Shown here: piece after piece, positions 1-50,765 of the stretch
Layout: every line of letters begins with the position of its first letter
How positions within the stretch are numbered: position 1 is the stretch's first letter
Virus record (IMG/VR): IMGVR_UViG_3300048589_000316
Coordinates: 1 to 50,765 of that record
Origin: a virus
Length of the DNA stretch: 50,765 bases
Direction: 5' to 3' (one strand)
Notes under the pieces: generated by a model
What the model was told of the DNA's origin: nothing
Databases searched by the model: none
Seen by the model: the letters and a program-made list of their open reading frames with translations, nothing else
Translations under genes and position numbers: made by a program

Positions 1-127
1 TTTGTCCGTCCTGTCACTAAACGAATAGGTATCCGTTCCTGCGATGTCCGTGTAAACTTCTGCGTATTCAGTCTCAAGCGCTTCAATCTGATCATCCACG
101 CTAGTTTCTGATTTAAGATCAATACGA
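1..127. repeat. left copy of 127-bp terminal direct repeat
   Basis: Bases 1..127 are identical to 50639..50765. They lie inside the scaffold-like gene, which reads through the join in frame. The simplest reading is a circular assembly graph with a 127-base overlap, giving a unique length of 50,638 bp. Confidence 0.97.
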
Positions 128-657
128 CTAATCCACTTCGTTTGAAGATTTTTAGGCAACTTGCTTTTTTCCATTTTACCCTTGGCTTCATCCAATTTAG
201 AATTAACCTGATTCTTATTTTTAATAGAATCTAATTCTTGCGTCACCGAATCCAATTTAGACATCATTGCCTTAACGTATTCTGGCGTATCATCAGGTAA
301 TTTAGTGGTCGGTTTATTTTCTTCACCTTCCTCATTGTAATCATCCTGTAAAAATCTCTTTTTGAATGTTTTGATTCCACTATCGACCTTTTTGTCGTGT
401 GCCGATTGCATCACCTTTGACATTGATAGGATCTTGTCAAATCCTAATTTTTCAACTGCCTGTACTAATAGTGGACTTGTAGCCAGTTCGTCTACAGTTA
501 AAGTCGGTTCATCACTGTCTGTATCCACAACTGGTAAATCACTAATAAAGGCATTGATTTCTGCTTCTGTTTTGTTTTCAAACATTGAAGCTAGACCCTC
601 ACTCATTCCCGCCAATTTAAGAGCGTTAATCAGTTTTACTCTGAGTTTCTTATTCAT
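1..657 (-). CDS. putative scaffolding protein, N-terminal 219 codons (split by the window ends)
   Basis: The gene starts at an ATG at 655..657 and stays open to base 1. Across the circular join it continues for 20 residues and stops at TAA 50576..50578, giving 239 residues in total. The product is very hydrophilic, with acidic and lysine-rich stretches. Predicted helix or coiled-coil lies near residues 125-165, and no membrane segment or enzyme motif is visible. It lies between the portal/head-morphogenesis genes and the decoration and major capsid genes, where siphoviruses encode the scaffold (with or without a protease); no Ser protease motif was seen. The scaffold call is inferred from position and composition. 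A promoter-like sequence precedes it at 683..700. Confidence 0.6.
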   Translation of the reverse strand, partial: MNKKLRVKLINALKLAGMSEGLASMFENKTEAEINAFISDLPVVDTDSDEPTLTVDELATSPLLVQAVEKLGFDKILSMSKVMQSAHDKKVDSGIKTFKKRFLQDDYNEEGEENKPTTKLPDDTPEYVKAMMSKLDSVTQELDSIKNKNQVNSKLDEAKGKMEKSKLPKNLQTKWISRIDLKSETSVDDQIEALETEYAEVYTDIAGTDTYSFSDRTDK

Positions 658-682
658 AATTATTACGATTAGATTAAATTAA

Positions 683-700
683 TTTCGACTAATGTAATAT
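683..700 (-). promoter_or_regulatory. candidate promoter of the scaffold/capsid genes
   Basis: Read on the minus strand this is ATATTACATTAGTCGAAA, 26 bases before the ATG at 657. It contains TACATTAG, one base from the Bacteroidota -7 consensus TAnnTTTG. The 10-mer TTAGTCGAAA recurs 22 bases before the tail chaperone gene (44744..44753). No clear -33 TTG is visible. Confidence 0.35.
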
Positions 701-738
701 TGAATAGGGCAACTTAAAGAATAATGACAAGGTTTTTA

Positions 739-753
739 TTTATAGTAGTAAAT
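739..753. repeat. copy 1 of the TTTA-TAGTAG-TAAA inverted-repeat element
   Basis: The plus strand reads TTTATAGTAGTAAAT, with half-sites ATTTA/TAAAT around a TAGTAG centre. It abuts the stop codon of the 106-residue gene and precedes the scaffold gene. The same 14-mer occurs at 35617..35631 and 43761..43774, each time between structural genes. Confidence 0.6.
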
Positions 754-1073
754 CATCGGTATGCGTAAATGACCGCATATATTGTAGACTCCGAGATCAT
801 AAGAAGCCTTTCAAGATCCTTCACACACTCGCTATGAGTTTTATCATCGTTACTGTCAATGTACCAATGTATAAATACTCTCCTGCGTTCTAAGTGCTTC
901 TTGGACTTTCTTGGCATGGTGAACTTTATCTTATTTTTCTTCAAATATCGCTCAAATTTTTTATGCACCAAAACAACCTCTTGGAATTGTATAAAGATCT
1001 GCTCATGCGTAATCAGTGGCTCCCACTTCTGCAAGTATCTTTCAGTCGTACTAAGTAGTTTGGCTTTTCTCAT
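753..1073 (-). CDS. small basic protein of the head operon, possible helix-turn-helix
   Basis: This 106-residue protein is unusually basic, with a Lys/Arg-rich middle (residues 45-68). The C-terminus looks like a helix-turn-helix: residues about 84-106 contain DLERLLMISESTIYAVIY. The ATG overlaps the stop of the upstream head-morphogenesis gene (ATGA type), so translation is probably coupled. A similar small protein between the Mu F-like gene and the scaffold is plausible for Bacteroidota phages, but I do not recognise a named family. It could be a DNA-binding head component or a regulator. Confidence 0.75.
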   Translation of the reverse strand: MRKAKLLSTTERYLQKWEPLITHEQIFIQFQEVVLVHKKFERYLKKNKIKFTMPRKSKKHLERRRVFIHWYIDSNDDKTHSECVKDLERLLMISESTIYAVIYAYR

Positions 1074-2116
1074 TTGGTCACATGGCTTTTAATAGCAAAA
1101 CCTTCTTTAGTGTTCTTGAAATTATCTGCAATGAAGTATGGTTTATTCTTGTAACCCTTAATTGTATCGGAATTTGCATTTAAGAACTTTTGGGCACGTG
1201 CCGGTATAGTTGTTATGTCTTTTGAAGTTCGTGCCTTAGTGTTTACGAAATTGATAAATTCCTTCTGATTCATCAGTACTGTGGTGGTAAAACATAAGCA
1301 ATTGGGGTGCCAGCCTAAGAATTTAAAACCTTTTGGGTACTCTCCCTGCAATTCATCACATATGTCATATCTAGGGTGTGCATTGGATAAATTGACTTTA
1401 ATTCCTTTTACAAAGTCCAATGTCTGCACTCTTTCATGATCAGCATATCGATATGCAATATTGATTTCGTTTCTGGCAACTCTCAATGCATTCTTATAAC
1501 TTGACCTATAAACACCCTGCCCAGGTTTGTAAAGTTTTGCCGGTGCTGATAAAACTAACTTACCTTCTTCATTCCTGATCCGTCTAAACCTTTTGTCGGG
1601 TTCTTTTAAATATGCTTTAATATCTATAGCTAAACTAGGGGCATCCCTTCCTTCTGCTAAACCTTCCTTTATGAAGAATTCCATTTGCTCCTTGGTTTGC
1701 TCGTCTAATTTCCACACTCTACTAGATAAGTTCAAACCATTCATCCTGTAGTTAGTCCAACTGTTCAGTGCCGTTAGATCTCTGTAGAACTGTCTTTCCC
1801 GATCTTTGGTGTCGAGATCCATTCCACGCAAATAACTTGTGGTCTGCAGATCTAAACAATCATTTGCTAGATTCTGGCCCGACCCCATATTAACTAGAAG
1901 ATTCCTTTTGAAATCATCATCCAAACCCAATAGTATTTTTTCAACCTCTTTTTCAAGTTGGGCGTTTCCTTTCCATACATCAGATTTGGATTTAGATTTA
2001 TATCGTTTCAGGACTGCAGCAAGTTCATTAGCCTTTTCAGAATAAAGCCTATTCAATTGGTTGTCTTGCTTAGACAATAATGTAACTAATTTTCTATGAC
2101 AAAGGTTTGTAGCCAT
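1070..2116 (-). CDS. phage head morphogenesis protein (Mu gpF / SPP1 gp7 type)
   Basis: This 348-residue minor head protein is encoded directly downstream of the portal cluster, the usual site for the portal-associated minor capsid protein that helps prohead assembly. The diagnostic region is residues 208-280: a helix with RVARNEINIAYRYADHER, then HPRYDIC (H247, C253) and GWHPNCLC (H270, C273, C275). Such HP..D.C and HPxCxC motifs are typical of the family and look like a metal-binding site. The N-terminal 200 residues are helical and charged. The ATG overlaps the stop of the 81-residue gene upstream. Confidence 0.88.
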   Translation of the reverse strand: MATNLCHRKLVTLLSKQDNQLNRLYSEKANELAAVLKRYKSKSKSDVWKGNAQLEKEVEKILLGLDDDFKRNLLVNMGSGQNLANDCLDLQTTSYLRGMDLDTKDRERQFYRDLTALNSWTNYRMNGLNLSSRVWKLDEQTKEQMEFFIKEGLAEGRDAPSLAIDIKAYLKEPDKRFRRIRNEEGKLVLSAPAKLYKPGQGVYRSSYKNALRVARNEINIAYRYADHERVQTLDFVKGIKVNLSNAHPRYDICDELQGEYPKGFKFLGWHPNCLCFTTTVLMNQKEFINFVNTKARTSKDITTIPARAQKFLNANSDTIKGYKNKPYFIADNFKNTKEGFAIKSHVTK

Positions 2117-2361
2117 TAATTTATTTGCCTATCTATATCCATGAAATTTCCACGTACCATAAAACATTGACCACCTGAATAAACTCTTGACATTCTATCA
2201 TCATGTTCATATGGGCCAATACTATCAATACAATAAAACAATCTTACTTCTGTTTTATCATCATAAACAGTATCGGGTATTTTTAAATCTAATTCCGACT
2301 GTTTAATTTCATCTTCGGTCATTATATAAATATCTAAAGCAATGGCATCTTTAAATCTCAT
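2116..2361 (-). CDS. small protein of unknown function in the portal-head cluster
   Basis: This 81-residue protein has an acidic N-terminal half and one patch of aromatic and Gly residues near the C-terminus (YSGGQCFMVRG). No domain, signal peptide or membrane segment is recognised. It sits two bases after the 119-residue gene, and its stop overlaps the next ATG (TAATG), so it is co-translated within the packaging/head operon. A head accessory role is inferred from position only. Confidence 0.8.
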   Translation of the reverse strand: MRFKDAIALDIYIMTEDEIKQSELDLKIPDTVYDDKTEVRLFYCIDSIGPYEHDDRMSRVYSGGQCFMVRGNFMDIDRQIN

Positions 2362-2363
2362 AA

Positions 2364-2723
2364 CTAATTTTTTATTCGTTTAATTGATGGTGGACTGATC
2401 ATCCACGTTCCTTCTTCTGACGGTACAAAAGCCGCTAGTTCCTTCATTAATCTGATCCTTATCGCAAACTTCCCGAAATTAGTATTTACTGTTACATGAC
2501 AATCAGCAACACATGGAGTAATAAAGTAGATACCCATTGGAATTGACGTATTAATCCTGTAGCAAATTATAGTTTTCAGATCGTTAACATCATGTGACTT
2601 TTGATAGGTCAATGCAGTCTTTTTATAAGCATCACCGAACTCTTGTTTTTTCCAGAATCCCATAAACTGTTTAACCACATCTTTGATCAATTTCTTTTGT
2701 TCAACAATTACTAATTTATCCAT
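2364..2723 (-). CDS. unknown protein following the portal gene
   Basis: This 119-residue soluble protein has an amphipathic helical N-terminus (residues 1-50) and a beta-rich centre with a Cys/Pro stretch (ITPCVADCHVTV). It overlaps the end of the portal gene by one base, so the two are translationally coupled. I do not recognise a family. Its constant neighbourhood with portal and minor head genes suggests a structural or assembly role. Confidence 0.8.
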   Translation of the reverse strand: MDKLVIVEQKKLIKDVVKQFMGFWKKQEFGDAYKKTALTYQKSHDVNDLKTIICYRINTSIPMGIYFITPCVADCHVTVNTNFGKFAIRIRLMKELAAFVPSEEGTWMISPPSIKRIKN

Positions 2724-4072
2724 TATTGAGGTAAATTAAATGTTTCTCCTAAACTTTCACTTGATTCAGCTTTGATTCTGTCCAACTCTCCTTTTGTATC
2801 TGAAACAAGTGGATTGTGTTCTAATGCAGTTTCCTGAGACATAATTGGTTTGTTCATTGTAGCTGTTGAAAGGTTTTCAATTATTTCAGTAAGGTTTTCA
2901 GGTAGGATACTTGTAAACTTCACATCAATATAAATATCCCTGCTAACTGTTCCTAATTTTGCTCCTTCAATTCCGGACCGAAGTACACTTATGGATCTTT
3001 CAACAAATGGTTTATAAATAGCTTCATTGAAACTGGCTTTTATAATACTGTTCAAGAACATTAGTTTTAATGCAATTCCTGAAACATTTCCGATACCTTT
3101 CAGGTTGTTTAACGATAGATCTGGGGTTGCTGATAGGTCATATATCAAAGCCTTGGTTATTTCAAATTCCAATTTGGTTGACTCTGGTGCCGAATCCCAA
3201 CCTACTACATCAAGATCACTTGGGATAATTTGGCCTTGTGGGGTTTCAATTAGATCCATCATGTAAATTGACCCTGTTTCGTCTCTTGTGGGAACGTTAT
3301 CAATATTTCCAGTTGCTTTAAAAAATGGACTAGAAAAATAATCGTTGGTATCAGCGAATCTACTAAACCTATTCTCAAAACGATCAATAAGGTGTTTTAC
3401 TGATTCGTACTCAACTTCTTCTTCTTCTAAATAAACTATCGGCATACGATCAAAGAAGTGTTTGGTTGGCGCTTGAGTCTCAACTAGATCTTCTCCTGAT
3501 CCTTCCCATACTCTTACTGTGGATTGATCAAAAATATAGTATCTGTCTACTTCTTTGCCTGATTCATTCTTTACCTTGGTATTCCACATGAAACCATCTA
3601 AATTATCAAAATCATCAAAATTAGGGTACATAGTTCCTTTCCTTGGATCTAGGTTATGTACTGATAATTTTAAACCGCCATTCAATTCATCTTTAACTAT
3701 CCTGAACAATAATGCAGATTGTCTAAATGCCTTGGCCTGTTCACAACATTTCAATAGTAGTCCATCTATTCTAATAGACTTCCATGCTGTTTCTAATTCA
3801 TTAATATCTTCATCGGCAATTAACTGTACCGGCTTTCCGAATAAGAACGCTGCAGAAGTTTGAACTATTTGTTTCTGGAAAGGAATTGGGATCTTGTTTA
3901 CCTCAACGGTTTGCTCTTTTACAGTTTTGTCCTTTCGGTTTCCTACTTGGGTGTCTCGCTGTGTTCTTTCATTTTTATACTCTGCAATGTGATCTTCATT
4001 TTCAATTGCATTTTCTTGAAACATTTCGATCACTTTTGATTTTTCAAGTGCAATAATATCTGTAAAGTTCAT
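2723..4072 (-). CDS. portal protein (SPP1 gp6-like)
   Basis: This 449-residue protein has the length and layout of SPP1-type portals. The portal forms the dodecameric ring at the capsid vertex through which DNA is packaged by the terminase. Visible hallmarks are an N-terminal charged region, the PFQKQIVQTSAAFLFGKPV segment (residues ~63-81), the LDPRKGTMYPNFDD region (~141-154), YFSSPFFKATGN (~243-254), and SGIALKLMFLNSIIKA (~330-345). The last matches the hydrophobic helix seen in such portals. It follows terL by about 38 bases and precedes the minor head gene cluster. Confidence 0.93.
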   Translation of the reverse strand: MNFTDIIALEKSKVIEMFQENAIENEDHIAEYKNERTQRDTQVGNRKDKTVKEQTVEVNKIPIPFQKQIVQTSAAFLFGKPVQLIADEDINELETAWKSIRIDGLLLKCCEQAKAFRQSALLFRIVKDELNGGLKLSVHNLDPRKGTMYPNFDDFDNLDGFMWNTKVKNESGKEVDRYYIFDQSTVRVWEGSGEDLVETQAPTKHFFDRMPIVYLEEEEVEYESVKHLIDRFENRFSRFADTNDYFSSPFFKATGNIDNVPTRDETGSIYMMDLIETPQGQIIPSDLDVVGWDSAPESTKLEFEITKALIYDLSATPDLSLNNLKGIGNVSGIALKLMFLNSIIKASFNEAIYKPFVERSISVLRSGIEGAKLGTVSRDIYIDVKFTSILPENLTEIIENLSTATMNKPIMSQETALEHNPLVSDTKGELDRIKAESSESLGETFNLPQ

Positions 4073-4110
4073 GTTGTATAATGTTTTGATTCTTACAAAT
4101 TTATATTTAT

Positions 4111-5643
4111 TTAAGCTATTCTGCCACCTATATTCACTTTTGTTTTTATCACCCTTCCTACTGCATTAGAAACTTCCTGTAGAACTGCGTAGCAAAGAAG
4201 ATCAAACATATCATCATGCAAATCATTAGGGAAAGTAATTATTTGGTTAATGAACTCTTGATTCCATCCACCAGAAATAATCTTGACTTTTTCACTTGCG
4301 CATGATGGTTGTGCATACTCCCCTCTGGTGTATTTACCATATGATACATGAAGATCATTAATTCTCATTACATTGAAATTACCGTATTCTTCTGTAGATA
4401 ACATACTCATTAGCCCTGGGCCAGAACTTTTGTACTCGATCCTAATATTACTCCTACTGTCGTAACCTTGTGAATTAAAGTAACCTCTGGAAAATTTCAG
4501 GAACTCATTTAATTCTTTGTAGAATGTAATACAACTTTTAATGTAGATCTTTCCTTTGAATACATAATAGGCCATTACTGCGGATGGATCGTTTTTGGTT
4601 TTTTCTGTAAACGCTCCATCGATTAGGAAATGAACTGGCACTTCTTCTGGGTTAAAAGGTAGTTCACTTTCTTGAACAATCTGAAACCACTCCCTTTGCA
4701 TCATACCACCATCTAATGGTGATGGCCTTTGTTGTTTCAGTGATGCAAATTTGTACGGACTGGTTCTTTTATCTTTTAGGTGGATTTCTGCTGAATGTTT
4801 ATCCTCCCATAATGCTTGATTAAGAACTCTAGGATCTTTAACTTTCAGTGCTTGTTTGATTGGTGGCGCTGCATCTTCTTTTAATGCCGGCAAAACAATT
4901 ACTGTCCATTTCTTTGCAACTTCTGCATCGTACTTTGGATTTTTTGGATCAAACAACCGTCCTGCCAAATCATCTTCATGCCATCTGGTAAATAACATCA
5001 ATTCACAACTATCATTGTTTAGTCGGGTTGACCATACTTCGTCGTACCAATCCCAGAGTGTATCTCTATACAAAGGCGAATTAGCCTGTTTCCTGTCTTT
5101 TATTGGATCATCAATAATTCCATATTCCACAGTGTCCGAAGTCAGTCCTGTGCCTACCCCTACGCTTTTATATGATCCCTTGTAACCTACTGTCTCATAG
5201 TATTTAGAGTTCCTTAATTCGTTATCAGCTTCAACACCTGCTTTATTTAGATAAGTTTTAGGAAATACTTCTGCATATCGTTCTGATTCAATTATGTCTT
5301 GAGTGGATCTATTAAACTTGGAACTAACCCCGATCTCATATGATGCACATGCCACTTTTGCTTTTGGTCTTATTCCATGGATAAATGCAGGAGTGATAAT
5401 ACTACTCATTGTAGACTTCCCATGTTGAGGTGGGATAAATATCGCTAACTTTTTGATTTTCTTATCTACCCATAATTGAAGGTAGTCGTACACCAGAATA
5501 TGAAACCATTGCAAAGAATAATCTGGTAACATAGCTTTTGCGAATGCTGCTAGTTTCCTTTTTGCCAATTGGTTTTCAAGTCTCCTAAGATCTTCTAAAA
5601 GTTGGCGCTTATTCTTTGTTTTTGACAACTCCACGAAGTTCAT
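4111..5643 (-). CDS. terL: terminase large subunit
   Basis: This 510-residue ATPase-nuclease drives DNA into the prohead and cuts the concatemer. The ATPase domain shows a Walker A-like PPQHGKST (residues 71-78), Walker B YGIIDDP (174-180) and the coupling motif region LMLFTRWHEDDLAG (215-228). The C-terminal nuclease domain carries FLIDGAF (about 340) and HDDMFDLLCYAV (about 477), consistent with acidic metal ligands. The gene overlaps terS by 35 bases. The sequence does not tell cos from headful packaging, but no cos-like site was recognised and the molecule assembles as a circle. Confidence 0.96.
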   Translation of the reverse strand: MNFVELSKTKNKRQLLEDLRRLENQLAKRKLAAFAKAMLPDYSLQWFHILVYDYLQLWVDKKIKKLAIFIPPQHGKSTMSSIITPAFIHGIRPKAKVACASYEIGVSSKFNRSTQDIIESERYAEVFPKTYLNKAGVEADNELRNSKYYETVGYKGSYKSVGVGTGLTSDTVEYGIIDDPIKDRKQANSPLYRDTLWDWYDEVWSTRLNNDSCELMLFTRWHEDDLAGRLFDPKNPKYDAEVAKKWTVIVLPALKEDAAPPIKQALKVKDPRVLNQALWEDKHSAEIHLKDKRTSPYKFASLKQQRPSPLDGGMMQREWFQIVQESELPFNPEEVPVHFLIDGAFTEKTKNDPSAVMAYYVFKGKIYIKSCITFYKELNEFLKFSRGYFNSQGYDSRSNIRIEYKSSGPGLMSMLSTEEYGNFNVMRINDLHVSYGKYTRGEYAQPSCASEKVKIISGGWNQEFINQIITFPNDLHDDMFDLLCYAVLQEVSNAVGRVIKTKVNIGGRIA

Positions 5644-6016
5644 TAGTTAGGTGTTCCATTTGCTCCAAAATTTCATCATCAGATTTGGACTCTAACATTT
5701 CTTCAATAGGATCTGTTTTCTTAATCTCAAACCTTTCAACGTAACCTCTTGATTTACCTTTGGTTTTTAAGTAGAAAATGATCCCTGTCATATTTCCACC
5801 TTGGATCTCATTGAATAGCTTTCCTTCCACATAGTCCAAAGTTACATTTAGAATATCATCTACCCTGGCTTTGTAATCTTCATCTTCTGTTAACCAACGA
5901 TAGTGAGTTTGCCTTGATAAATTAGCTTTTGCACATGCTGTCGATACGACTCCCAGACTCTTTTCCAGACACTCTATTAGCCGATCCTTTTTAATATTGT
6001 CACTTTTGTCATTCAT
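5609..6016 (-). CDS. terS: terminase small subunit
   Basis: This 135-residue protein directly precedes and overlaps terL. Residues about 13-45 look like a helix-turn-helix (ECLEKSLGVVSTACAKANL, then SRQTHYRWL), the DNA-recognition part of small terminases. The rest is helical with an acidic C-terminus, consistent with an oligomerising TerL-binding domain. It begins the leftward structural operon, just below a likely terminator at 6038..6077. Confidence 0.88.
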   Translation of the reverse strand: MNDKSDNIKKDRLIECLEKSLGVVSTACAKANLSRQTHYRWLTEDEDYKARVDDILNVTLDYVEGKLFNEIQGGNMTGIIFYLKTKGKSRGYVERFEIKKTDPIEEMLESKSDDEILEQMEHLTNELRGVVKNKE

Positions 6017-6037
6017 CGTTTAAAGTTTTAATGTTAA

Positions 6038-6077
6038 TGCTTTACCCAAAAAAAGCCAAATAACGTAATGTTAGATG
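6038..6077 (-). terminator. Rho-independent terminator closing the 6.1-6.5 kb operon
   Basis: On the minus strand AAGGCCA and TGGCTTTTTTT flank an inner TAAC/GTTA stem, and the 3' arm runs into seven T residues. It separates the small early genes from terS. Confidence 0.6.
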
Positions 6078-6111
6078 GCCTTAAAGGTAACAATAATTAA
6101 CTACTGTTGGA

Positions 6112-6318
6112 TTACTCGGGAAATAGTAATATTTCTAATTGAATTTGCTCAACTGTCATATCATGCTCATTAGCTAGATATTCCACAAAGTGCCTTAACC
6201 TGTCAATAGCAAAAGTTTGTTTCTGGTCTGGAAGATTAGTAACTAAAACGTTTCCAAATTTAGTCATGATTTTTAGCAACTTCATAACCTCTCTTAATGC
6301 GTTTTCTTTCTCATTCAT
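6112..6318 (-). CDS. unknown small helical protein
   Basis: This 68-residue protein is mostly helical, with alternating charged residues and a Leu-rich amphipathic C-terminus (TVEQIQLEILLF). No domain is recognised. Its ATG overlaps the end of the 61-residue gene upstream by eight bases, and a terminator follows about 35 bases after its stop. It is the last gene of the accessory operon that precedes the terminase genes. Confidence 0.7.
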   Translation of the reverse strand: MNEKENALREVMKLLKIMTKFGNVLVTNLPDQKQTFAIDRLRHFVEYLANEHDMTVEQIQLEILLFPE

Positions 6319-6496
6319 CTGCCCACAATTTTTTAGCTATTTCAACCTTTCCTTTCAGATCCTTGACTTTCTTTGAAGCATATGCTAAAGAATATGAATG
6401 ATCTCTTTTGATAGTACCATCCTTCAATCCTTTTTGGTATTCCTGATCGCATTGAGCGACGAATACATTTGGGCAATATTTTCTGTAAATATTCAT
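6311..6496 (-). CDS. small protein with YCPNVFVA motif
   Basis: This 61-residue protein begins with YRKYCPNVFVAQCDQEYQKG. That resembles the start of a longer Bacteroidota phage and plasmid protein family which continues well beyond this length. Here the remainder is a short Lys-rich helix, so the gene may be a short form or a degenerate copy. No function can be assigned. Confidence 0.6.
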   Translation of the reverse strand: MNIYRKYCPNVFVAQCDQEYQKGLKDGTIKRDHSYSLAYASKKVKDLKGKVEIAKKLWADE

Positions 6497-6531
6497 GATG
6501 TTATTTATAAATGATTAAATTTTTATTTTTT

Positions 6532-6566
6532 GATAACGTAGTATATAATACATTTAAAAACGTATC
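6532..6566 (-). promoter_or_regulatory. inverted repeat upstream of the 61-residue gene, possible operator
   Basis: The plus strand shows GATAACGTA (6532..6540) and ACGTATC (6560..6566) as imperfect inverted arms around the near-palindromic GTATATAATAC. The site is 36-70 bases upstream of the ATG at 6496. No good -7 box is visible. The remainder of 6497..6637 is AT-rich and holds no gene I can support. Confidence 0.25.
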
Positions 6567-6637
6567 ATATACGGTCGTTATACACAAGCGTAGGAAGTGC
6601 AGTACTTCGATTAAACACCTGTGCAAACTTGCCATAA

Positions 6638-6826
6638 TTATTTTTTGCCATCGCTCTTACAATTTTTCAAATTGTTTAGGAATTGCTTTAGTGGTTCTTC
6701 CCAATGTTTAGCAAGTTTTTGAGAGCCGTTTACAGCTTTCACTAAAGTAGTGTCGGGCATTTTTAACTGTCGTTCAATACCTCTAAGGCTTAACGAGTCT
6801 TTGTTTTTTCTTAGCCAATCAATCAT
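6638..6826 (-). CDS. small HTH-like DNA-binding protein
   Basis: This 62-residue protein contains a probable helix-turn-helix: RGIERQLKMPDTTLVKAVNG (residues ~15-34), followed by a Trp-containing helix and a Lys-rich tail. This is the layout of short phage DNA-binding proteins. Its start overlaps the stop of the preceding gene by one base. It could regulate the inverted-repeat operators at 6532 or 7571, which is inference. Confidence 0.65.
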   Translation of the reverse strand: MIDWLRKNKDSLSLRGIERQLKMPDTTLVKAVNGSQKLAKHWEEPLKQFLNNLKNCKSDGKK

Positions 6827-7533
6827 TACTTTAAATTTATTTTATTAATAACTTTCCCCATGCTTGTCCAGCTTTTTGTAACCTTACATGAGATGGAAAT
6901 TTCATCTCCTTTATTTCCAAGGCATTTCCCTGTATATTGGTAAATATTATTTTCACAGTCAATTAATCTTTGTGCTGTCCCCCATTCAGTTTCCCATTTT
7001 GATACAATCGTTAATTTTCTGTCAACTTTTACACTATCAATAGGAAGGGCAGGATTTGTAGTGTTTTCATTTTCTTCTAAAATTAAAATTTTAGATAATT
7101 CCCCGTATTCTTTAAGTTCTTCAGATAACATTTTGCTTTTAACATTCATATTGTTATAAGCCCAAAATAAATATTTAGGGTCAATGTCAAAAACTTCCGC
7201 TGCTGTTTTACCTGAATATTTACCAAAAGGAAAAGTATTGCTTTGTCTACGTGAACCACACAATTCATCTATTTCTATTTCAATTTGATACCTACCTATT
7301 TTTTTTCGAGCTTTCAAAATAGCTTCATCCAAATCAATAGCCAAATTCCCTAAATACGTGTCTTTTGCATATTTATTAAAAACCTTTGGGACAGAATACA
7401 TAACAAACATAACATCTTTAGACCCTTCTGATTGTCCTGATGTTATTAAAAATCTGCGGGTTTCGTGGATTTCACCTTTTAATATTTCTGTTAAATCTAT
7501 GTTACTTTCTTTGAAATTCGATAAAGTTGTCAT
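6826..7533 (-). CDS. early protein with a DUF3820-like FGKYSGKT motif
   Basis: The reading frame can be extended to a TTG at 7557, but the ATG at 7531..7533 is preferred because it is preceded by an A-rich context and by a promoter 40 bases upstream. That gives 235 residues. The middle contains FPFGKYSGKTAAEVF followed by DPKYLFWAYNN. This matches the short DUF3820-type motif (FGK..Gk...dp.YL.W) found near or in phage nucleases and replication proteins. The C-terminal 90 residues look beta-rich and unrelated. No catalytic residues are evident. It is the first gene of a leftward operon with the 62-residue HTH gene. Confidence 0.7.
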   Translation of the reverse strand: MTTLSNFKESNIDLTEILKGEIHETRRFLITSGQSEGSKDVMFVMYSVPKVFNKYAKDTYLGNLAIDLDEAILKARKKIGRYQIEIEIDELCGSRRQSNTFPFGKYSGKTAAEVFDIDPKYLFWAYNNMNVKSKMLSEELKEYGELSKILILEENENTTNPALPIDSVKVDRKLTIVSKWETEWGTAQRLIDCENNIYQYTGKCLGNKGDEISISCKVTKSWTSMGKVINKINLK

Positions 7534-7563
7534 AATCTTAGTTTTTCCGTTAAACAATATCCA

Positions 7564-7590
7564 AATATAAGGATAATATATTTAATATCC
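7564..7590 (-). promoter_or_regulatory. promoter with inverted-repeat operator
   Basis: The minus strand contains TATATTTG (a perfect TAnnTTTG box). Just upstream is the imperfect palindrome GGATATTAAATATATTATCC (7571..7590), whose arms GGATA/TATCC could bind a repressor. The ATG at 7533 lies about 30 bases downstream. No -33 TTG was found. Confidence 0.5.
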
Positions 7591-7629
7591 TAATATAAAG
7601 ATAAAAAAATAACCCCTCCCAAAAAAAAT

Positions 7630-7879
7630 AATTATTACTTTCGTGTTTCAAATGAATGTAAGTGTTTAAACGCCAGTGTATAACAACGCATAAAAATAAA
7701 AGCCTTTGGTAAGGTAGTATTTCAAATCAGCGTTGTAGTGTCGGCTTCAATTCTTATGCAAACCGTTGTGCTTCATTAAAACGAAAGCACAACATGCAAT
7801 ATAAAACATGCTGGCTTCCGTTCTTTTAATGAAGTTTGTGCTATTGGGAAGGAAAATAATAATGCCTCCCAACGCTCAA
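7630..7879. other. gene-free 250-bp spacer with hairpins
   Basis: No open frame of note lies here. A long imperfect hairpin pairs CTTCATTAAAA (7771..7781) with TTTTAATGAAG (7824..7834). A second pairs TTGGGAAGG (7844..7852) with CCTCCCAA (7865..7872). The texture (GTTATACAC, CACAACG strings, higher GC) resembles flavobacterial intergenic repeats and not the phage's other spacers, which are very short and AT-rich. Confidence 0.55.
7853..7867. repeat. left arm of 15-bp perfect inverted repeat flanking a gene
   Basis: AAAATAATAATGCCT here is the exact reverse complement of 8162..8176. The pair brackets the gene at 7880..8131, with 13 bases on the left and 30 on the right. Confidence 0.8.
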
Positions 7880-8131
7880 CTACTTTTCAATTACAGGCCA
7901 ATTCCAATTCATAGGCTCATCTCCTTTATTCGCAGAAGTTACCCACAAATCCAAATTTCCATCTGTAATCACTTTCAAGTTCACGCACTCATCACTCCAA
8001 ACGGCTGTAATGATTGCAGGTAACTTGTCTTGCGTGTTGCAGCCTCCATTTAAGGTGCTCGCTGCTTCCATTTTGGCTTTATCAGCCTCTGTTGTGTTGT
8101 AAATTACAACTCTACCAATTGTTGGTTTCAT
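7880..8131 (-). CDS. conserved phage/prophage protein starting KPTIGRVVIY
   Basis: An upstream in-frame ATG at 8167 would add twelve residues, but it lies inside the flanking inverted repeat. The ATG at 8131 gives the usual family start, MKPTIGRVVIYNTTE. The 83-residue product has the pattern of a widespread phage and bacterial family: PTIGR at the start, then an AIITAVW strand, V-N-L-x-V and T-D-G-x-x-x-x-W-V-T-S strands, and a terminal NWP. It appears to be a small all-beta protein. Its function is not known to me. It is bracketed by 15-bp inverted repeats, as in a mobile cassette. Confidence 0.8.
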   Translation of the reverse strand: MKPTIGRVVIYNTTEADKAKMEAASTLNGGCNTQDKLPAIITAVWSDECVNLKVITDGNLDLWVTSANKGDEPMNWNWPVIEK

Positions 8132-8161
8132 AATATAAATGGGTTTTACAAAGCCCGCCCA

Positions 8162-8176
8162 AGGCATTATTATTTT
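8162..8176. repeat. right arm of 15-bp perfect inverted repeat flanking a gene
   Basis: AGGCATTATTATTTT is the reverse complement of 7853..7867. It overlaps the alternative, rejected start codon of the bracketed gene. Confidence 0.8.
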
Positions 8177-8248
8177 TGTTCTTCGTAGTTAAGTTCTGTG
8201 CTAAATTCCGCACGTTTCATATTGCTGTCCGTTGTAGTGCATTAAAAA

Positions 8249-8566
8249 CTATTTCTTTAATGCTCGGTCTGTATAATCTCGCTGTACAAAGTTTCCGCAT
8301 TTCCAACAGGTTTTATTACCGTCTTTAGGTTTAGTACTTTTGCCAGTATCATAGCCACAGCGAGTGCAAGGCTTATACCAAATGTCAAAGTCACCTAACA
8401 CACGTTTGGGTTTGTTTTTACTGTGTACAACAACAGGTATAGCAAATAATTTTACTATATCCTGTGCCAAAGCCTCAAACTTATCTGTAAAAATCGCATC
8501 ATTAAAATTATCTACCTCACTTTTATAGGCGTGTAATAATTCCATTATGTATTCATTTTTTGCCAT
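8249..8566 (-). CDS. zinc-ribbon protein
   Basis: This 105-residue protein has a helical N-terminus (residues 1-45) and a C-terminal four-cysteine zinc site: CTRC (C67, C70) and CWKC (C87, C90). The spacing suits a zinc ribbon. Such modules bind nucleic acid or partner proteins, and no catalytic domain accompanies it. It sits in the cassette-like stretch with gene-sized spacers on each side and no overlap with its neighbours, unlike most genes of this phage. Confidence 0.75.
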   Translation of the reverse strand: MAKNEYIMELLHAYKSEVDNFNDAIFTDKFEALAQDIVKLFAIPVVVHSKNKPKRVLGDFDIWYKPCTRCGYDTGKSTKPKDGNKTCWKCGNFVQRDYTDRALKK

Positions 8567-8587
8567 TGTTTCTATTTTTTAGTTTTT

Positions 8588-8642
8588 AAATACGTAAAAT
8601 TACATTGCCATACCCACGTCCGTTACCTGCAATACTACGTTA
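8588..8642. repeat. attC-like imperfect inverted-repeat spacer 1
   Basis: The outer arms are TACGT (8591..8595) and ACGTTA (8637..8642); the inner arms are ATTGC (8604..8608) and GCAAT (8629..8633). The stop codon of the methyltransferase gene (8635..8637) lies in the outer arm, as in integron cassettes. This is a description of structure; identity as attC is unproved. Confidence 0.4.
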
Positions 8643-9360
8643 GTACTCTTTTACAGGCAGTTTCGTAATATTCAGGGTCTTGCTCCATCATAACAAAGTT
8701 TCTACCAAGATTTTTTGCTCCTAATCCTGTAGTCCCGCTTCCGCAAGTATTATCAAGTATCAAATCTCCTTCATTGGTGTAGGTTTTAATCATATACTCA
8801 ATTAAAGCTAATGGTTTTTGCGTTGGGTGTAACTTCCCTTCTCGTTCAGCAGTAACAAAATACTGTACGCTTCTTGGATTTCTCAATCCTGTTTTATTCT
8901 CTATTAAATTACCATTACCTATCTTACCAACTGCTTCTATTTCAGTTCTTTTTTCCTTGCCTTTATTATATGGTTTACCCTTTGTTTTTTGTGAGTTGTA
9001 AGTTGGTTTCTTTTTGTAAAACACCATAATATCTTCGTGTGCTATTAAAGGCATTTGTTTAGCAAAAAGAAAGTTGGTAGCCTTAGACTTTTCCCATATC
9101 CAATCATATCTATACATTTTCACATTACTTGTTCGTAAAAAAGAACTGAAAGGCTCTCTTCCAAAAAGAACTATTGCACCATTATCTTTAATTACTCTCT
9201 CGTATTCACTCCACAACTCATCAAAAGGTATTATCGTATCCCATTTACATTTTGTAGTTCCGTATGGTAAATCGCAAAAAATCATATCAATACTTTTGTC
9301 ATCTACATATTTCGGCATCAATTCAAGGCAATCCCCTTTATATATTTCGTTTATTTTCAT
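8635..9360 (-). CDS. solitary site-specific DNA methyltransferase (N6-adenine or N4-cytosine)
   Basis: This 241-residue methyltransferase uses S-adenosylmethionine to methylate an exocyclic amino group in DNA. The catalytic motif IV is DLPYG (residues 30-34). The SAM-binding motif I equivalent, DNTCGSGTTG (203-212), lies near the C-terminus, so the motif order is that of the beta class. The intervening part with HEDIMVFYKK and HPTQKPLALIEYMI is typical of this class. No restriction endonuclease is adjacent, so it probably protects phage DNA from host restriction. It lies between attC-like spacers, which suggests acquisition as a cassette. Confidence 0.92.
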   Translation of the reverse strand: MKINEIYKGDCLELMPKYVDDKSIDMIFCDLPYGTTKCKWDTIIPFDELWSEYERVIKDNGAIVLFGREPFSSFLRTSNVKMYRYDWIWEKSKATNFLFAKQMPLIAHEDIMVFYKKKPTYNSQKTKGKPYNKGKEKRTEIEAVGKIGNGNLIENKTGLRNPRSVQYFVTAEREGKLHPTQKPLALIEYMIKTYTNEGDLILDNTCGSGTTGLGAKNLGRNFVMMEQDPEYYETACKRVLT

Positions 9361-9389
9361 AATTCAGTTATTTAGATGTGTTGTCATTT

Positions 9390-9488
9390 GCTAACAAAGT
9401 GTATGGCAAATAGCTTCTGTAGATGGTCAATCCGCAATCGCTCCTATCGGGCTTTTTGCTACTAGACCACACATCAGAGCCGTTATGC
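9390..9488. repeat. attC-like imperfect inverted-repeat spacer 2
   Basis: The outer arms GCTAAC (9390..9395) and GTTATGC (9482..9488) are near-complementary. Inner arms GTGTATGG (9399..9406) and CCACAC (9467..9472) pair imperfectly. The stop of the 132-residue gene (9483..9485) lies in the outer arm. The ~100-bp length, imperfect arms and GTTAGC-type end resemble attC. Confidence 0.45.
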
Positions 9489-9881
9489 CTCACTTAAAAC
9501 AAAATTCGGCAGGTGTTCCTTCACTTGTTTACAAAGCGATTCTACGTCAATCATTTTCCTGCCAGAATAATCTTGTCTGCTACAAGCATCTTTCAGGATT
9601 GAACCGTTTAAAAAGCCTAATTGATGCGCCCTTAGCACGGCAAATGTTTTTGACATATCACGACCACAAATATCATTATGCAAAACATAAATATCAGTAC
9701 CATAAATACCCAAAGTGTCTAAAGAAAGAAGTTTCATCATTCCTCCCATAACTGAATCAGGGTCGATTTTACTAGATTCAGGTTGTAACATTTCCATAAT
9801 TACATTCATTGCGCCCGGATTCCCGTCGCTCATTTTAACAACTACATTAATTGTGCTGTCTGCTAAGTTAATTCTACTCAT
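9483..9881 (-). CDS. conserved hypothetical protein widespread in phages and bacteria
   Basis: This 132-residue protein has a distinctive VKMSDGNPGAMNVIMEML segment (residues 15-32). It continues with LDTLGIYGTDIYVLHNDICG (53-72) and LRAHQLGFLNG (83-93). I recall this pattern from many phage, plasmid and bacterial accessory loci, always without a known role. It is a compact alpha/beta protein without catalytic or membrane signatures. Cassette-like spacers bound it on both sides. Confidence 0.8.
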   Translation of the reverse strand: MSRINLADSTINVVVKMSDGNPGAMNVIMEMLQPESSKIDPDSVMGGMMKLLSLDTLGIYGTDIYVLHNDICGRDMSKTFAVLRAHQLGFLNGSILKDACSRQDYSGRKMIDVESLCKQVKEHLPNFVLSEA

Positions 9882-9927
9882 AATTTATAGTTTAATTGAT
9901 TAATAATTCAGTGTATAAAAGCGAAGG

Positions 9928-10022
9928 AATAACAATATATAATCTCAATAAGCACCGTTGGCGGTTCGTACTATGGGCAAAGGTCAGGTAAGGTGCTTAC
10001 AGCGGTTATACCAAGCGTTATT
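9928..10022. repeat. attC-like imperfect inverted-repeat spacer 3
   Basis: The outer arms AATAAC (9928..9933) and GTTATT (10017..10022) are exact complements. Inner arms TAAGCACC (9949..9956) and GGTGCTTA (9992..9999) are also exact. The stop codon of the RarA-C-like gene (10018..10020) lies in the outer arm. The 95-bp size and nested arms suit an attC-type hairpin. Confidence 0.45.
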
Positions 10023-10599
10023 TAAGTCCAAAATGTTCATCGACTATATTATCAAATAATGACTTTTGTTCTGGCACAGGAGTCAAGCATTTATATTCAT
10101 CAATAAAAAACTTATCCTTTGTCATTCCTGCCCTTTTTCCTTTTTTGGTGTGTACATCATATGTGTACTCTGGAAGTTCGATAAATTTGTCCTTATGCTT
10201 TTCTAAGGACTTTTCAATTTCTTCATCTGTAATACCGATCTTGTGATCGTAAACTAAACATTGAAGATGATCAGAATCCCTGCTCTTGATTGCTCTGCAA
10301 AGGATCAAAACTGCCTTGGAAAGAAATATCCTTCCTTTCAATTTGTTCTTTGCCTTTGGGTTGTTGACTTCCCGAAAACCTTCAAATAATGCATGGATTT
10401 CTGTAGATATAATTCCGTCACAATCTTCTGCAGCAATGGTGATCAATCGCTTCCAAACGTAATTGTGATAATTTGAAGCGTATAGTTCATGAGCAAAGTA
10501 CCCTGCTAATTTTTCGTCGCTTCTTCTAATTGATTTTTGTAGGGCACTTGCTACGTCTAATAAATCATACCCTCGAACTGTTCTTAAATTCCAACTCAT
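10018..10599 (-). CDS. stand-alone RarA/MgsA C-terminal (tetramerisation) domain-like protein
   Basis: This 193-residue protein starts with a helical segment very like the C-terminal domain of RarA/MgsA (WRNIP1-type) replication-fork ATPases: ALQKSIRRSDEKLAGYFAHEL (residues ~18-38, with IRRSDE the key motif), then WKRLITIAAEDCDG (49-62). The AAA+ ATPase domain that normally precedes it is absent, so it cannot hydrolyse ATP. It might bind or poison host RarA/SSB, or act alone in replication; both are inference. Its promoter carries the shared 12-bp palindrome 44 bases upstream. Confidence 0.65.
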   Translation of the reverse strand: MSWNLRTVRGYDLLDVASALQKSIRRSDEKLAGYFAHELYASNYHNYVWKRLITIAAEDCDGIISTEIHALFEGFREVNNPKAKNKLKGRIFLSKAVLILCRAIKSRDSDHLQCLVYDHKIGITDEEIEKSLEKHKDKFIELPEYTYDVHTKKGKRAGMTKDKFFIDEYKCLTPVPEQKSLFDNIVDEHFGLK

Positions 10600-10613
10600 T
10601 TTTGTGATGTTTT

Positions 10614-10656
10614 TAAATGTTTAATGATACCGTAATATAGGCATAAATATTTATAT
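10614..10656 (-). promoter_or_regulatory. early promoter-like element, copy 1
   Basis: The perfect palindrome ATAAATATTTAT (10643..10654) is followed on the minus strand by TATATTAC (a TAnnTTTG-like box) and an AAACATTTAAA...CATCACA leader ending at the ATG at 10599. Four other genes share this layout. Confidence 0.6.
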
Positions 10657-10668
10657 ATGTCCTACCGA

Positions 10669-11397
10669 TCAAAAATTTAACTTCTGTTTTCTTTCAACTT
10701 TCAATCTTAATAAACCAGTTTGTTTTTGAGATCCTATGTAGATGTATTTACCCCACTTTTCCCTAAGAAATTCGTTTTCCTGATCAACTAACTCTTTTGT
10801 TCTGAATATACTATTTCCACCTGCATTTTTATCTCTGATCGGACTGGCTGCATATCGGTTATCAATCCACACAATTCTATGCTTCAACAAAGATTGTAGA
10901 GAATAGTCGGCATCTACCTTCAATTTATTTATTTCTGTAAATCTTAGATCCCTTCCAATTATCCCGACTACTGTGCCGGCCCAGGCATTTAATGAAAATG
11001 GTTGGTGTGGAGAAAACTTTCTGACATCTGCTTTTTGATTAAAGGAAAACAATTTACAACCACTATCCAATGCACATTGATAAGCGTTAAAAAGGATCTG
11101 GTCAATGGTGTCAACATCTCGTATAACAAAGCTACTAGAGTTCATCAGATTATAGAACGATCCTATATCATCATCAAGCATTATTATACCTTCATCTTCA
11201 TAATTGTCCAATACCCAATTTCTGACTTCTCCTAACCCGTTGTAAGTGTCTGGAATGGTTTTGATGTTATCAGCGTTTTTAACGACCTTTTTGTACAGAT
11301 CATATTCTGATTCAGGAACTACAAGATCAAACCCTGAAACCAACTTGTGGGTTATTATGGTGCTTGATCTACTTCGACTTAGTATTACCTTTTTCAT
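10669..11397 (-). CDS. putative TET/JBP-associated (GREB1/TAGT-like) glycosyltransferase
   Basis: This 242-residue GT-A-fold candidate would transfer a sugar to an acceptor, in this family thought to be a modified DNA base. Visible motifs are LSRSRSS at residues 6-12, VVPESE (26-31), EVRNWVL (57-63) and the metal-binding triad MLDDDI (73-78). The remainder has an acidic VDADYSLQ segment (~161). The spacing of S-R-x-R, PESE, RNW and DDD is what I recall for TAGT/GREB1-type enzymes. It overlaps the ParB/Srx-like gene by 29 bases, so the two are made together. No base hydroxylase or hydroxymethylase was seen, so the acceptor is unknown. Confidence 0.65.
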   Translation of the reverse strand: MKKVILSRSRSSTIITHKLVSGFDLVVPESEYDLYKKVVKNADNIKTIPDTYNGLGEVRNWVLDNYEDEGIIMLDDDIGSFYNLMNSSSFVIRDVDTIDQILFNAYQCALDSGCKLFSFNQKADVRKFSPHQPFSLNAWAGTVVGIIGRDLRFTEINKLKVDADYSLQSLLKHRIVWIDNRYAASPIRDKNAGGNSIFRTKELVDQENEFLREKWGKYIYIGSQKQTGLLRLKVERKQKLNF

Positions 11398-12034
11398 ATT
11401 TTTTGATTATTTCATTTTTGGCTTCTAACTCCTTCAATAACTCTAGGATCTTATTTCCTTGAATTACTCTACCTAATCCTATTTTTTTGTTTTTAGGAGA
11501 ATAAGACGAATCTACTTTCTTCAATCCTAACTTATTGGAAATATAAAGCCAATCATGATCGTTATCAAAAAGGAAAACTATGTAGTCATAATGCTCATTG
11601 AACCGAAGTTCCATTTGCGGAATTACCTCTTTGTTTTCGTCAATCTCTTTTTCTTTTGCCCCTTTGCCAATGTCGGTCATATCAACCCCAAAATCCACCA
11701 ACTGATCAAAAGTATAATCCTGCATCATGACTTCATCATCGAAGTAACCAAAACTAACATTGTCTTTAACTACAAACTCTTTCTTCTGATCTTCTGTTAA
11801 CTCACTTTCCTTCATTATATGAACATGAGTCCAACCTAATTTCTTTGCCGCCTTTAACCTTTGGTTTCCACCAATAGCAACCATATTTTCATCAACTATG
11901 ATCGGCCTTAGCTTTTGCATTATAGGAAAGTTTTTCATCGACCTCATTAGATCGCTCAACTTCTTCTGGGTAATTTTACGTGGGTTTGATTCGTTTGGAA
12001 TAACGGAATCGATTTCTACATATTCAACCTGCAT
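11369..12034 (-). CDS. ParB/sulfiredoxin-fold protein
   Basis: This 221-residue protein has an N-terminal ParB/Srx domain: ESNPRK (residues 15-20), the L..SI-like helix KLSDLMRSMKNF (25-36), PIIV (44-47), GGNQRLKAAKKLGW (55-68). In such phage proteins the G-G-N/H-x-R motif binds nucleotide, and members have been predicted to act as nucleotide or DNA-base kinases as well as DNA-binding proteins. The C-terminal 110 residues are charged and end in a long helix. There is no HTH, so it is not a plasmid partition ParB. Tight coupling with the glycosyltransferase suggests a shared DNA-modification task. Confidence 0.75.
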   Translation of the reverse strand: MQVEYVEIDSVIPNESNPRKITQKKLSDLMRSMKNFPIMQKLRPIIVDENMVAIGGNQRLKAAKKLGWTHVHIMKESELTEDQKKEFVVKDNVSFGYFDDEVMMQDYTFDQLVDFGVDMTDIGKGAKEKEIDENKEVIPQMELRFNEHYDYIVFLFDNDHDWLYISNKLGLKKVDSSYSPKNKKIGLGRVIQGNKILELLKELEAKNEIIKKYEKGNTKSK

Positions 12035-12044
12035 ATAGAATGTT

Positions 12045-12137
12045 TTAGATAAATTGGATAAAAGCCTTAGCTGTTACAAAAATATAGATAATGATCAAGA
12101 CAAAATAATAACACGATTTTAAATGTTCTTTTTTCAT
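12045..12137 (-). CDS. 30-residue putative membrane peptide
   Basis: A short frame (ATG 12135..12137, TAA 12045..12047) encodes a basic N-terminus followed by a hydrophobic stretch (YYFVLIIIYIFVTA). Its start lies 14 bases after the terminator at 12151..12180 and follows the ACATCACA leader seen before other genes. It may be a leader peptide for the ParB-glycosyltransferase pair. Coding is plausible but unproved. Confidence 0.45.
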   Translation of the reverse strand: MKKEHLKSCYYFVLIIIYIFVTAKAFIQFI

Positions 12138-12150
12138 AATGTGATGTATT

Positions 12151-12180
12151 AAAAAAGCCCCAAGGTTGTACATCTGGGGC
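12151..12180 (-). terminator. Rho-independent terminator after the secreted-protein gene
   Basis: On the minus strand GCCCCAG and TTGGGGC form a strong stem with a 10-base loop region, followed by six T. It lies 20 bases after the stop of the 110-residue gene. Confidence 0.8.
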
Positions 12181-12200
12181 TTTATGTGATTCAAGGTATT

Positions 12201-12533
12201 TTACTCTATTTTGTCAATGACAATTTTGATTTCAGGACTGGCAGGTGGGTCTCTGCGTATCTTACCACCACACCAAAATCTATCATCAAATTTGCATGGC
12301 TCCATTTTAGGATCAGGGTTTTTCAAACTTACTTCCATCTTCATAAGTGCTGATCGCTCTTTATGGTCTTTCGACACATTTTCCGGCAATTTAAAAACAC
12401 AATCCACTACTTCATTAACGTCCTGATAATCTACAATCAATTCAGTTTGATCACTCTGTTTAGGCTCTGTGTTAACTGCACTTACATTCAAGGCAAATAG
12501 GCCAAGCATTAAAATTAAAATTACTTTTTTCAT
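12201..12533 (-). CDS. small exported protein
   Basis: This 110-residue product starts with a clear Sec signal peptide (MKKVILILMLGLFALNVSA, cleavage expected after A19). The mature 90 residues are polar, with three cysteines (one in VDCVFKLP, one in EPCKFD, one in WCGGK) and a proline-rich end. It should reach the periplasm or outer surface. No family is recognised. An exported phage protein of this size could affect receptor access or superinfection, which is inference. It is the last gene before a strong terminator. Confidence 0.75.
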   Translation of the reverse strand: MKKVILILMLGLFALNVSAVNTEPKQSDQTELIVDYQDVNEVVDCVFKLPENVSKDHKERSALMKMEVSLKNPDPKMEPCKFDDRFWCGGKIRRDPPASPEIKIVIDKIE

Positions 12534-12651
12534 AATATAAAGTATTTATTGCCACTAAAGTATATGGTAATGGCTTCCATCAATAAAGCTACTAAATTAA
12601 GTATTTTTCTTATATCTCTTATTTTACAGTTTCCTTTAAATTGTTATAACG

Positions 12652-12828
12652 TTACCACGTATCAGGAATTCCACCATGATAGCAAGTGCAATCTTGACTA
12701 TGTTCATCATTCTCACCTCCGCAAATGTTGCAAAACAACGGTTCTTTTTCCTTTATAGTATTCCAACCATTTGGATAATGCCCATAAGCATTATAATATC
12801 TTTCTGCTAATTCAGTTAAATCTGCCAT
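12652..12828 (-). CDS. 58-residue zinc-binding protein
   Basis: ATG 12826..12828 and TAA 12652..12654 delimit a 58-residue frame. It has an N-terminal YYNAYGHYPNGW segment and a C-terminal cysteine cluster (FCNICGG with C33 and C36, then C47, C49 and H51) suited to one zinc ion. Coding texture is good. A 14-codon frame (12816..12860) starting at a duplicated leader precedes and overlaps its start, so translation may be coupled. About 120 bases downstream (12534..12651) contain nothing I can support. Confidence 0.65.
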   Translation of the reverse strand: MADLTELAERYYNAYGHYPNGWNTIKEKEPLFCNICGGENDEHSQDCTCYHGGIPDTW

Positions 12829-12852
12829 ATTACTTGTTCTTTAATAGTCAAT

Positions 12853-12869
12853 GTTTCCATAGCTTAGTT
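12853..12869. repeat. 17-bp direct repeat, copy 1
   Basis: GTTTCCATAGCTTAGTT here is repeated at 13001..13017. On the minus strand each copy reads AACTAAGCTATGGAAAC and supplies an ATG, so two translation starts share one leader. Confidence 0.8.
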
Positions 12870-13008
12870 AATATATTTCGTCAATATCTCTTTTTATATC
12901 CTCTATGCTTTTTGCAAATATCATATTAGCATCACAATCCGTTAAACTTGTGGCTTCATAATATCCATAATCACCCTTTTCTATTTTGTAATTTTTATAG
13001 GTTTCCAT
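12868..13008 (-). CDS. 46-residue acidic protein
   Basis: ATG 13006..13008, TAA 12868..12870. The product begins METYKNYKIEKGDYGYYEA and ends in an acidic helix (DIKRDIDEIY). It starts four bases after the stop of the zinc-ribbon gene and fits the tightly packed operon. No family is recognised. Confidence 0.6.
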   Translation of the reverse strand: METYKNYKIEKGDYGYYEATSLTDCDANMIFAKSIEDIKRDIDEIY

Positions 13009-13017
13009 AGCTTAGTT
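13001..13017. repeat. 17-bp direct repeat, copy 2
   Basis: Second copy of GTTTCCATAGCTTAGTT (see 12853..12869). It covers the start of the 46-residue gene and the stop of the gene upstream. Confidence 0.8.
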
Positions 13018-13218
13018 GGATTTAAAATCGTCGTGTAATTCAAGCATTTCAATAAGTCTATTTCTTTCTGTTTCGGTTTGTGATTCAGCACTCATAATAA
13101 CCTCGTTAGCGTTCAGTGTTACTTCATCCTGACTACCACATTCAGGACAATGTGAGTCCATATAATCCCATATATGCAAGCAATCTAAACATTGGTAATA
13201 ATCTCCTGTAAATTCCAT
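13012..13218 (-). CDS. zinc-ribbon protein (rubredoxin-like CxxC pair)
   Basis: This 68-residue protein has a tight zinc ribbon: YQCLDC (C10, C13), aromatic HIWDY, CPEC (C24, C27), followed by an acidic helical C-terminus. The knuckle spacing suits a structural zinc site. It resembles small host and phage zinc-ribbon proteins of unknown role. Confidence 0.75.
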   Translation of the reverse strand: MEFTGDYYQCLDCLHIWDYMDSHCPECGSQDEVTLNANEVIMSAESQTETERNRLIEMLELHDDFKSN

Positions 13219-13245
13219 CCTATTTTAATTTATGCCTATTGGCGG

Positions 13246-13587
13246 TTAATTTTTATTTCTCATTGGATACTCATTTTCATCAAGGCCACCGATACCAAGT
13301 TTTCTGTTAATACCCTCGAATACCATATCGCAATCAATTGGATCAGTATCGAATAACCAATCACTACCTGGCGATCTGGATATTTTTACTACTCTATAGT
13401 ATGCATATCTTCCATCTTTCAGCTTTTCCATTGGAACAATTAATCCTACTTTACATTTTAGGTATCTTATACCACTCCATGTGAGCACTGGGAAAATATA
13501 CTCTGTCATATGAAGTGTTCTATTCCACCACACTTTTTTCATTTTCTTTGGAAGATCGTACTTCCATCTTAAATACATATTTTTCAT
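13246..13587 (-). CDS. unknown basic protein
   Basis: This 113-residue protein has a basic aromatic N-terminus (MYLRWKYDLPKKMKKVWW), a beta-rich centre (YRVVKISRSPGSDW) and an acidic C-terminus. It has no signal peptide or clear membrane helix. The ATG is preceded by the AAACATTTATATT leader shared with several genes here. No family is recognised. Confidence 0.72.
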   Translation of the reverse strand: MKNMYLRWKYDLPKKMKKVWWNRTLHMTEYIFPVLTWSGIRYLKCKVGLIVPMEKLKDGRYAYYRVVKISRSPGSDWLFDTDPIDCDMVFEGINRKLGIGGLDENEYPMRNKN

Positions 13588-13598
13588 AATATAAATGT

Positions 13599-14051
13599 TT
13601 AAAAAAATCTAATTTTTGACTTATCCTTATTCGGAATAAAACGCATCTGAAAACCAAATGATATGTTTCCAATGTCCTTTCCAAGAACTTGCTGATAATC
13701 GATCATAAGCCTTAGAATAATGTTTACTTCATAGAAAAATGTAGTTCCTACAAACGCATTAAGGTTGCTTTCTGGTGTCGAATGTTGACCGCCAATATTT
13801 AATGACATGGTATTAAATAACTCATATCTCAATGAAAGATCATAATTTTCAAAATCCTTTACTCCTTCCACTTTCCTGAAATCAAACTGAACACCTAGAT
13901 CATCTACTATCTTTGTTTTGGCACCTGCACCAATTGACATTCCTTTGGTTGTGGAGTAACCACCTAGTATATTTATAAATGTCTGCGAAATACCAAATAA
14001 GGGAACTAATAAAAAAATTAGTATCAATATATTCTTTCTTATAGTTTTCAT
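13599..14051 (-). CDS. exported beta-rich protein, possible outer-membrane barrel
   Basis: This 150-residue protein opens with a signal peptide (MKTIRKNILILIFLLVPLFG, then ISQ), with a flavobacterial-type cleavage before Q. The mature part is a series of short alternating strands with turns (FINILGGYSTTKGMSIGAGA, then VQFDFRKVEG, YDLSLRYELF, MSLNIGGQHS, FVGTTFFYEV, ISFGFQMRFI). This is the pattern of a small 8-strand barrel inserted in the outer membrane. A phage-made outer-membrane protein could mask or alter a receptor. It has no aromatic C-terminal Phe motif check beyond the final FF, so the fold is inference. Confidence 0.65.
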   Translation of the reverse strand: MKTIRKNILILIFLLVPLFGISQTFINILGGYSTTKGMSIGAGAKTKIVDDLGVQFDFRKVEGVKDFENYDLSLRYELFNTMSLNIGGQHSTPESNLNAFVGTTFFYEVNIILRLMIDYQQVLGKDIGNISFGFQMRFIPNKDKSKIRFF

Positions 14052-14072
14052 CTTATTTAGCTTTAAAATACG

Positions 14073-14543
14073 TTAGTTTTTTATTATTAACTCAACTCTT
14101 AATTTAATTGCATGGTTAACCTTTTCTACAATAGTTTTGGTGCCCATATTTTCATTACATTTTTCATGTGCTAAAACTTTATTGGAAAGTTTCTCACTAC
14201 CACCTGCTGTTAATGGGTCAAGATGTTCAACGGTAATATCATCATCCATTAATTGACCACAATAGAAACAAGCCCATCCGTCACGTTTGATCAGGTTTCT
14301 TCGATCCTTTGCATAACTGCTTTTTCTCTTAGTTCTGACCGGCCTACCATCCCATGGTATATTTCTCCAAAAACAATTGATCGCTCTTTCAGTGTACTTG
14401 TTTCCACATTTTCCTGATTTATAAAGCACTCCAACCTCTAAACCTTTAAACCTAAGTTCTTCATGCTCATTGGTAACTGGAAGTATTTCTGCACCTCGAT
14501 CTGATAGCCACTTTTCTAAAACATCTGTTTTCGGAATCTTCAT
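14073..14543 (-). CDS. HNH endonuclease
   Basis: This 156-residue protein carries a complete HNH motif in its second half: CFYCG (C92, C95), VEHLDP with E106 and H107, N121, and HEKCN (H126, C129, N130). The paired cysteines bind a structural zinc and the His/Asn residues form the beta-beta-alpha metal nuclease centre. The N-terminus (residues 1-75) is an unrecognised alpha/beta segment that could give DNA specificity. It is an early-region gene, far from the terminase genes, so a homing-type or recombination role fits better than packaging. Confidence 0.85.
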   Translation of the reverse strand: MKIPKTDVLEKWLSDRGAEILPVTNEHEELRFKGLEVGVLYKSGKCGNKYTERAINCFWRNIPWDGRPVRTKRKSSYAKDRRNLIKRDGWACFYCGQLMDDDITVEHLDPLTAGGSEKLSNKVLAHEKCNENMGTKTIVEKVNHAIKLRVELIIKN

Positions 14544-14550
14544 AGTTCAA

Positions 14551-14760
14551 TTAATTTACTTCAATTAAACCACGTGGAAACCAAAACATTTCTGGTTCAT
14601 CTTCATAGCAATTATGCCATTTGTCCAAAAAATAACCAAAGGCTTTTTCACGACCATCTGAATAACTACTACATTCTATAACGGCAACACAATTTTTATC
14701 AAACGTCTTACCATTAACACTGTGCACATGGATCTGACCAAATGTTATATAAACTTTCAT
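14551..14760 (-). CDS. unknown small protein
   Basis: This 69-residue protein begins with a beta strand and a His-containing loop (MKVYITFGQIHVHSVNGK) and has an aromatic C-terminus (WHNCYEDEPEMFWF). Its ATG overlaps the stop of the 51-residue gene (ATGA), which supports both frames. No family is recognised. Confidence 0.72.
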   Translation of the reverse strand: MKVYITFGQIHVHSVNGKTFDKNCVAVIECSSYSDGREKAFGYFLDKWHNCYEDEPEMFWFPRGLIEVN

Positions 14761-14912
14761 AAGTTCTGATCATATTTGTACATACTCTCAATACCTCTGG
14801 AAATTGCAAAGGAACTAGAGCACACATTACTACTAATACCATGCTTCATCATCCATCGAGTGAAGTTTGGTTTTCTCTTTGGCCTTACGCCTTTGTTTAC
14901 AAGTAAATTCAT
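14757..14912 (-). CDS. 51-residue basic protein
   Basis: ATG 14910..14912, TGA 14757..14759, overlapping the next ATG. The product is basic (VRPKRKPNFTRWMMKHG) with a Ser-rich centre. Stop-start overlap and spacing support coding. No family is recognised. Confidence 0.6.
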   Translation of the reverse strand: MNLLVNKGVRPKRKPNFTRWMMKHGISSNVCSSSFAISRGIESMYKYDQNL

Positions 14913-14917
14913 AACGA

Positions 14918-15031
14918 TTATTTTAGTTCTGGATAAAATACATATGCCATTAACGCCAATGATACGGCTAAGACAAAAAAGAAGATCGAAATCAAAATCA
15001 AATACTCCGCTAACCTTTCATTGTTTTTCAT
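14918..15031 (-). CDS. 37-residue single-pass membrane protein
   Basis: ATG 15029..15031 overlaps the stop of the 115-residue gene, and TAA is at 14918..14920. A short charged N-terminus precedes one hydrophobic helix (YLILISIFFFVLAVSLALM). Its function is unknown. Several genes of this size and layout occur in the phage. Confidence 0.6.
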   Translation of the reverse strand: MKNNERLAEYLILISIFFFVLAVSLALMAYVFYPELK

Positions 15032-15375
15032 GGCTCATAAAGTATTACGTCAAAACAACTATCTTCTAAAAAGCGTTCACACTCTAACCAAGATATCAAA
15101 TACTTTTTAACGGTCTCTACTCCATCATCTGGAAGATCCTTTTTTGAATGCCAATAATTAAATCCATCTGAATTACATTCTACTGCATCTGGTGGAAGAT
15201 CTTTGACTTTTATAATGGAGTGGAAGGAAAACACGCTAAAAGGCATCAGAACCTTTTTCTGTGCGTTATACTCTACTTTGCAAAAGAAGTTACATTTCTT
15301 TCCGTCTGAAATCTGAACTAGATCACCTAGATTCAATTCCACATTGTTCCTGTCTTTGATTTTTACTAAAAACAT
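15028..15375 (-). CDS. unknown protein with SH3-like N-terminus
   Basis: The N-terminus of this 115-residue protein (MFLVKIKDRNNVELNLGDLV, then QISDG) looks like a small beta-barrel, the start seen in many phage early proteins that begin with a GDLV strand. The second half contains SDGFNYWHSKKDLP and an acidic C-terminal helix. No enzyme motif is visible. Confidence 0.72.
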   Translation of the reverse strand: MFLVKIKDRNNVELNLGDLVQISDGKKCNFFCKVEYNAQKKVLMPFSVFSFHSIIKVKDLPPDAVECNSDGFNYWHSKKDLPDDGVETVKKYLISWLECERFLEDSCFDVILYEP

Positions 15376-15385
15376 TTCCCTAGAT

Positions 15386-15610
15386 TTAGATACCTCTTAT
15401 TTTTTTCTCAATTTCCCATGCTCTGGGAACTACTAATGCTAATGCATTTTTTCTTTCAAGTTTCTTCTGATAATCGTGCATATTGCAAGACTTCAAAAGG
15501 TCACATTGTTGACAGGATATTAACTTTCTTTTTTTCCTGCAGTTGCTATTCTGTTTAACCGTTGCTTCAACCGTTTTAATAGCTGTGATCAATCTCTGCT
15601 CCTTTGACAT
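15386..15610 (-). CDS. small basic cysteine-containing protein
   Basis: This 74-residue protein is Lys/Arg-rich, with a cysteine cluster (C24, CQQC at 33-36, C42) that could bind zinc. Helices flank the cluster. It is followed two bases upstream and ten bases downstream by neighbours of the same operon. Nucleic-acid binding is plausible from composition only. Confidence 0.7.
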   Translation of the reverse strand: MSKEQRLITAIKTVEATVKQNSNCRKKRKLISCQQCDLLKSCNMHDYQKKLERKNALALVVPRAWEIEKKIRGI

Positions 15611-15612
15611 GG

Positions 15613-15837
15613 CTAAAGTTTCTCGAATCCAGAAGTTAGGTTAAAACTCTTAGTTCCAAAAGGAATACTCATTTGCATATCTTCCCTTACTTGGATCTTG
15701 CTTGGCTCACACTCATAAAGAGTGATCGCAACTTTGTCACTTTTTAGCCATTTCACATTTTTTAATGCGCTTGGCAGATCTGTACCGATTCCTACTTTCT
15801 TAGTTTTCTCGGTAATTGCTACTACTGTAAATCTCAT
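15613..15837 (-). CDS. unknown small beta-rich protein
   Basis: This 74-residue protein starts MRFTVVAITEKTKKVGIGTD and is mostly beta strands separated by polar turns. No known domain is recognised. It is packed two bases from the cysteine-containing neighbour gene. Confidence 0.7.
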   Translation of the reverse strand: MRFTVVAITEKTKKVGIGTDLPSALKNVKWLKSDKVAITLYECEPSKIQVREDMQMSIPFGTKSFNLTSGFEKL

Positions 15838-15847
15838 TTTTGTGTGT

Positions 15848-16054
15848 TTATTTATTAGTAATTGATTTTAAGCTAAAAGCCTTAATAAAATGGTTATTCA
15901 TACCATTGATCATTTTTTCACCAAAAGTTGGATTTTTAATTTTCATGAATTTCTTACGCTCCCTTTTCAGATATTTCAAGGCAGTTCTTTTGTGCTTTTT
16001 AGAATAGTTTTCAGGCTTCCTACTGTGAAGTGAATTGAATTTTTCAAGTGCCAT
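15848..16054 (-). CDS. small highly basic early protein
   Basis: This 68-residue protein is extremely rich in Lys and Arg (KKHKRTALKYLKRERKKFMK in residues 19-38), so it probably binds nucleic acid or an acidic host protein. It is the first gene behind the shared palindromic promoter element (16093..16104), which suggests early expression. No family is recognised. Confidence 0.7.
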   Translation of the reverse strand: MALEKFNSLHSRKPENYSKKHKRTALKYLKRERKKFMKIKNPTFGEKMINGMNNHFIKAFSLKSITNK

Positions 16055-16067
16055 GATGTGATGTTTT

Positions 16068-16106
16068 ATAAATGTTATACTGTAAATATAGTATAAATAT
16101 TTATAT
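16068..16106 (-). promoter_or_regulatory. early promoter-like element, copy 2
   Basis: The palindrome ATAAATATTTAT is at 16093..16104. Downstream on the minus strand come TATATTTA, a one-mismatch TAnnTTTG box, and the leader AACATTTATAAAACATCACA. The ATG at 16054 lies 38 bases beyond the palindrome. Confidence 0.6.
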
Positions 16107-16122
16107 CATCGACAAGACAACT

Positions 16123-16674
16123 TTATTTTTTTTCCTTCTGGTCATATCTTACATTTCCCCAATGAACCAAATCATATTCATTAGATTCAGGAAAACAATT
16201 AACAAACACCAATGCATTATCATATCCTTCATTTGTCAATAGATCTCTAAGGCTCTTGTCAACACTTACCAGAACACCGCCAAGGCTTCTGATCTCACCA
16301 AACCTTTTGCCATTGATAAATACATCAACTCTTTTTGCCGTATTTCCAAAATCATTGTGTACAATCTTTATTTCTTCCACATCTGTACATTTCATTATTG
16401 GAGCAAATTTTCTTTCGGTTTTCCTGTCGCCTTTGCTATTCATGTGTAGAATAGTTCCTTTTTTGATCTTGCTTCCTTTTGGAATAATAGCATGAACTTT
16501 TGGTTTAACTGCACCTACCATGGATTCAATCAAACTTGGATTGGTTGCAAGGTTTACCGGCATCTTTCCAGAATGGTTGTAAATTGTAGACAATATTTTT
16601 TCTTGGAAATACGTCTTTTTCTGAATGTAATGGATCTCTTTAGGGAACTCTACCCCGAATGTTAATACTGCCAT
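16123..16674 (-). CDS. unknown 183-residue protein
   Basis: This soluble alpha/beta protein has a central Lys/Gly-rich loop (IPKGSKIKKGTILHMNSKGD, residues ~65-84) and a C-terminal segment SNEYDLVHWGNVRYDQKEKK. I see no catalytic or zinc motif. It lies between the palindromic promoter of the next operon and the 106-residue gene. Function is unknown. Confidence 0.75.
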   Translation of the reverse strand: MAVLTFGVEFPKEIHYIQKKTYFQEKILSTIYNHSGKMPVNLATNPSLIESMVGAVKPKVHAIIPKGSKIKKGTILHMNSKGDRKTERKFAPIMKCTDVEEIKIVHNDFGNTAKRVDVFINGKRFGEIRSLGGVLVSVDKSLRDLLTNEGYDNALVFVNCFPESNEYDLVHWGNVRYDQKEKK

Positions 16675-16684
16675 GATCTTTAGT

Positions 16685-17005
16685 TTAAGTGAACAATCTA
16701 TTAATTTTAATTTCGTAACATTTTGATGCGTAATCGTAGACCTTAATTTTGTTGATCTTTTGAGACATCATAAACCTTATTCCGTCCTCTAAGTTATCAA
16801 AATAAATTTTATCTTCTCTAAACTGATATTCTGAGACATCATCCCAACAACTTCTGATAAGGCTGTTTTTTCCTTCTAAAGTCCAATAAGAATCACCTTC
16901 ATTATACGGATAAAGTGGTTCATCCAATGAAAGCATTACGTGATTTATATCGCACTGATTTACCTCAATTTTTTCAATTCCGTGCAATGGATCTTCTTTT
17001 GCCAT
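16685..17005 (-). CDS. unknown acidic protein
   Basis: This 106-residue acidic protein has aromatic stretches (YPYNEGDSYWTLEG, residues 34-47) and a beta-rich C-terminus (INKIKVYDYASKCYEIKINR). It starts one base after the stop of the 72-residue gene, so it is in the same operon. No family is recognised. Confidence 0.72.
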   Translation of the reverse strand: MAKEDPLHGIEKIEVNQCDINHVMLSLDEPLYPYNEGDSYWTLEGKNSLIRSCWDDVSEYQFREDKIYFDNLEDGIRFMMSQKINKIKVYDYASKCYEIKINRLFT

Positions 17006-17006
17006 A

Positions 17007-17225
17007 TCAATGAATTATTACTTTTCCACGATTATTCAATTCTTCCTTGTGGTATAATGGCGCTTTATCCCAATTCACTTCGCCTTTTGAATTGCACCGT
17101 ATATAAACTTCACCTTTAAGCATTGACTTCATCAATGGTGTGGTTCTATTTGTAACTAAAGGATCAAACCCCCAATTATGCCACAACTCCTGTCTAGTTG
17201 TCTTTTTAACGTTCAATGTTTTCAT
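17007..17225 (-). CDS. unknown small basic protein
   Basis: This 72-residue protein has a basic N-terminus, a Trp pair (ELWHNWGFDP) and a short beta hairpin (KGEVYIRCNSKGEVNW). It overlaps the 45-residue frame upstream. No family is recognised. Confidence 0.7.
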   Translation of the reverse strand: MKTLNVKKTTRQELWHNWGFDPLVTNRTTPLMKSMLKGEVYIRCNSKGEVNWDKAPLYHKEELNNRGKVIIH

Positions 17226-17343
17226 AGTTTTTATTTAAAGCATTTTCAGCTTGTTTAACGGCTTTTCTTCTTTGTTTGGTGGTAAGTATCCCTAAAACTG
17301 TAGTAAACAGCATAAGGGATACAAATAGTATCAAATTTAACAC
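17206..17343 (-). CDS. 45-residue small membrane protein (GTG start)
   Basis: GTG 17341..17343 follows the stop of the GHKL-metallopeptidase gene by one base; TAA is at 17206..17208. One hydrophobic helix (LNLILFVSLMLFTTVLGIL) precedes a basic tail. An internal ATG would leave a shorter helix, so the GTG is preferred. Filling this gap exactly is the main argument for coding. Confidence 0.5.
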   Translation of the reverse strand: MLNLILFVSLMLFTTVLGILTTKQRRKAVKQAENALNKNYENIER

Positions 17344-17344
17344 G

Positions 17345-18625
17345 TTACAAGTATCTGTTATGTGTAGAGTTCATGTAATTCAACAACTTGTCGAAAATAG
17401 CATCTTCAAACTCTCTTGATTCATCTACACAACCAGAATCTAAATGCATGGCTTCATGCATGATTACTTTTGCCATTGTAAACTTTCCTTTTTCAAATAA
17501 CTTTCTTGAAAGAAATATCGTTTTTTTCTCTGCTAAACCTAATGTTCTTTCACTATTGAAATCACAAAATACAATTGGGTGATCTATTGGATAATCACAT
17601 GAACTAAGATGATCCAAAATTTCTTCCAAATAATTTATCTGCGAGTCATTTGGCTCAAAAACTCTATACTTTATATATGATCCTGACATATTTTTTAAGG
17701 CGTTGTAAGACTCTCCAAATTGTGCTAATATCTGATTATAAACACTTGATGGCACCAAATAGGTTTTGTTCTTAATATTATTCTCTACCCATCCACCCAA
17801 TTCTATAGGTGCTACAAAATGACCATCCAACACTTTCTTCCAAGTGTCACTGAAAATATGTGTCTCAAACCCAAAACCATCACTTTCAATACTGTTGTTG
17901 TTTACAACTAATCTTAAATACCTTTGAATTATTTCAGGAACATCACACGAACAAAGCAATCTGTAAATAGCATCCCTCAATCCAAGGGAACTTGAATAAA
18001 TCCTAGACTCCGATATTTGAAGGCTATTGAAATTGTAACTAAATAAAAAAGCGCCGACTTCTTCATCAGTCATACATCTTATTCCTTTTCTGTAAACAAT
18101 AGTTTTTTCTGGATCATCAAGATAAATACATCCAGAATTACGTTTGTATGCCCAGGGCTTTTCAACAACAAAATAGTCCTCAATGTTATCGAGAAAATCT
18201 TTCATCGTTTCTGTTCCATTGTCTTTTACAGCAATTGTGGTTACACCTCTTACTAACTCGTATTTTTCGGCTCTATATATCCTTTCACCACCTTCATCGA
18301 TTGCATTTGAGTACAACTCTCTAATTGATTGCCAAAACGTCCACTCTGGACCAGTTTCAGTGGTTATACTTGTCTCCTTACCATTAAAGCAAATAACTTT
18401 AAAAGTTTTCTCTTTAAAAGTTTTCTCAACAGTAGAAATGATAATTTCTTCATGACCTCTAAAGATCCTAACTTTATATCCGTTCCTGATAAGATATGCA
18501 ATCGCATATTTATTTCCAGATCCGAACATACCGATCTTGTTTTTTTCATCCCTTTTTGTGGATGCCCCTAACAAGGTAAATGCTTCAACGTCTACAAGAC
18601 CGTTGTTTTTAATAACTGTGATCAT
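17345..18625 (-). CDS. GHKL-like ATPase joined to an HExxH metallopeptidase domain
   Basis: This 426-residue protein shows two distinct domains. Residues 20-160 look like a GHKL (Hsp90/gyrase/histidine-kinase) ATP site: IGMFGSGNKYAIAYLIRNG (31-49) resembles the Hsp90 GxFGxGxxSA loop, and RELYSNAIDEG (102-112) resembles the N-box with its Mg-binding Asn. The loop precedes the N-box, the reverse of the canonical order, so the fold may be circularly permuted. The C-terminus has HEAMH (390-394) followed by ESREFE (402-407), a zincin site whose third ligand would be one of those Glu. The gene is preceded by the AAACATTTATATT leader. Substrates and role are unknown; an ATP-gated protease is speculation. 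Confidence 0.7.
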   Translation of the reverse strand: MITVIKNNGLVDVEAFTLLGASTKRDEKNKIGMFGSGNKYAIAYLIRNGYKVRIFRGHEEIIISTVEKTFKEKTFKVICFNGKETSITTETGPEWTFWQSIRELYSNAIDEGGERIYRAEKYELVRGVTTIAVKDNGTETMKDFLDNIEDYFVVEKPWAYKRNSGCIYLDDPEKTIVYRKGIRCMTDEEVGAFLFSYNFNSLQISESRIYSSSLGLRDAIYRLLCSCDVPEIIQRYLRLVVNNNSIESDGFGFETHIFSDTWKKVLDGHFVAPIELGGWVENNIKNKTYLVPSSVYNQILAQFGESYNALKNMSGSYIKYRVFEPNDSQINYLEEILDHLSSCDYPIDHPIVFCDFNSERTLGLAEKKTIFLSRKLFEKGKFTMAKVIMHEAMHLDSGCVDESREFEDAIFDKLLNYMNSTHNRYL

Positions 18626-18636
18626 AATATAAATGT

Positions 18637-18855
18637 TTAATTGTTAAAATACTTTTCTATTGCTAACCTTTTGATTTCTTCAATGTGATCATCTAATAAA
18701 GCTAAAATATTGTCGCCACCATTAGCAAACACACATTCTACATCAAATTCTGGACTCGATCCAATATAGTCCATAGTTCTCGGCTCTCCTTTTGACACAA
18801 ATCCATATACTTGAAGAATTACGTCATACAATGTAATTTCGACTACAGTAATCAT
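18637..18855 (-). CDS. unknown small acidic protein
   Basis: This 72-residue protein has beta strands at the N-terminus (MITVVEITLYDVILQVYGFV) and an acidic helical C-terminus (LALLDDHIEEIKRLAIEKYF). It overlaps the 85-residue gene by four bases (ATGA) and precedes the GHKL-metallopeptidase gene by 12 bases. No family is recognised. Confidence 0.72.
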   Translation of the reverse strand: MITVVEITLYDVILQVYGFVSKGEPRTMDYIGSSPEFDVECVFANGGDNILALLDDHIEEIKRLAIEKYFNN

Positions 18856-19109
18856 TTTGCAGAGAATGTTATGATGTACTTACCCCTGATTCCGAAAACT
18901 GTTTTATTCAGTCCTGATTCAAAAGCCCTTACAAAATGTTTTTCCATGTATTTTTCACCGAACTTTTCAGCATATTTACCGGCACCGATCAAACGGTCAA
19001 AAGAAGTAGATTCTTCATCGTAGTACCTCCATCTGATTACAAAGTTTTTATTGATCTCTGTAATGGTAGGAATCGACGTTTTCATTCTAAGTGATGTTAA
19101 AGTTTCCAT
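18852..19109 (-). CDS. unknown early protein, first in operon
   Basis: This 85-residue protein is alpha/beta in character (FVIRWRYYDEESTSFDRLIG, then a basic helix AEKFGEKYMEKHFVRAFESG). It is the first gene of the operon carrying the GHKL-metallopeptidase, and its start lies 36 bases from the best copy of the palindromic promoter element. No family is recognised. Confidence 0.72.
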   Translation of the reverse strand: METLTSLRMKTSIPTITEINKNFVIRWRYYDEESTSFDRLIGAGKYAEKFGEKYMEKHFVRAFESGLNKTVFGIRGKYIITFSAK

Positions 19110-19118
19110 TGTGATGTG

Positions 19119-19160
19119 ATTTAAATGTTTACTGTAAAGATAGTATAAATATTTATATAT
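19119..19160 (-). promoter_or_regulatory. early promoter-like element, copy 3
   Basis: The palindrome ATAAATATTTAT is at 19145..19156. Downstream on the minus strand is TATCTTTA, matching TAnnTTTG except the last base, then AAACATTTAAATCACATCACA and the ATG at 19109. Confidence 0.62.
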
Positions 19161-19172
19161 CCTAGAAATATT

Positions 19173-19715
19173 TTAATTTTTTTTAAGTCGATCTAAACTA
19201 AACCCTTTTTCCTTTGCCCATTCTGGATTTTCTTCTATTTCTCTATGACCTTCATGTGATACAGGAAGAAACCACCTTACATCTAACCAAAGTGGAATAT
19301 CGTTATCCCTAGCCCAATCATCTGCATATCCTATCTTTCCCATCATATGATGAACTTGGGTTGCAATTGATCCTTTTACCCTACAATACTTGTTTTCTGG
19401 TTTACTAAGAAATTCCTTTCTTAATGTAGAATATTTATTAAGCACTTTGGAGTGTTTCTTTGATTGCTTGTTAATTTTATACGTCTTGCTTTTTGATGCC
19501 TGTTTACCGTCAATCCTATGGCAGTTATTAGAGCAATACGGTTGTGTGCTTAGAAGTGGCCTAAACTCGTTTTCGCATCCTGATCTCCGACATACTTTTA
19601 AACCATCCTTTTGGTTTGCTTCATTATAGCACCTTTGGCTACAGTATGGAACTAATGGATTCTTTTTAATAAATTCCTTTTTGCATTGTGGATTTTTGCA
19701 CTTTGATTTTTTCAT
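19173..19715 (-). CDS. NinG-like zinc-binding/HNH-type recombination protein
   Basis: This 180-residue protein carries two N-terminal zinc knuckles (C6, C11, C25, C29 and C42, C47, C61, C65) of the type C-x4-C...YCS..C, a basic linker, and a C-terminal HNH-like part: VHHMMGK (H122, H123), then VSHEGHREIEENPEWAKEKG (H154, H157). NinG of lambdoid phages combines Cys-rich N-terminus and an HNH-like fold in recombination. The neighbouring NinB-like and RuvC-like genes support the same pathway. Confidence 0.65.
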   Translation of the reverse strand: MKKSKCKNPQCKKEFIKKNPLVPYCSQRCYNEANQKDGLKVCRRSGCENEFRPLLSTQPYCSNNCHRIDGKQASKSKTYKINKQSKKHSKVLNKYSTLRKEFLSKPENKYCRVKGSIATQVHHMMGKIGYADDWARDNDIPLWLDVRWFLPVSHEGHREIEENPEWAKEKGFSLDRLKKN

Positions 19716-19727
19716 GTCTATAAATAA

Positions 19728-19752
19728 AAAAGCCCACCGATTAAAGTGGGCC
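19728..19752 (-). terminator. Rho-independent terminator between recombination genes
   Basis: The minus strand reads GCCCAC, loop, GTGGGC, then six T. It lies 13 bases downstream of the 161-residue gene's stop and 13 bases before the next ATG, so it may act as a partial terminator. Confidence 0.8.
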
Positions 19753-19764
19753 GTTAGTTGTTAA

Positions 19765-20250
19765 TTAAGCATCTACGTGCTTTTCTTCTGGCACATCAGC
19801 ATCTTCTTCTGTAAAGGCCATTGTCAATTGAGCCCTTTTTCCTTCATCAAGATACAACCTTACTTCTTCTTCCAACGCTGCCCAGGCTGATTCACATTCA
19901 TCAGTTTTGGCAAATTCTTCACTGTTCAATGAGATCCTTCCACTATTACGTGCAGTCCTTCCAGACACAGTGTTTTTAACATGGGTAATTATCCATGCTT
20001 CATTAGAAGGAAAGAACGTAATACCAGTAATTTCAATTTCATGTTTTTTAGTGTACCCTTCATCGTATCTCACTACTTCTTCAAAACAATCCATTGCCCT
20101 TCTGAAATCCGGACTAGGCTGATCCTTCTTACTTTTAACAGAATGTTCAGTCCTGATAATTGCACCGTCCCTTTCCTGTAGCATATCAAATACTAATTCA
20201 AGTCCTGCGCTTTTGGTCAACTTGACCTTTCTTAAACTCCTTTCACTCAT
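19765..20250 (-). CDS. unknown acidic protein of the recombination operon
   Basis: This 161-residue protein has an N-terminal basic strand, a central EIEITGITFFPSNEAWIITH segment (residues ~71-90) and a very acidic C-terminal tail (FTEEDADVPEEKHVDA). An acidic tail of this kind is typical of single-stranded-DNA-linked phage proteins, but no OB-fold signature is certain. It is followed directly by a terminator. Function is unknown. Confidence 0.72.
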   Translation of the reverse strand: MSERSLRKVKLTKSAGLELVFDMLQERDGAIIRTEHSVKSKKDQPSPDFRRAMDCFEEVVRYDEGYTKKHEIEITGITFFPSNEAWIITHVKNTVSGRTARNSGRISLNSEEFAKTDECESAWAALEEEVRLYLDEGKRAQLTMAFTEEDADVPEEKHVDA

Positions 20251-20257
20251 GATATAT

Positions 20258-20755
20258 TTATTTATGGTTAATACTCAAAATCTGTGATTGTGTAAAGTCG
20301 TTAACTTTCAGCATTTCATTTGGGTACGGAACTGCCCAATCCAATTCAACTGCAGCAAATATCACACAATCTTCCATAAACTTCTTGAACATATCAAATG
20401 TAACCTCACTTTCTTGATTGTTCAATCTGTGACCCTCTCGCTTCCACTCGTCTAATTCTGGATCATAAGTTTCCTTAAATAACATTCTTTCTCTTAACAG
20501 ATAATCTACCTCACTTTTTGATAATTGATTTCCATGGTAGTAAAATGCCTTTTGAAGTTCTGGAACAATAACGCTAAAGTAATACTTTCTCTGCTGATGG
20601 GTAAATGATCCACCTCTTTTTGTTATGGTAATTTCAATATTTTGATTTTTGAATGTAGAGATCCGCTTGACAAATTGTGGCCTATTATAAATAAACATAG
20701 TACCATTGTCTGTAATTTTTCCAAACTCACTTGCTACAATCTGATCGTTACTCAT
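20258..20755 (-). CDS. NinB-like recombination protein (tentative)
   Basis: The core of this 165-residue protein, ITKRGGSFTHQQRKYYFSVI (residues ~44-63) followed by ELQKAFYYHG, resembles the NinB pattern RxRS...Q-x-R-x-x-W/Y......G in spacing. NinB (Orf) binds single-stranded DNA and helps Red recombination in lambda. The gene overlaps the RuvC-like gene by eight bases and sits in a recombination cluster, which supports the assignment. Similarity is by eye and weak. Confidence 0.45.
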   Translation of the reverse strand: MSNDQIVASEFGKITDNGTMFIYNRPQFVKRISTFKNQNIEITITKRGGSFTHQQRKYYFSVIVPELQKAFYYHGNQLSKSEVDYLLRERMLFKETYDPELDEWKREGHRLNNQESEVTFDMFKKFMEDCVIFAAVELDWAVPYPNEMLKVNDFTQSQILSINHK

Positions 20756-21281
20756 AACTAAACAATGTTTTCGTTTCCTGATTGATCACGTTTTCAATTA
20801 CCCAATCTGGTCTGGTTAAAATTTGTTGAAAACCCCACCATGCAATACAACATGCATCACCAGTTTTAAGATTTATGTTTTTAGATCCAAACCGACTAAT
20901 GGCAAATTCCTTCCAACAATTCTTTTGATTTTTATACTTCTTAGGATCATACCCCAATAACTTTATATCCTTCTGCCATGTTCTACTAGGAACCTCGATT
21001 ATAGGCATTCTCATGATACGAAAACAAGTTATCAGGGAATTGTAGTTAGCCAACATTTTTGCAATTCTAAACGCCTTGCCGGGATGGGCATCAGCATCTG
21101 AACTCCAAACCCCAACCTTTTCAATAAACACTACAAACATTCCATATGTACGTTTCATTTCATGTGCAAAAACATGGACTTCTTCTGGTTTATCTGGCAT
21201 CTTAATAATAATGGTCTTACCATTGATCAGAAAACATATACCTCCACCCTTTCCACTATCGATACCCATTTGACCTATCAT
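20748..21281 (-). CDS. RuvC-like Holliday junction resolvase
   Basis: This 177-residue RNase H-fold nuclease starts with GIDSGKGGG (catalytic D8), followed by the second-strand acid FIEKVGV (E54) and a third acidic site KTGDACCIAWWG (D142). This is the RuvC order of carboxylates that bind two metals. It should resolve branched DNA from replication or recombination before packaging. It overlaps both neighbours slightly. Confidence 0.82.
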   Translation of the reverse strand: MIGQMGIDSGKGGGICFLINGKTIIIKMPDKPEEVHVFAHEMKRTYGMFVVFIEKVGVWSSDADAHPGKAFRIAKMLANYNSLITCFRIMRMPIIEVPSRTWQKDIKLLGYDPKKYKNQKNCWKEFAISRFGSKNINLKTGDACCIAWWGFQQILTRPDWVIENVINQETKTLFSYE

Positions 21282-21463
21282 GATATACTTGCTTTAAGAT
21301 CCGTCAAAATTTTCTTTACTTCCTGAATACAGTCTTGCAATTCAACATGCTCTTTAATATATCCATTTACTTTTAGGACAATACTCATGCTCTTTATTTC
21401 TAACAACAATTTTTCAATCCTTTTAATCTTTCTTTTTACAAAGTACTTTTTAATGAAGTTCAT
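21278..21463 (-). CDS. small basic coiled-coil protein
   Basis: This 61-residue protein is a Lys-rich helix, FIKKYFVKRKIKRIEKLLLE (residues 3-22), followed by a second heptad-patterned helix. The ATG overlaps the stop of the 36-residue membrane peptide, and its own stop overlaps the RuvC-like start. Function is unknown. Confidence 0.68.
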   Translation of the reverse strand: MNFIKKYFVKRKIKRIEKLLLEIKSMSIVLKVNGYIKEHVELQDCIQEVKKILTDLKASIS

Positions 21464-21570
21464 TTTGTTTTGTTTTTATACCACCTATCGATAGCGTTAA
21501 TAATCCATTTCGTAGGTATAATGCAAATCAAGCATACAACTACTAATAATATAAAAAAGAAATATTCCAT
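21460..21570 (-). CDS. 36-residue single-pass membrane peptide
   Basis: ATG 21568..21570; TGA 21460..21462 overlaps the next ATG. The helix YFFFILLVVVCLICIIPTKW leads to a basic tail. It lies between helicase and small coiled-coil genes, and both junctions are tight. Function is unknown. Confidence 0.6.
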   Translation of the reverse strand: MEYFFFILLVVVCLICIIPTKWIINAIDRWYKNKTK

Positions 21571-21581
21571 AACTCTATAAT

Positions 21582-22973
21582 TTAAAAAGGCAAATCATCC
21601 TTATCTTCTGAAACCTCAACAAATTCTGTACTATCAAGATCCAGAAACCTAGTGCAATATTCCTGAAATTTCATCCTGTTTCTAACCAATCCACCATTTC
21701 TGTTTTTTGAAACAATGTATTCCGCTTCCCCTCGGCATGATACTTTGTCATAATCATCCCACTCTTTCAATCCATAATATTCAGGTCTGTAAATAAAGAC
21801 TACCATATCTGCATCCTGTTCAATGGCTCCCGACTCTCTAAGATCTGAAAGAATAGGTCTCTTGCTTCCACCTCTAGTTTCAACACTCCTAGATAATTGA
21901 GATAAGGCAATTACAGGAATATCCAACTCAATCGCCAACTTCTTCAAACCTCTTGATATATTGGCAATTTCCTGCTCCCTATTCTTTTCGTCTCCACTCA
22001 TTAATTGGAGGTAGTCAATAATTATGATCCCTATTTTATATTCCTTATACATGGACATTGCTTTCATTCTGACCTTCTCTATTGATGAACTATGATCATC
22101 ATCAATATAAATTTTGAGATCCAGAATCTCTTGCTTGTGTTGCTCCACAATAGTCAATGAATTATTATCAAGGCCATGGGAAATAAACTTGTTTCCGTTA
22201 ACCCCTGATGCACTAGAGATAACCCTAGATGCTAACTGTTTCTTTGTCATTTCAAGACTAAAGATAAGTGCCGGCTTTCCGATACTTGAACTTTTCTTTG
22301 CACAAGCTAAAGCAAATGCAGTTTTACCCATACCTGGCCTTGCTGCTAAAACTATAAATTCTCCACCTCTCCAACCTCCTGATTTCTTAGTTAGATTTTC
22401 AATTGGCGTTGCTATTCCTGCTTCAATAGTTCCATCATGGATCTTCCTTCCTTTTTCGACAACATCATCGTACAACTCGCCTATTCTTACAGGATCGTTA
22501 TTTGATGTGAATTTATTGATCTTGTTTAATTCCTTGTACGTACTCTCGATACTCTCAAATATATTCTTGGAATCATCATAACCATTTTCAATTACTAAAT
22601 TACCCAATTTGATCAACTCCCTTGCAAGGAATTTCTGGTAAACTATTTCTGCATGATAAAGCACATGGGCAGAAGATGTTATTTTTTGGGTCAAGGTAAT
22701 TAAATGGTATTGACCTCCTACATTTTCCAATTGCTTACTATTGATCAATTCCTGCGATACTGTCAACAGGTCCACTGAATCACCTCTGGAAGTCAAATGG
22801 GCAATTGCTTCAAAAATCTTTTGATTGGCATCGAGGTAAAAACATTCTTTTTTAAGGAATGAAGAAACTTTCTCATAGCTGTCCGAATACACCAACAAAG
22901 CCCCGATTATAGCATTTTCTAAATCGGTGGCCTGTGGTGGTATTTTACCTGTTACAGTTGATTTCTGATTCAT
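21582..22973 (-). CDS. dnaB: replicative DNA helicase (DnaB type)
   Basis: This 463-residue hexameric 5'-3' helicase has an N-terminal primase-interaction domain (residues 10-150, PPQATDLENAIIGALLVYSD) and a RecA-like motor domain. Walker A is ARPGMGKT (211-218), the Walker B/H3 region is IIIIDYLQLMSG, and the C-terminus has the FIYRPEYYG segment and the Arg-rich KNRNGG loop. Length is standard. No primase or polymerase was recognised, so the phage presumably uses host DnaG and Pol III. The adjacent upstream gene is a likely loader/initiator. Confidence 0.95.
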   Translation of the reverse strand: MNQKSTVTGKIPPQATDLENAIIGALLVYSDSYEKVSSFLKKECFYLDANQKIFEAIAHLTSRGDSVDLLTVSQELINSKQLENVGGQYHLITLTQKITSSAHVLYHAEIVYQKFLARELIKLGNLVIENGYDDSKNIFESIESTYKELNKINKFTSNNDPVRIGELYDDVVEKGRKIHDGTIEAGIATPIENLTKKSGGWRGGEFIVLAARPGMGKTAFALACAKKSSSIGKPALIFSLEMTKKQLASRVISSASGVNGNKFISHGLDNNSLTIVEQHKQEILDLKIYIDDDHSSSIEKVRMKAMSMYKEYKIGIIIIDYLQLMSGDEKNREQEIANISRGLKKLAIELDIPVIALSQLSRSVETRGGSKRPILSDLRESGAIEQDADMVVFIYRPEYYGLKEWDDYDKVSCRGEAEYIVSKNRNGGLVRNRMKFQEYCTRFLDLDSTEFVEVSEDKDDLPF

Positions 22974-22974
22974 T

Positions 22975-23613
22975 CTAACCTATTGGTATGTTATTGTTCA
23001 TTTCGCTTGCTGATCCTGCATCAACTTTGGTTCGATCCTTTGACATTCTAATAAAGTTAGCCAACCTTCTTTTCATATCAAAGTACTTCATGGATTCAAA
23101 CCTTAACCCATTTTCTGGTTTATCTGTGCTTTCTTCTGTCCAATAGGAAACAAAATCATTAAATAAATCAATAGTCAAACTACTTTTATACTTAGGATCA
23201 AGTTTCAATTCTGCAGCGATTATTTTTGCACTGTTCTTAAATCTGATCATTGTGCCATTATTTACAGCTCTAATTTCCTCAATAGACTTTTTGGGTTTTG
23301 TTGTTTTGGTTTTTTCAACAATTACTTTTTTTGGCAGATCTTGATTACTAGGATTGTCGTTTAAAACAAATTCTTCTTTCAGTTTGTGGTACTTGACATA
23401 TCCATACTTGGTTAACTCCTTGATCGCTGTTTTAACGCTCTGAGTGCCACAATTATTATCTTTGGATATTTGGGTCAAAGTAAACCCACTCATATCAAGG
23501 TGTGAAGCTAAATAAAGGAAAACTCCCTTACTTGAATGTGATAACCTTGGATCTCTTGCAAGGGTTTTGTGAATAGTCACACTAACCCCTTCTTTTTTTG
23601 TGATGATATACAT
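22975..23613 (-). CDS. winged-helix replication-initiation-like protein
   Basis: The N-terminal third of this 212-residue protein is a winged helix: DPRLSHSSKGVFLYLASHLD, then ISKDNNCGTQSVKTAIKELT with a YGYV wing (residues ~20-80). A basic linker (KTKTTKPKKS) and a C-terminal helical part follow. Phage initiators/helicase loaders often have this N-terminal domain and lie just upstream of DnaB, here one base away. The exact role (origin binding or DnaB loading) is inference. Confidence 0.72.
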   Translation of the reverse strand: MYIITKKEGVSVTIHKTLARDPRLSHSSKGVFLYLASHLDMSGFTLTQISKDNNCGTQSVKTAIKELTKYGYVKYHKLKEEFVLNDNPSNQDLPKKVIVEKTKTTKPKKSIEEIRAVNNGTMIRFKNSAKIIAAELKLDPKYKSSLTIDLFNDFVSYWTEESTDKPENGLRFESMKYFDMKRRLANFIRMSKDRTKVDAGSASEMNNNIPIG

Positions 23614-23634
23614 AAATGTTTGTTTTTTTTAAAG

Positions 23635-23847
23635 TTAACAATTTTGTTGGATATTCCTGTCTAATTGACGGTTTTTCAGAACACTAACAATCCATTGCTT
23701 CAAAGGTTCTCCACTTCCCATTACCTTATGGGTTATCCAGAACTCGCCACTTTTATCAGCATTAATTTCATAATCGTTACCATCTTGACAAGTTCCTAAT
23801 GACTCGATCAAGTGCTTTGCTATATCATTAAATTCTTCTTCATCCAT
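23635..23847 (-). CDS. unknown small acidic protein
   Basis: This 70-residue protein has an acidic helix (MDEEEFNDIAKHLIESLG), then a beta part (YEINADKSGEFWITHKVMG) and a C-terminal helix. It sits five bases after the exonuclease gene, in the recombination-replication operon. No family is recognised. Confidence 0.7.
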   Translation of the reverse strand: MDEEEFNDIAKHLIESLGTCQDGNDYEINADKSGEFWITHKVMGSGEPLKQWIVSVLKNRQLDRNIQQNC

Positions 23848-23852
23848 AACTA

Positions 23853-24731
23853 CTAAATTTTAGGTTTATACCATCCTGTTCTTTGAACTGATTCGTAAGG
23901 AGTCATAAACCTCCAAAATGAATGACTCTGGTGCCATAGGTTATGATCAATACAATATTTAAAAGCCTGTAATACTTGAAGATAAAACCGCTTAAATTCA
24001 TGCAACAAACTTGGATCACATCTGAACTTATTTATTCCGAATGGTTCACTTGTTTCAACAACTAGCCAATAGTAATCAGGATAAACAAATTTAGTTCTTT
24101 CAATTGCCAATGTATAACCTCCTGCCTGTAGGCCATAGTCAAAATTCCATATTGATTTTTGAAACTTGGATCTTTCAGCACTTTGCGATGTCTTTAAATC
24201 ACATATCCAAGGAACACGATCATAATAATCAGATCTCATATCCAACTTGCTTAAACTCCTTAATCCTGTCTCACGATCCGTCCAATAGATTTCATCCTGC
24301 ACACTTGCCTTACCTTCCAAGAACATCTGAACATCTTCATGGTTTATAGCCCTTTGATACATCTGAAAACAGTTATCGATCTCTTGTGCTGTAACACAAA
24401 GTTTACCAACATTGTCTGCTAGAAATTCAGCTTTCGCCGCCCTTGATCCAGTTCCAGAAAAAACAGGCATTTCTACAATTGTACTATCTACAAGTTCCGG
24501 CTGTAATAACATTAATTCAAAAACATTTCCTGTATCAAATGCTTTACTTGATTTCTTATCACCGATCTTGTATTGAATAAAATCCCATGGACTTGTAACA
24601 AAGTGTTTTAAAGCCGAATAACTCAATCTAGGATTTTCAAGAAATTCAGCAATCATATGCTGATAATCTGGTGCATCTTCCTTTTGGATCTGCTTCAACT
24701 TATCCCATAGAGGTGTTTTACTTTTTACCAT
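23853..24731 (-). CDS. RecB-family (PD-(D/E)XK) exonuclease, RecE/DUF3799-like
   Basis: This 292-residue nuclease has the layout of phage recombination exonucleases: RLSYSALKHFVTSPWDF near the start, FDTGNVFELML (65-75), an acidic strand KLDMRSD (D164), DLKTSQS (D178, K180), and QAGGY (Q202, Y206), the RecB-type Q-x3-Y motif. These residues bind the metal and position DNA. With the adjacent candidate annealing protein it forms a Red-like exonuclease/annealase pair for making 3' tails and recombining ends. Confidence 0.82.
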   Translation of the reverse strand: MVKSKTPLWDKLKQIQKEDAPDYQHMIAEFLENPRLSYSALKHFVTSPWDFIQYKIGDKKSSKAFDTGNVFELMLLQPELVDSTIVEMPVFSGTGSRAAKAEFLADNVGKLCVTAQEIDNCFQMYQRAINHEDVQMFLEGKASVQDEIYWTDRETGLRSLSKLDMRSDYYDRVPWICDLKTSQSAERSKFQKSIWNFDYGLQAGGYTLAIERTKFVYPDYYWLVVETSEPFGINKFRCDPSLLHEFKRFYLQVLQAFKYCIDHNLWHQSHSFWRFMTPYESVQRTGWYKPKI

Positions 24732-25488
24732 TTTCTTTCTGTTTTTTAGCTAATACCTTTATTTGCTCCCTTACCAATCTTGAAAACTTCATATTTGGAA
24801 TCCATTCAGTTTGCTGATTTGCCCATTCAACTAGATCAAGCTGATCAGTGAAAGTATATATCGTATTAAATACATCTTCTGGTAGATCAGTTTCTTCCAC
24901 TTGACTTTCAGCTTCTTCCATTCCTTGCATTTCTTCTGCAGGTGTCGGTTCATATCCTGCCGCTTTTATCAAGAACGCAAAACTCATTCTTGCCGCCTTT
25001 CCTATGGCTCTGGTTTGGGCCATTGACAAGATACTATATTCATCAAAAGTATGCTTTGCTGTTTCTTCATTGGAACACATGGCAAAAGCCTGTGACATTA
25101 TAGACTCCTTACCATCTTTGTAAGAAACAAATTGTGCTTCTGCAAAATACTTGTAAAGTTTAGTAGAATGTTTTTTCTCAACTTTCTGTCTATTCACCCA
25201 GGCCATCCATTTAAATTCTACAGGAGCATAACTAGATTCATTTTTATAAGAAACTATCTTTCCTGTCAATCCCAACAATCCTGCAGCGAATTGCCAACCC
25301 TCTACCAAAACATAATCCTTATTCTGGATCACTGTTGAAAGATTTTGGCTCTTTACATAGGTTGCAACTTCCTGTGCAATTTTCACTACTTCCTGCGGAT
25401 CTGTCAAACCGAATTTCTTCATGTCCGATTGAGTTACAATTAACTCTTGTTTCTCCCATGGCTTTAAACTATTTTCTTCCATCTTCAT
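24718..25488 (-). CDS. putative single-strand annealing (ERF/Rad52-like) recombinase
   Basis: This 256-residue protein begins with a helical region and a beta strand containing YVLVEGWQFAAGLLGL (residues ~56-71). The centre carries the distinctive ILSMAQTRAIGKAARMSFAF (~158-177) with AGYEPTPAEEM; the SMAQTRA-type motif recurs in a family I associate with phage DNA annealing/recombination proteins. The C-terminus is acidic then helical. Pairing with the RecB-type exonuclease (14-bp overlap) supports an annealase role. Family assignment is tentative. Confidence 0.55.
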   Translation of the reverse strand: MKMEENSLKPWEKQELIVTQSDMKKFGLTDPQEVVKIAQEVATYVKSQNLSTVIQNKDYVLVEGWQFAAGLLGLTGKIVSYKNESSYAPVEFKWMAWVNRQKVEKKHSTKLYKYFAEAQFVSYKDGKESIMSQAFAMCSNEETAKHTFDEYSILSMAQTRAIGKAARMSFAFLIKAAGYEPTPAEEMQGMEEAESQVEETDLPEDVFNTIYTFTDQLDLVEWANQQTEWIPNMKFSRLVREQIKVLAKKQKENGKK

Positions 25489-25711
25489 GAATATAAATGA
25501 TTAGTGAATCTAATGACATACCCGACTCTTTGGATAATTTCTTCAATTGAGAAATGGTCTGCATGTTTTTACCGGCACGCCAATTATGAAGTGTTTGGCT
25601 TCCTTTCAAACCCAACATATCTTGGATTTCTTTCAGCGTAGGACGAACGCCTTTCTTCTCTTGGATTTTGGTCATAGCCTGATCCAAGTCAACTCGAACT
25701 TGTTTTACCAT
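25469..25711 (-). CDS. HTH transcriptional regulator, first gene of the early operon
   Basis: This 80-residue protein has a central helix-turn-helix: TLKEIQDMLGLKGSQTLHNW (residues ~25-44), with a basic RAGKNM turn and a following helix. The layout is Cro/CI-like (XRE) or a MerR-like short regulator. It overlaps the annealase gene by 20 bases. It is the first gene behind the likely promoter at 25750..25790 and may autoregulate the replication/recombination operon. Confidence 0.7.
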   Translation of the reverse strand: MVKQVRVDLDQAMTKIQEKKGVRPTLKEIQDMLGLKGSQTLHNWRAGKNMQTISQLKKLSKESGMSLDSLIIYIHEDGRK

Positions 25712-25749
25712 AATGTTTAGAATTTTGATGTTACTATAAATGTTGACTC

Positions 25750-25790
25750 CAAATGTATATAAATATATTGATAGATAAAAATATATAGAT
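25750..25790 (-). promoter_or_regulatory. promoter of the replication/recombination operon
   Basis: The minus strand contains TACATTTG, a perfect TAnnTTTG box (25750..25757), with an AT-rich upstream zone and AATATATTTAT, related to the palindrome of the other early promoters. The ATG at 25711 lies 39 bases downstream and is preceded by AACATTTATAGTAACATCA. Confidence 0.62.
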
Positions 25791-26158
25791 AAAAATATTT
25801 TGACATGATCATAACTAGATACACCCTGCCCTATGCCTTACATATAAGTATTGCCGATAACCAAAGAAAAAAATCAATGGCAGATTAGCCTTTGTTACAG
25901 AAGTGCCTTAACTTCTTTTTTCACAACTATTTTCCTTTCGGTATGTATAGGGCTGTGTTGTTGGCAGGTAGAACATTGCACAGACTTTTTGTTGCGTATA
26001 ACATAAACTGCAAATTAATCTACACTAATAAAGACTTCGCTTGATTAATTCGCCTTAGTTTGAGGTTTTGGATCTTATGTCTTGGAGTAGGTCAAACAGT
26101 GGAAACACCTAACTTGCATCTTAAATTAAGAAGTTCAAATGTAAAATAAAGTTTTGAT
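25791..26158. other. gene-free region between early and late modules
   Basis: About 370 bases contain no convincing gene. The sequence is locally less AT-rich than the rest and includes strings such as TGTTGTTGGCAGGTA and GTTGCGTATAAC, similar in texture to the spacers at 7.6-10 kb. Minus-strand frames of 14 and 25 codons exist but are unconvincing. A TACATTTG box at about 26139 could start a leftward noncoding RNA. Origin or RNA function is possible but not shown. Confidence 0.4.
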
Positions 26159-26190
26159 AAAAAAAAACAGCCCTAAAAGTTTAGGACTGT
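26159..26190 (-). terminator. Rho-independent terminator 1 of the 26.2-kb pair
   Basis: On the minus strand ACAGTCCTAAA and TTTAGGGCTGT form a long stem (one mismatch) followed by nine T. It is 100 bases downstream of a second strong terminator. Confidence 0.8.
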
Positions 26191-26207
26191 AATTTTAATC
26201 TTTCGAT

Positions 26208-26276
26208 CTATGCAATTGTTCCACCGTTTGCCTGACAAATATCGTAATTAATTTTAAACCACCAAAATAATGACAT
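26208..26276 (-). CDS. possible 22-residue peptide between two terminators
   Basis: ATG 26274..26276 and TAG 26208..26210 enclose a 22-residue frame (begins MSLFWWFKINYD). It begins at the end of one terminator's T tract and ends 20 bases before the next terminator. It could be a tiny gene or chance; no promoter is evident. Confidence 0.2.
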   Translation of the reverse strand: MSLFWWFKINYDICQANGGTIA

Positions 26277-26313
26277 AAAAAAAGCCATGTAACTCCTATC
26301 GTGTACATGGCTT
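26277..26313 (-). terminator. Rho-independent terminator 2, end of the late operon
   Basis: On the minus strand AAGCCATGTA pairs perfectly with TACATGGCTT and is followed by seven T. It lies about 75 bases downstream of the last spanin-like gene and should end late transcription. Confidence 0.85.
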
Positions 26314-26387
26314 CTAAACATTTATATCACAACATCACTTGTGAAGTAGCCACAAAGATATTGCTTATTTTGGACTTCCAAAAAAAT

Positions 26388-26804
26388 CTACAACAAAAAT
26401 AAGAATAGTATGATTGCACCAGTTCCTATAGAACCATGAATACCTCCATTGATATAAGCCTTTCTCTTGGCTTTTTTACTATCATTGATCATAAGGTTCA
26501 ACTTACTTATAATTTCCTTCTGTGATGGAACTATAATGTTCCTGTATTGATCTATTTGATTATTCAAGATGATCTCTGCACCTTCATGCTCGACAATGAT
26601 CTTCTGCATGGTTCTGTTTTCTTTTTTTAAGTATTCGACCTCGGCCTTAGTTTTCTGGAAGTTGGAAAATACATTGTTCAAAGAATCCCGATCAACAGAA
26701 ATATTATTGGTTTGACCTGATAAACTCATGCAGAATAGAATCCCGAACACTATTAGGCAATGTTTTAAATTTCTCATTGAGTTCATTAATTTTTGCTTTT
26801 TCAT
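26388..26804 (-). CDS. spanin-like coiled-coil protein with signal peptide and C-terminal TM
   Basis: The frame opens at 26804, but the signal peptide begins at the internal Met at 26777 (MRNLKHCLIVFGILFCMSLS, then GQ), a plausible true start giving 129 residues. A coiled coil follows, then a C-terminal hydrophobic segment (GTGAIILFLFLL). A secreted N-terminus with a C-terminal membrane helix resembles a unimolecular spanin, though no lipobox is convincing. It overlaps the next upstream gene by 74-101 bases, as spanin pairs often do. It ends the late operon. Confidence 0.55.
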   Translation of the reverse strand: MKKQKLMNSMRNLKHCLIVFGILFCMSLSGQTNNISVDRDSLNNVFSNFQKTKAEVEYLKKENRTMQKIIVEHEGAEIILNNQIDQYRNIIVPSQKEIISKLNLMINDSKKAKRKAYINGGIHGSIGTGAIILFLFLL

Positions 26805-27096
26805 TGTTAAGGGTTTTTACATTCTTGTTTAAATCTGATTTCAAATTTTCGATCCTTTCCAAAACATCTGAATACTGAACTTCAAAAGTATCAACCCTCT
26901 TTTCAGCTTCATTAATTGTGGAACTTAATTTTTCAATATCTTCTTTGTAACGCTCTGAAAGTTTTTTTATAAGGGTTTTGTTGTTGAAATAAAGATATGC
27001 TAGGAAAATGAACATAATCGCTAAAAAACCATACATGAAATATAACTTGCGTTTCTCTGGACTTATTTTTCTTGAAAAGTTTATTTCTTCATTCAT
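26704..27096 (-). CDS. inner-membrane coiled-coil protein (i-spanin-like)
   Basis: This 130-residue protein has a short basic N-terminus, one transmembrane helix (YFMYGFLAIMFIFLAYLYF) and a long coiled coil through about residue 115. This topology (N-in, coiled coil in periplasm) is that of Rz-type inner-membrane spanins. It lies after the endopeptidase and overlaps the gene for a second membrane-linked protein, consistent with a lysis cassette. Confidence 0.6.
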   Translation of the reverse strand: MNEEINFSRKISPEKRKLYFMYGFLAIMFIFLAYLYFNNKTLIKKLSERYKEDIEKLSSTINEAEKRVDTFEVQYSDVLERIENLKSDLNKNVKTLNNEKAKINELNEKFKTLPNSVRDSILHEFIRSNQ

Positions 27097-27101
27097 AACT
27101 T

Positions 27102-27191
27102 TTAGTTTTCTTGTGGAAAATAATGATCTACAATATCATTGTGATACTCTTTTAAAAATTCAAATATTTGATCAGAGTTTAATTGTATCAC
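27102..27191 (-). CDS. 29-residue peptide (GTG start)
   Basis: GTG 27189..27191 overlaps the stop of the endopeptidase gene; TAA 27102..27104 lies five bases from the next ATG. The product (begins IQLNSDQIFEFLKEYHNDI) has good coding texture and fills the gap, but it has no recognisable domain. Confidence 0.4.
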   Translation of the reverse strand: MIQLNSDQIFEFLKEYHNDIVDHYFPQEN

Positions 27192-27544
27192 CTTTGCATT
27201 TCAAAATGTGGGGTATCAACAAAACCATCTTCAATATCATTCTTGTTAAAGTCTCCACCCCACCTATTATTATCATGCAACGAAACCCAATAATCTCCCA
27301 ATGGCTTTACGTCCTCATATCTATAGGTTAATTTGCCATTTATAAAAAAATTAAAATCAACTGCCAATCTATCCAAGTGCCTACTGTTCAATGTTTGGCT
27401 TTTCCCTTCTGATTTTAGTCGTTTCTGTTCTTCTAGTGACCTCCAAGCGTGTCCAAATGTTAATTCGATATTAATGGAATATGCGAACTCTATTAAGCAT
27501 CCAATGTTTCTTGTAAAAATCCTTTGCCTTTGTCCTAACGTCAT
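27188..27544 (-). CDS. peptidoglycan endopeptidase (peptidase M15, endolysin)
   Basis: This 118-residue enzyme has the zinc site of L-Ala-D-Glu/D-Ala-D-Ala peptidases of the M15 family: SRHLDRLAVDF supplies H56 and D63 and TPHFEM supplies H113, with W95 nearby (RWGGDF). It should cleave the peptide cross-links of the cell wall at lysis. There is no signal peptide, so release needs the holin. Size is normal for a single-domain M15 endolysin. Its ATG overlaps the 39-residue gene. Confidence 0.88.
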   Translation of the reverse strand: MTLGQRQRIFTRNIGCLIEFAYSINIELTFGHAWRSLEEQKRLKSEGKSQTLNSRHLDRLAVDFNFFINGKLTYRYEDVKPLGDYWVSLHDNNRWGGDFNKNDIEDGFVDTPHFEMQR

Positions 27545-27660
27545 CCTAAAAATATTTTAAAGAAATAATATATCCTCCTACAAACTTCATAGATACCCCA
27601 TATAGTCAACACTATGGCTGCGAATATGATTATCTTGTATTTGTTGATGTGGATGTTCAT
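27541..27660 (-). CDS. 39-residue membrane peptide next to endolysin
   Basis: ATG 27658..27660; TGA overlaps the endolysin ATG. One hydrophobic helix (IIIFAAIVLTIWGIY) is followed by a basic aromatic tail (CRRIYYFFKIF). Direct coupling with the endolysin suggests a lysis role, such as a small holin-like peptide. This is inference. Confidence 0.58.
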   Translation of the reverse strand: MNIHINKYKIIIFAAIVLTIWGIYEVCRRIYYFFKIFLG

Positions 27661-27661
27661 T

Positions 27662-29608
27662 TTAATAAGTTATCTTCCTTTCAATGTAGCATTCTATAAC
27701 ATCCCCGTTATTAAAGACATCTGCATCTACTCCGGCCCTTGATTCAATATCAGTTGTTATAATTGGGTGCCAATATAGTTTTTTCCTGAAATCAGTTAAA
27801 TCTTCTGTAGCTTGAATGTACATCTTAGATTGCTCTGAATTTTTGATATTAAAAACTTTTTGCTCAACCTTATATCCATGATTAGTCCCCCACATTGATG
27901 CAACATGGGCCAATTCTGCTCTCCTGCCGTCACCAGTGTTAAAGAAAATACCAGATATTACAGCGGTTGAAGGCGATAATGCATCTGTTCCGTCTGCCTC
28001 GCTCATCGTATTTATCGTGTTTTCAATATTTTCATATTGAACCCTATTGAAATAAGGGTAATATCCAGATAACATTGCAGTGTAGCACTTCTGAAATTCA
28101 GTGCCGTCCCTCAATATTAATAATTTATGTCTTGTATTAAGTTGGTTAAATCCACTAATTGACCCACTTAAAATGTGTCTTGTTGATTCTACAAGTGGAG
28201 TTTGAGCAACAACTTCAACACCATCTAATGTACTAGCTGAATCAGCTGCATACATTGTATCCACCCAATTAAATGTAAACTCCCTTGCTAAAATTGTTTC
28301 ACCAACAATATCTGAAGGGCTAAATTCTAAGCCGTCATAAAACCACTTTACATTATCCGTGTTTATACAACCATGTCCAACCCCTACGTGCTCCCCTTCA
28401 TTACTGAAATTGGTCATATTTATCCAATTAAAAGAGCCTTGTATAATTAAATTTCCATTATGTTTAATAGTTGGAGAATACCACGCATCCTCAGAATATG
28501 GAGCTCTTACTGATTTTTCAAAAGCGTGTACTAGATACTCACCACTTTCTGTAAGTGAATGAACCTCAAAGCTAGTTGATGAAATGCCTACTATTTTTAT
28601 AGGTGTTTTTAATGCTGTATTTTCGGGAAGGGCTTCGTTTTTTAGCTTTTGGCTATATGTGACAAAAGAGGTTGCTGAACCACCTTCTTCTAATTGTACA
28701 CTAGCCTTAAACGAGTTTATTTCATCGTCGCTTATACTGGATATAGTTCTAATGTTTACACCTACAAAAGCTGTAAGTGCCGGAGTGGTAAATGTTACAT
28801 TAGCAATACTTCCGCTATAATCTACAGCACTAATAAAAACCTTAGAAGAATTAAAATAAACAATCCTTTTTATTGCCCCTAACGCCCCTAATCCACTTAA
28901 TGTATATTCTGTTGATGCTGAAACAGGCGTATATCCTGACCTTATTGTGTTTACCGATGCTGTTATTACGCCAGTATTTCCAAAATATCCCCTAACTATT
29001 TCACTTGCATCTATAAGGTTTTTTGATGGTTCAAATTGGTTTCTTATTTCCGTATTCCTTTCTTCATGTCCGTCCTTTACCCATGCACTACCTACAACTG
29101 AATAATATCCGTTTTTTGAATCATCAGAATCATTAGATACCTTAGCAGTAGTTCCTGCGCTTGGCATGGGGTCAACAGCATCTAAAGCATCATAATCCTG
29201 GTAAGTTTTAACCCCTTCAAAAGCAATTAAATCAATATCATCTTTTAAATCTTCTGCCGTACCTGTATAAGTACCTTTTTCCAACTTAGCCTCTAAAGCG
29301 GTTGATGAGGCAGACCCTCCTGCCGAATTAAAACCCACATTATTAGCTCCCCACAATTCAATTTCATCAGCACTGGCAAATGGATCTCCATTGGCATCTA
29401 CAAAATCAGTATATGGTCTTCCTAATGCCGGCATAAAGTGCACTGGCTTCCTACTATCCTGCCCATCACCCTGAATAATTTCTATTAATCCATTAACATT
29501 CTTCCAAATCAATATTTTACTGTTCAAATAAGGCTGTGACTCGCCTGTAATTGTATTTGTTATAAAGAACTTCTTGCTTTCTCCTTTGGTTTCTATTTTA
29601 TATGCCAT
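27662..29608 (-). CDS. tail fibre / receptor-binding protein
   Basis: This 648-residue protein has no signal peptide. The N-terminus resembles a short tail-attachment domain. Residues ~100-300 contain the phage-fibre pattern TAKVSNDSDDSKNGYYSVVG (a strand-turn module for particle-bound adhesins), then Thr/Ser/Gly-rich beta repeats. The C-terminal half has aromatic beta-sheet segments (GHGCINTDNVKWFYDGLEFS). It is the last protein of the tail cluster, before the endolysin, where receptor-binding proteins commonly lie. Host range function is inferred. Confidence 0.68.
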   Translation of the reverse strand: MAYKIETKGESKKFFITNTITGESQPYLNSKILIWKNVNGLIEIIQGDGQDSRKPVHFMPALGRPYTDFVDANGDPFASADEIELWGANNVGFNSAGGSASSTALEAKLEKGTYTGTAEDLKDDIDLIAFEGVKTYQDYDALDAVDPMPSAGTTAKVSNDSDDSKNGYYSVVGSAWVKDGHEERNTEIRNQFEPSKNLIDASEIVRGYFGNTGVITASVNTIRSGYTPVSASTEYTLSGLGALGAIKRIVYFNSSKVFISAVDYSGSIANVTFTTPALTAFVGVNIRTISSISDDEINSFKASVQLEEGGSATSFVTYSQKLKNEALPENTALKTPIKIVGISSTSFEVHSLTESGEYLVHAFEKSVRAPYSEDAWYSPTIKHNGNLIIQGSFNWINMTNFSNEGEHVGVGHGCINTDNVKWFYDGLEFSPSDIVGETILAREFTFNWVDTMYAADSASTLDGVEVVAQTPLVESTRHILSGSISGFNQLNTRHKLLILRDGTEFQKCYTAMLSGYYPYFNRVQYENIENTINTMSEADGTDALSPSTAVISGIFFNTGDGRRAELAHVASMWGTNHGYKVEQKVFNIKNSEQSKMYIQATEDLTDFRKKLYWHPIITTDIESRAGVDADVFNNGDVIECYIERKITY

Positions 29609-29625
29609 GATTTTATTTTTAAGAA

Positions 29626-29985
29626 TTAATAATTTTTACGTTTTAACAAGTTTTTGATTTCCTGTAGATCTTCACCAATTCGTTTTTGATTTTCACGTAT
29701 GATGATCAATTGTTCTTTTTCTTCTCTTGACATATGCGTGTTCACATCTTCCATGTGCTGCATTAACCTTTCTTTTTCTACCTCCGAAACAATATACTTT
29801 CCATTTCTAGCAATTGTTTCTGTCTTTTGACTTTCGGTATCAAATGTTCTATTGTTAATTGCATCAACAGCTTTAGGAACAAATGTAACTAAGTAACCTA
29901 ACATCATTGTCAATAAAGAAATTACAAGTGCTTTGTAAAGCCACTCATACCGGTTTCTTACTTTATCTGTCATAGTATAGCTCAT
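29626..29985 (-). CDS. membrane protein with coiled coil in the lysis cassette
   Basis: This 119-residue protein has one N-terminal transmembrane helix (YKALVISLLTMMLGYLVTFV) and a long charged coiled coil (residues 60-118). The topology suits a spanin or holin partner. It overlaps the stop of the 118-residue holin candidate (ATGA). Its exact role in lysis is not shown. Confidence 0.6.
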   Translation of the reverse strand: MSYTMTDKVRNRYEWLYKALVISLLTMMLGYLVTFVPKAVDAINNRTFDTESQKTETIARNGKYIVSEVEKERLMQHMEDVNTHMSREEKEQLIIIRENQKRIGEDLQEIKNLLKRKNY

Positions 29986-30338
29986 TTTCTTTTGAAACCA
30001 TCAACTGATTCCTGTTTTAAGAAATTAGTTTTTCTCTTTGCATATGATATAATCAAATCAGGCGCTCCACCTATAATTGCATATATTATAGATCCTAAAC
30101 TTGTAATATCCTGATTTGCAACCTTAGCAACATCTGGTGCAATAAGCCAAAAAACCACTGCACAAGTTATCGACAATAAAAACGAAAAAATAAGTCGGTT
30201 AACATTGTCCTTTAAAAAGAAAACCAAATCAAATCTTCTTGGGCTTTTTTGGCTGTCCTTGTCTCTTTTAAGTATGTCATACCATAAAGCTGCAAAGTAG
30301 CATACTATTGTGATAATAATCCATTTATATTCTTCCAT
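29982..30338 (-). CDS. candidate holin (three TM helices)
   Basis: This 118-residue protein has three predicted membrane helices: IIITIVCYFAALWYDI (~6-21), LIFSFLLSITCAVVFWLIAP (~49-68) and SLGSIIYAIIGGAPDLIISY (~80-99), with a basic C-terminal tail. Size, helix number and place between fibre and endolysin genes fit a class I holin that permeabilises the inner membrane. No sequence motif proves this. Confidence 0.6.
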   Translation of the reverse strand: MEEYKWIIITIVCYFAALWYDILKRDKDSQKSPRRFDLVFFLKDNVNRLIFSFLLSITCAVVFWLIAPDVAKVANQDITSLGSIIYAIIGGAPDLIISYAKRKTNFLKQESVDGFKRK

Positions 30339-30424
30339 TACTTCTCTATTATATATGGTTCCACGCTCTTGACCACAACCATCATTAAGATGTAAATGAA
30401 CGCTATGGTTATGTGTGGTTCCAT
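30338..30424 (-). CDS. 28-residue membrane peptide
   Basis: ATG 30422..30424 lies just after the stop of the pectate-lyase-like gene; TAA 30338..30340 overlaps the next ATG. It carries one short hydrophobic helix (ITIAFIYILMMVVV). Tight packing supports coding. Function is unknown; a lysis accessory is possible. Confidence 0.45.
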   Translation of the reverse strand: MEPHITIAFIYILMMVVVKSVEPYIIEK

Positions 30425-30427
30425 TGG

Positions 30428-32395
30428 TTAAAATCCTGTTCTAATTAATTTCTTTTTGGTGCGCTTGCTTTGGTTGGTAGAATAACCTTCATTTCCTTCT
30501 ACTGGTAATACTGTTATTTCTGCACTATCCGTAAAGCCACCATCTGTTGTGGTAAATGTTACCAATGGCAATTCTTTTATTGCAACGTTGTCTATGGTAA
30601 TGTCCGTTACCCCATATCGCTTTATCATTAAAAAAGTATTGCCCGTGGTTGCTGTGAACTTAATAGTGTTCATTCCTACATCCTCCGTTAGAATATCCCT
30701 TAAGTCCAAATTGTCAGAAGATAAAAACCCTCCATTATAGCTTGTAATCTCATAGGTAAGTACATATGTTTTGCCTACGGTTAATACATCGTTTTGCTGT
30801 ATGTAGCTGAATATGTTTGTGGGTGAGTAAATACGGGCCACACCTCCTGAAATTGTGCTTTCTCCGTGTATAGTCCAATTTGCAGCACTTGAAAAATCAC
30901 CGTCCGTTACTTCATCTGGGGAATCCGATACTCCTGTAACATTTCCACTACTGTCAACCGTTGCCAGTCCAGTATTTGAACTGCTCCAAGTCCCTGTCTG
31001 GTCAAGAGCTGTAATAGGTGATACCGTCTTTACTAAGGCCATTGTTTCCCCTACTTCCAATGTTAATGTACTTGGTTCTACTCCTACACCATCCACATCA
31101 TTACCAGGTCCTTGACTTGTATCATTTCCATCTCCTGCCATATAATGCAGAAATTCCTCTAAATTTGTATAACCATCACCATCATCATCCCCATTCTCGT
31201 ATTCATCCAAATCGCCCCATCTGGCATTCTCCCAATCATCGCCCATACCATCACCATCATCATCAACATAAGGCGTTCCGCTTGTTATTGTTGGAAACCC
31301 TCCTACCGAAGATGGGGAACTTATTATATTTCCTCCACCTGATGAATAATACCCAATATTACGGGTGTCAATAGAATCTGGCCATAGATTAGCTCCTACA
31401 TTAGTTAATATAGAATCCAATCCTACCGACGAAATAGGCGTATATGGACTATCTGTATTTATTCTCGAACCGTTGCTGTAAGTTGTCCAATCACCATTCT
31501 TTAATCCATAACCATCAATGATTGTATTATCAGACTCCCAAGTAGAACCGTCTGATGCTGTTGAGCTTCCATTGTAACAAGAATTTCCGCTTGTCTGGTA
31601 TCTTAAAGCCTGTCCTGTGGCAGCAACATTGCTTCCGTTCTTATATATATTTCCTATCACATCCGCATAACTCCCATAAGCTACCTCTGTGCCTCTTATA
31701 TAATTATAAATAACATTGTTGACTACTTCAAATTCAATTCCACAAGTGGAAGGATGAAATTGCCTATCAGCATTGTTGGATAAATAGTTCTTTATAAATG
31801 AAACGTTAGCTATATTGTTCATCATAAGAAATGCCCGACTGCTTCCCATTGCTTCCGCAATAAGACAATTTTGAATTGTAACATTTCTAACTGAACTTCC
31901 TGATGCAATAGGATTAATGCTCATGTTCTCATCTTCTGCCCAACTTATCGAACAATGGTCGATAATCACATTAGAAATCTGATAGGCTGAATAAGCAACT
32001 ATATTAATACCGTCTTGATTCTCAATTGTTCCATCATGCCTAACCCTTATGTGTCGTATGATAACCTGACTTGTACGTATTGAAATTCCATAATTTCTTA
32101 TTGAAATGCCGCCGGGACTTGTTTCTCCAGCAATGGTAATATTAGGATTTGATATGATTAATGGTGAAGTAAGGTCTATGTATCCTGCTACCCTAAATAT
32201 GATTGTTCTTGCGCCATTAGATTCTATTGCAGCTCTAAGACTTCCACTTCCACTATTATTCAAATTTGTAACAAAAATAACATCACCACCTCTACCTCCT
32301 ACGGCATTTTGTCCAAAACCCACTGCACTAGGGAAAGATATTTGAGAAGTGCCTAAAAACCCGAACAGAAACAATATGTAAATTAATTTTTTCAT
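30428..32395 (-). CDS. exported pectate-lyase-like beta-helix protein with Ca-binding and Ig-like domains
   Basis: This 655-residue multidomain protein starts with a signal peptide (MKKLIYILFLFGFLGTS) and continues with a right-handed beta-helix of the polysaccharide lyase 1 type (residues 25-350: GGRGGDVIFVTNLNNSGSGS, then ISNPNITIAGETSPGG and NVIIDHCSISWAED). Calcium-type repeats DDDGDGMGDDWE (~377) and GDDDGDGYTN (~400) follow. Next comes a bacterial Ig-like (Big_2) domain starting VEPSTLTLEVGE (~438) and a beta-rich carbohydrate-binding-like region. It may degrade capsule or extracellular pectin-type polymer. A signal peptide is unexpected for a virion fibre. Confidence 0.8.
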   Translation of the reverse strand: MKKLIYILFLFGFLGTSQISFPSAVGFGQNAVGGRGGDVIFVTNLNNSGSGSLRAAIESNGARTIIFRVAGYIDLTSPLIISNPNITIAGETSPGGISIRNYGISIRTSQVIIRHIRVRHDGTIENQDGINIVAYSAYQISNVIIDHCSISWAEDENMSINPIASGSSVRNVTIQNCLIAEAMGSSRAFLMMNNIANVSFIKNYLSNNADRQFHPSTCGIEFEVVNNVIYNYIRGTEVAYGSYADVIGNIYKNGSNVAATGQALRYQTSGNSCYNGSSTASDGSTWESDNTIIDGYGLKNGDWTTYSNGSRINTDSPYTPISSVGLDSILTNVGANLWPDSIDTRNIGYYSSGGGNIISSPSSVGGFPTITSGTPYVDDDGDGMGDDWENARWGDLDEYENGDDDGDGYTNLEEFLHYMAGDGNDTSQGPGNDVDGVGVEPSTLTLEVGETMALVKTVSPITALDQTGTWSSSNTGLATVDSSGNVTGVSDSPDEVTDGDFSSAANWTIHGESTISGGVARIYSPTNIFSYIQQNDVLTVGKTYVLTYEITSYNGGFLSSDNLDLRDILTEDVGMNTIKFTATTGNTFLMIKRYGVTDITIDNVAIKELPLVTFTTTDGGFTDSAEITVLPVEGNEGYSTNQSKRTKKKLIRTGF

Positions 32396-32396
32396 A

Positions 32397-32993
32397 TTAT
32401 GTACTAATAACTATTTTATCAATTAATATTTGGCTTCCTGCTGTTGCTGGATTTATTGCTGAATAAAACCTTAATAGTAAAGTTGTACTATTCGTTGTAA
32501 CTGATAGGCTAACCTCATGCCATTCACCATCATCATTAAACGCCATAGATGGTGAGGAGGTTACCCCTGTCCAATTATATATCCCAGCATTAGATGAAGA
32601 TGTAGCTGTTAACACTTTATAGAAAAATGAAACATTATAAGTTGTGGCATTAGCTACGGAAAAACTAATATTAGCTCTATCCGATCCGTTGGTAGAAGTG
32701 CTTTCTATAAATATAGAGAAATCCCCATCTATGCTGTCCAGACCATAGCTAGATACCGTGGAATCACTTCCTGTAAATCCACCTATACTATCTGCTTCAT
32801 TCGTACACTCGCTTGCGGAGTTTCCGCTTGGAAATACATTTCCCGTTGTTAATGTACATCCTGAACTCCACACCACAACATCGCCAAAATACACTTTGGT
32901 TATTTCGGTACTTCCAAAATAAATAGCATCAGAATCCGATAGGTTTTGACCTAAACAGAAAAGTGGAAAAAGTAAAAAGATTAATTTTCTCAT
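32397..32993 (-). CDS. exported Ser/Thr-rich beta protein of the fibre cluster
   Basis: This 198-residue protein has a signal peptide MRKLIFLLFPLFCLG followed by QN. The mature part is rich in Ser, Thr and Gly and looks like a single beta-sandwich, with a carbohydrate-binding-like C-terminal module (SFFYKVLTATSSSNAGIYNW, LLLRFYSAINPATAGS). It overlaps the preceding 523-residue gene by four bases and precedes the lyase by one base, so all three are made together. Carbohydrate binding is an inference. Confidence 0.65.
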   Translation of the reverse strand: MRKLIFLLFPLFCLGQNLSDSDAIYFGSTEITKVYFGDVVVWSSGCTLTTGNVFPSGNSASECTNEADSIGGFTGSDSTVSSYGLDSIDGDFSIFIESTSTNGSDRANISFSVANATTYNVSFFYKVLTATSSSNAGIYNWTGVTSSPSMAFNDDGEWHEVSLSVTTNSTTLLLRFYSAINPATAGSQILIDKIVIST

Positions 32994-34561
32994 GGGCCTG
33001 TAATTAAATAAAGGATTCCATCAATAGGGGTCAAGGCATCGTATGCTGTTTGTGTCAATGGCCTAGAGGCTGGGTGTTGTAAAACCTCCCATGTGTTTGT
33101 GCCTGTTTTTCTAATGATTATAGTACTGTTAACCCCATACGTGCCACCAGCTTCGCCCGTTACACCTCCGGCATAGGCCAAGGTTATATTTCCTGCTCCC
33201 GTTTGTTTTAATTTAATTACCGTATTTACTGGATAAGGTACACTAGCATTTGTAGGAACCGTATAGGTTATGGCACTGGCATTGTCACCTAAAACTATAC
33301 CATCCGCATCTGTTATAAGTCCTGACCTACTAGATGTAAATGATTCAGAGCCCAATAACAAAGAATTGTTAATGGCAGTGTCTATGTAGTTCTTTGTGCC
33401 CGTTGCGCTATTGACATTAGTAGTTGTAGCCCCTGTAAAGTCATTGCTATTTATAAGTGTAGGTACGGCTTCCACGGCTATGGCCAAGTATTCCATTCCC
33501 GCTTCTACGTTGTCAGTAGGGAAGTATGTTCCTGAATCTGAAAGTGCAATTTTAACAGCATCTATCCCCGCACCAGAATTAATATCTGCGTTTAGGATGG
33601 TGTTGTCCAGTATTTTTGTAGATGTTACGGCTGCATCCGCTAGTTTGGCGTTGGTTATGGAGCCGTCTGTTACTGTAACCCCTGAAATCAATCCATCTAC
33701 ATAAGCTTTGTCCGTTAAATCAGTGTCGTCGGTCGGGGTTCCGCTTGCGTTTATTTTTGCAACTCCTATATAAGAGCCACCTATATTAATTTGATCAGCA
33801 TTCTGCCGTGAAAAAATAAAATCTCCTCCTATTTGAGAAATATCTTTGCCAATAAACCATCTTCTGTCTGAAACACCGTCTATTTGACCTTGGAATATTT
33901 GAGAATATATAATGGGATTAGCTTCAAATATTTGATTTGATGTCCATATATTAGTGCTTGCTTTTCCACCCTTCTCCGAATCAAGTTCATTAATAGCCGC
34001 CTGACCCGTTGTTGCTGCAATGTTTCCTGACGGTGTATGGGCTATTTTACTTCCTGATATTGCTGCGCTGTCAGATATATCGATATTTGTAATTGTTCCA
34101 TCAGTTATATGTCCACTATTTATAAATGACAATGTAGATAACGACCCTAATCCTAATGTAGCCCTCATAGTTGCTTCATCAATATCATCAATTACTGTTT
34201 TTCCAAAAGCAGATATTGTTGTATTTTCAGGAAGGGACAAGGTTTTTATATCTCCATCCACTTCATCATCCATCAAAGCCCCTGCATTACTTACACTTGT
34301 TGGTGTTGTAAACAGATTGGTAGAACCTTCCGCAATATCATCTGTATCGATCTTTGACAAAATAGTATATGAATCCCAATTTACTCCATTCCAAGACCAT
34401 ATTGATTTTGAAATGCTATCAAAATATATTTCACCAATTATTGGGGTAGATGGCGCATCCTTTGGAGCAATCCTTAAACCATCTGATTTAGGTATTTGTC
34501 TTTGACCATAAATAGATCCAGTTGCAAATAAAAGTAGTACAATGTAAATTAATTTTTTCAT
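32990..34561 (-). CDS. exported tail-fibre-like protein
   Basis: ATG at 34561 is preferred to the GTG three bases upstream. The 523-residue product has a signal peptide (MKKLIYIVLLLFATGSIYGQ) and then fibre-like modules: IYFDSISKSIWSWNGVNWDS, a long Ile/Asp/Thr-rich beta repeat zone (residues ~130-380, with DGTITNIDISDSAAISGSKI and ADAAVTSTKILDNTILNADI), and a C-terminal cap (IIRKTGTNTWEVLQHPASR). Such repeats are typical of trimeric phage fibres, yet the export signal is unusual. It may be a secreted fibre homologue. Confidence 0.7.
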   Translation of the reverse strand: MKKLIYIVLLLFATGSIYGQRQIPKSDGLRIAPKDAPSTPIIGEIYFDSISKSIWSWNGVNWDSYTILSKIDTDDIAEGSTNLFTTPTSVSNAGALMDDEVDGDIKTLSLPENTTISAFGKTVIDDIDEATMRATLGLGSLSTLSFINSGHITDGTITNIDISDSAAISGSKIAHTPSGNIAATTGQAAINELDSEKGGKASTNIWTSNQIFEANPIIYSQIFQGQIDGVSDRRWFIGKDISQIGGDFIFSRQNADQINIGGSYIGVAKINASGTPTDDTDLTDKAYVDGLISGVTVTDGSITNAKLADAAVTSTKILDNTILNADINSGAGIDAVKIALSDSGTYFPTDNVEAGMEYLAIAVEAVPTLINSNDFTGATTTNVNSATGTKNYIDTAINNSLLLGSESFTSSRSGLITDADGIVLGDNASAITYTVPTNASVPYPVNTVIKLKQTGAGNITLAYAGGVTGEAGGTYGVNSTIIIRKTGTNTWEVLQHPASRPLTQTAYDALTPIDGILYLITGP

Positions 34562-34740
34562 CACTTATTTTTTCTAGTTGTTGACTCATAAAACACATTT
34601 CCATCTTCATCAAGTAACTTGATGGAATCACCATCCTTTACCATAGTTGGAATGTCTTTCTTTTGGTTTTTTAATATAATTATAAACCACATTATTAGAA
34701 CTATTGAAATAATGTCTAATGCAATTCTTAATGCTGTCAT
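34561..34740 (-). CDS. 59-residue membrane-anchored protein
   Basis: ATG 34738..34740 overlaps the preceding stop; TGA 34561..34563 overlaps the next start. An N-terminal hydrophobic helix (ALDIISIVLIMWFIIIL) is followed by a soluble tail (MVKDGDSIKLLDEDGNVFYE). Stop-start overlap on both sides supports coding. Function is unknown. Confidence 0.6.
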   Translation of the reverse strand: MTALRIALDIISIVLIMWFIIILKNQKKDIPTMVKDGDSIKLLDEDGNVFYESTTRKNK

Positions 34741-35201
34741 GATCCGTGCGTTGTGTTAATATATGCTTTAATGTTCGGGTAGCTATCTGTTGCTGCATCA
34801 AAGGTATTCCATGGAAGATCTTTAACTATTCCAGAAACTTTTCTCATACTGTTCCCTTCATCATATCCATCGATTATATCATTTATCTCTACAGACTCAA
34901 AATCACCTTCCAGATCAGCTTTCCAAACCTGTAAATACCCAATTATAGCAAGTCTAGTTCCTACTAGGCTAGATGGGCCAATTAATGAAGTTGGTGAACC
35001 CCAATCCCCTGCTGTTTTTGGGCCATAAAGATTGTGGTTAGATATATCCAAATAATAATCTTCATTACTTCCTAATACTGAACTTGGAACACCAGTTCCA
35101 GATAATAAACTTCCACCAGTTCCGGCATCTAAGGTTACTCCTGCTTCATAAATTGAAATTTCGACAACATCACCATTGTCAAGTACGATTGTTTTAGACA
35201 T
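34737..35201 (-). CDS. tail-fibre-type protein with LYGPK motif
   Basis: This 154-residue protein has a short N-terminal strand-rich region, then LLSGTGVPSSVLGSNEDYYL (residues ~33-52) and LYGPKTAGDWGSP (58-70). This matches the recurrent G-x-p......G-(D)-x-Y-x-(D)...LYGPK..G.WG module of phage and prophage fibre proteins. The C-terminus forms an independent small domain (VWKADLEGDFESVEINDIID). It probably joins or decorates the tail tip. Confidence 0.7.
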   Translation of the reverse strand: MSKTIVLDNGDVVEISIYEAGVTLDAGTGGSLLSGTGVPSSVLGSNEDYYLDISNHNLYGPKTAGDWGSPTSLIGPSSLVGTRLAIIGYLQVWKADLEGDFESVEINDIIDGYDEGNSMRKVSGIVKDLPWNTFDAATDSYPNIKAYINTTHGS

Positions 35202-35595
35202 TTGAAAAATCTTTAATTGTTAATACGTTGAATTTACCACCGACAAAAATCTTTTTATCACCGTCTGGGTACTCTATAAGTAAATGCCAATAGTATGTTG
35301 CAGCAGTCAATTGAATATCTTTTATCTCGCCAATTTCAACTAAACATAATGAAGCATCCTGAATATTTACAATTCCTGTTTGTGAATCTTCATCAATATA
35401 CAATCTTGATGTGGAACTTCTAAAAACTTGGAATTTTACAACACAACTTGTCAGATCTACCAATTGATCATTTACATACCTTTTACATGCAAATACTCTT
35501 GCTTCTAAGGTCGTTCCTTGAATAATGTCGTTAAAATTATAAACTGCAGCCATGTCAAACGTTTTACCAAAAATGGTAATAATAATCCTAAACAT
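35194..35595 (-). CDS. baseplate/tail-tip protein (BppU N-terminal-like)
   Basis: The frame begins at 35595 (133 residues), but an internal ATG at 35553 gives MAAVYNFNDIIQGTTLEARV, a more typical start for this group (119 residues). The protein is beta-rich (SCVVKFQVFRSSTSRLYIDE, YYWHLLIEYPDGDKKIF) and resembles the N-terminal domain of upper baseplate proteins that anchors fibres. It follows the tip protein and the TTTA-TAGTAG-TAAA element at 35617..35631. Confidence 0.6.
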   Translation of the reverse strand: MFRIIITIFGKTFDMAAVYNFNDIIQGTTLEARVFACKRYVNDQLVDLTSCVVKFQVFRSSTSRLYIDEDSQTGIVNIQDASLCLVEIGEIKDIQLTAATYYWHLLIEYPDGDKKIFVGGKFNVLTIKDFSNV

Positions 35596-35616
35596 GATTA
35601 AACTGGAATTGGCAGT

Positions 35617-35631
35617 TTTATAGTAGTAAAT
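35617..35631. repeat. copy 2 of the TTTA-TAGTAG-TAAA inverted-repeat element
   Basis: TTTATAGTAGTAAAT lies in the 42-bp gap between the 1201-residue tip gene and the BppU-like gene, seven bases before the stop codon of the tip gene on the minus strand side. Other copies are at 739..753 and 43761..43774. Confidence 0.6.
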
Positions 35632-35637
35632 TTTTTC

Positions 35638-38600
35638 CTACTGCTGTCCAATCCTTGTTGCTCTCCAAATTCCACCTACTTTTACAAGCATACATAATGT
35701 ATCAGTTATTGAAATCGAACTAAAAGATCCTGCAGTATGAGAAAACTCAATTGTATCACCATCTGATCCTGCAATAGTCTTTGTACCCTTTGCTTGAAAC
35801 AAAATCATCCTACCATCTAAATTGTTGATCTCACTTGGTAAATATGTTGTAAAATTAACTCCAAAAGCATATACATAACACTCATAATCGTTCAATGTGT
35901 TTACCGAACTAACTACTTTAGTTGACGTATATAACCCCCTGCACATGATTCTTTCAAACCAACCACCAAATGTAGGTGCCCTTTCGTTTACAGTAGCATA
36001 ATTATTGGTTGCTTTTCCATAAACTCCAATTACCGAAGTATTGCTACCCCCTCCATAAACCCTAAGTTTTGCACGAACATCAGCTTTAATTCCCATCTTC
36101 TTAGTGAAAGGCCCTTCACCTGCAGTACCTCCGTTAATTGAATTTCCTGCAAAATTTAAATTTAAACCATCAGTGTCTAATATCGAAGTGGCTGACTCTT
36201 GTGATGAATTTCCAGAATGAGTTGAGATTATCTGCCCTGTTGAACTATCTATTTTGATCGTTTGAACTACTACAGATGCAGTATCAAGTTCATTGTAAAT
36301 AGTCTTATTGCTTTTAAGGGTTATAACACCTGTATTACCGTTAAACTGTAATCTTGGATCAGAACCAACTACAGTCTGACTTGATATTTTTCCACCATTG
36401 ATAATGAAGTCGGCAATGTTTGCTGATTCAGCTAATAATAAATTTGTGGCAACACTTTCAAATTGGGCACCGAAATTTTGATACCTACTTAAAATAAATG
36501 AAGATTGAACTAAAGCATTACTCCAATTATATATATAGTATGTGCCTCCTGATTTTACAACATCACGTCTTAAAGAATTATTGTAAAGTGTCATTCCATT
36601 ATAGAACACTCCACGATATACAAGACCTGGGCCATCTGAACCATCAGTACCAGGCACACCATCATCACCTCTAAATTTAGACCATACATAATCCGCTTTA
36701 TTAGTGCTTTCAGATGCGTCAAATTTATTAACTGCAATTCCTATATATTCAGTAGATGCGTTAGGAATATCATATAAGCCTGTTCCATCTGCATTATTGG
36801 AATATTTGATCCAAGTATATCCTTGCAAACCATCCACGCCATCCACGCCCTTTATTAGTGACCAAGAATAATCTGCGGGATTTGTACTTTCTGTAGTGGT
36901 TGGTTTATTGTATGCGAACCCGATATATTTTTTTCCAGTTGGATCGTTACTTAAACCAGAACCTCCTGCAGTATCGGCATATTTGATCCAAGTATACGTT
37001 GTCGTTCCTTCACCGTCTAATCCTTTTGCTGCCATTATTTTCCACTTGGTTACGTCTGTCGGTGGTGCACCAGAAAATAATGTACCTATAGCGATGTATG
37101 TACTTCCAGAATAATAAACAGAATCATCTTTGGCGTATACAGTGGTGTTATTATAGTCGCCCCTCCACAAAGGCAAAGCACCCTCACCTCCATATTTATT
37201 CTGAAATAAAGCCCCTTTTATAGTTAATGCGTTTGGGTTTGTAACATTCCAATCCATACCGTTAAATCCTCCATCACTAAGTAATAAAGCACCATTATCA
37301 AGATCAAGATAATTATATCCGTTTAAACTTTGAATTTTCCCTGTAGTTATAAACTTACCATTTATAAAAGTTTGACCGTAAATAAGCGAAATGTTTCTTC
37401 TGTTTTTTCCATTTGTTACATCTACAGCATGAAGGAATCCGAGTAAAAAAGTATAATAACCTGCAGTATGATCAATTTTCTTTTGAACTAACGAATACTC
37501 AATTAATCCTTGATTTATTGTTGGGTTACAAACAGCATAAATATAATATGCATTATCGTTGATAAGATCTACAGTATTTGAAGGTATTGCAAATTCTTTC
37601 ACTGTTTCTTCAATTGTGAAATGCACCAAAGTACATGTAGTATTGTAAATTTTATTTTTTATACCATACCTGTTAGGATCTAACTCTAACCCAATAATAT
37701 TCATGTTTAATGGTTTTGCACCAACACTTAGCGCAGCCGTTTCAATGGACAAAGGTTTTATTTTCTCATTATTGAAATACCCATCCACATCAAAAATATC
37801 CTTGGTTACCGTATTCAGATCCTTTACTTTTTGAGCAATCCTTATTCTCTCTGCAGTTCGGTCAATTCTTTCTTTTATAATGTTTTCATTGTTTACTTCA
37901 ATTCCTATTTGCACTCTGTTTAGTAAAGTGACAAAGGCATTATTTCCAACTTTGATAACGTACTTATATTGATCTACCAAACTTTGCTGAATTTCAACAA
38001 CCTTTGTAGATATAGTAATTCCAAAGTCAGTATCAACAATCTGAATAATATCACCTACATTCAATGTTACTACATTTGACCTAAACCAAACATGATCTGG
38101 TTTTATTTCATATATAACATTTGGAACGCTATACTTTGCCAAATATTCATTGGCCCTGCTCAACAATTCTGTTTCTGCTGCAGTTATATAGCTTTCAGGC
38201 ATTACAATATCATGTATAACGTATTGATCACCTACTTGTGGTTTTGATATTGCATTTGGCAAAGTTTCATCCTGATCAGTAGTAATTGCAATTAAAGTAA
38301 ACTCTTTTGTGGTATGGTTATACTTTTCAACTTCGAACTCATATCCTGCCAATAATCCAGAATTAAAAGTCACTTTTGCAATACTACTTGATAATTGATC
38401 GTTTAAATCAAAATCAATTGAATAATCTTTGAATTTTGTTGGATCTAACAAATCAATGTCTTGAACATTAGCTAATCTTCTTGGGTAAATATCTTCAAAT
38501 ATTACCGACTTCTCAATGACACCAAATGTTGAAATATTGTTTTCAATGTATTTTGTTCCGGACGTTAATTGCAACCGCCTTGATCCATAATCACCATAAA

Positions 38601-39243
38601 TGATATTTCTTTCAGATCCATAAGGGTACAATCGAGTCATAAACTGACCATCGTTTAACTCTTTTCTTTCAATATCACGTAAACCATTTTTAAATTGAAA
38701 ACTCAATGCAGTAGCAACACCAACACTTTCAGCTACATTAAATGAAAGACCGTTGTCGGCAAATTTATATTCCAGACCAAATTCTACACAAATCTTCTGC
38801 AATGCACTTAGGCAAGTATCTTGATTAAACTGGATATTTTTAAAACTTGTAGTTGGGTATGTTCCTACACCATAAACACCTGTTCCACCTGCTCTATTCA
38901 TGTTGTCTCTGATCAAATGAACAAAAGTTTCAACTGTGCCTGATAAATAAAAATCATTGATGCCATCCAGAAGAAATAGTGCCTGATCATAATTATACTG
39001 TGGAGCATAAAAATCAACATTGTATTGGAATGAGTTTGATTTAGCTTTTTTGATAATTGGTTGCTTCAATGCTTTATACTTTCTTCCTCTCCAATTTATG
39101 AAATCACCGATCCTAACATCAACAAAAGTTTCCAAACTAAAAGTCATGTTAATCACGTGTTCACCCATTAAAGTATGTTTTAAAATACTATTATCATCAA
39201 TAGGTGCATCTACCACATTTATTATACCTCTGTAAATTATCAT
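35638..39243 (-). CDS. tail tip protein (Tal-like, phage minor structural protein)
   Basis: This 1201-residue protein is the central tip/fibre component. The N-terminal ~400 residues (MIIYRGIINVVDAPIDDN, HTLMGEHVINMTFSLETFVD) are the gp27/Tal-like attachment fold. Residues ~745-865 hold two to three copies of a ~55-residue module (YTWIKYADTAGGSGL..., YTWIKYSNNADGTGLYDI...) with collagen-like GDDGVPGTDGSDGP. The C-terminus has a beta-structured domain ending FAGNSINGGTAGEG and TKTIAGSDGDTIEFSHTAGS, typical of phage fibre tips. It overlaps the Dit-like gene by four bases. Confidence 0.85.
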   Translation of the reverse strand: MIIYRGIINVVDAPIDDNSILKHTLMGEHVINMTFSLETFVDVRIGDFINWRGRKYKALKQPIIKKAKSNSFQYNVDFYAPQYNYDQALFLLDGINDFYLSGTVETFVHLIRDNMNRAGGTGVYGVGTYPTTSFKNIQFNQDTCLSALQKICVEFGLEYKFADNGLSFNVAESVGVATALSFQFKNGLRDIERKELNDGQFMTRLYPYGSERNIIYGDYGSRRLQLTSGTKYIENNISTFGVIEKSVIFEDIYPRRLANVQDIDLLDPTKFKDYSIDFDLNDQLSSSIAKVTFNSGLLAGYEFEVEKYNHTTKEFTLIAITTDQDETLPNAISKPQVGDQYVIHDIVMPESYITAAETELLSRANEYLAKYSVPNVIYEIKPDHVWFRSNVVTLNVGDIIQIVDTDFGITISTKVVEIQQSLVDQYKYVIKVGNNAFVTLLNRVQIGIEVNNENIIKERIDRTAERIRIAQKVKDLNTVTKDIFDVDGYFNNEKIKPLSIETAALSVGAKPLNMNIIGLELDPNRYGIKNKIYNTTCTLVHFTIEETVKEFAIPSNTVDLINDNAYYIYAVCNPTINQGLIEYSLVQKKIDHTAGYYTFLLGFLHAVDVTNGKNRRNISLIYGQTFINGKFITTGKIQSLNGYNYLDLDNGALLLSDGGFNGMDWNVTNPNALTIKGALFQNKYGGEGALPLWRGDYNNTTVYAKDDSVYYSGSTYIAIGTLFSGAPPTDVTKWKIMAAKGLDGEGTTTYTWIKYADTAGGSGLSNDPTGKKYIGFAYNKPTTTESTNPADYSWSLIKGVDGVDGLQGYTWIKYSNNADGTGLYDIPNASTEYIGIAVNKFDASESTNKADYVWSKFRGDDGVPGTDGSDGPGLVYRGVFYNGMTLYNNSLRRDVVKSGGTYYIYNWSNALVQSSFILSRYQNFGAQFESVATNLLLAESANIADFIINGGKISSQTVVGSDPRLQFNGNTGVITLKSNKTIYNELDTASVVVQTIKIDSSTGQIISTHSGNSSQESATSILDTDGLNLNFAGNSINGGTAGEGPFTKKMGIKADVRAKLRVYGGGSNTSVIGVYGKATNNYATVNERAPTFGGWFERIMCRGLYTSTKVVSSVNTLNDYECYVYAFGVNFTTYLPSEINNLDGRMILFQAKGTKTIAGSDGDTIEFSHTAGSFSSISITDTLCMLVKVGGIWRATRIGQQ

Positions 39244-40031
39244 ACTCTGAATAGATTTAAATCAAATTTTGCTAATCTTTTACTTCTTTTTTCAACCTTG
39301 AACCCAACTGCAAAAAAAGTGGAAAACAAATAAGTTTTATATTTAAAGGTCAATGGTTTTGCTGATGCCATTAATTTTTTAAACGATTCCATTTTGATCA
39401 AAAGATCCTGTGCCGATGATCCAATACAATAACATTCCAACTTGAATGAATTTAAGCCCCTATAAGCGCTTTTCTTTTGTGCTAGGTTATATTGGGTTAT
39501 AGAACTCGCTTTTGCTTCTGAGACAGTGGATAAATCATGTAATCGGCTTATTACAATGCCAAATGAAGAAAACTTATAACCATCTAAACTAATATCTGGT
39601 GCAGGAGTGATCTTTGTTGGCAAAACTCCATTGAATACCGGAATTCTTTCATAAAACCTGATTTTTACAGTGTCATTAACCTTAAATCTTCTGTGATCAT
39701 AGATCCTGTCAACAACTACATTGTATATCCCTAAACTACCTGATCTTTCAGTTAACTCTAAAGTAGTTGGATTTGCGGTGTTTTTATATAATTGTACAAA
39801 ATTGTCAAAAGGATTTAAATCATCATCATAAGTACCATCCTGAATTCTGGGATCATACAGGAACTCTACATCAATATTCCTTCCTTGCCATGCCATTTGT
39901 GAAAATATGGGTTCAATAATATCACCCCAATCATAAGCGTATTCATCTAATCGACCAGGCATATCCAATGCCCCTGTAGTTTTTATAGGAACTAAACCCC
40001 AATGTTTTGTATCAGTACCTCCTATTTTCAT
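39240..40031 (-). CDS. distal tail protein (Dit-like)
   Basis: This 263-residue protein occupies the Dit position between tape measure and tip protein. It starts MKIGGTDTKHWGLVPIKTTG and has a beta-rich Dit-type core (WGDIIEPIFSQMAWQGRNID). Dit forms a ring joining the tail tube to the tip. It overlaps both neighbours by one and four bases. Assignment is mainly by order, supported by the fold-like pattern. Confidence 0.75.
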   Translation of the reverse strand: MKIGGTDTKHWGLVPIKTTGALDMPGRLDEYAYDWGDIIEPIFSQMAWQGRNIDVEFLYDPRIQDGTYDDDLNPFDNFVQLYKNTANPTTLELTERSGSLGIYNVVVDRIYDHRRFKVNDTVKIRFYERIPVFNGVLPTKITPAPDISLDGYKFSSFGIVISRLHDLSTVSEAKASSITQYNLAQKKSAYRGLNSFKLECYCIGSSAQDLLIKMESFKKLMASAKPLTFKYKTYLFSTFFAVGFKVEKRSKRLAKFDLNLFRV

Positions 40032-43000
40032 TACGATAAACTTTTCTCAATGTTTAATAATCTTTGGTTGGTCACTCCTATTTGCTCTATAATTTGACCA
40101 GTATTTACAGAAATCATGGAAAGATACAAATTGCTTTCCCTTGCTGCTGCCAATCCAATAGAAACATCTACCCGAATTCCATTAACTGCCCCTGCCAAAA
40201 CATTTGCAGTATCTTCTGTTATGGTGGAGATCTCACCAGTTAAACCTTGTCTATCTGATTTGTCTGGTTGGAAAATATCAAACCCAAAATCTTCACTAGC
40301 ATTTTGTGCTTCCAATAGTGCTTTATTAAAATCATCTGTCAAAGTTTTACTCTGCTCAAAGAATCTAGCAAAATCATCTACCCAATTGCCATCACCTCCA
40401 AGATCGTAGGATCGTTTCATTTCTTCTTGCAATTTCTTAAACTGCTCGGAAAATATTTCATCAAAAATAAGTTGCTCTAAGATGTTTTCCAAAACTTCCG
40501 AAATTGTTTGACCCATGGCTTCTGCAGCATTTCCACCCTGCTCAAAGGTAGTTACCAAATTATCCCTCAAACTATTTCCAAGACCTCCGGCTAAAGTGTC
40601 CAACACATCTTCGATCTGCTTTCTTGCTTCTTCCATTTGATCCGTCCACTTAATGGTATCTTCAATAAGTAGCTTTGTTTTTTTGTTTACCAAATCTTGA
40701 TCGATAAGGGTTTGGGCCAACTCCTTATTAAACTTTTCTTGACCATCTGCAGATCTTTGTACTAGATCAGGATACTCAGCTAATAACTCTCCAAATAGAT
40801 CCTTTTTCTTTTTACCTCCGAACAATCCGACTAAACCACCAACAACAGCACCAATGGCTGCCCCTACAAATCCACCAACAGTTGCGCCTAATGCTGCTCC
40901 TGCTCCTGCACCAGTTCCTACTGCTCCCCAATCAATGGCATTCTTTTGACCCAATTTAGCCTGACCCTCTACAAGCTGATCAATACTTTCAGAATAATTA
41001 ACCCCTGCATCGGTCAATGCTTCCATTGCAGCCTGTAACTCATTAATATAATCAGTGGTAAATATGTTTTGATTTATAGACTCTCTTGCTAAAATCTGAT
41101 CATTCAGTAATTGGTTGTACTGCTTTTGGTACCCGATAACTGAAAGGTAATATTCTTCCTCCGCCTTTTTCCTTTTATCTGATGCATTGACCACTAGGCC
41201 AATTAAGGTAATTGCACTAGAAACACCTGCAGATATTTTTTCTGTAGGACTAGCGTTTTTATCCAATGCAGTAAATAAATTATCCAATTGAGATACAACA
41301 CCCTTAAAAGCCTTTATTAAATCAGAAGTAATTGTATCGCCTGCATCTTCAAATACAGTAGCAACCTCATTCAAACTGGTTTTAATAACTTCAATGTTAT
41401 TTTGCCATTTTTGTCTTTCACCTTGGTTTATTCTGGAAATTATCTCTAATTCTTTGGCACTTCCTTTTTCTGCCTGTTTTAGTTTTTTATTCCAGTAATC
41501 GATATAACCATTTAATTGCTGATTGGTAAAAGACTGTAGAGAAATATTCACCCCTTCATACAGGCTAATTTCTGTTTCAATATTATCCTTAGCTAGATCC
41601 AACTCTTTTTTCTTGGCATCTATTATCGTTTTCAGTTTATCCCTTTCAGCTTGATCAATTGCAGCCCTCCACTTTTTATCAAGTGCTGATAATTCTTTTT
41701 CAATGGCATTTATAGAAGTCCTGTCAACTTTAATATCCTGCACTAATGGTTGTATTTCAACATCAACTTTTTGAACGTTCTTATCTCTTGTAAATCCACT
41801 TATCCCTGCTTTTTGAGCCGCTTCTGCAATATCCTTCTGTTTACTGATACTGTCCTTATAGGTTTCAAGTTCGTTCTGCAGGAAAGTATAATAATCCTCA
41901 CCTTCTTTTAATAGGTTTTTATTGATCTCGACCGCCTTATCCTTTCCAAGTTGTATTATTTCATTTTCAAAAGCTTCATAGGCGGTTTTCTTACTGGCTA
42001 GATATTTCTTGTACGCTTCCGCTTCATCATCTAAACCGATATTACTTGGGTCTGGGTTCTCTTTTGGTTTGAAGTCGATTATCTCGGCCCTTGCCGTACT
42101 TTCCTCGCCAAGCAATTTATTTAGTTCCCTTTGAGCCGACAATTGTTCTTTTCCAAGTCCCTGTAAAAGTCCGTACTGGTACAATAGATTTCTGGATGCA
42201 TCCGATCCTTTTGCATCAATGGCCTTTACTTGATCATCAAATGACCTACCAATATTTTCCTTTATGGTAGATCTTAAATATTCACTGGCAATTTTAAGTC
42301 TATTTATTTCAGCCTGTACAACTTGCTCCTGTTGTTTGAACTTGGTCAACTTCTCTACATAGGCTATATCTTTTTTGGCAATCTCTTCCTTATTGTTTTC
42401 AAGTCTGATCCTTTTCAGTAATTGCTCATTTACACCGATCAAAGCTGATTCGATATCACCAGTGTATTCACCTTCATTCTGGATATTTTTAAGAAATGCA
42501 GGGTACTTGTCCTTTAGGATATCGATTATCTCGATCTTTCTTTCCTGTGCAACACCGCCCCTTTCAAGTTCATCCCTTAATTGCTGTAGTTCGACTCTTT
42601 CCTTCTGGTATAGATCTGCAGCAAAATTACTAGGGTCTGTCAAGTCAACTATAAATCCTGCGGCCTTATTTGCTACATCAAGCAATTCATTTCCTATGGA
42701 TTCTGTCAATGCTCTAACTCGGTTTCTTAGGATCTCAATTTGATTGATCTGCCCTGATGCCATTACACTAAATGCTTTCCTAGCACTTCCTGCAGCCGAT
42801 TCAATATCTCTAAGATCTTCTGCTGCTCCTTTTGCGTTCTTTCCTGTAGTAGCCAATATTGCACCAACGGCTTCAATTGTTCCTGTGGCTTCCTGTAGTT
42901 TTTGCACAGATCCATTTGTCCGTTCTGAAACTTCTTGCATCGCTTCCTGAAAAGTATATGCTTTACTCCAACCATCACCAAGTTCCTTATTAACCCCGAT

Positions 43001-43693
43001 CAATGCGGCTCTTATTTGGGTAAATGCCTGTGCTGTTGGTACACCTTGTTTGGTCAATGAAGCAACGGCTGCCAATATCTCATTATAAGAAACTCCCAAT
43101 GAAGCCGCCAAAGGTGCCGCCTGTGACATGGACGAAGATAATTGAGCAAAATTAGTTTTACCTAACTCTACCGTCTTAAACATGGCATCTGCAATCTGAT
43201 CTACATTTTCTGCAGATTCACCAAATGCGTTCATGATAGTTGTCAAACCATCGGCTGCGGTTAATGTATCGGTGACACCTGCAACTGCGGCTTTACTCGC
43301 TGTCTCCAAAACTCGCAATCCTTCTGCACCATCATATCCTGCAGATACAACTTGATAGTATGCCTTGGCAAGTTTTACAGGATCATCAAGGGTTTGTTGT
43401 GATAATTGGAAAATGTCACTTCCTATGCCTTTAAAATCAGCATTAGCGGCTTTTGATATTGTCCTTACCTCCAACATGGCCTGTTCATAGATCTTGGCAA
43501 ATTGGAATGCTTCATTGGATATTGCTGCAAATGCTGCTGCTGCACCAACTGCTAAACCGGCAAATGGATTTATTTTGCTGATAGCACTACCTAAACTACT
43601 AATGATATTTATTGCATCAAATTTACCTTGCTCTAATCCAGAATTGTCCAACCCTGTCGCAAAGAATAGCGAATTTTCACCTCTAACTGGCAT
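40031..43693 (-). CDS. tape measure protein (TP901 family)
   Basis: This 1220-residue protein sets tail length and has the expected layout. The N-terminal TP901 core region (residues ~60-350) includes AFAAISNEAFQFAKIYEQAM, DADGL-type helices and LGVSYNEILAAVASLTKQGV. The middle is a long coiled coil (~350-860). A glycine-zipper membrane-active segment lies near 925-957 (AGAALGATVGGFVGAAIGAV), followed by the KKKKD border and a C-terminal coiled region. At roughly 1.5 angstrom per residue a tail near 180 nm is expected, an extrapolation. Confidence 0.92.
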   Translation of the reverse strand: MPVRGENSLFFATGLDNSGLEQGKFDAINIISSLGSAISKINPFAGLAVGAAAAFAAISNEAFQFAKIYEQAMLEVRTISKAANADFKGIGSDIFQLSQQTLDDPVKLAKAYYQVVSAGYDGAEGLRVLETASKAAVAGVTDTLTAADGLTTIMNAFGESAENVDQIADAMFKTVELGKTNFAQLSSSMSQAAPLAASLGVSYNEILAAVASLTKQGVPTAQAFTQIRAALIGVNKELGDGWSKAYTFQEAMQEVSERTNGSVQKLQEATGTIEAVGAILATTGKNAKGAAEDLRDIESAAGSARKAFSVMASGQINQIEILRNRVRALTESIGNELLDVANKAAGFIVDLTDPSNFAADLYQKERVELQQLRDELERGGVAQERKIEIIDILKDKYPAFLKNIQNEGEYTGDIESALIGVNEQLLKRIRLENNKEEIAKKDIAYVEKLTKFKQQEQVVQAEINRLKIASEYLRSTIKENIGRSFDDQVKAIDAKGSDASRNLLYQYGLLQGLGKEQLSAQRELNKLLGEESTARAEIIDFKPKENPDPSNIGLDDEAEAYKKYLASKKTAYEAFENEIIQLGKDKAVEINKNLLKEGEDYYTFLQNELETYKDSISKQKDIAEAAQKAGISGFTRDKNVQKVDVEIQPLVQDIKVDRTSINAIEKELSALDKKWRAAIDQAERDKLKTIIDAKKKELDLAKDNIETEISLYEGVNISLQSFTNQQLNGYIDYWNKKLKQAEKGSAKELEIISRINQGERQKWQNNIEVIKTSLNEVATVFEDAGDTITSDLIKAFKGVVSQLDNLFTALDKNASPTEKISAGVSSAITLIGLVVNASDKRKKAEEEYYLSVIGYQKQYNQLLNDQILARESINQNIFTTDYINELQAAMEALTDAGVNYSESIDQLVEGQAKLGQKNAIDWGAVGTGAGAGAALGATVGGFVGAAIGAVVGGLVGLFGGKKKKDLFGELLAEYPDLVQRSADGQEKFNKELAQTLIDQDLVNKKTKLLIEDTIKWTDQMEEARKQIEDVLDTLAGGLGNSLRDNLVTTFEQGGNAAEAMGQTISEVLENILEQLIFDEIFSEQFKKLQEEMKRSYDLGGDGNWVDDFARFFEQSKTLTDDFNKALLEAQNASEDFGFDIFQPDKSDRQGLTGEISTITEDTANVLAGAVNGIRVDVSIGLAAARESNLYLSMISVNTGQIIEQIGVTNQRLLNIEKSLS

Positions 43694-43695
43694 AT

Positions 43696-43775
43696 CTAAA
43701 ATGTTTTAGCTAAAAGTACTTTGTTTAGTCAGTACGCTTTTAGTAACTTAGATCCCAAAGTTTATAGTAGTAAAC
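43696..43775 (-). promoter_or_regulatory. intergenic control region before the tape measure gene
   Basis: This region holds copy 3 of the TTTA-TAGTAG-TAAA element (GTTTATAGTAGTAAAC, 43760..43775) and an inverted repeat CTAAAAG/CTTTTAG with GTAC inner arms (about 43708..43744). It could be a late promoter, an operator or a site that tunes tape measure expression. No exact -7 box is seen. Confidence 0.4.
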
Positions 43776-43785
43776 TGATGAAATT

Positions 43786-43989
43786 ATGACACACATTCCA
43801 CCATTCGAGGACTATTTGACATTTCCTTTTGAATATTACAAAAGAGTTGGAAATACAATCTACCTCCGAAACAAGCATTTAGAATTTAACTTTGAGGCCG
43901 ATCAAGAGTACTTAAAAGTATTTGATCATAAGTATGAACTCAATGACTTTATTATGATTTTCCTTCCAGAAATGACTAGACTTAACTAG
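43786..43989 (+). CDS. lone plus-strand gene in the structural operon
   Basis: This 67-residue frame is on the plus strand (MTHIPPFEDYLTFPFEYYKR and so on), with an A-rich start context (AAATT ATG). It fills a 292-bp gap for which the minus strand has only stop-ridden frames. Its stop overlaps the end of the chaperone reading frame by four bases. The product is acidic/aromatic without recognised domains. If real, it is antisense-oriented to every other gene in the window and probably a moron or a regulator. Confidence 0.5.
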   Translation: MTHIPPFEDYLTFPFEYYKRVGNTIYLRNKHLEFNFEADQEYLKVFDHKYELNDFIMIFLPEMTRLN

Positions 43990-44722
43990 CTTTCGTCTGG
44001 CATCATGCCACTAAGGATATTGAATAAATGAGGTTGCTTTTTTTCAATCTTTCCACCATCTTCATCTTTTTTCAATTTGCTCTCATATCTAGGTACACTG
44101 GCACTAAGCATTATGAGGTTTTGAAATGAGATCTTATTCCTGCAGAAATTATAGGTCATACCGAAATGACTCATGCACGTACCTACAAATTGATAAGGGT
44201 TAAAACGGTTATCTTCATCTTCATCTAACTCTCCTTCACCTTCTCCACTTTCATCATCATCATCGGGTTTAGATGCTTTACAATTTGGATACAGGGTAAA
44301 AAAAAATCAGTCTTGCATTTTGCCATCGACTCATGAAGCATAAAGGCCATTTCTTCGGGCGTTAAATTATCCAGTAAAAAAGGCACGTACCATAATGGCA
44401 TTTCCTTCTTTGAATAACCATGGGAAAAAATAGCAATCATTTCGCACATTTCTTTCAGATACCTAAGATATTTTACATTTTTGGAATCTTCACTGAACAC
44501 TTCATCAGGTATGCCCAGGGCTATAACACCTATTCTTTCCAGTGTAGACAATACAGGTGGTTTTACCTCAAACGTAATTTCTTCTTTGTCTTTTAGGGCT
44601 TCTGGCAATTCAGTATTGTTTACCACTTTTACGTGATACTTACTAGGTCTACTGATCAAAGCATTTAAAACCTGTTTCTTGCTTTTTATCTCTACTTCTG
44701 GGGTAATGGGTTCGGTATTCAT
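43986..44722 (-). CDS. tail assembly chaperone, long form by -1 frameshift (gpGT type)
   Basis: The -1 frame downstream of the run of nine T (44298..44306) stays open from 44300 to the stop at 43986..43988, giving a ~245-residue fusion (141 upstream residues plus 104). The downstream part contains an acidic linker DDDDESGEGEGELDEDED and then RFNPYQFVGTCMSHFGMTYN, a gpT-like module. Siphovirus tail assembly chaperones commonly make a G and a GT form this way at fixed ratio, escorting the tape measure protein. The 62-codon frame at 43986..44174 is only the downstream piece and is not a separate gene. Confidence 0.78.
44225..44722 (-). CDS. tail assembly chaperone, short form (gpG type)
   Basis: This 165-residue zero-frame product ends IQIVKHLNPMMMMKVEKVKES. 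Its core is helical with a conserved-looking IGVIALGIPDEVF segment (residues ~62-74), and it lacks the acidic gpT linker. It shares the first 141 residues with the frameshifted form. It coats the tape measure protein during tail assembly. It has its own promoter-like sequence at 44744..44760 because a terminator lies just upstream. Confidence 0.75.
   Translation of the reverse strand: MNTEPITPEVEIKSKKQVLNALISRPSKYHVKVVNNTELPEALKDKEEITFEVKPPVLSTLERIGVIALGIPDEVFSEDSKNVKYLRYLKEMCEMIAIFSHGYSKKEMPLWYVPFLLDNLTPEEMAFMLHESMAKCKTDFFLPCIQIVKHLNPMMMMKVEKVKES
44298..44306 (-). other. slippery run for -1 frameshifting
   Basis: Nine consecutive T on the minus strand (GAT TTT TTT TTA in the zero frame) allow tandem -1 slippage. 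The -1 frame is open for 104 codons beyond the site. No downstream pseudoknot was evaluated. Confidence 0.75.
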
Positions 44723-44743
44723 TGATAGTGCTTTATGAACAAT

Positions 44744-44762
44744 TTTCGACTAAATTATATAA
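44744..44762 (-). promoter_or_regulatory. candidate promoter of the tail chaperone/tape measure genes
   Basis: The minus strand reads ATATTATATAATTTAGTCGAAA. It contains TAATTTAG, a TAnnTTTG-like box, and the 10-mer TTAGTCGAAA also seen before the scaffold gene. A terminator upstream makes a separate promoter necessary here. Confidence 0.4.
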
Positions 44763-44774
44763 TATCTACCTAAC

Positions 44775-44803
44775 AAAAAAAAGGAAGGCCATCAAACCTT
44801 CCC
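44775..44803 (-). terminator. Rho-independent terminator after the RadC-like gene
   Basis: On the minus strand GGGAAGG pairs with CCTTCC and is followed by eight T. It lies about 22 bases downstream of the RadC-like stop. Confidence 0.85.
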
Positions 44804-44825
44804 TTTCCCAATTTAAAAAACACAA

Positions 44826-45296
44826 TCACAACCAACTTTCATCTGCAAAGCTGACATAAGATTCACGTGTGTAAATCACATGATCCAATAAACTCATGTC
44901 AAGCATTTTAGCAGCTTCTTTTACTCTTTTAGTCATATCCCGATCTGCGTTGCTAGGTCTTAATGTTCCTGACGGATGATTGTGCAAGAGAATCAATCCA
45001 GTGGCTCTAACTTTCAATGCTGTGACCAATACATTTTTAATATCTACTAGGCAACCATTTGAAGATCCAACTGATAATTCTGAAATCGCCATTACATCAT
45101 TGGAATTGTTCATGCAGATAAGATGAACCTTTTCATTTAGATCAATTTGATCATCATCTACCACTGTCCTAACCAATTCGTTTGCGGATCTGGAAGATGT
45201 AATTTTAAACCTTTCTGATTTTGGCACCTTCTGAATGTATTTCAGTTGTACCTCTGATACTTTAATAGATTTGCCGGATTTAGTGTAATTTTTCAT
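44826..45296 (-). CDS. radC: RadC-like JAB/MPN domain protein
   Basis: This 156-residue protein is a single JAB1/MPN-fold domain with the metal site HNHPSG (H105, H107) and SNAD (S115, D118). An upstream Glu (LNEKV, E55) would complete the catalytic set. RadC family members are common on phages and mobile elements; their biochemical role is still unclear, although the fold is shared with Zn deubiquitinase-like peptidases. It has its own palindromic promoter (45341) and a terminator, so it is a self-contained transcription unit inside the tail genes. Confidence 0.88.
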   Translation of the reverse strand: MKNYTKSGKSIKVSEVQLKYIQKVPKSERFKITSSRSANELVRTVVDDDQIDLNEKVHLICMNNSNDVMAISELSVGSSNGCLVDIKNVLVTALKVRATGLILLHNHPSGTLRPSNADRDMTKRVKEAAKMLDMSLLDHVIYTRESYVSFADESWL

Positions 45297-45304
45297 TGTG
45301 TGAT

Positions 45305-45355
45305 GTGATGTTAAATGTTTAATTATACAATAAAGATAGTATAAATATTTATATA
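45305..45355 (-). promoter_or_regulatory. early promoter-like element, copy 4
   Basis: The palindrome ATAAATATTTAT is at 45341..45352. Downstream on the minus strand comes TATCTTTA, identical to copy 3, then AAACATTTAACATCACATCACA and the ATG at 45296. Confidence 0.62.
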
Positions 45356-45410
45356 TCCTAACCTTTTCAAGAAATATTTTTAATTAGGTCGATTTCGCCA
45401 CAATTAAAAT

Positions 45411-45587
45411 CTAATCAGGTTCATCACCTGCGCTTTCGATCTCAATCACAATAAATTCTTTCCTTATGAACCAATCACTTTTATAAATCCTTTGAATATC
45501 TAGCAATTCACCAAAATGACCTATTCCACCAACTGGAAGATCTTGATCCATTTTCAATAGTTCACTTACTAATTCAGAAACTTTCAT
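45411..45587 (-). CDS. unknown 58-residue protein
   Basis: ATG 45585..45587 and TAG 45411..45413. The product begins MKVSELVSELLKMDQDLPVG and has a beta part with RKEFIVIEIES. It resembles small phage proteins of the form 'VGELIE-LKKLPQDLPV', where the N-terminal helix and PVG turn recur, but no function is known. It overlaps the upstream 86-residue gene by 14 bases. Confidence 0.6.
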   Translation of the reverse strand: MKVSELVSELLKMDQDLPVGGIGHFGELLDIQRIYKSDWFIRKEFIVIEIESAGDEPD

Positions 45588-45834
45588 TTTGTTCTATTTT
45601 AATTAATTCTACAACTCCTTTTATGGTTATCTGGTATTCGTTTTCGTTTTCACATTTCATAATCAATTCCAGTTTAATAAGATTACTCAATAGGTATTCG
45701 GTAACAACCCAGGCTGACCCGTGTTGCATTTTTTCGTGCAATTCAGTTCCAGTTATTCCACACAAGTTAATAGGTCTTATCAATATAGATAGAACCATTT
45801 TCTGATGCCTTGAAAGTGGAATTCGTGTTTTCAT
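45574..45834 (-). CDS. winged-helix-like small protein
   Basis: This 86-residue protein has a possible winged-helix arrangement: QKMVLSILIRPINLCGITGT, a helix with YLLSNLIKLELIM and a wing YQITIKG. Such small folds bind DNA or proteins. The assignment is tentative. It is in the early-type block between two structural genes. Confidence 0.6.
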   Translation of the reverse strand: MKTRIPLSRHQKMVLSILIRPINLCGITGTELHEKMQHGSAWVVTEYLLSNLIKLELIMKCENENEYQITIKGVVELIKIEQNESF

Positions 45835-45839
45835 TATTT

Positions 45840-45989
45840 CTACTGTACCTTTTCAATCTTCAATATATGAATAGAAGTAACATTCAAGTTTGAAGAAAAC
45901 GTCTCAATGGCTGACAATATACCAAATGCAGGTATTACTATTTCACTGATTCCGCAATGGTTCCTATATGTGATCTTATAATTGTTCAT
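45840..45989 (-). CDS. unknown 49-residue protein
   Basis: ATG 45987..45989 overlaps the stop of the 162-residue gene, and TAG is at 45840..45842. The beta-rich product (YKITYRNHCGISEIVIPAFG) has one Cys and no signal peptide. Coding is supported by the stop-start overlap. Confidence 0.58.
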   Translation of the reverse strand: MNNYKITYRNHCGISEIVIPAFGILSAIETFSSNLNVTSIHILKIEKVQ

Positions 45990-46474
45990 ATCTTGTTAAT
46001 TTCACTAAATGACTTCCATCCAACTTCTGTAAAATTTGTAGAGTAAACTTCCTTTCTGGGTTTTATTGGTCTCCAATTTGGATCGCAAAATAATCTATAA
46101 TGCCAGACATCGTTTTTTATTCCAACATTAGAATAAGGAGGTTCACACCACACTAAATTTTTACTAAATCCAAAAAACATTTCAACCAATTTATGAGCTA
46201 TCTTCATTTTGTGGGGTTTCCTATTTCCAAATTTATCTACAAAACTGATTGACAAATGATAGCACCTTTCATAATCTGGATTTTTCCACCATCCACAAGT
46301 ATGGTGCCCAGAATCCCTTGTGAAAATAATCATAGCATCATACTTTTCAATCCAAAACCGGCAATTCCAAAAATAGTCATTTGGTTCTGGCGTATTGAAT
46401 ATTCCTTTAGCTGAATTAACTACAACGGTTTTTATTATTTGATTCTCACTCATGTTCATACTTAAAACTCTCAT
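45986..46474 (-). CDS. unknown protein with Trp/His-rich centre
   Basis: This 162-residue protein has a beta-rich centre, FTRDSGHHTCGWWKNPDYER (residues ~51-70) and FDRLFC-like strands further on, with several Trp, His and Cys residues that could bind metal. It is not a recognised enzyme. An alternative start at M6 is possible. It is encoded in the block inserted between major tail protein and chaperone genes. Confidence 0.72.
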   Translation of the reverse strand: MRVLSMNMSENQIIKTVVVNSAKGIFNTPEPNDYFWNCRFWIEKYDAMIIFTRDSGHHTCGWWKNPDYERCYHLSISFVDKFGNRKPHKMKIAHKLVEMFFGFSKNLVWCEPPYSNVGIKNDVWHYRLFCDPNWRPIKPRKEVYSTNFTEVGWKSFSEINKI

Positions 46475-46477
46475 GAC

Positions 46478-46747
46478 CTACTGTTTTTCTAAATCGATTT
46501 CTATTCCAAATAAATGATTCGGTATAAATCTATGCTGTAGGTTGAGTTTGACCATGATCCTAATACTTGACCGGCTCATTCTCAAAAATTCACTATCAGC
46601 ATAGTAAAGAGTCTTGAACTCCTTGGGTGCTACATGATCAAGGAACTCATAATATTTTATCACTTTTCCTTGTTTCAACTCTAAAAGATCGTTTTTAAGC
46701 GTTCTGATGCGTTTATTTAGCAATGGGGTTGGTATTGTGTCTCTCAT
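46478..46747 (-). CDS. unknown basic protein
   Basis: This 89-residue basic protein has a helical N-terminus (LLNKRIRTLKNDLLELKQGK), then a segment KEFKTLYYADSEFLRMSRSS and a beta C-terminus. It might bind DNA. It lies three bases upstream of the 162-residue gene. No family is recognised. Confidence 0.7.
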   Translation of the reverse strand: MRDTIPTPLLNKRIRTLKNDLLELKQGKVIKYYEFLDHVAPKEFKTLYYADSEFLRMSRSSIRIMVKLNLQHRFIPNHLFGIEIDLEKQ

Positions 46748-46798
46748 ACGTTGTTTCGCTGTGGTGTTATACGTGGTGACTTCCTGTGGGTTGTTTGA

Positions 46799-46963
46799 CT
46801 ATATTCCAGAATGGATCTCACAAAGTAATGCAAGTTCGGGCAACATTTCATCAAACTTGGCTTTCATTTCAGTTATCTGACTAGGATCTGACCCAAAGTT
46901 ATAAGCATAGTTCAAATCTTCATTGAAGTCAAGCAACTTTTTTATAAGTTCGTCGGTATTCAT
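46799..46963 (-). CDS. 54-residue helical protein, first gene of the inserted block
   Basis: ATG 46961..46963 and TAG 46799..46801. The product is acidic and helical (MNTDELIKKLLDFNEDLNYA, then ITEMKAKFDEMLPELALLCE). It is the first gene behind palindromic promoter copy 5. No family is recognised. Confidence 0.62.
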   Translation of the reverse strand: MNTDELIKKLLDFNEDLNYAYNFGSDPSQITEMKAKFDEMLPELALLCEIHSGI

Positions 46964-46969
46964 GATATT

Positions 46970-47017
46970 GTGATGTTTAAATGTTTATTACAGTAAATGT
47001 ATGTATAAATATTTATA
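46970..47017 (-). promoter_or_regulatory. early promoter-like element, copy 5
   Basis: The palindrome ATAAATATTTAT is at 47005..47016. Downstream on the minus strand come TACATTTA and AAACATTTAAACATCACA before the ATG at 46963. It lies just after the terminator of the major tail gene, so it opens the inserted block. Confidence 0.62.
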
Positions 47018-47035
47018 TAAAAAAGATAAATCGAA

Positions 47036-47065
47036 TAAAAAAGCCCATCTACGAATAGACAGGCC
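47036..47065 (-). terminator. Rho-independent terminator after the major tail protein gene
   Basis: On the minus strand GCCTGTCTA, loop TTCG, TAGATGGGC form a nine-pair stem (with G-U pairs) and are followed by six T. The tetraloop makes it a strong terminator. Confidence 0.85.
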
Positions 47066-47086
47066 AATTCAACTAATCAATAAACA

Positions 47087-47614
47087 CTATGTTACCGCTA
47101 CCTTTTTAATGGTGTACGGTGCCCCTTTTGTACCTCCTGCTGAAACTGGTGTATTAGCCGTAGCTGTCACATCAATTGCCAATAGGTTGTTTTTAGTGAT
47201 CGTACCTTGATGCCTTGCAGAAATTTTAGCATAAGGGAACTCAATTGTCATGTAGAATCCATTGATTGCCTTACTGGTCAATCTAACGGACAGATAAGTA
47301 TCTGCTATACTTTCTGGTGCATCCCATGTTTTTGTTCCATCAGTGTACGTACCACCCATCAGTAATACTAATGCATCCCCGAAAACTTCAAATAACCTAA
47401 AGGTTAAAATGTTTGGGTTTGCCGCTGCAGATAATGTCAAATAGGCATCTTCCTGCTCTGTAGTAATCGTTTCTTCATTGGCTTCCGACCCATCGAAATT
47501 AGTAGAGTTAAGTTCAACTACGTTAAATTCTGTCAAACTTGCACCCATTATCCCATCACCTGGGGCACCGATCTCAATCTTCGCAACACCTAAAACGTTA
47601 TCATTCTTTGCCAT
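47087..47614 (-). CDS. major tail protein
   Basis: This 175-residue protein lies at the end of the head-completion cluster, followed by a strong terminator, as expected for a highly expressed tube subunit. The N-terminus GVAKIEIGAPGDGIMGASLT and the long central loop (TTEQEDAYLTLSAAANPNIL) are typical of the HK97-type tube fold with strands and the hexamer loop. The ending ISARHQGTITKNNLLAIDVTAT fits a tube domain. The assignment uses position and pattern; no single motif is diagnostic. Confidence 0.75.
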   Translation of the reverse strand: MAKNDNVLGVAKIEIGAPGDGIMGASLTEFNVVELNSTNFDGSEANEETITTEQEDAYLTLSAAANPNILTFRLFEVFGDALVLLMGGTYTDGTKTWDAPESIADTYLSVRLTSKAINGFYMTIEFPYAKISARHQGTITKNNLLAIDVTATANTPVSAGGTKGAPYTIKKVAVT

Positions 47615-47626
47615 GATTTTAAAATT

Positions 47627-48028
47627 TTATAATGTTAAATAATTTATTTTGATATTGTAAAAAAACTTTCCCTTACTCTCTTGGCTTTTAAAGAACCCCT
47701 TATCATCTTCAATATTTAAATGAAGTGTAATTTGGTGATCTTCAAAATAGTGCTCCTTTTCATTTACCAGTGGAAAGATAAGATCCACTAATTCCTTCAT
47801 CCTTTTCAAATTTGCTACATCTTCATTAATGCCCATGATATGAACGTTAATATTTAAGAACCCCTCTTGTAGATATTGGACCCGATTGTTCAAAAGATTT
47901 ATGCAAACGTTTTCATTCTGATCTCCCATTACTTCATCACCTATAATCACTTTCCCACTGATCACGGTTTTTAATACCGGATTAAGGATCTTGAAAACTC
48001 CTGATAATATATCAAAACTTGATTGCAC
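47627..48028 (-). CDS. tail completion/terminator protein
   Basis: This 133-residue protein sits between the HK97 gp10-like gene and the major tail gene, the usual place for the tail terminator (gpU type) that caps the tube. It has alpha/beta alternation (INVHIMGINEDVANLKRMKE) and a beta C-terminus. It overlaps the gp10-like gene by 17 bases. Assignment is by order. Confidence 0.6.
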   Translation of the reverse strand: MQSSFDILSGVFKILNPVLKTVISGKVIIGDEVMGDQNENVCINLLNNRVQYLQEGFLNINVHIMGINEDVANLKRMKELVDLIFPLVNEKEHYFEDHQITLHLNIEDDKGFFKSQESKGKFFYNIKINYLTL

Positions 48029-48461
48029 TTAGTAATTTTTTAAACTCGTTGTCACTTGGTACACTGCCTGTAATAACATCATACCCCTTTGTTTCTACAT
48101 ACGCTGCATAGCGCATCCCTGCTACCCCTATCAGAACATATCCTTTTGGATAAAGTTGGGCAATTTCGTTGGCGTATGCCAATCCAACTGACTTCCCTTC
48201 AATGGTATTCGCCTTACTAGACCCTGCAAAGTTTCTGGTAACGACTTGACCATCCCTAAGAATTAAGTAACCAATGCTACTTCTTAAATTTCCAGTTCTG
48301 TCAATATAGGTACTTATAGTTCGCGCTCTATTAATAAACTGTTCGCCCTGATAAGCTAGAACATTTATTGCTCTTTCATCATACTCCTTCCTTCTCTGAT
48401 CCAGAACGTTTTCGATCTGCTTAGTAGTAAAGAGTGCTTTCAGTCCATTTAATTTAGCCAT
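48012..48461 (-). CDS. HK97 gp10-like head-tail joining protein
   Basis: This 149-residue protein has the gp10 pattern: a helical N-terminus, RNIL-like segment FINRARTISTYIDRTGNLRS, and a C-terminal beta sheet with VGVAGMRYAAYVETKGYDVI (~113-132). The AYVE-x-K-GYDVI ending is a hallmark of the neck/head-closure fold. It overlaps both neighbours. Confidence 0.78.
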   Translation of the reverse strand: MAKLNGLKALFTTKQIENVLDQRRKEYDERAINVLAYQGEQFINRARTISTYIDRTGNLRSSIGYLILRDGQVVTRNFAGSSKANTIEGKSVGLAYANEIAQLYPKGYVLIGVAGMRYAAYVETKGYDVITGSVPSDNEFKKLLSAIKF

Positions 48462-48745
48462 ATCACTGTGTGGGTTTGCATTGGTATAATTCTAACTATA
48501 TCCCATTTTCTACCCTCATAGCGAAATAAGGTATTCTCCATACCAAACAGTTTTAACACACCCTTAGATTTTGGCATGAAAAACTTAGCGTTATACCCCC
48601 TGTCCAGTCCGCTTTTATGCTCAAAACGTCCTGTTAATGAAATGGTGGTACATTCGTTTTCAGTTACACCTACGATCCCATCTTCTGTATCAGTTAGCAA
48701 CTCTGGTACAATTAATTTGGCCATATGTGGGTATCGTGTTATCAT
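48449..48745 (-). CDS. head-closure / head-tail connector protein (small)
   Basis: This 98-residue beta-rich protein (RFEHKSGLDRGYNAKFFMPK) lies between the connector and the gp10-like gene, the position of the SPP1 gp16-like head-closure (stopper) protein. It overlaps neighbours by 4 and 13 bases. Assignment rests on position and size. Confidence 0.6.
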   Translation of the reverse strand: MITRYPHMAKLIVPELLTDTEDGIVGVTENECTTISLTGRFEHKSGLDRGYNAKFFMPKSKGVLKLFGMENTLFRYEGRKWDIVRIIPMQTHTVIWLN

Positions 48746-49065
48746 CCTAGTTTAGTGATCTTCAAATCTAGTTTTGTGTAACCTAATTCTTGGTACTTAT
48801 CATCGTTATACTTCAAGTAAATGTTTCTGGCCCTCAACATCAATATATCTCTATTTGCCTGTACTGTTAACTCACCTTCTCTATAATTGGGAACGGTGGC
48901 TAATTCCAAATAAAGATCTGCTGAAATCAGTTCCATACTTTTCAATTCACTAGCCGTATAATCATCGGTCATTTCAACCCCCCTGCTTGTGAACGCCAAC
49001 TCGATTACTCGATCTGGAACGTTCACAAATGTTGGGTTAGATTTTATAGCATCTTCGATAGTCAT
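48742..49065 (-). CDS. head-tail connector protein (gp6/gp15-like)
   Basis: This 107-residue protein is helical (SELKSMELISADLYLELATV) and directly follows the major capsid gene, as do connector/adaptor proteins that bind the portal. Its stop overlaps the next start by four bases. Assignment is by order and composition. Confidence 0.62.
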   Translation of the reverse strand: MTIEDAIKSNPTFVNVPDRVIELAFTSRGVEMTDDYTASELKSMELISADLYLELATVPNYREGELTVQANRDILMLRARNIYLKYNDDKYQELGYTKLDLKITKLG

Positions 49066-49077
49066 TGCACTAAGGTA

Positions 49078-50154
49078 TTAACTCCAAGTTGTTGCGTTTA
49101 GAGTGTTCAAAAGGAAAATTCCTTTTACATTGTTTAGGGTCGGGAACGCTACTGACTCCCCTTTGGTGTAAACCCTGAATGGGTTTCTGTCATTCCAACG
49201 AGTGATCCGTACTATATCCCTGTTTGCTGCCATTGCTGCAGGATCAGCATATCCTTCCACTTTTTCCTCTGCAGTCAAAGTAAATTGAGTGCTACCGGCA
49301 GTGGGTGAAGATAGGAAAGCAACTTTTCCTGTACTCCATGGGCTGTAAGTGGTCAATGATCCATCTTTACCTTCAATTGTCACAGTTGAATCTATGATAA
49401 CAATAGGTGGTAAACCATTGCTGTTCAAGATCACATTGATCTGTTCCAAGGTAGGAGATAAGTAACCTACAGACAATCCTAAAAGGCCAGAATACTGCTC
49501 TTTAACTTCGGTTGTCGCTCTCATAAGGTCAAAGGTAGTTTCTTCCATATAAATGGCCTGTACTTTGTACCCTTTGCCTTTAGCGTATCTTACACGCTCT
49601 TTCAAATCTGCAATTGGTTTTGCAGTTGCTGCAGTACTCCAAATAACGGCTGCACCTTTCTTGTTTCCAGAAGGAATACCAAAGGTCGCTTTGGTCAATA
49701 CTCCAATGTTGTTTGAACTGGTAATATCTACAATTCCTGTAGACAAGGCTTGCATCGCCATTTCTTCCAATCTCATGTGAACACCTCTGTAGGATCTTCC
49801 AACATCACCAAAGATGATCTTGTAAATCTGTGCTTCCAAACCTCTAGGGCTATTCTGTAAAGCATACAGGTTGTGTAACTGCTTCTCGCTAACTTGATTC
49901 AATAGAGATATTTTCTCGATTGCACCAGTCTGCATAGCAGCATCAGGTCGTTTTTTTAGCCTTGCGCTAGAATCGTGCGCAATGACATCAGCACTAATGG
50001 TCAAATCGCCATCAGCTTCCAAACTCTCCCAAGATAAATTCGATGTGAATTGGGCAGGGAACAAACTTCTATATGCGAAGCTTGGCTCTTGTAATCCAGC
50101 TAATACCACTTCTAAGGCTTTCTGGGTTACGTCTTGAAATCTTTTAATTGCCAT
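49078..50154 (-). CDS. major capsid protein (lambda gpE-like)
   Basis: This 358-residue protein fits the major capsid protein E family: IISADV-type strand LTISADVIAHDS, the basic RRPDA region (ARLKKRPDAAMQTGAIEKIS), a helix QLHNLYALQNSPRG, and a loop MEETTFDLMRATTEVKEQYS. The C-terminal part RITRWNDRNPFRVYTKGESV (residues ~313-332) is close to the gpE-type ending in which a helix contacts neighbours. It follows a decoration-type gene and precedes the connector genes. Size is normal. Confidence 0.88.
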   Translation of the reverse strand: MAIKRFQDVTQKALEVVLAGLQEPSFAYRSLFPAQFTSNLSWESLEADGDLTISADVIAHDSSARLKKRPDAAMQTGAIEKISLLNQVSEKQLHNLYALQNSPRGLEAQIYKIIFGDVGRSYRGVHMRLEEMAMQALSTGIVDITSSNNIGVLTKATFGIPSGNKKGAAVIWSTAATAKPIADLKERVRYAKGKGYKVQAIYMEETTFDLMRATTEVKEQYSGLLGLSVGYLSPTLEQINVILNSNGLPPIVIIDSTVTIEGKDGSLTTYSPWSTGKVAFLSSPTAGSTQFTLTAEEKVEGYADPAAMAANRDIVRITRWNDRNPFRVYTKGESVAFPTLNNVKGIFLLNTLNATTWS

Positions 50155-50191
50155 TTCTTAAATATTAAATGTTAATAAATTATTTTGATCC

Positions 50192-50554
50192 TTATATGAA
50201 GGAAATACCGGGCAATGCTCCTTTTACGGTTGCATTGATTGCAAAAGGCAATTTAGCTTCGTTCACTACCCCTCTTATACAAATTGATGCATAAGGTTTT
50301 GCTTTAGGAACTTCTTGATACAGAATACCTACTACCTTATCATCGTCAGCTTCCAAGTTAGCTTCCAACAAAGGTCGGTACTTACCTGAAACAACAATGA
50401 TCGGTGTTCCTTCTGGAATATAACCATCAGAATCATACTCTGTAGTTACTCCTGTCAAATCTAACTCTGCACCGCCAGGTACATCAGCTAGCATTTTTTC
50501 GACTACATTCTTACCTCCTGTAACAACGCTATCGCTACCAATAATCTCTGCCAT
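50192..50554 (-). CDS. head decoration / head fibre-type protein
   Basis: This 120-residue protein between scaffold and capsid genes has the pattern of small head-stabilising or head-fibre proteins: acidic N-terminus, beta strands GYIPEGTPIIVVSGKYRPLL (~46-65), VVGILYQEVPKAK and an ICIRGVVNEAKLPF segment. The I-R-G-x-V-N-E-x-K/L-P pattern recurs in putative head decoration proteins of Bacteroidota and Firmicutes phages. Function is inferred. Confidence 0.65.
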   Translation of the reverse strand: MAEIIGSDSVVTGGKNVVEKMLADVPGGAELDLTGVTTEYDSDGYIPEGTPIIVVSGKYRPLLEANLEADDDKVVGILYQEVPKAKPYASICIRGVVNEAKLPFAINATVKGALPGISFI

Positions 50555-50575
50555 GTCTTAAATTTTAAAAATTAA

Positions 50576-50765
50576 TTAAAGTTGTTTTGCCATTTCAGCC
50601 AATTCTTTTTCGTCGGCTGTGGTCATTTTGCTTTGGTTTTTGTCCGTCCTGTCACTAAACGAATAGGTATCCGTTCCTGCGATGTCCGTGTAAACTTCTG
50701 CGTATTCAGTCTCAAGCGCTTCAATCTGATCATCCACGCTAGTTTCTGATTTAAGATCAATACGA
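50576..50765 (-). CDS. putative scaffolding protein, C-terminal part (rest at 1..657)
   Basis: The frame from the left window end enters here and stops at TAA 50576..50578. Bases 50639..50765 duplicate 1..127, so only 20 residues here are new (NQSKMTTADEKELAEMAKQL). Joined at the circular junction, the whole protein has 239 residues. Confidence 0.62.
   Translation of the reverse strand, partial: RIDLKSETSVDDQIEALETEYAEVYTDIAGTDTYSFSDRTDKNQSKMTTADEKELAEMAKQL
50639..50765. repeat. right copy of 127-bp terminal direct repeat
   Basis: This is identical to 1..127. See the left copy for interpretation as circular closure. Confidence 0.97.

Follow-up and report, generated by a model that had tools for sequence, protein, structure and literature searches.

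The window analysed here is the whole of a virus record of 50,765 bases. At positions 17345..18625 it carries, on the minus strand, a gene for a 426-residue protein; the interval is open on that strand only (18625 to 17345). The product almost certainly combines a rearranged GHKL ATPase, followed by a transducer-like region, with a C-terminal domain derived from the zincins. It is a member of phrog_8203, which it matches over nearly its full length (residues 4-421, E=5e-65). This phage family, present in cultured phages, has no assigned function and includes gp29 of Pseudomonas phage YuA. A second match, to phrog_6077 (E=1e-14), has its best stretch confined to residues 5-83. In Pfam, a SprT-like signal over residues 363-420 stays below threshold (12.9 versus 25.6 bits), and no HATPase model reaches threshold with this protein. 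A first-pass annotation had read a glycine-rich loop, an N-box and a metallopeptidase motif in the translation, and all three are found where it had placed them, as K30-IGMFGSGNKYA-41, R102-ELYSNAIDEGG and H390-EAMH-394.

The rearranged family is widespread among phages and common to dozens of them. In a tblastn search, 63 records of cultured or metagenomic phages give matches that span 80% or more of the length and share 24-28% identity; they include YuA gp29 and proteins of Bordetella phage CN2 and Stenotrophomonas phage Bhz59. About 40 further records match little beyond residues 2-59 of the window protein, and these N-terminal-only matches correspond to GHKL proteins of canonical order. 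Homologues from IMG/VR and from bacterial genomes were gathered in two alignments, one of 77 rearranged sequences plus the window protein (78 rows), the other of 25 canonical-order proteins. Conservation was counted over 73 non-redundant rearranged members, except for T129 and the pairing of residues 390 and 407, counted over all 78. Among the 25 canonical proteins, Pfam recognises HATPase_c_3 in eight and SprT-like in four. The canonical protein of Vibrio phage 1.175.O also exceeds the HATPase_c_3 cut-off. One member of the canonical set matches the Pfam MazE_antitoxin model, and two canonical-order proteins with a HELTH motif (L124 and L125) have an extra C-terminal segment, with tails that are AbrB/MazE-like in look.

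The elements of the ATP site can be followed along the window protein in the order D-box, G2, N-box and T. Residues 2-59 (18449..18622, minus strand) comprise a D-box-like strand, N7-x-G9, the glycine-rich G2 loop and a helix. Residues 84-113 (18287..18376, minus strand) hold the first strand of the canonical domain, here displaced, together with the N-box helix bearing R102, E103, N107 and D110. The last ATPase strand lies at residues 128-134 (18224..18244, minus strand). Twelve positions are invariant in the 73 non-redundant members (K24, G32, G35, G37, Y40, R102, E103, N107, D110, E111, E206 and R208), and T129, the threonine of the last strand, is found in 78 of 78. The ExxxN signature of the N-box is thus present in every member, on a helix predicted at residues 97-111, as is the GxxGxG signature of the G2 loop, whose homologous segment Pfam HATPase_c_3 recognises in the Vibrio phage 1.175.O protein. 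The DxGxG signature of the D-box is absent: position 7 is Asn in 67 of the 73 members and Ser or Thr in the others. The canonical relatives of Escherichia phage W70, Vibrio phage 1.175.O and PAKlein3 likewise lack the D-box Asp. Judged from the alignment, the residue set of the ATP site is retained apart from this Asp.

Canonical GHKL proteins show the order N-box, D-box, G2, T. The three canonical relatives just cited open with the N-box helix, which reads REL.QNA.D and has a conserved Trp ahead of it; the segment that is N-terminal in the window protein comes after it. Profile comparison with hhalign recovers this swap as two matches, window residues 2-59 with canonical residues 49-106 (E=1.6e-14) and window residues 84-113 with canonical residues 5-34 (E=9e-9). 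When the window domain was rotated at any tested point within residues 61-93, the two fused into a single collinear match of E about 1e-20; with rotation at most other points they stayed separate. The full-length profiles of the rearranged and canonical families match at E=5e-27 and are collinear over residues 2-398, the N-box unit alone being displaced. The transducer-like region at residues 160-250 (17876..18148, minus strand), which contains the invariant E206 and R208, is also collinear with the canonical clade (residues 114-300 against canonical 107-330, E=1.2e-13).

Predicted structures display the same arrangement. In the AlphaFold model of the canonical protein L118 (pLDDT 91.0), strand 2-9, the N-box helix 18-36 and strand 40-44 are followed by strand 50-54, the G2 helix 84-94 and strands 98-102, 106-115, 121-130 and 137-142. 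The window model (pLDDT 90.5) begins with strand 2-9, equivalent to canonical 50-54, and continues with the G2 helix 37-47 and strands 51-56, 63-70 and 73-80. The moved unit comes next (strand 83-88, helix 97-111, strand 115-119), then the last strand 128-134, equivalent to canonical 137-142. In Foldseek, the canonical model finds Hsp90/HtpG/TRAP1 (E=2e-11), as well as MORC2 and MutL; the window model reaches Hsp90 at 6e-5 only, in a program that cannot follow permutations. Its best match in the BFVD viral library is an uncharacterised phage protein (E=1.7e-23). The proposed assignment to the GHKL ATPases is borne out by the predicted Bergerat-type elements, by the profiles and Hsp90-like matches of the canonical relatives and by the invariant ATP-site residues.

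On the evidence of profiles and models, a β1-αN(N-box)-β2 unit has left the N-terminus and now sits immediately ahead of the last ATPase strand. The reversal of motif order noticed at first reading is therefore real and evolutionary, as swapped profile matches, models and phylogeny all indicate, and the circular permutation suggested to explain it is refined to a more limited move. Both the last strand with T129 and the transducer-like region stand where canonical proteins have them, everything downstream of that strand being collinear with those proteins, so that only the β1-αN-β2 unit has moved and the domain as a whole has not been rotated. The sequence KDNG (134-137) was also considered as the D-box of a canonical protein devoid of glycine loop. 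This was rejected because these residues are an insertion that occurs only in the window protein and its near copy, and the strand found there corresponds to the canonical last strand. In a tree of 64 rearranged and 24 canonical proteins, motif order changes on one branch, of support 100; on this phylogeny, the rearrangement arose once, from canonical GHKL ATPases. No duplication intermediate with two N-boxes was present among the fetched open reading frames.

Residues 349-422 (17360..17581, minus strand) form a predicted zincin-like domain of the minigluzincin/SprT type. Foldseek aligns the window model with selecase (4qhi) and proabylysin (4jiu) at a probability of 1.00 and with HtpX at 0.92; the profile match to 4jiu is weak (E=0.37). 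The domain is homologous to the C-terminal domain of seven canonical proteins that carry HExxH (L118, L119, L122 and L124 to L127; hhalign E=3.4e-10). The HEAMH motif of the window protein (residues 390-394, 17444..17458, minus strand) is included in a helix predicted at 381-397. At position 390, 66 of the 73 rearranged members have Glu and the window protein alone has His, whereas E391 is kept in 68, H394 in 69 and D401 is highly conserved. The Glu residues noticed downstream of the motif are E402, E405 and E407, the last of which (17405..17407, minus strand) is replaced by Gln in most relatives. H390 and E407 occur together only in the window protein and its 97% identical copy among the 78 aligned sequences, the common state being E390 with Q407. 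This paired change hints that the two residues lie near each other, in a possible third-ligand region; the candidate third ligands are D401, E402 and E407, where the canonical clade has a His nearby. Since the window protein is nested within the EExxH group on the tree (99*), its HExxH would most simply be a secondary gain. Four rearranged members (L077, L079, L084 and L093) have lost the metal motif, reading IGxxH, IAxxH or IAxxQ. Four others, that of Brevundimonas phage MaInes (L010), L141, L142 and L144, showed no ExxH motif towards the C-terminal end, and their zincin-like domain appears to be missing or shortened.

Two readings of this domain may be envisaged. In the first, it would be a pseudo-peptidase that merely binds a partner, the ATPase governing assembly. 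Such an ATP-switched binding module deserves to be taken seriously, if not as the favoured outcome. It would agree with the prevalence of EExxH and Gln407 and with the members whose C-termini are fully degenerate or devoid of the domain. However, it would leave the strong conservation of E391, H394 and D401 to be accounted for, and the joint presence of HExxH and E407 in the window is hard to reconcile with a dead site in this lineage. In the second, that of the first-pass annotation, an active zinc protease gated by ATP would cut a host or phage protein. The HEAMH helix in a minigluzincin-like fold and the HExxH of canonical relatives are in its favour. Against it, His390 is unique to the window lineage and the third metal ligand is represented by candidate positions only; we hold this version to be rather doubtful. 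The metallopeptidase-like assignment is upheld for the predicted fold. The HExxH motif is present in the window protein but is not a trait of the family, because the permuted members nearly all have EExxH and Q407. The window protein itself might be an ATP-regulated protease.

In the window, the gene follows those of an HNH-type protein, a Holliday junction resolvase, DnaB, a DnaD-like loader and exonuclease VIII. The neighbours of its relatives are mostly devoted to DNA metabolism (exonuclease VIII/RecE, RecT/Erf, DnaB, polynucleotide kinase, methyltransferase, HNH), with some structural genes. Relatives in bacterial genomes have repressors and Erf/RecT nearby, which points to prophages. No partner gene was strictly conserved beside family members among the neighbours compared. 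The HNH-type protein (19173-19715, minus strand, 180 residues; phrog_7108, E=4e-28) has a Cys-rich N-terminus and possibly a NinG-like look, and phrog_7108 is also found near the gene in one relative (L018). Elsewhere on the minus strand of the window, a 655-residue protein (30428-32395) combines a pectate-lyase-like part (phrog_27797, E=1e-45) with an Ig-like domain and might be a depolymerising virion protein, and a 648-residue protein (27662-29608) has no PHROG match at E<=0.001.

In MutL, MORC and Hsp90, the N-terminal domains form a dimer once ATP is bound. By extension from this established GHKL biology, ATP binding would bring together the N-terminal domains of two window proteins, the conserved Glu103 would activate hydrolysis, and the transducer-like region, through E206 and R208, would relay the change to the zincin-derived domain. 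The protein would then clamp on DNA or nucleoprotein and bind DNA-bound proteins, which the HExxH-bearing window member would perhaps cleave. Such a substrate is suggested by the early replication/recombination neighbourhood together with the SprT/Wss1-like fold. Wss1/Spartan proteins are minigluzincin-like, and Wss1, a protease that DNA activates, processes DNA-protein crosslinks (PMC4559962). Altogether, our best guess, with a probability of about 0.5, is a dimer clamp driven by ATP that works on DNA or nucleoprotein and bears a C-terminal domain derived from a peptidase. Taken on its own, the nucleotide-driven clamp is rather probable by analogy; action on DNA-bound proteins, argued from fold, context and the analogy with SprT and Wss1, is much more tentative. 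Weighing against this explanation are the replacement of the D-box Asp by Asn or by Ser/Thr, owing to which affinity for ATP is not assured; the absence of the first zinc-binding His from most relatives; and the lack of a strictly conserved neighbour. It may also be imagined, with due reserve, that a rewired Bergerat ATPase and a re-tuned metal centre, where Glu/His with Gln or Asp replace an ancestral His-rich site, define a new class of ATP-driven phage enzymes working on nucleoprotein, the window lineage having regained HExxH and a Glu.

The main rival to the clamp is a counter-defence or exclusion factor of the T4 RIIA kind (PMC7824862), in which the GHKL ATPase, fitted with a variable C-terminal domain, would block a host or prophage defence and the zincin-like tail would pick the target. 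RIIA proteins are phage-borne and also have an N-terminal GHKL domain, but in canonical order and with an unrelated C-terminus. Full-length similarity to the window protein is lacking; the matches are weak (phrog_612, E=0.019, residues 15-44 only; RIIA proteins in BFVD, E about 1e-3). The RIIA annotation of some canonical relatives and the broad, patchy phage distribution speak for such a role, whereas the neighbours belong to recombination and replication and not to a known anti-defence set, and no rIIB occurs among the neighbour families listed. PADLOC gives no match below an E of about 0.005 for either the window protein or YuA gp29. We regard this explanation as unlikely. Membership of a known defence family was also rejected, the PADLOC matches being weak (AbiEi, E=0.009, for the window protein; DrmB, 0.005, for YuA gp29). 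The canonical protein of Vibrio phage 1.175.O matches PADLOC TmtA at E about 2e-6, over the GHKL segment only. Finally, that the motifs arose by chance in an unrelated protein, as the want of any Pfam match above threshold might suggest, is excluded for practical purposes by conservation, profiles and structure.

Compared with known systems, the phrog_8203 relatives, Yuavirus proteins among them, resemble the window protein over their full length and in their rearranged order, differing by EExxH. The canonical phage proteins (phrog_6077, Escherichia phage W70, Vibrio phage 1.175.O and IMG/VR L118-L127) have a homologous ATPase and transducer and, in a basal subset, the HExxH domain, but an N-terminal N-box. 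Hsp90/HtpG, MORC and MutL have the ATP-site residue set and Bergerat-type elements predicted here in common with the window protein, in another order, with Asp where it has Asn and with a different C-terminus. Minigluzincins and SprT/Wss1 resemble its last 75 residues or so, HExxH helix included, without the GHKL fusion or the loss of the first His seen in most relatives. The first-pass annotation had proposed an undescribed system. As a family, it is a known PHROG of cultured phages; for a permuted GHKL/Bergerat/HATPase domain, no prior description was found in the open-access literature searched.

To our knowledge, GHKL ATPases are taken to have an invariable motif order, on which profile tools depend. 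Rearranged members are missed as a result, and the window protein, for which no Pfam HATPase model reaches threshold, is a case in point. Being natural, ancient and widely retained, the rearrangement probes which connections of the Bergerat fold a protein can do without, and it opens a way to GHKL proteins that have stayed hidden. Joined as it is to a zincin-derived domain whose metal ligand has changed repeatedly, the ATPase could be tested as part of an ATP-gated peptidase or pseudo-peptidase in well-studied laboratory phages such as YuA and M6.
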